From positions 1-22,168 of the IMG/VR virus record IMGVR_UViG_3300020183_000508: a DNA stretch of 22,168 nucleotides, one strand, 5' to 3'. Positions 1-22,168 of this stretch are shown here, piece by piece. The notes under the pieces are model-generated. The model worked only from the letters and a program-made list of their open reading frames with translations. It was not told the DNA's origin and did no database searches. Source of the DNA: a virus. Numbering within the stretch: position 1 is the stretch's first letter; each line of letters begins with the position of its first letter. Both the position numbers and the translations under genes were made by a program.

Positions 1-1728
1 TTGCTTGTCTATTTGTTTTTCCAACACTTCTTTTGAAGACTTCGACTTGGCTGAGTTTCTATAAAACGAACGGCCGTCAAAAATATCAAGACCAGAATTG
101 TTTGTAATAGATAATGCTATTCCTTTGCTTTTTGCCAGTTCCTGTAGTTTTACCGCTTCCTCCACCCTGCGTAGATTTTCAAAATCATCCGCCAGTTTTG
201 CAAATCTATCCACGCTGTCTATGCGAACTGCAACATCTCTTGGGATGGCATTCATTGGCCTCATCCCGGACAATATGTTTTCAATAATCTTTTGCTCATC
301 TTTTGTCGCCGCAAAACTGCGTTTCATTTTTTCTTGAATTTTGTCCAGTTCTTCTTTTGACATCCTGTTGGGGTCGTTGTCATCTGGTGGTGATGGCGGT
401 GCCGGAGGAGATGCGACCATCAGCTCCGGTTCTTCGTCTACATACTCAGTTACTGGTAGGTATTTTAACTGTCTTGGCTTTTGGGCAATTTCCCCTGCCG
501 TTGTTGAATTTGTTGTATCAAGCGACCTAAATGGCACCCTTACTTCCTCTATGTCATCTGGATTTATCCCACCGACAATCAAAGCATCCCTGTTGCCCCA
601 AACACCATTCATTTGCGGTCGGGTTTTACCGTTGTCGCTTCGGTATGCATTGAAGTCGTTTTTGAATTTTCCGTAAAGCAGTTCGACCGCATGCAAGTCG
701 CGTTCGTCAAATCTGCCATGCGGGTCAATTAACGCACGCCCTATTTCGTCAGAATCGGTTGAGTTTGTCAGAACCGGATAAATGTGATTATCAAGTGCGT
801 CACCATTTCCGTAGGCGGTTCTTTCCCCCACCTCTGGTTTGAGAATTATTTCTGCGTCGCCAAAGACAGAGTTAAATCCGTTGTTAATATTTGTGGTTTT
901 GGGATTGAACAAATTGAACTTATAGCGCGGTGAATTTACGTCAACTTTATTCGAAAACTCCTTAAATGCTTCTTCTGCATGTGCAAAATCAGCATCTGAA
1001 TGAACAACATAACCAGTGATTGGCCGTTGACTATCTGGCAGGTCTGATGGAATTCCAATATCTGCCTCGTATGCCTTTACGCGCTCCGAAAGACGTCGCG
1101 GTTTATTTGAGTCATTCCTCTTTAGGCCGCTCTGCATAATCTCCATGAGTCCTGTGGTGTCTATGTTTATGCGCGGCTTTGGGTCAATTCCGGCGTGGAA
1201 TTCAATTGCCGCTTGGCGCAGGTCGGCCATTAGTTCTTGTTCATCGGTTTTTCGTATGTAGTCACCAAAACCCGGGTCAAGTCCATTCATTATGTCCCGC
1301 ATGGGCATCGCTGCATTGGAGCCTTTCGGCGGTCCGCCGAATCTATCGCCTATGTAATTTGGACTCATTGGGTTATCGTATGCGTCAATGTAACTTGATT
1401 GCATTCCTACCACAAATCCATTTTTGTCAAATATGTACCTGGGGTCGCCACTGGCTCTTGCCAAATCGCCCTGGCGTTTCAATTCGTCCCATTCTCTTGT
1501 GCCTGGGATTGGCTCGCGGTACATCATGTCGCTCATTTTTTCATTGCCCGAATTCGAGAAGTTTTTCATTCTTCCTATAATTGCGCGTCTATTCTGAATT
1601 CTTGCTGGTTCGCTTTGTTCAAGAGTTTCTGGGCGCCATGACGTTCTTCCCGACAGAGACGAATAGTATTCCCGTGTTTGTCGTTTGCCAAATTCTGGAG
1701 TAGCTCGCAAGGCGGGTGACCTTGTGGA
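1..1728 (-). other. C-terminal visible module of the giant polyprotein (residues 1529 onward, incomplete)
   Basis: After the last clear I-x-G-x-M motif the protein continues with two weaker look-alikes (LSGRT with Thr1557, IIGRM with Met1582). A folded region follows at about residues 1690-1900. It contains RINIDTTGLMEIMQSG, then RPITGYVVHSD, then EIILKPEVGERTAYGNGDAL. This order of a short strand-helix block, an R-P-x-x-G-Y block and an E-R-T-x-Y/F-x-x-G-D block faintly recalls DUF3626-type and ADP-ribosyltransferase-like proteins of Actinobacteria; I hold this only weakly. A Pro-rich stretch (SPPAPPSPPDDNDPN) and charged helices rich in Lys/Glu follow to the window edge. Where the protein ends is not visible. 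Confidence 0.4.
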
Positions 1729-4700
1729 CATTTTTCCAGAAATTCCATCGCCTAAGTATTTTGATAATTCTGATTCCCACTCTTTTACGTCGCTATCAAA
1801 AACGTCTTGAGTTCTCTTAACATATTCCCTCCGTTTGTTAGCGTCAAGGGCATCCGTAGACCAATTTTTTTGTATTGCTCCATCAATCAATCTTCGCATT
1901 GATTCTGCTGTAGCCTCAGCATCTTTGTCCGCTCTGTGGTGCTCCTTGCCGAGGGGAACACCCAAATATTTGGTAATGTCTGCCAAGCCGTTTGACGGAA
2001 CATTTTCTTGTAGGTCTTTATCAAATTTAAAAGGACCGTCTGGTTTTTCTTTGGAGTAGCGCGGAAGGGTCATTGAGGCCATATCTTTTAAGTCAATCCA
2101 TCCTTTTGCCTGCCAGTCAATTCCAGCCTCGCGAAGGGTGTCTTCCAAAACGTTTTTGTCGTATGCTGCGTTCTGTACGCCCATTATCGCGTTTGGACCG
2201 GCAAACTCAACAAGCTTTCTGTGCCCAGATTCCAGTGATTCCATTTTCTGCAAGTATTCATCTGTCAGCGGGTTGCCGTCCGCATCACGCAGGTTGTCTT
2301 TTGACCACTGCTGGAGCGGCTTGCCAGGATTAACAAAAACATTAAATCTGTCTATAACTTGGCCATTTTTAACCTTGATTGCGCCAATCTCAACGGGATT
2401 GCCATTTTCTAATGCTCGGCCGTATGTGTCAAAAACAAGTCCTGTTGTTTCGTAGTCGAGAAAAACAATTTCTTGGTCGTCATATTTTTTTCTGAATTCA
2501 TCCCAAGAACTAATTCCTTCAAAAATTCGTTCTGCGTCGCCGAGCATTGGCCCATAGGTTGGGGTTCTTGGGTATTGGGGAACGCCTTGTTTGTTTTTCT
2601 TAATTCTTGAGGTTGACATACTTCCAGATATTGATTGCCGTGCGTCTTGCGGCTTAGGTGTGAAATTTCTTTTTGCCCACATATCTTTTGAAAACAAACG
2701 CGAACGCCCATTAGGACTTAGTTTTGCTATTCTATCCGCAGTTACTGTCCATTCATCGAAATTTCCGCGTGCGTTGTTTGGTAACCTAGTTCTTGCAATA
2801 AGTGGACCCTTATCCGAGCCTATGACATTTAGCTCTCCGTCGCTATTTCGGGCTCTTCGCAGCTCGTGGTTATACATTGGATGTCGCGTGGCGTGAGCAG
2901 AAACTAAATTTCTTTCTTGCGCAAGTTGCCTTATTTTTTCATCTACCTCGCTGTCTGACATTTTGTCAGTGGTTCCGCCCCCTACAAAAGAAAAACGCGC
3001 TCCAGCTTTTTGCAAGCCCTCCAATACCTGCTGATTCCTATTGTCGTTGTCGTCCGAATCGTAAGTAACAATTTGTGTTGATTTAGGCAGAATGAGACTT
3101 CGACCAACTGCTGGTGTCAATATTGTGTCAACACCATAAAGATTATCTATGGAGCCTGGATTTAGTTCTAGGAACTCGTTCATGTTGAAGATAACTGCTT
3201 TTTTAGCTTTAGAACCACTGCGCTCCATGTGGCCGAGCACGCGATGATTTAGTCCGACATGAACTGTGTTCCTATTAGACCCGGTGTGGTCTCCATGTGG
3301 TTTAAGAATAAAATTACCATTCTCATCCTGTTCTACATCAAATGGAGTTTCATGAACCGCATAAAGGTCCGTAAATTTCATTTCATCAATATTTATGTCT
3401 TCCCATTCAGAGCGGCGATATCTGGAACCGCCGGGAATGGTTTGGATATCTCTATGTGTCTGCATTTGGGGGTCAATTGACGTTATGGGTTGGTTTTGCT
3501 TGTCGTGTATTTTTCTTTCTGCCAATTTAACCAATCGTTCGCCGCGTTTTACAAGCTCATCGTATTCTCTTTTTGCCGCAGCATCACCAGTTGATGCGCG
3601 ATAGAGAAGTTCGTCCACTTGGTCGATAGTGTAAGTCTCTGCTCCATCCATTAATTCTGGGTCCCCGGCGGCCACCAATGCATACGTATAATTAATTCCG
3701 AGTTCTCTGCCTTCATCGGAAGACTTGTCAACACCGGAAATTTCAAATGGATTTCTGTTTGGTATTGTGTCCGGCGACTTGGGTGCGCTTGACATTTTTC
3801 CAGATATCGGGGTGTTCGGCTCATCTGCTGGAGCAGCAAATCTCACCCGGTTGATGTACTCCTCCCACTCGCGCCTTTCTGCATCGGTGCGGGGAGGGTT
3901 GGCTTTCCAGTCGCGCACCGCATTCGGACCAAGAGTCGTCTGCAGCATCATTGGTATCATCGGTCTTTCTTTGCCAGTCGATGCGTTTGGATTATTTGTG
4001 TTTGGTGAACTCAAAGTATCTCGGTTTTTCCAGTCTCGAGAACCAGATGTTCTCTCATTCTGCGAGCCGGGCTTCATTCTTCCAGTAATTGAAAATTCGT
4101 TATCGTTTCTTCTTCGTCGCGAATAGTTTTGGTCAACAGCTCTTCTTACTGCTTGTGTTTTTAATGTTGGTCGTTGTGCCGGACTGGAACTCGACATTTT
4201 CCCAGTGATATTCCACTTATCGCCAGGGACATTAAACACCCTTTCGCCAACATCGTCTAAGTCTGCTCGAATTTGTGCAGAGGTTTTTAATGAGCCTTGT
4301 TTTGCGGCCATTGCGCTAGCAAACTTATCCACCGTGGCGGGCAAACCGGTTTGGCCACCAGTTAATTTTGGGTCTCCAAAAAGTCTTCGAGCCGCATAGA
4401 ACTCTGCGCGGGTTTCTAGGTTGTTGGTGGCTCCATATACGCCGCCAGCAAATTGTCTCATGAGCAATTGGTCGTCAGCATTATCAGTAATGTTGTTCTC
4501 TATTGCCTCGCCTAGCGCGTTATGGAAGTTGTTCAAATCAGTTTCTAGGTCCTGTTTTGTGTAACCAATAACATTTCCCCAAGTTCCAGAACGGTAATAT
4601 TGTCTAGTGCTAAGATTTGTGGCAGAATCAATTAGAAGTTGAACGCTGGCATTTCCGGTGGGATTTTGCGCATTTCGAAAATCAATAATCCATGCGTTAG

Positions 4701-6312
4701 AAAACCTCTCTCGTTGCCACTGTGCAGTTGGCATGCCTTTGGGTTTTACAAGTTTGCGGGCAACTTGATATCTCTGTAGATTTGCAGTTTGAAAACCCAA
4801 CGTTTCCATTACCGATGCAAAGTGCATGAGGTGACCAAATTCGTGCGTGGCCAAATAATGCATGTCTCCTTCGACAGAGTCAGCAATTCCGTTTGCTCTT
4901 CCGTTTCTGTCAAACCCTGTTGAGCTCATTTGTTTCCACATATTGAATGGATTCATTTTTAAGGTAAATTGCACTCCACCCTGTTCATAGGCATTTTGTT
5001 TTGCGGCATTGGCTGCGGCTTGACTAATTCTTCTTCCTCCAGTTGCTGGAGATGGTGCGGCGGGTAATAGTTGGACCTCAAATGCGGAACCCATTTTTTC
5101 ATCTATTTCCATTGTCGTTACCCATTTTGCTTGCTCTGGGTTTGCAATCGCCTCCGCTATCCATGAATACCAATATTGCAGTAGCCCTTCTTTTAGTTTC
5201 CGTTTTTCTCCCCTGCTTAGCTGTTGCGGAATTGCCTTATCAAACATTTCTTCTATTTCATCTACGGCTACATTCGGGAACAATTCAGACATCACTGAAA
5301 CAAACTGATTTTTTTCGCTTATATCGCCAACAGGCCGCCCCTGTGGGAAGCCTTGACTTGGAGGAAGTCTCAATGCGTCTGGACGGTTGTAATATTTTTG
5401 GGCTCTTTCTCGTGTGTCGCGCGCAAGTTGAGTTGCTCTTTGACCCCTCCATAGTTGTTCTCGGAAGCCGAGCAAATAAACTCCCAGTCCACTGTCTGGG
5501 TGCTGTCCACCCTTTAAAGCGCTACGCCTGCCGCTGGGGACTCTGGTGGAAGCCTTGCGTATTCTTCCACCCGAAAATGCGGAAGGAATGCGCATTGAAC
5601 CAGCTATTCCTTCTGAGGTCGGAATAATTCTCCCGCCATAATCAATAGCGGACTGCACTTGCTCAAAGCCAAGGTCTTGAATTCGTTGTGTAGCGGCCCT
5701 TGCCCCAGCTGCTCCACCTTGTGCTCTTTCGCCGGTGGCTGTTGTTGCTTGCGCTATGGCATTAGCGGTTCTGCGCACCGCTCGCGCTCCGCTTTGCACT
5801 GCAGTTCTGGGAGATGGTATAAAACAGTTTGACCCAGTTATGTCAGTAAATTGATTAGCGGCAGGAGTTCCTGGAGGGCATCTAAGTTTATTTTTGTCAT
5901 CAACCCACAATCCTCTGGAGTTTGCTGCTCTTCTCAACAAAGATTCAAGACTGTCTTTTAGTTTTCTGCCAAGAACTTTGTATTCAATATCCTCAGGTTC
6001 GCCGGATTTGAATTTTGTTGGAGAAACGTGTCTGTGTGTGGACTGCATAAATGTTGAGTCCACATCAAGCGTGTTTGGATTAAAGGTGCAAAACTGCATC
6101 TTTTTCCCCGGTGGTACCAAGGGTATGACATCCCCGGGTTCCCAAGTTTTAATATATTCTTCGTACGGGTTGGAATACTTTTCTTGGGGTTTTGTCTTCT
6201 CCGGTTTGTCGACTTTTGTATTTACTTGAGGGGTAAAACCTATTTCTACAACGTCATTCCTGGACAGCTGTTTTAGCCTGCGGTCCGCAAAATTGGAATA
6301 TGATTGACCCAC
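1..6312 (-). CDS. Giant modular phage polyprotein (partial, 3' end outside window): metallopeptidase, DnaQ-like exonuclease and other modules
   Basis: The frame is open for 2104 codons from a GTG at 6310-6312 to the left edge; I checked each codon line for stops. The GTG start is supported by AGGAG six bases upstream and by an in-frame TAG at 6322-6324. Order of parts: residues 1-235, N-terminal region with a Cys pair (C145, C163; CPPGTPAANQF); 240-706, module with HEFGH (H490, E491, H494) and a later RAEFYAA (E637); 706-840, linkers; 840-1232, unrecognised module; 1232-1528, DEDDh exonuclease (D1286, E1288, D1385, H1459, D1464); 1528 to edge, further module ending in charged helices. Motif I-x-G-x-M recurs with Met at 240, 706, 746, 840, 1232 and 1528, lying between domains. 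The gene follows the portal, protease and acidic protein on the same strand, so a virion or head-associated role is likely (inference). Whether it is cleaved is unknown. Confidence 0.9.
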   Translation of the reverse strand, partial: MGQSYSNFADRRLKQLSRNDVVEIGFTPQVNTKVDKPEKTKPQEKYSNPYEEYIKTWEPGDVIPLVPPGKKMQFCTFNPNTLDVDSTFMQSTHRHVSPTKFKSGEPEDIEYKVLGRKLKDSLESLLRRAANSRGLWVDDKNKLRCPPGTPAANQFTDITGSNCFIPSPRTAVQSGARAVRRTANAIAQATTATGERAQGGAAGARAATQRIQDLGFEQVQSAIDYGGRIIPTSEGIAGSMRIPSAFSGGRIRKASTRVPSGRRSALKGGQHPDSGLGVYLLGFREQLWRGQRATQLARDTRERAQKYYNRPDALRLPPSQGFPQGRPVGDISEKNQFVSVMSELFPNVAVDEIEEMFDKAIPQQLSRGEKRKLKEGLLQYWYSWIAEAIANPEQAKWVTTMEIDEKMGSAFEVQLLPAAPSPATGGRRISQAAANAAKQNAYEQGGVQFTLKMNPFNMWKQMSSTGFDRNGRANGIADSVEGDMHYLATHEFGHLMHFASVMETLGFQTANLQRYQVARKLVKPKGMPTAQWQRERFSNAWIIDFRNAQNPTGNASVQLLIDSATNLSTRQYYRSGTWGNVIGYTKQDLETDLNNFHNALGEAIENNITDNADDQLLMRQFAGGVYGATNNLETRAEFYAARRLFGDPKLTGGQTGLPATVDKFASAMAAKQGSLKTSAQIRADLDDVGERVFNVPGDKWNITGKMSSSSPAQRPTLKTQAVRRAVDQNYSRRRRNDNEFSITGRMKPGSQNERTSGSRDWKNRDTLSSPNTNNPNASTGKERPMIPMMLQTTLGPNAVRDWKANPPRTDAERREWEEYINRVRFAAPADEPNTPISGKMSSAPKSPDTIPNRNPFEISGVDKSSDEGRELGINYTYALVAAGDPELMDGAETYTIDQVDELLYRASTGDAAAKREYDELVKRGERLVKLAERKIHDKQNQPITSIDPQMQTHRDIQTIPGGSRYRRSEWEDINIDEMKFTDLYAVHETPFDVEQDENGNFILKPHGDHTGSNRNTVHVGLNHRVLGHMERSGSKAKKAVIFNMNEFLELNPGSIDNLYGVDTILTPAVGRSLILPKSTQIVTYDSDDNDNRNQQVLEGLQKAGARFSFVGGGTTDKMSDSEVDEKIRQLAQERNLVSAHATRHPMYNHELRRARNSDGELNVIGSDKGPLIARTRLPNNARGNFDEWTVTADRIAKLSPNGRSRLFSKDMWAKRNFTPKPQDARQSISGSMSTSRIKKNKQGVPQYPRTPTYGPMLGDAERIFEGISSWDEFRKKYDDQEIVFLDYETTGLVFDTYGRALENGNPVEIGAIKVKNGQVIDRFNVFVNPGKPLQQWSKDNLRDADGNPLTDEYLQKMESLESGHRKLVEFAGPNAIMGVQNAAYDKNVLEDTLREAGIDWQAKGWIDLKDMASMTLPRYSKEKPDGPFKFDKDLQENVPSNGLADITKYLGVPLGKEHHRADKDAEATAESMRRLIDGAIQKNWSTDALDANKRREYVKRTQDVFDSDVKEWESELSKYLGDGISGKMSTRSPALRATPEFGKRQTREYYSSLSGRTSWRPETLEQSEPARIQNRRAIIGRMKNFSNSGNEKMSDMMYREPIPGTREWDELKRQGDLARASGDPRYIFDKNGFVVGMQSSYIDAYDNPMSPNYIGDRFGGPPKGSNAAMPMRDIMNGLDPGFGDYIRKTDEQELMADLRQAAIEFHAGIDPKPRINIDTTGLMEIMQSGLKRNDSNKPRRLSERVKAYEADIGIPSDLPDSQRPITGYVVHSDADFAHAEEAFKEFSNKVDVNSPRYKFNLFNPKTTNINNGFNSVFGDAEIILKPEVGERTAYGNGDALDNHIYPVLTNSTDSDEIGRALIDPHGRFDERDLHAVELLYGKFKNDFNAYRSDNGKTRPQMNGVWGNRDALIVGGINPDDIEEVRVPFRSLDTTNSTTAGEIAQKPRQLKYLPVTEYVDEEPELMVASPPAPPSPPDDNDPNRMSKEELDKIQEKMKRSFAATKDEQKIIENILSGMRPMNAIPRDVAVRIDSVDRFAKLADDFENLRRVEEAVKLQELAKSKGIALSITNNSGLDIFDGRSFYRNSAKSKSSKEVLEKQIDKQ
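1729..1743 (-). repeat. I-x-G-x-M motif copy 6 (ISGKM) in giant polyprotein
   Basis: Encodes ISGKM (Met1528) followed by STRSPALRATPE. It follows the DEDDh exonuclease, so that domain is bracketed by two copies. Confidence 0.75.
1732..2616 (-). other. DEDDh (DnaQ/RNase T-like) 3'-5' exonuclease module inside the giant polyprotein
   Basis: All three exonuclease motifs are visible in order. Exo I: IVFLDYETTG (D1286, E1288). Exo II: MGVQNAAYDKNVLEDTL (D1385). Exo III: HHRADKDAEAT (H1459, D1464, giving H-x-A-x-x-D-A). This is the complete DEDDh set used by DNA polymerase III epsilon, exonuclease X and RNase T to bind two metal ions and remove nucleotides from 3' ends. Length (about 180-200 residues) matches the family. 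It is flanked by ISGSM upstream and ISGKM downstream, so it sits as a discrete unit. No polymerase is nearby, and location within a head-gene polyprotein is unusual. The substrate (DNA or RNA) cannot be told. Confidence 0.85.
2617..2631 (-). repeat. I-x-G-x-M motif copy 5 (ISGSM) in giant polyprotein
   Basis: Encodes ISGSM (Met1232) followed by STSRIKKNKQGVPQ. It precedes the DEDDh exonuclease. Confidence 0.75.
2620..3792 (-). other. Unrecognised module of the giant polyprotein (residues 841-1231)
   Basis: A folded-looking region bounded on both sides by the I-x-G-x-M motif. Notable segments are LYAVHETPFD, then HTGSNRNTVHVGLNHRVLGH near residues 1005-1025, then YGVDTILTPAVGRSLILP, and a later NLVSAHATRHPMYNHELR. 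The mixture of His, Arg and Asn in short conserved-looking blocks suggests an enzyme rather than a linker. I do not recognise the family. It ends with a segment rich in basic residues (SRLFSKDMWAKRNF) just before the next motif. No function is assigned. Confidence 0.5.
3793..3807 (-). repeat. I-x-G-x-M motif copy 4 (ISGKM) in giant polyprotein
   Basis: Encodes ISGKM (Met840) followed by SSAPKSPDTIPNRNP. It precedes the unrecognised module. Confidence 0.75.
4075..4089 (-). repeat. I-x-G-x-M motif copy 3 (ITGRM) in giant polyprotein
   Basis: Encodes ITGRM (Met746) followed by KPGSQNERTSGS. Only 40 residues follow copy 2, so the piece between them is a short basic peptide rather than a domain. 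Confidence 0.7.
4195..4209 (-). repeat. I-x-G-x-M motif copy 2 (ITGKM) in giant polyprotein
   Basis: Encodes ITGKM (Met706) followed by SSSSPAQRPTLK. It marks the end of the metallopeptidase module. Confidence 0.7.
4198..5592 (-). other. Zincin-type metallopeptidase module inside the giant polyprotein
   Basis: This is the stretch between the first two I-x-G-x-M motifs (residues 241-705). The sequence THEFGHLMHF at residues 489-498 has the HExxH zinc-binding and catalytic pattern, with a further Gly as in many zincins. A downstream ETRAEFYAARR segment (E633, E637) could give the third zinc ligand, as in gluzincins. The flanks (MNPFNMWKQMSSTGFDRNG before, a long helical region after) fit a folded domain of about 250 residues. 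The metallopeptidase call rests on the motif and the helix around it; the family is not identified and the substrate is unknown. It could act on host proteins after injection, on cell-wall peptides, or on virion proteins. Confidence 0.6.
5593..5607 (-). repeat. I-x-G-x-M motif copy 1 (IAGSM) in giant polyprotein
   Basis: Encodes IAGSM (Met240), followed by RIPSAFSGGRIRKASTR, a basic Ser-rich linker. It is the most divergent clear copy (Ala in place of Ser/Thr) and separates the N-terminal region from the metallopeptidase module. Confidence 0.55.
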
Positions 6313-6381
6313 TTGTTGCTCCTAAGCGGCACCAAAAACCGCAATGACCTAACTAAGTTGTGGAACAACAACCATATTAGC

Positions 6382-7908
6382 TTATTCAGGTTTTGGTTTG
6401 TTGATTTCCTCTTCGATGGACATCATTTCAAATTCCATCAAGTTTGACAAAAAGTCCGTTACTTCTGACTTTTCCTCAGCGGTGTAATCTTTCTTGGCTT
6501 TTTCCATATCTTCTTTGGAGACCCAACTTAGTGGGACTGCCTCTTCCAGACCAAGGTCTACAGCTCTCTTCATAATGTGAGCTTTTGCCGCTGATTTATC
6601 CTTGGCTCTACCAAATGCCTGAATGGCATTTTTGAGGTCAGCTTCATCCTTGATTGGAAATGAACCGTCAGGCAAGGCAAGTCCAGCTTTCGCCATTGTG
6701 CCTCGAGACTCTTCCGAGTAAGCGCGTTTTAGTGCAATCTCGGCTGCTTCAGCTTCAATCTCGGAAGCCTCTTCTTGGGTGTATTCGTCGTAGCCAAGAA
6801 CCTCACCATCTAGGCCAACGAACACATCATACGATTTGCCATTGACGCCTTCGATTTCTACGGCATAAACATCAAAACCCTCGAACACGTCTGGTTCAAC
6901 AGCAATGATGTCACCCTCGACTGACTTAACGGCAATGTCTGCCGCCTCGCCAAAGCTAATCATCACTTTGTTCTGCAGTGCCGACTTAACTTGAACAACA
7001 TCTTGAGTGAGCATGTGCCAACCCATAACTTCACCGGTTGAGCCGTCGAAGAACACCTCGACCGGCTTGCCATCTTTGCGTTCAACGTCAACAATGAAAA
7101 GGTCAGCTTCATCCGAGTAACCAGAGTCAAGAACCTTGCCCCTGAACATGTCTTCTGCCATACCTTCAATTTCGATTAGCGCTGGCATTCCCTTTTCGGA
7201 AACACATCCGCCTGGGCAGCTGTCGCAGACACCGGCGCCACCTGGATAGACCTTGCGGTCAAACCCACAAACGAACGCACTGTCATCAAAATCGGCCGAC
7301 TTATATCCCATCGTGCCAAGTCGACGTCTGCGCATCTTCTTGCGAAGCGCAGATTCATCAGTGTACATATTTTCTTGGTCTTCGTCTTCTTCTAGCTCGA
7401 CGTCGGCATTGGGGCCCATGACCATTGCGCCCTTTTTCTTTTTCTTTGGTGACGCCCGACGTATGAGCATTTCGTCAATGTCGTCATCTTCGGCATACAT
7501 TTTTTCGTCAAGGTCTTGCATGTCTTCGTCGTCTTCGTCGTCTTCTTCATCTTCTTCGTCGTCATCCATGCCCTCTTCGTCGTCGTCCATGTCTTCCGCG
7601 TCCATGTCGTCGTCTTCGTCGTCAACGAGCTCCATGTCTTCGTCTTCCATCTCCTCCGTGTCTTCATCGTCTGGAGACATTTCATCGTCCAGGTCGGAAT
7701 CCATCGCGGCCATATTGAGCATGTTCTTTTTCTTGGCCACTTTAACTTCGGTGCCGTCATCATTCTTGACCGAAAGAGCCATTGCCCCACATGCGCCACA
7801 AACCTTTGCGCCCGCCGAGTACCCACATTCAGCACCATCAAGACCCTTGGCACAGCTAACAACTTCACCGTTGGCATTCAACTTTACGACTGCTGCTTTT
7901 TCGCTCAT
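6382..7908 (-). CDS. Acidic phage protein with two Cys clusters, PepSY-like repeats and a DUF6582-like C-terminus
   Basis: A 508-residue protein in the head-gene operon. Visible parts: a Cys cluster (C19, C28, C37, C40) resembling a zinc ribbon; residues 70-145 made almost wholly of Asp, Glu and Met; a lysine run at 155-159; a second cluster (C214, C228, C231, C235); two strand-rich units at about 258-297 and 325-375 ending in FFDGSTGEVMG and FVGLDGEVLG, which look like PepSY-type repeats; and a C-terminal segment at about 410-462 (LPDGSFPIKDEADLKNAI to VPLSW) of DUF6582 type as seen in many phage head proteins. The ATG is preceded by AAGGAG. Placement after portal and protease fits a scaffold, capsid-associated or decoration protein. 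It does not look like an HK97-fold capsid protein, so I do not call it one. Confidence 0.85.
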   Translation of the reverse strand: MSEKAAVVKLNANGEVVSCAKGLDGAECGYSAGAKVCGACGAMALSVKNDDGTEVKVAKKKNMLNMAAMDSDLDDEMSPDDEDTEEMEDEDMELVDDEDDDMDAEDMDDDEEGMDDDEEDEEDDEDDEDMQDLDEKMYAEDDDIDEMLIRRASPKKKKKGAMVMGPNADVELEEDEDQENMYTDESALRKKMRRRRLGTMGYKSADFDDSAFVCGFDRKVYPGGAGVCDSCPGGCVSEKGMPALIEIEGMAEDMFRGKVLDSGYSDEADLFIVDVERKDGKPVEVFFDGSTGEVMGWHMLTQDVVQVKSALQNKVMISFGEAADIAVKSVEGDIIAVEPDVFEGFDVYAVEIEGVNGKSYDVFVGLDGEVLGYDEYTQEEASEIEAEAAEIALKRAYSEESRGTMAKAGLALPDGSFPIKDEADLKNAIQAFGRAKDKSAAKAHIMKRAVDLGLEEAVPLSWVSKEDMEKAKKDYTAEEKSEVTDFLSNLMEFEMMSIEEEINKPKPE

Positions 7909-7910
7909 GT

Positions 7911-8276
7911 TTAGTGCTCCTTGTATTGCATTGAACTAGAAATACAGCCCTTTACGTTACTACATCCAGCACATGGGTCCATGCGCTTTTCTCCAGTAAC
8001 CATGCAGTTGTATTTATTAAAAATCCGTTGATTATGTATAGGTTTAGCATAACCCATAGAAGACGCATCACGGCTGACGTTTGGTCTTTGCTTTCTCACC
8101 GAAAATCGCGAAGATTTTTTTTGGTGCGACCCGTATCGAGGTGATTTTGGTCCGAGGGCTTTATTTTCCAGATGTCTATTAATCTCATTATTGTATTTAT
8201 TGACAGACTTGGCGTCGCAGTTAATAATTGATTTGTCGCGCAAACGAATCAAATGATTTAGATAATTCAGGCTCAT
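7911..8276 (-). CDS. Small basic Cys-containing protein of unknown function
   Basis: A 121-residue protein placed tightly between the protease polyprotein (stop three bases upstream of its ATG) and the acidic 508-residue protein (ATG two bases after its stop), so it is part of one operon. It is basic and polar in the middle (SHQKKSSRFSVRKQRP). Near the C-terminus it has CMVTGEKRMDPCAGCSNVKGC, four Cys that could bind a metal ion. No signal peptide or membrane segment is seen. I do not recognise the family; a minor head or assembly role is suggested only by position. Confidence 0.7.
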   Translation of the reverse strand: MSLNYLNHLIRLRDKSIINCDAKSVNKYNNEINRHLENKALGPKSPRYGSHQKKSSRFSVRKQRPNVSRDASSMGYAKPIHNQRIFNKYNCMVTGEKRMDPCAGCSNVKGCISSSMQYKEH

Positions 8277-8279
8277 CGA

Positions 8280-11200
8280 CTATCCCTGCGGGAAGATTCT
8301 GTCCAGCTCTACTTCCTCAATATTGGTGTCGAGATACGTTGCGTATATTGCTCGAGATATTGCCTCAATCGAATCATCATTAAGCTCATGGGCGCCAAAC
8401 ACGTTCAATCCATTTTCGGCTTGAGTAATTCGAATTCCATGAAAATTGGCAACAGTGTCAACAACTTGTTTAACTTGAGTTACAAATTGTGGCTCTATCT
8501 TAATGAATACCGGTTCATCTATTGTGCTTTGAAGTGCAGTCTTTACGGCAATATCATTGCCTTCCGAAACTGAAACATAAACGGAAGACAAAGATTTTCT
8601 TCTGTTTTTCATCATTTGCGCCGCCCGAACCATACGCTCAGCAGCCAACTCTCTTCGCAAAGCTCTACGAACTTGCGATTCTGTCAAGTTATTACGTTTG
8701 GCTATCATCGCAACAGCTCTTTCTTTTGCCCTTTGGGGAACACCAGATAGATTTGAAGGGTCCATCTCTATTTCCCTTAACTGACGAAGCATGGACTGTC
8801 TTCTCGTTTTTCTTGAAGCCAATGGTCCAGTTACGCTTTCTGCTGGCTCAAGCAACTGATTAATAACGCTAACTATATCGTCATTGAACTTCTTTGCGGC
8901 CGCCTGCACCGCCGGTGACTCCATACCGCGCGCCTGCAGCTGCTGGTAGATGTATCGTTCATTATCGTAACGAGCCGCATCAAGCTCTCTGGCCAATTTC
9001 AAATCCCTCATTGCTTGCCGCTTGGAAACCTTTCCTTTTCGTTTCCGCGCTTCTAGAGATTCCCTTCCTTGTCTAAAAAGACTTTCTAATTTCGATGGAC
9101 GAGGTGAGAAAGAATCCGGTCGACTTGGTCGACGGGCCATTTGACCGGAAATCGTTGGACCGTCACCTCTCGGACCACCCCTGCCGCGCCCTGGGGAATT
9201 AACTACGTTTCTAGTATTGCCCAATGTTTCAGAAAGTTCGGGAGATGGGCGACCCGGTTTTTTTGTAGCTCTAAGTTTTTGCATATGTCGTTGCTCTGCT
9301 CGACGGATGTCGATTCGTTGTACGCCATATCTTCTAGCTTCTTGTTCCAGTGAAGAACCTGCCATGCGACGCTTGTATATCTCTGCATCGAATTTTCCGG
9401 CTTTCAAATCTTTGGCCCGTTTTTGTTTTTTCGACGTCATCCTTCCGGAAATTGCGCCTGGTTTTGCTGGCTCTCGTTCTGGCACCGCTGGCTCAGGTGT
9501 CGGTGACGGCGCTGGACGCGGGTCTGGCACTGGTGCTGGACGTGGAGCCGGGCGAGGAACTTCATGCGGTTTTGGGATACGAAGCGGCTGGGGTTCTTTT
9601 TGGGGTACTTCTTTAGGCACTCTTCGCGGCGGCATCATTCTTGGCTTGAGGTTGTCAATGTCTGGTTTATACGGAACATTATCCCTTCCGTCGCGTCCAG
9701 TCCTAAATCCGTCGCCATCGCCGTCGAATTCCGAAGGTTTTACCATTCTTGCAGCCCTTCGACCAATCGCCCTGGCGCTTCTACCAATACGAGCAAATGC
9801 TTTTTGCTCTACGCCCTCAACAGCGGTAATGACCGCATCGCGTGCGTCTTTTTCGTACCAATCAATATTTGGAATTACAAAACCATCTGAAAGAAGCTCT
9901 ACATCAAAGCCGTGATATTCGGAAACTTGATTAGCTACCTCAAACATCTCCATGTTCTCTGTTTTGATGAATAGATGAACTCCTGGATTCTCTGCTTTGA
10001 ATTCTTGCCAGCTAGAAAACGGACTTGATTTTCCGCCACATGCTCCACCGCATCCACAATCATTTGTTTTTGGCATGGCGAGCATATTCGGACTTCTTGG
10101 CACTGGGCTGCCAGAAACTTGTCCATTTGAATCGATTGGTAAATAAATTGTTTCAACTCGAACTTGCTGAGCTGGTCCAAACATAAAATCAGATTCATTT
10201 GGTGTGTGATATGTGGCGCGCATTGTTTCAACCCTGCCGTCTTTGGAGAGGTCAAAAACAACATTGTTGCTATCTGCTTCACGAACTGCGACTTCCCCGC
10301 CAAAATGAGTAGAGATTGCTTTTGCCAAATTGCCCATTCGTCCAATTACCGGATTTTCCGAAGGATTGATAATTGAATAGATTTGGATGTTTTTCTGTTC
10401 TACAACATCATCATCTGATTTCTTTTTTGAATTTTCATAGCGCTCAAGCAAGCGTCTTCCCTTCGCTGCCAATTTTGCTGCGTCCGACCTGTCTTGTGGA
10501 ACTGGTTCACCCCACGCCGCGGCAGAAAGAGCCAAACGAGTTGGCCTTCCCTTGTCATCTTTCATTGGGCCAGACGGATTTGTGAAAAAACGTGTAAGGA
10601 AAGACCCCTTGCGACGCATTTTCTCTGGAGTATTGGCAGGACCTTTTACTCCGGGCTTTAAGTTTGCACCCTCAGTGCGCTTGAAATGCGCGCGGCCCGC
10701 GGCGGTCAATCCGCCCTTCGGGTCGCGAAGTGCAGACTTTTCATCTTCTTGTTCTTCTTCGGATTTTCCATCTATGGGCACACAGTTGGGAACCATTTTC
10801 CCACCTTTGCCCTTTTTCATGCCGACTTGTTTATATCCTGGCCAACATGGACCTTGTTGATTTTTTGTTTCGGTATTTGAATCATTAAGTTTGTCGGACT
10901 TAATCGAAATTGTTCCGGTTAATTGATTCGCGCCATGCAAAACAGGACTAACTTCGTAGAGCTCAACTTCTTTAAGCATGTTCGCTTGTTTTTGTGCATC
11001 AAATACGGCGTCGAGTGTTTTGTAACCAATTGACCATTCTTGCTCTTCGCCAAAAAACTTTACATTGGCAAATGCTTCACGACCTTTTTCGGATGCAAGA
11101 TTAAATTGAACTTTTGCAAATAAACCCCCTACTCCATTTGTCCTCATTTTTACAGGAAGTCTTGGGTCGTTTGGCCCAACTTCATATATCTCAAGCACCT

Positions 11201-11420
11201 TTCCGATTGGCTCATTCCAGTTGTGACCCCACACAACCCTTGGCTTACGACGACTCAGGGAGCCATTGAAGCAACCCGGCAAGCAGATGTCCCCGACGCT
11301 GTCTTTGTTGCCAATTGCGGCGACAAAACACTCAACAATTCCCTTCGAGTCATTTGTGCTAATTTGACCAGGGATGGCCTTGTACTGAGTTTCAGTAAAG
11401 TCTATTGCGGCGTTGCTCAT
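8280..11420 (-). CDS. HK97-type prohead protease with a very long modular C-terminal extension
   Basis: Serine prohead protease at the N-terminus (residues about 25-175): VVWGHNWNEPIGKV gives His66 and EQEWSIGY gives Ser130, the pattern of the S78/U35 family that trims capsid proteins during head maturation. Usual members are about 200 residues; this one is 1046. The extension holds a CWPG...PNC segment (C192-C213); a DUF6321-like block (about 232-330); a Cys-rich CGCGGACGG (455-463); a duplicated strand-helix domain (about 345-400, 480-540, 970-1030); an acidic DGDGDG loop at 566-571; a Pro-rich linker (595-655); ISGRM (Met661); a basic helix-turn-helix-like stretch; ISGQM (Met761); and a basic helical region. 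The ATG at 11418-11420 (MSNAAIDF), with GGAG upstream, is preferred over a TTG at 11450. The 84 bases before the gene contain a small AT-rich inverted repeat (11441-11458). Confidence 0.9.
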   Translation of the reverse strand: MSNAAIDFTETQYKAIPGQISTNDSKGIVECFVAAIGNKDSVGDICLPGCFNGSLSRRKPRVVWGHNWNEPIGKVLEIYEVGPNDPRLPVKMRTNGVGGLFAKVQFNLASEKGREAFANVKFFGEEQEWSIGYKTLDAVFDAQKQANMLKEVELYEVSPVLHGANQLTGTISIKSDKLNDSNTETKNQQGPCWPGYKQVGMKKGKGGKMVPNCVPIDGKSEEEQEDEKSALRDPKGGLTAAGRAHFKRTEGANLKPGVKGPANTPEKMRRKGSFLTRFFTNPSGPMKDDKGRPTRLALSAAAWGEPVPQDRSDAAKLAAKGRRLLERYENSKKKSDDDVVEQKNIQIYSIINPSENPVIGRMGNLAKAISTHFGGEVAVREADSNNVVFDLSKDGRVETMRATYHTPNESDFMFGPAQQVRVETIYLPIDSNGQVSGSPVPRSPNMLAMPKTNDCGCGGACGGKSSPFSSWQEFKAENPGVHLFIKTENMEMFEVANQVSEYHGFDVELLSDGFVIPNIDWYEKDARDAVITAVEGVEQKAFARIGRSARAIGRRAARMVKPSEFDGDGDGFRTGRDGRDNVPYKPDIDNLKPRMMPPRRVPKEVPQKEPQPLRIPKPHEVPRPAPRPAPVPDPRPAPSPTPEPAVPEREPAKPGAISGRMTSKKQKRAKDLKAGKFDAEIYKRRMAGSSLEQEARRYGVQRIDIRRAEQRHMQKLRATKKPGRPSPELSETLGNTRNVVNSPGRGRGGPRGDGPTISGQMARRPSRPDSFSPRPSKLESLFRQGRESLEARKRKGKVSKRQAMRDLKLARELDAARYDNERYIYQQLQARGMESPAVQAAAKKFNDDIVSVINQLLEPAESVTGPLASRKTRRQSMLRQLREIEMDPSNLSGVPQRAKERAVAMIAKRNNLTESQVRRALRRELAAERMVRAAQMMKNRRKSLSSVYVSVSEGNDIAVKTALQSTIDEPVFIKIEPQFVTQVKQVVDTVANFHGIRITQAENGLNVFGAHELNDDSIEAISRAIYATYLDTNIEEVELDRIFPQG
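9138..9152 (-). repeat. I-x-G-x-M motif (ISGQM) in protease extension
   Basis: Encodes ISGQM (Met761) followed by ARRPSRPDSFSPRPS. The 100 residues between the two protease-extension copies form a small basic unit. Confidence 0.75.
9438..9452 (-). repeat. I-x-G-x-M motif (ISGRM) in protease extension
   Basis: Encodes ISGRM (Met661 of the protease polyprotein) after a long Pro-rich linker and before TSKKQKRAKDLKAG. Same motif and same kind of basic linker as in the giant downstream polyprotein. Confidence 0.75.
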
Positions 11421-11504
11421 TGTTTGCTTTGCTCCATGGTGTTTATCCAATAATAAACAATTAAACGATGGTTCTGGCGAAACTATTCTTGTCTTTTAGT
11501 AAAC

Positions 11505-13799
11505 TCAAATTGAAAACGACAATCTACATCTACAATTGATTGTTAGATGTAGGGGTGCAAGCGGGTCTCCGGGAAATCTTATTTCTTTGCCCAAAACACT
11601 AAAAGCTGAGTCAATTGATGTCGTATTTCCATCTAACAGCCTGTGTTCCGGTCTGACCTGAGCATCTTTATTCGCTATCCATGTTTTTGTTGATGCGCCC
11701 ACCCCCTTAGCCGCATGATAAACACCGCAATTATAAGCAGTTTGGGCTTCGTGTTCTGCGATTATACGTCTACGTTTTGAAAGAAGATTCATAAATATTG
11801 CGAGCAATGCCGCCTTCAGCATTCCCGCCCTATCTTCATCATCGGCCAGAGCAAGGGCTATAAGTATCGCTGATGAAATTTCGTCTTTTGTTGTTGAATT
11901 AATCTTTTTCATTCTTTCCATCTGTAGCGCAATATCTTGCTTTATTTCTTCCATATCCTCTTCCGCTGGCATGCCGGATTGCTCGCTGACTAGGCGAGCC
12001 GCATCGGATGATATTCCAGAAAGAACAGGTTTTATATCTTCCTCAAGCTGTTTGTTCCACACTTGTTCGTCAAAAATATTTTCAACATTTAAGTTTCCTG
12101 AAGAAATCATTTTTTTAGATTTTGCACCAGAGGCTTTTTCCATAACAACACGTTGCTGTCGTTCCATAAATCTCTCTATATTTCTGTCTAAGATTTCCAC
12201 CCATCTATCTGCATTTTCTTCAGCTTTTTGTTCCCATTCGGTTATTTGCTTATTGGCTGACTTAAACTGCATATCCTTATCAAACGCCGATAGTGCTGTT
12301 GGTGATGCCATTACCGGCTGCTGCGCCGCCCCCCCTGCAGCCTCTGCAGCGAGCGCCTCAGTCATCGTGTTGGGTTTTTCGTTAAAGTCGACCACTTGAG
12401 CGGGAATCACGCCTGTCTCTGTTGGTTGCGCAGCCTGACCAGCAGCCTCCTGTGCTGGCACTGGTGGTTGTGTATCGGGCATCATTCCGGCAGCGGCTAC
12501 ACCAGGCATGCCAGGCTGTGCTCCACCTGCTGCCGCCATTTGTGCCGCTTGCTGTGTGGAATCAAATTTTTTGTCAGTATATCCAATCGGCGTAAGGTTT
12601 GGATTAGCCAACATTGCCTGCATTAGGTCTGAATCTATTTTCTTACGACCGGTTTCTTTCCTGTATTCGTTTCCGCTAATCAGTCCATTTTGAAACTCGT
12701 CAAGCAAATATCGCTCACGTTCTTGTTTATAGAGAATAAGAATTGGAACTTCAGATGTATCAAAATCTATATAGTGCTCGTCATCGAGCTCATCAAGTCC
12801 TCGAGCAATCAGTTCCATATGTGGCAACATCGTTTCGTTCCAAAACACTCTGTGCTCTTCGGCTGCATTACTAAATGTTCTTCCTGATGCATTTCCAATC
12901 ACCGACTCGGGAACTCCAAAAGAAGCAAGAATTTCTTCTTTTGTTATCTGACGCATCTGAATATAATTTGCGTCGCGTGGGCTTGCGCCGGTATCTACGT
13001 AGTCAACTCCCTCATCCGAAGAAACGACTGTGACCGCACCGGCGCGATTTACATTTCCACGAAACCTGCTGCGCAATTCGTCTTTGTCATCATCGTCTAT
13101 TTCGCCGCGCACAACGAGAAGACCACCCGGACGTCCGTCATTTAAAAGAAAGTTTCGATTGTATATTTTTGACAGATTCTCTATTTCAATTGCAATTCCA
13201 GCAGACTCAAGCGGCGTTAGCGATAAGTACGGGTCAAGCGGATGTGGCTTGCGAATCCATATAACATTTTCTGGCTTGAGAATTGCTTTTGTCCCATTGC
13301 GCATGTCAACTTCAAAACCGGAAATAAAACTTTTTGCGTCTGGAATTGGTGACGTGTGCTGCGGTGGAAGAAGATGAAGTGCGATTACCTGACCGCTTTT
13401 ACCCCTAACTTTTTCAACAAAAGCTCCACGCGTAGACATCAAGAGCTGAGAAGAAAGCCTGTATCTGAATACAAAAGAATTCTCCCCCATATTTGATTTA
13501 CTATTCAACAAATCAAGAATTCTGTTGTTTCTGTTATTTGTTACAATCTTGCCGTCCGGAGAATTGTTTTCGCGTAAAATTGCTGGAAGTCTGGCTTGAT
13601 TTCCCGCTATTGCGTCAATGCACCTATTTACCCAGGTGACTTTTTGCATGCCCTCCCGATATGCGCGCTCGATGTCCCACGAGTCTCGATATGGTCTTCC
13701 CTGAAGGCCACTGTTATAGGCAACCGGAGCACCAGGGCCGATAACAGATTTTTGCCCTGATGGTGAAACGGATTTATTGTTCGGTGAATTCCAGGCCAT
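11505..13799 (-). CDS. HK97-family portal protein fused to a C-terminal Mu gpF-like head morphogenesis domain
   Basis: Residues about 40-420 are an HK97-type portal: an N-terminal helical entry region (WVNRCIDAIAGNQARLPA), the LLPPQHTSPI/VIWIRKPHPLDPYLSLTPLESA core, and ASFGVPESVIGNASGRTFSNAAE, typical of portals that form the twelve-subunit ring through which DNA passes. A low-complexity Ala/Pro/Gly linker (about 430-520) and coiled-coil helices follow. The last about 100 residues (IIAEHEAQTAYNCGVYHAA, TKTWIANKDAQVRPEHRLLDG, LTINCRCRLSFSI) match the MuF/phage head morphogenesis pattern with its closing Cys-x-Cys. Usually the MuF protein is a separate gene beside portal; here both are in one 764-residue chain. 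Start ATG at 13797-13799 lies nine bases after the stop of the small membrane protein. Confidence 0.93.
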   Translation of the reverse strand: MAWNSPNNKSVSPSGQKSVIGPGAPVAYNSGLQGRPYRDSWDIERAYREGMQKVTWVNRCIDAIAGNQARLPAILRENNSPDGKIVTNNRNNRILDLLNSKSNMGENSFVFRYRLSSQLLMSTRGAFVEKVRGKSGQVIALHLLPPQHTSPIPDAKSFISGFEVDMRNGTKAILKPENVIWIRKPHPLDPYLSLTPLESAGIAIEIENLSKIYNRNFLLNDGRPGGLLVVRGEIDDDDKDELRSRFRGNVNRAGAVTVVSSDEGVDYVDTGASPRDANYIQMRQITKEEILASFGVPESVIGNASGRTFSNAAEEHRVFWNETMLPHMELIARGLDELDDEHYIDFDTSEVPILILYKQERERYLLDEFQNGLISGNEYRKETGRKKIDSDLMQAMLANPNLTPIGYTDKKFDSTQQAAQMAAAGGAQPGMPGVAAAGMMPDTQPPVPAQEAAGQAAQPTETGVIPAQVVDFNEKPNTMTEALAAEAAGGAAQQPVMASPTALSAFDKDMQFKSANKQITEWEQKAEENADRWVEILDRNIERFMERQQRVVMEKASGAKSKKMISSGNLNVENIFDEQVWNKQLEEDIKPVLSGISSDAARLVSEQSGMPAEEDMEEIKQDIALQMERMKKINSTTKDEISSAILIALALADDEDRAGMLKAALLAIFMNLLSKRRRIIAEHEAQTAYNCGVYHAAKGVGASTKTWIANKDAQVRPEHRLLDGNTTSIDSAFSVLGKEIRFPGDPLAPLHLTINCRCRLSFSI

Positions 13800-13808
13800 G
13801 TTCTATAC

Positions 13809-13973
13809 TTAATCCAGTCCAAGCAGCAAGCCGACGGCGCCGCAGCACACGCCAGCCACTACAAACCCGACCGGAATGCTAAAGATAAAGGCACCTATTG
13901 TCGTCATAATTATAAATGACCCCATGAGGAGATTGGCAGTTCTAGCTCTAGTAAACCATTGTACTATTTTCAT
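13809..13973 (-). CDS. Small two-helix membrane protein upstream of portal
   Basis: A 54-residue frame starting MKIVQWFTRARTANLLMG and ending LLLGLD. After a basic N-terminus (K2, R9, R11), two hydrophobic stretches (about residues 14-32, GSFIIMTTIGAFIFSI, and 35-52, GFVVAGVCCGAVGLLLG) with a Pro in the turn suggest a helical hairpin in the membrane. GAGG stands four bases before the ATG, a good ribosome binding site, and it is the first gene of the minus-strand operon, ending nine bases before portal. It resembles the size and build of holins or small superinfection/membrane proteins, but I cannot assign it; small phage membrane proteins look alike. Confidence 0.65.
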   Translation of the reverse strand: MKIVQWFTRARTANLLMGSFIIMTTIGAFIFSIPVGFVVAGVCCGAVGLLLGLD

Positions 13974-14053
13974 GCGACCTCGTCAAAAACCATAACAATG
14001 CGTAATTTAATACTAGTATGGATTGTTGCTCATAACGGATAGCAGGCCAGTAA
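13974..14053. promoter_or_regulatory. Divergent control region between minus-strand head operon and plus-strand terminase operon
   Basis: An AT-rich 80-base region between two outward-facing genes, so it should carry promoters for both. It contains a perfect ten-base palindrome ATACTAGTAT (14010-14019), flanked at about equal distance by ACAAT (13995-13999) and ATTGT (14022-14026), and a direct repeat CATAAC at 13991-13996 and 14031-14036. TAGTAT within the palindrome could be a plus-strand -10 box, but no good -35 box is evident. A dyad of this kind is what a dimeric repressor or activator would bind. Promoter placement is inference. Confidence 0.45.
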
Positions 14054-15358
14054 ATGACAAATTGGGATAAAGTTCTTGAATATCTAAAACCAAAGGAACC
14101 GCTTTACTGCCCTGAAACGCCCTCACTTACTCAAAAAGTTTTTTTGCGCTCTTATTCAATTGAGGCCCTGTTTGGTGGGGCCGCTGGTGGGGGTAAAAGC
14201 TCAGCATTGCTTATGGCCGCTCTTCAGTATGTGGAAGTGCCTGGATATTCGGCAATTCTTTTCAGAAAAACATATGCCGACCTTGCTTTGCCCGGAGCCC
14301 TTATGGACAGGTTTCGCTCATGGATAGCAAATTATGATGAGGTGCACTGGAACAATAACACCTATATAGCTACTTTTCCGTCTGGCGCGCGCGTTTCGTT
14401 TGGATACCTTAATAACACAAACGATTATCTTCGATATAAAGGCTCAGAGTTTCAATTTATTGGAATGGACGAAGTAACCGAAATTCGAGAATCGGACTAT
14501 AGGTATCTCTTTTCGCGTTTACGTCGACCAGCTACGGGAGAATTGTCAAAGGTTCCATTGCGAATGAGGGCCGCGTCAAACCCAGCACCGAATTGGGTTA
14601 GACAACGATTTATTGTTGAGGCAAATAGTTCTGGTCGAATTTTCGTTCCGTCCAGGCTGACCGACAACCCAGGTATTGATGTGGATTCCTACCGTCAAGC
14701 CCTGTCGGAGCTAGACCCAATTGAGCGCCGACGTCTTGAAATGGGAGATTGGTGGGCTACAACATTGGGGACTATTTTTGATAGAACTAATTTTGTTGTT
14801 ATTGATTCTTCTGAGGTTCCACAGGTTCTTTCTTCTGCCCGAGCCGTAAGATTTTGGGACCTAGCAGCAACCGAGCCGTCGTCAACCAACCCAGACCCCG
14901 ACTACACCGTAGGGACTTTAATGCTTTTTGACCAGGGCATCGGATACGTACTGGATGTTCGTAGGCATAGAATTAAAAACGAAAAAGTAGAACAGCTAAT
15001 TGCTCAAACGGCCTATGAAGATGGTCACTCGGTAGCGATTCGAATGGAGCAAGAACCCGGCTCGTCTGGCAAAGCCCTTGTTGACCAATTTGCTCGATAT
15101 GTCGTTCCTGGATATGATTTTCAGGGTATTCGCTCGACTGGCGACAAACTAACTCGCTCCCGTCCGTTTTCCGCTGCAGTAGCTAATGGGAATATACGTG
15201 TTGTCCGTGGTCCGTGGCTCACCGACTGGCTGGACGAGTTTTCGTCATTCCCTGAGGCATGTGACCATGATGACCAGGTTGACTCTGCGGTTGGGGCTTT
15301 TTCATTTTTGGCCGGGCTGGGGTTGCCACAACGCAGACCGGTGTCTATAATTATCTGA
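14054..15358 (+). CDS. terL: Terminase large subunit (packaging ATPase and nuclease)
   Basis: The motor that cuts concatemeric phage DNA and pumps it into the head through portal. The ATPase half has Walker A GGAAGGGKS (residues 41-49) and Walker B FQFIGMDEVTE (D139, E140). The RNase H-fold nuclease half has RFWDLAATE (D269) and HDDQVDSAVGAF (D406/D407/D410). Length 434 is slightly short but complete for the Terminase_6 type. The start ATG has a weak AGG upstream. No small terminase subunit was recognised next to it; it may be absent, diverged, or elsewhere. It opens the plus-strand operon, facing away from portal, whereas terminase and portal are usually in the same direction. Confidence 0.97.
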   Translation: MTNWDKVLEYLKPKEPLYCPETPSLTQKVFLRSYSIEALFGGAAGGGKSSALLMAALQYVEVPGYSAILFRKTYADLALPGALMDRFRSWIANYDEVHWNNNTYIATFPSGARVSFGYLNNTNDYLRYKGSEFQFIGMDEVTEIRESDYRYLFSRLRRPATGELSKVPLRMRAASNPAPNWVRQRFIVEANSSGRIFVPSRLTDNPGIDVDSYRQALSELDPIERRRLEMGDWWATTLGTIFDRTNFVVIDSSEVPQVLSSARAVRFWDLAATEPSSTNPDPDYTVGTLMLFDQGIGYVLDVRRHRIKNEKVEQLIAQTAYEDGHSVAIRMEQEPGSSGKALVDQFARYVVPGYDFQGIRSTGDKLTRSRPFSAAVANGNIRVVRGPWLTDWLDEFSSFPEACDHDDQVDSAVGAFSFLAGLGLPQRRPVSIII

Positions 15359-15387
15359 CGAGAGTTTAACTACAAAAGGGGATATCA

Positions 15388-15915
15388 ATGAATAGCGAAA
15401 CCACCACTACCATCAAATCCGAACTCAAAGACCTCATTGCAAAGTTGTCGGGCGACTTTATGGCTGCCGATAAACTTTTCAAAGAACTTTGCGAGAGCGA
15501 AGAAGAGCTCACATCTGCTGCCGATGTGGTTGTTGGTATGCACGGGCTAAAAGCCGAGATGTCAATTCTCTATGATTCGATTTGTCACAACATGATGAAA
15601 AAAATGGATAATGTTCCAGAAGTTTCATCGTCCGACGGAAGCCTGATTGAGAAAAAGGGTGGCTCCGACCGCAAGAAGTGGGACCATGAGGGTTTGGCAA
15701 AAAACGTTGCTAGCCGAATTAACGACATGGCAGTTGACCTAGACACTGGTGAAATAGTTATGACACCACAAGACATGATGATAAAGATGCTTGACTTTGC
15801 TGCAGTTTCTTACTGGCGAGTTAAGGAACTTGGCAAGATTGGGGTCTCCGCAGATAATTTCTGCGAAGTTAGCGAAGCAAAAACAAACATTATCGTACGA
15901 AAGGCAAAACAATAA
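15388..15915 (+). CDS. Unknown phage protein preceding the annealing protein
   Basis: A 175-residue protein with AGGGG before its ATG and an end that overlaps the next ATG by one base (TAATG), so translation is probably coupled to the Rad52-like gene. The N-terminal 80 residues are helical and acidic (KSELKDLIAKLS, SEEELTSAADVV). The middle holds SDRKKWDHEGLAKNVASRI, the end is basic (NIIVRKAKQ). No motif for enzyme activity is seen. Its place suggests a partner in recombination or a DNA-binding factor, but this is only context. Confidence 0.8.
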   Translation: MNSETTTTIKSELKDLIAKLSGDFMAADKLFKELCESEEELTSAADVVVGMHGLKAEMSILYDSICHNMMKKMDNVPEVSSSDGSLIEKKGGSDRKKWDHEGLAKNVASRINDMAVDLDTGEIVMTPQDMMIKMLDFAAVSYWRVKELGKIGVSADNFCEVSEAKTNIIVRKAKQ

Positions 15916-16598
15916 TGACCAACAATAATCAAAACCTCTATTCGCAACTGTCGGAGCAATTTCCGCAGGAAATGCAGCGGTCAATCAATAAGGGCGGCAC
16001 CAACCTCACCTACATTCCAATCAGCGAAGTCATCAATCGCCTGAATAAAGTTTTTGGCGTGGACAAGTGGTCAATGACAATTGAAAGCTGTCACCGTGAC
16101 CCGGTGGACTCAGACTTTGTCATCGCACATGTTCGTGTTGCTTATTTTGCCACGGAATTCACCACGATTGTTCGTGACGGAATCGGTGGTTCAAAAATCA
16201 AACGCACCAAGCAAGGGCAGATTCTTGACCTTGGGGACGAATTTAAAGGTGCGATTTCTGATGCATTAAAGAAAGCAGCACAGGCTTTTGGTGTTGGTCT
16301 GTATCTTGCTCGCAGCGACGACGCAATTGAAATTGAGCAAGTAATGGAGGCCGAACAAGTAACCACCCCAGAACAAGCATCGCAGACACAACTCATCTGG
16401 GACAACTTCATGGCTTTGAGCAAGAAATTGACCAAAGGGCAAAAAGAAGAGCTTCGCACTGCTTGGGCCCAGTGGAGCAACGGTCAAGCAACTCCAAACA
16501 AAGATTCGGTAACGGAGCAGCAGGCAAACTTTCTGCTCACCGAAGCAATGCGTTTATCATTTAGCGGTTCAACAGTAATAGAGACTCCGCCAAAGTGA
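15915..16598 (+). CDS. Rad52/Rad22-family single-strand annealing protein
   Basis: Binds single-stranded DNA and pairs complementary strands in phage recombination. The N-terminal 135 residues show the family pattern: LTYIPISEVINRLNKVFGVDKWSM, a beta region (VIAHVRVAYFATEFTTIVRDGIGG), and the helix DLGDEFKGAISDALKKAAQAFGVGLYLA that carries the conserved A-x-x-D-A-x-K-x-A-x-x-x-G signature. The C-terminal third is acidic then helical and likely bridges to partner proteins. The stop overlaps the GTG of the next gene (GTGA), placing an annealing protein and a nuclease in direct translational coupling, the usual two-component recombination pair. Confidence 0.9.
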   Translation: MTNNNQNLYSQLSEQFPQEMQRSINKGGTNLTYIPISEVINRLNKVFGVDKWSMTIESCHRDPVDSDFVIAHVRVAYFATEFTTIVRDGIGGSKIKRTKQGQILDLGDEFKGAISDALKKAAQAFGVGLYLARSDDAIEIEQVMEAEQVTTPEQASQTQLIWDNFMALSKKLTKGQKEELRTAWAQWSNGQATPNKDSVTEQQANFLLTEAMRLSFSGSTVIETPPK

Positions 16599-17380
16599 AC
16601 GAAGAAATAGGAGTTTTACCAGAACACTTATCTGCTTCATCGATTCAAACTTACATTCAATGCCCATTGAAATTTAAGTTGTCTCGCGTTGACAAGATAA
16701 AAGAGCCACCCACAACAGCAACGTTGCTCGGCAACTTTGTTCATGACGTGCTTGAGTATTTTTATACCGCATATCAACCAGAGGAGCGCACCATTGCGGC
16801 AGCTCGTCAAGCCTGCACCCATATATGGACTGAAGCAAACTGGGCAGATACGGTAGCTCCGTTTCTTAAAAAAACACCCATCAATGATTTCAGATGGAGC
16901 GCATGGTGGTGTGTGGAAAATATTTTTTTGTTAGAAAATCCCACATTGGTAATTCCAGATGGAATTGAATATGAAATTTTTGGTCAGCTCGACGGTGTCT
17001 TAATAAAAGGGTTTATTGATAGATGGACGGAAGTGGATGGCGTTGTAACAATCACAGACTATAAAACCGGAAAAGTACCAGCCGCCCAATATATGGCAGA
17101 CAAATGGTTTCAGTTATGCCTGTATGCGCTCCTGTTGTCTGAATTGGAGCAAAAAAAGGAATTCAATCTTCAACTTTTATACCTAAAGGACGGAGTGGCA
17201 AAAAAATATTTGCCCACAGATGAGGATTTTTCAAATGTTAGAAATACAATATCAACGACAAAAAAGGAGATAGTAAACTCATATGACAATTCAAAGTGGC
17301 CAGCAATCCCATCAAAACTCTGCAACTGGTGCCACTATAAATCGCATATCTGCTCATATTGGAACCCAACGAATGAATGA
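16595..17380 (+). CDS. RecB/Cas4-like PD-(D/E)XK nuclease with probable 4Fe-4S cluster
   Basis: Exonuclease expected to work with the Rad52-like protein by resecting DNA ends. The N-terminus has LSASSIQTYIQCPLKFKLSR (C23), then GNFVHDVLE (the His of motif I), FGQLDGVLIKGFIDRW and ITDYKTGK (the Asp and Glu/Asp-x-Lys catalytic part), and QLCLYALLL (the Q-x-x-x-Y motif). The C-terminus has CNWCHYKSHIC (C243, C246, C253), which with C23 makes the four-Cys pattern of the AddB/Cas4 iron-sulfur nuclease group. All catalytic parts are present in 261 residues. GTG start at 16595-16597 overlaps the previous stop. Confidence 0.92.
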   Translation: MNEEIGVLPEHLSASSIQTYIQCPLKFKLSRVDKIKEPPTTATLLGNFVHDVLEYFYTAYQPEERTIAAARQACTHIWTEANWADTVAPFLKKTPINDFRWSAWWCVENIFLLENPTLVIPDGIEYEIFGQLDGVLIKGFIDRWTEVDGVVTITDYKTGKVPAAQYMADKWFQLCLYALLLSELEQKKEFNLQLLYLKDGVAKKYLPTDEDFSNVRNTISTTKKEIVNSYDNSKWPAIPSKLCNWCHYKSHICSYWNPTNE

Positions 17381-17858
17381 CGATATGTTTGCCCGCTTGG
17401 TGGCGGAAGATGTAAAAAATCGTATTTCTGAAACGCAACGAGAATATCTGCACCTACCGCAAAATCGTGACCGGTGGAAGCGGGCATTGATTGCCCTCGT
17501 GCGCAATCTCGATGAGCAAATCAACGGTATTTCTGAAGACAAACAATCCGACTTGGAGCGATACGAATCCCTTGGTCGGGATGGTCAAATTTTATTAACC
17601 GAAGCAATTCAGTCATACGACAGTCGGCTGTCAAAAATTGAACGGTTTAAATTCTTTGTGAACAAACGACTTGATTATGTTGCCTCCCTTGGCGAAGACG
17701 AAGGAGCTGTTTCGCGTGCCAATTTTCTTGAAGCGGCAATTCTCCGACACAAGTCCCTAATGGACGAATTTGACATGGAGCCAACAGATGTAGATGTAGC
17801 CCTTTGGGCTGCACTAGACAATAAATGGGAGTTCGACAATATATCATCTCTTGGGTGA
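17373..17858 (+). CDS. Unknown helical phage protein
   Basis: Begins at ATG 17373, which overlaps the end of the nuclease gene (ATGAATGA); an earlier in-frame ATG at 17283 would overlap the nuclease by 98 bases and is less likely. The product is 161 residues, mostly charged and helical: VAEDVKNRISETQREYLHLP, then RDRWKRALIALVRNLDEQI and SRLSKIERFKFFVNKRLDY. No catalytic motif, Cys pair or membrane segment is seen. The family is not recognised. It is placed between two nucleases, so a role in DNA handling is possible, by context only. Confidence 0.75.
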   Translation: MNDDMFARLVAEDVKNRISETQREYLHLPQNRDRWKRALIALVRNLDEQINGISEDKQSDLERYESLGRDGQILLTEAIQSYDSRLSKIERFKFFVNKRLDYVASLGEDEGAVSRANFLEAAILRHKSLMDEFDMEPTDVDVALWAALDNKWEFDNISSLG

Positions 17859-18157
17859 GGTATCGTTCAAAAAAGAAAGAACAGGAATACGCGCTTAGGC
17901 GCCCACTTGTTAAAAGACTTCTTTCAGAAAGACCCCATTGTGAAGCTTGTCCTGTTTTTGCTGCGCACGACAAAAAACTGACGTACATTCAAAACGCAAG
18001 CTGCGACATACACGAGGTTGTGCGAAGGTCACAGGGTGGCTCAATATTGGACGAAACTAATTTACTTGCAGTTTGTAGGTCGTGCCACAACAGAATCGGG
18101 AATTATCCACAACTTGCATTTGATTTGGGCTTAGCCAAACGTGGAAAAAAAACATAA
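17825..18157 (+). CDS. HNH endonuclease
   Basis: A 110-residue protein of the HNH family. CEACPVF (first Cys pair) and CRSCHNRI (second Cys pair) would bind the structural zinc, and DIHEVVRRSQGGSILDETNLLAVC carries the His and Asn of the motif. Phage HNH proteins of this size are often encoded near terminase and help cut or nick concatemer DNA during packaging. It overlaps the previous gene by 34 bases, ATG at 17825, and ends the first plus-strand transcription unit just upstream of a terminator. Confidence 0.9.
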   Translation: MGVRQYIISWVRYRSKKKEQEYALRRPLVKRLLSERPHCEACPVFAAHDKKLTYIQNASCDIHEVVRRSQGGSILDETNLLAVCRSCHNRIGNYPQLAFDLGLAKRGKKT

Positions 18158-18226
18158 AACATCACTTGCATTTACAAGGTGCTAAATAATTTCGTTGTAA
18201 AATAAGTAAGGTAAGGACCGTTATAG

Positions 18227-18286
18227 GCGTTGGGACCGAGGGCGCGGGTCATCCCATGCGACCCTCGGTCCTGGCGTGTTTTTTTT
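18227..18286 (+). terminator. Strong intrinsic terminator after the HNH gene
   Basis: A ten-base perfect stem (18233-18242 with 18262-18271) is extended outward through G-U pairs to about sixteen pairs, and has an inner CGC/GCG plus GGG/CCC stem with a TCAT loop. Eight T residues follow directly at 18279-18286. The pair of long GC stem and T run is the usual intrinsic form. It separates the terminase-recombination unit from the ruvC unit. Confidence 0.9.
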
Positions 18287-18437
18287 GTTGTGCTGCATGT
18301 ATCTGTTTACCTGTATTAGCGATTTGATAGTGCTACTCTGAGCTCGGCTAGCCATTTCTCAAAAAGAAAGGCAGGTGGTCCCGAATCTAGTAGTGACAAC
18401 TACGCAAAGTAAATACGGGTGAAAATTCGTATGAAAT
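18287..18437 (+). ncRNA. Hairpin-rich intergenic segment, possible leader or small RNA
   Basis: No gene is seen in this stretch. It lies between two terminators and can fold into at least three further hairpins: GCC-A-TTTCT / AGAAA-GGC (18351-18372), GTAGT / ACTAC (18390-18403) and ATACG / CGTAT (18413-18432). A possible promoter with TTGTGC (about 18288-18293) and TGTATT (about 18312-18317), eighteen bases apart, is weak. It could be a small RNA ended by the second terminator, or a leader that controls ruvC by attenuation. I could not match it to a known riboswitch or tRNA. Confidence 0.35.
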
Positions 18438-18477
18438 CCCGCCGGTCTTTGGCTAATGGGCCGGCGGGTCTTTGTTT
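18438..18477 (+). terminator. Intrinsic terminator just upstream of ruvC-like gene
   Basis: CCCGCCGGTC (18438-18447) pairs with GGCCGGCGGG (18459-18468), one wobble pair, with an eleven-base loop, then TCTTTGTTT. It stops only about twenty bases before the GTG of the RuvC-like gene, leaving no room for a promoter between them. It may therefore be an attenuator rather than a plain end of transcription. Confidence 0.75.
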
Positions 18478-18495
18478 CTGGACTAGGGTTTTTTT

Positions 18496-19041
18496 GTGCA
18501 ACTCAATATTCTTGGACTTGACCTTTCTCTCACATCCACTGGGTATTGTCATAACGGCGACGCAGGATATATATCCGTTAATGCTTCCGGTGCTAAAAGA
18601 TTGCAAAACATTACAAGCGAAATAGGAAATATTATTGTTGCAAATAAAATTCACGCGGTTGCCATAGAGGGTTATGCATTTGCGGCGAGACACTCTCAGG
18701 CTCATTCAATTGGAGAGCTTGGTGGTGTTGTCAGGGTCTTGCTTCTTTCTATGGATATTCCTTATGTTGTGATTCCGCCAACCTGCCGCGCAAAGTTTGC
18801 CACCGGAAAGGGCAATGCTGGAAAGTCTGAAGTAATATCTTCTGTATCAGCTATTACGGGAATAGTCTGGAAGGGTGGGCATGCAGACGATATGTGCGAT
18901 GCTTGGATTTTGGAGGAAATGGTGTTGGCTAAATTGGGTTATGCAAAATTTACCTGGCCTTCAATTTCGCTTGCGGCGCTAGAGAAGATAGACTGGTCAC
19001 CATTCGAGGGGATTATAAATGAACAGAACTCAACCAATTAG
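18496..19041 (+). CDS. RuvC-like Holliday junction resolvase
   Basis: Endonuclease of the RNase H fold expected to cut branched DNA left by recombination before packaging. ILGLDLSLTSTGY (D9), VAIEGYAF (E58) and HADDMCDAWIL (D131/D132/D135) give the acidic metal-binding set. PPTCRAKFATGKGNAGKSEV is the typical RuvC-like linker block. Length 181 matches the family. The start is a GTG at 18496, with only a weak AGGG in front. It overlaps the following gene by 23 bases. The terminator right upstream suggests its expression depends on read-through or on a controlled leader. Confidence 0.92.
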   Translation: MQLNILGLDLSLTSTGYCHNGDAGYISVNASGAKRLQNITSEIGNIIVANKIHAVAIEGYAFAARHSQAHSIGELGGVVRVLLLSMDIPYVVIPPTCRAKFATGKGNAGKSEVISSVSAITGIVWKGGHADDMCDAWILEEMVLAKLGYAKFTWPSISLAALEKIDWSPFEGIINEQNSTN

Positions 19042-19375
19042 CCAAGTTGATATTGAAAAAGAAATAATGCGATTGCTTGAAATGCTTGAAAAAGAGACAG
19101 AGAATTTTGAGATTCTCGCTGTTGACGCTGCAAAGAAAGATGCTCGATATAAAGCTGAGTGGGCAAAAGAATATCTTGGTGCTGCGGGCAAGGGCCACCG
19201 AACCATCACCGACAGAGAACAGTGGTCGCACTACAAAATGGAACAGATGAAAGAAGATTACGAAATAGCAGAAGCGCTAGTCAAGGCAAAACGCGAGAAA
19301 TTGTTATCTTTGCGAACAAGCATTGATGCACTGCGGACGCTGAATGCCAACGTACGCGCACAAATCGAGCTCTGA
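19019..19375 (+). CDS. Small coiled-coil protein of unknown function
   Basis: A 118-residue, strongly charged helical protein (IEKEIMRLLEMLEKETENF at the N-terminus, then EQMKEDYEIAEALVKAKREKL and LRTSIDALRTLNANVRAQIE). It has a good ribosome binding site, GAGGGG before the ATG, and overlaps the RuvC-like gene by 23 bases. Heptad-like spacing of Leu/Ile suggests coiled coil. Small charged helical proteins of this kind are common beside phage resolvases; function unknown. Confidence 0.8.
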   Translation: MNRTQPISQVDIEKEIMRLLEMLEKETENFEILAVDAAKKDARYKAEWAKEYLGAAGKGHRTITDREQWSHYKMEQMKEDYEIAEALVKAKREKLLSLRTSIDALRTLNANVRAQIEL

Positions 19376-19386
19376 TTGTAAATTTT

Positions 19387-19926
19387 ATGTCGTCGATTAA
19401 TCCATCGTTGCTTAATCCGGCGCCATGGAGAGTCAATTATATTCTTAAACCAGATATAAAAATACTGATTTCGTCAATTGAAAAATATGGTTTGTTAAAT
19501 CCAATTCTTGTGCAGGAATCATCAAACACAATCATCGATGGCCATCAAAGAATAATCGCAATATCTCAATCTAAAATTCTTTCCAAGAAATATGCAAAGT
19601 CAATTTTGTGCACAAAAATTGATTTGTCCGATATTGACGCAATGATTTTGCATGTTCAAATGAACCGTGGTCGCGGGTCAGTAATGGCAAAACGAATGTC
19701 TGATGTTGTCAAGAGGATACATCAAAGCCGACTGTATTCAATTGAGCAATTGGACGACATGTTTAACATGTCTGTTCAGGAGTCGGAAATGATGCTAGAT
19801 GGCTCGCTTTTAAAAATGCGCAAAATAAAAGAACACACATATTCAAAAGCATGGGTTCCAATTGAAGCACCAGCCAAACCAGGTAACGAAATAACCCTAG
19901 AAAAGCCCCCTAACCCAGACCGTTAA
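19387..19926 (+). CDS. ParB/Srx-like N-terminal domain protein
   Basis: Residues about 10-85 follow the ParB N-terminal fold: LNPAPWRVNYILKPDIKILISSI, YGLLNPILVQ and the IIDGHQRIIA motif, which in ParB binds CTP and in phage relatives is linked to nuclease or DNA-modifying activity. The following part (NRGRGSVMAKRMSDVVKRIHQ, SIEQLDDMFNMSVQESEMM) looks like a helix-turn-helix DNA-binding region. No parA partner is visible, so plasmid-style partitioning is not supported; a regulator or nuclease role is equally possible. 179 residues. Confidence 0.75.
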   Translation: MSSINPSLLNPAPWRVNYILKPDIKILISSIEKYGLLNPILVQESSNTIIDGHQRIIAISQSKILSKKYAKSILCTKIDLSDIDAMILHVQMNRGRGSVMAKRMSDVVKRIHQSRLYSIEQLDDMFNMSVQESEMMLDGSLLKMRKIKEHTYSKAWVPIEAPAKPGNEITLEKPPNPDR

Positions 19927-19978
19927 TTTACTAGGAATATGATGGTGTAAACTTTAGTCAAACGTTGAAGAGGTATTT

Positions 19979-20197
19979 ATGCCAGAGATAAACACCGTTC
20001 GCGACTCGGAAATCGGTGCACTGACAAGACGAAATCCTGTAACCGCGGGCAATACGCCATCTTTTTTGCGCAGAGCCGCGGCTTACGGCCTCAATCGTCT
20101 TGCGGACGTTATTTCCGGGCAGAGAACAACTCCAAGGGGTACGGGTAGGGCATTGCTGAGAGAGAGACGAAGGCTAAATTTGGCAAGAGCCACGTGA
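19979..20197 (+). CDS. Small basic protein of unknown function
   Basis: A 72-residue Arg-rich protein (SFLRRAAAYGLNRLADVISG, then LLRERRRLNLARAT) with AGAGG before its ATG, located directly before the connector genes. The short VISGQRTTPRG segment (20111-20125 for ISGQR) recalls the I-S-G-x-M motif of the minus-strand polyproteins, but with Arg in place of Met. Could be a minor head protein or DNA-binding peptide. Not recognised. Confidence 0.65.
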   Translation: MPEINTVRDSEIGALTRRNPVTAGNTPSFLRRAAAYGLNRLADVISGQRTTPRGTGRALLRERRRLNLARAT

Positions 20198-20204
20198 GAT
20201 AGCA

Positions 20205-21059
20205 ATGCTTGTTTCTGCTTCTGATTTACAGACATACATGGATGTCAAGTTTAGTTTAAAACAACTTGATGCTGCGGATTTTGTCATAGAGGGCCTACAG
20301 AGCGAGCTTGAGGCATACCTTCGTCGGCCCGTTGAGGTTGACGAAATTACCGAGACGCACGTTATTCCAAGCTACTTTCAGGGTGTTCCAGCTACATCTT
20401 TTTTCTACGACCACTCACTAAGCACCACAGATAGTGGAATAAGTTATATTCAACCATCTGTTGTCTTGAGTTTGCGAAATACGCCAGTTGTTTCCGTGAA
20501 GAGTGTTTCAATTAGAAACCTTTCACAAGTTCCAGTGTTTCTTGCAGAATCAACCATGAAAACTGCGACCGTAACTAATGCTTCACAATCGGGGACAGTT
20601 GTCACATTTTCTGCGGCTAATAGTTTTACTAAGGGGCAACGTGTAGTTATTAATGGCGTAACTCCTTCTAGCTACAACAAATCGTCATTGGAAATTACAT
20701 CAGTTACAAGCACAACTTTTTCTGTTGGCGAATATCCAGCCGGTTTGCCAGCCTACGTTTCTGGTGGAACAGCAACGGCAACTGGAAATGATTATGTCGT
20801 TCACAGATATGGCATTGAGCTATTTAGGGGATTCCCGAACGACACCGTAGAAGTTGTGTATAGCGGTGGTCTTGATGGCGGAACAATAAAAATGTTCAAG
20901 TTGTTTATTCTTCGCGCCGCTACCCGAGAAATGCAGAATATGCATGACGACGTTGTTGGTGTAAAAGACCTAACAACCCGAAACGTTGCGCCGCTTGAGA
21001 CTGGATTTAGCGAACGAGAGCTGCTTGCTTTGCGCAGGTGGAGAAGGCGACGTATCTAA
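20205..21059 (+). CDS. Head-tail connector (HK97 gp6-like) with an inserted beta domain
   Basis: The N-terminal part (SASDLQTYMDVKFSLKQLDAADFVIEGLQSELEAYLRRPVEV) and the C-terminal helices (KLFILRAATREMQNM, ERELLALRRWRR) follow the helical head-tail adaptor that docks under portal. Between them, residues about 119-193 are a Ser/Thr/Val-rich unit (TVTNASQSGTVVTFSA, KGQRVVINGVTPSSYN, LEITSVTSTTFSV) like the small beta domains of the E1 FCCH type found in many virion proteins. The insert splits the adaptor, which is normally about 100-200 residues. Its end overlaps the next ATG (TAATG). Confidence 0.8.
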   Translation: MLVSASDLQTYMDVKFSLKQLDAADFVIEGLQSELEAYLRRPVEVDEITETHVIPSYFQGVPATSFFYDHSLSTTDSGISYIQPSVVLSLRNTPVVSVKSVSIRNLSQVPVFLAESTMKTATVTNASQSGTVVTFSAANSFTKGQRVVINGVTPSSYNKSSLEITSVTSTTFSVGEYPAGLPAYVSGGTATATGNDYVVHRYGIELFRGFPNDTVEVVYSGGLDGGTIKMFKLFILRAATREMQNMHDDVVGVKDLTTRNVAPLETGFSERELLALRRWRRRRI

Positions 21060-21523
21060 TGGCTAAGGTTGAAATTGATGTAACGAAACGAGGTGTATCT
21101 TCGACTATTGCAAGACTTACCGCAATGAGCGCTCGTTCCAAAGTTTTAACACCAGTTCTTGTAAAAGCAAAACAAGAAATTAAGTTAGCCCACGCGGCAA
21201 ACTTTACAAGCAACGGACTGCCCGTTGGTGGATGGGCGCCACTTGATGCCCAGTATGCAACGTGGAAAATGGCAAGATTTCCAGGACTACCACCAATGAT
21301 ACGAACAGGAAAATTGTTTGCATCACTGGCTGGTGCAAATGGTTCAATAGACACAATGACAAACACTTCTTTTTCGTTTGGAACATCTGTTGAGTATGCA
21401 AAGTTTCATCAATACGGAACCAACAAAATGCCAAAACGAAAAATTGTATTTGAGCCACCACTTTTTGCAAGAAATCTTGGAGGCAACGCCGCTGAATATA
21501 TTGCCAACGGTGAGGTTTTGTAA
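21059..21523 (+). CDS. Virion morphogenesis / tail completion protein (Mu gpG-like, Phage_tail_S type)
   Basis: A 154-residue protein of the type that closes the head-tail joint or completes the tail. Seen: GLPVGGWAPLDAQYATWK, PPMIRTGKLFASLAG and SVEYAKFHQYGTNKMPKRKIVFEPP, which together are the typical order of the family (W-x-P-L, R-T-G-x-L, Y-A-x-x-H-Q-x-G, P-x-R). Start ATG at 21059-21061 overlaps the stop of the connector; an upstream ATG at 21038 would lie inside that gene and is not preferred. Stop overlaps the next ATG. Confidence 0.9.
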   Translation: MAKVEIDVTKRGVSSTIARLTAMSARSKVLTPVLVKAKQEIKLAHAANFTSNGLPVGGWAPLDAQYATWKMARFPGLPPMIRTGKLFASLAGANGSIDTMTNTSFSFGTSVEYAKFHQYGTNKMPKRKIVFEPPLFARNLGGNAAEYIANGEVL

Positions 21524-22161
21524 TGCCATCAGAATTAATGTATGGAGCGCAATTTGCAAAATCTTTTGTTAATCAGTACTTGAACGACGATATACCCCGA
21601 CGAATTGTTCGTTATAGAAACGGCTGGGGTTTGTCGTCTACGGAGTTGCCAACTCCAGAGGAATATCTAACATATGAACCGATTGCGCTTGACTCGTGGC
21701 CTACGATTATTACCGTTGCTATTTCTACTCGTTCATTTAATAGGATTGGCTATAGCGATGGCGCCGACCCCATATACAAGGTCAACTACTCGATGCGCAC
21801 ATATGTTTGGGTTAGAACTGATGGCTCAAAAGAAACTACCGAGATGAGAGACAGGCTGACCACAGTTGTTCGGTCTGCAATTTTAGACTACCCGTGTCTG
21901 CAACGAGAGGGGGCAGAAAGAGAGGCTCGTATTGAGGAAACCACCCTCGTAGAAGAATTTTCCGATTTAACCCTATTGAAGGGAGACAGAGTTCTTGCTG
22001 GCGCATACCTTGGATACGACTTATCTATTGACGAAGTAATCGCTCGTGATAATATTGCTGATGAAGTTACTGAATTTGGTTTGACTGTCGGACAAAATCC
22101 TCTGACGTCGTTAATAACCAATTTCACGAATGCCGCAGACATCACAATTACGAACGGATAA
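21523..22161 (+). CDS. Putative tail terminator / tail completion protein
   Basis: A 212-residue protein following the virion morphogenesis protein in the usual place of a tail terminator. Visible segments: LDSWPTIITVAISTRSFNRIG, YKVNYSMRTYVWVRT, TEMRDRLTTVVRSAILDYPCL, and SDLTLLKGDRVLAGAYLGYDLSI, a beta-helix-beta pattern fitting the tail-terminator fold. The assignment is from order and secondary structure feel, not from a strict motif. Its ATG overlaps the previous stop by one base (TAATG). Confidence 0.7.
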   Translation: MPSELMYGAQFAKSFVNQYLNDDIPRRIVRYRNGWGLSSTELPTPEEYLTYEPIALDSWPTIITVAISTRSFNRIGYSDGADPIYKVNYSMRTYVWVRTDGSKETTEMRDRLTTVVRSAILDYPCLQREGAEREARIEETTLVEEFSDLTLLKGDRVLAGAYLGYDLSIDEVIARDNIADEVTEFGLTVGQNPLTSLITNFTNAADITITNG

Positions 22162-22163
22162 TT

Positions 22164-22168
22164 ATGAA
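22164..22168 (+). CDS. Probable start of the next gene (cut by window end)
   Basis: An ATG two bases after the previous stop, with five bases visible. By order it is likely to be a major tail or sheath protein, but nothing of the product can be read. Confidence 0.3.

Follow-up and report, generated by a model that had tools for sequence, protein, structure and literature searches.

Long polyproteins encoded between the portal and capsid genes of a group of tailed phages are punctuated by copies of a short motif that ends in methionine, and several lines of evidence strongly support this motif being a functional joint between modules. The motif, its uniformity throughout each lineage, its swapping at homologous joints, its position in disordered segments at module borders and the small residue that follows the Met are given by the sequence itself. 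We consider it probable, though well short of certain, that the motif serves these head-operon polyproteins as a short linear signal for processing: a phage-encoded protease would cut after the Met (M|S/A/G), so that giant chains would yield single-module proteins (exonuclease, zincin, NUDIX, zeta kinase, ADP-ribosyltransferase, helix-turn-helix (HTH) arrays and others). The modules would probably have been brought into the prohead still joined in a few long chains. We infer from these sequences the cut itself, its place after the Met, its timing and the packaging of the pieces. The existence of a consensus for each lineage would be explained if one enzyme reads dozens of sites, because all of them would then drift together with its specificity.

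The window, by which we mean the whole stretch of DNA analysed, is a 22-kb fragment (22,168 nucleotides) of a virus record. Its minus strand carries, in order, a portal-MuF fusion, an S78 protease with an extension, a 121-aa ORF, an acidic 508-aa protein with weak similarity to PepSY, and a giant ORF; we take the acidic protein for a putative scaffold. The giant head-operon polyprotein (1..6312, minus strand), which has orthologues in relatives, starts at a GTG and has its 3′ end beyond the window, leaving 2104 aa visible. The prohead (S78) protease and its multi-module C-terminal extension occupy 8280..11450 (minus strand). This ORF matches PF04586 with an E value of 3.9e-11 (Pfam Peptidase_S78 domain, aa 34–181; 10908..11351, minus strand), and thus an S78-family protease lies in the same operon as the motif-bearing giant. 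We collected 80 relatives via the portal and used long stretches of 15 records, extending to the capsid gene where present; six further records from motif-less lineages were added later. ORFs between the portal and capsid genes of these phages reach 6466 aa, and the S78 protease forms the N-terminal module of motif-bearing chains of up to 5467 aa.

An earlier, sequence-only reading had described six copies of I(S/T/A)GxM in the giant and two in the protease extension, and all eight were recovered. Those in the giant (pattern I[STA]G.M, all on the minus strand) are IAGSM at Met240 (5593..5607), where Gly and mostly Met are kept in orthologues; ITGKM at Met706 (4195..4209) and ITGRM at Met746 (4075..4089), both with Gly and Met invariant in 13 orthologues; ISGKM at Met840 (3793..3807), which has a displaced copy in near relatives; ISGSM at Met1232 (2617..2631); and ISGKM at Met1528 (1729..1743), which orthologues keep. 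The Mets at 240, 706, 746 and 1528 are retained though their flanks diverge. The protease extension contains ISGRM at Met671 (9438..9452, minus strand), which aligns with GPVGAM and LSGAM of other lineages, and ISGQM at Met771 (9138..9152, minus strand). These two Mets were previously numbered 661 and 761 from an ATG; the offset arises because the ORF list begins at a TTG (position 11450) ten codons upstream. Residue shuffling (20,000 shuffles each) predicts 0.043 copies in the giant and 0.021 in the protease ORF, with a maximum of 2, and the looser pattern [IVL][STA]G.M is absent from the other 16 window genes. There are also two look-alikes: IIGRM at Met1582 of the giant (1567..1581, minus strand) shows no conservation in orthologues and is probably not a site, and VIGRM at Met372 of the protease ORF (10335..10349, minus strand), the status of which is uncertain, lies where the protease core is conserved and is kept often, not always, in relatives.

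The letters of the motif vary by lineage and are near-uniform inside each phage. Fourteen genome sets (the window and 13 relatives) were scanned with lineage profiles, at a threshold set to admit roughly one site by chance in each (the relative G028, an L-class phage, joined the sample later). Each set yielded 4–40 sites, almost confined to the long portal-to-capsid polyproteins. The consensus is I(S/T)GxM in the window's lineage, ISGRM-G in G005, LSG(S/A)M in G008, G010 and L054, PSGSM in G018 (24 sites), GPVGxM in G012 (15 sites), DSGAM in G009 (40 sites), (T/P)EAGM in G011 (33 sites), xAGM in G015 (36 sites) and DAEAGM in G016 (39 sites). Across these versions the Met is nearly invariant; it follows the sharpest prefixes without exception (P[ST]GS., 19/19; D[ST]GA., 21/21; ISGR., 13/13). 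Strict patterns occur 1.2–1.9 times per 1000 aa in long head ORFs, against 0.15 outside the portal-capsid interval. Furthermore, 54 head-operon ORFs longer than 800 aa contain 208 motifs, and the 47 head-operon ORFs shorter than 500 aa (9087 aa) contain none. No such repeat was found in cultured phages that encode a related protease (Gordonia GMA6 and Hanem, Brevibacterium Cantare, Streptomyces Gilgamesh). We noted in Gilgamesh an unannotated protein of 4624 aa, gp48 (L125:4764-18638), which lies between portal-MuF and protease and lacks a repeated joint motif.

When lineages are aligned with each other, the partner's own version of the motif stands at the aligned place for 139 of 223 motif sites, as compared with 69 of 3239 random positions (2%); these counts include repeat comparisons of one site with several relatives, which are not independent events, but the two proportions lie far apart. 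An end of cross-lineage homology lies no more than 10 aa from a motif in 54 cases (23 expected; maximum 36 in 500 trials), and 191 motifs, against an expected 334, fall within cross-lineage alignments. In proteins with Pfam matches, only 2 of 117 sites lie inside a Pfam domain, compared with 9.7 expected by rotation (P = 0.0014). Homology ends and gene fusions with no nearby motif also occur, some of each. In an AlphaFold model of aa 690–1580 of the giant, all five motifs are in segments with pLDDT below 50, and the exonuclease, folded at about 1235–1520, starts 3 residues past Met1232 and ends 8 before Met1528. The position of this exonuclease cassette in the giant varies between orthologues, and the motif at its end is retained. 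The placement of copies between recognisable domains, proposed from the window by itself, is borne out there by RNase_T (Pfam, 1283–1470, between Met1232 and Met1528) and by the HExxH module (241–706). The Ser/Pro/Arg/Lys-rich linker reported after each copy is a roughly correct description that needs amending, in that the low-complexity stretch is usually on both sides. Homologous-joint swaps, domain avoidance, homology borders and disorder are together the basis on which we regard the motif as a joint.

Three of the motif-bounded modules of the giant, all on the minus strand, are a zincin-like metallopeptidase (aa 241–706, 4195..5592, with HEFGH at aa 490–494), a module of no named family (aa 841–1232, 2617..3792) that recurs in another polyprotein of a different lineage, and a DnaQ-type exonuclease (aa 1233–1528, 1729..2616). 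Searches of Pfam and PHROGs named neither module 841–1232 nor the zincin module nor the C-terminal module of the giant. Among the motif-delimited modules of all lineages are DnaQ-type exonuclease, NUDIX, zeta toxin/kinase, DnaJ, ADP-ribosyltransferase-like, Clp_N and arrays of sigma-70 region-4-like HTH; several biochemically unrelated domains thus share one polypeptide encoded beside virion structural genes, in the portal-to-capsid operon. Because the domains are cargo-like and their operon position is between portal and capsid, packaging of the modules in the head is plausible. The delivery of enzymes along with the DNA that the sequence-only reading raised would draw on these two features as well. 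Runs of the sigma-70 region-4-like units were observed within polyproteins of G009 (L094:16729-19998) and G016 (L111:3658-11028).

What might happen at the joint is suggested by the residue after the Met. We defined 265 sites by P5–P1 alone, leaving P1′ out of the definition. P1′ is Ser, Ala, Gly or Thr in 216 of them (82%), Lys or Arg in 33, Asp or Glu in 6, a large hydrophobic residue in 6 and Pro in none, as against frequent Pro from P3′ on (12.8% at P3′). This pattern fits that expected of a bond cut after Met. The sequence-only reading had offered either cleavage or a docking tag; the small P1′ residue, the lack of Pro and the absence of sites from the short ORFs lead us to favour the former, and cleavage of the polyprotein after Met into single-module proteins appears a better reading than docking.

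Which enzyme might read the motif? The best-fitting candidate is the HExxH zincin carried in the polyprotein, which we would credit as a serious possibility while stopping short of calling it probable. A protein with HExxH that is homologous to window module 241–706 is present in 15 of 15 motif-bearing phages, and these homologues conserve the H, E and H together with a later Glu. The model of the window zincin has a pLDDT of 77; the two structures closest to it are both zincins (Z 8.3 and 6.8), which stand above the unrelated rows, and Foldseek by itself returned no significant match for this model. The zincin is the most diverged of eight families compared, with identities of 47% within and 18% between motif classes (values uncorrected for relatedness). 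Of the six motif-less lineages whose portal-to-capsid operon is complete (G023/G038, G030, G031, G032, G034 and G036), five lack it (again uncorrected for relatedness). Presence of the zincin is an imperfect predictor of the motif, because G036 is motif-less yet has a related zincin; this lineage instead repeats DGDGDGF..NPxTGRD. Fast divergence of the zincin does not by itself show that it reads the motif. We also observed a DGDGDGF..NPxTGRDxxP element ahead of linkers in L075, in G036 (L179/L180; five copies) and, as one copy, in the window protease (aa ~575–600).

It is somewhat unlikely, in our estimation, that the sites are cut by the S78 prohead protease that heads the polyprotein, perhaps through parts outside its nearly fixed domain. 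In its favour, this protease stands at the N-terminus of a motif-bearing chain, and prohead proteases are known to cut head cargo at a repeated motif. Against it, the identity of the S78 domain is 86% within and 78% between motif classes, the residues around its WGH and SIGY blocks are nearly constant across motif types, and the domain is little changed, with the same capsid protein N-terminus, in all six motif-less lineages; capsid maturation would therefore not need the motif. Being near-fixed across motif types and present in motif-less relatives, the S78 domain is unlikely to set the letters of the motif and is probably not the specificity determinant, contrary to the initial proposal that the prohead protease makes the cuts. 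Capsid N-termini lack the lineage motif. Their GGxNGANM sequence, which we considered as a site, was rejected: it is often followed by Pro and is constant across motif types and motif-less relatives. Another head protein is ranked third as the possible cutter, after the zincin and S78.

A motif that docks could also drift in concert, as binding to a co-evolving partner would predict equally well. That partner (the scaffold, the inner wall of the capsid or an HYDWWAFPIDRGS domain) would anchor the chain, uncut, in the prohead; a linker position suits a binding motif, and docking too could need the small residue after Met. A domain of about 160 aa with the pattern H..HYDWWAFPIDRGS..YG is present in 13 of 14 motif-bearing genomes and in 0 of 7 motif-less ones (uncorrected for relatedness). 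However, a tag would be needed on the short head-operon ORFs too, and these carry no motif; the sharp P1′ rule and the tendency of sites to stay out of domains, one to each joint, look more like a scissile bond. We therefore judge docking unlikely. The H..HYDWWAFPIDRGS..YG domain, which has no name, is found at G005 L089:4717-5220, at G018 L114:14100-14627 and in relatives.

We give very little credence to the possibility that the motif Met is a start codon from which modules are translated separately as well. Proteins typically begin with Met and then Ser, Ala, Gly or Thr, and in two relatives an annotated-like start falls on the motif Met; however, both cases are explained by a candidate −1 frameshift, with the motif in frame in the linker. 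Upstream matches to Shine-Dalgarno do not exceed synonymous-codon randomisation (z from −2.8 to +1.1), substitution of GTG or TTG (Val/Leu) for the ATG of a site is very rare, and the Ser, Gly, Pro and Asp of the sites use all their synonymous codons. The candidate programmed frameshift, CCA AAA AAA GC(A/G) TAA, was observed in G010 (L100) and G028 (L128/L129), at joined reverse coordinates 27728/27818 and 29576/29651, where it joins an ORF of about 700 aa to a zeta-toxin module through a linker with LSGAM or IAGSM in frame. A stand-alone zeta-toxin gene, the start of which matches the motif in fused relatives, had looked like proof of cutting; we dropped it as independent evidence because the motif persists in the upstream frame behind a slippery A AAA AAA G. 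It is equally hard to credit that the motif is a functionless duplicated linker or chance low-complexity repeat, for the linkers are indeed rich in simple sequence, but the flanks of the copies are unrelated and their codons differ while P5–P1 is kept, and orthologous sites change letters in concert, so that the homologous-joint swaps contradict this idea.

The putative processing after Met at such joints can be set beside three known systems. T4 gp21 cuts at (I/L)-x-E and phiKZ gp175 at S-x-E. The SPN3US prohead protease (gp245) cuts at A-X-E and prefers Ser at P1′ (PMC10052503). As in those phages, many head proteins here share one short lineage-specific motif with a fixed P1 and variable P3–P5; there, in contrast, cuts mostly take a terminal propeptide off separate proteins, whereas here dozens of joints lie inside polyproteins, P1 is Met and the S78 domain stays constant despite changes of motif. 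A capsid protein with the same cut motif, as would be expected of prohead-protease substrates, was not found in our search of capsid N-termini. The polyvalent proteins of phages and conjugative elements, as described in passages of PMC5512222 (Iyer, Burroughs, Anand, de Souza and Aravind, 2017), are also very long head-operon proteins that join ADP-ribosyltransferase, metallopeptidase, nuclease, NUDIX and kinase domains, and their embedded metallopeptidases, zincins among them, are proposed to process them; a zincin-like metallopeptidase is similarly among the domains here, with HExxH in all motif-bearing relatives. Those passages describe neither a repeated short inter-domain motif nor lineage-wide drift, and the fusion of motif-bounded cassettes to the prohead protease itself is a difference on our side. 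RNA-virus polyproteins likewise have a protease embedded in them, and consensus cut sites recur between their modules; unlike them, the present case is a tailed DNA phage with several polyproteins per head operon and no families in common. The literature searched contained no account of a joint motif that is repeated in phage polyproteins and drifts by lineage.

More tentatively still than the zincin assignment, we suggest that these phages may follow a true polyprotein strategy: several chains of up to 6500 aa would each be cut at dozens of copies of a lineage signal by the embedded zincin, not by the prohead protease, and cassettes would be exchangeable between chains and phages provided that the local signal is present on them. 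If the joints are cut, opaque giant phage proteins would become readable cargo lists with known ends, in a group with hundreds of contigs, and the enzymes carried in a phage head could be predicted. Cutting would also provide a tailed-phage example of RNA-virus-like polyprotein processing, and would put at hand a set of proteases that have changed specificity in concert with dozens of sites. Apart from the motif, we noted an N-terminal block, (L/M)RCPPGTPxANQFTDxxxxxC(F/M), in head-operon ORFs of different lineages: it occurs at aa ~142–170 of the window giant, in L069 and in L075.
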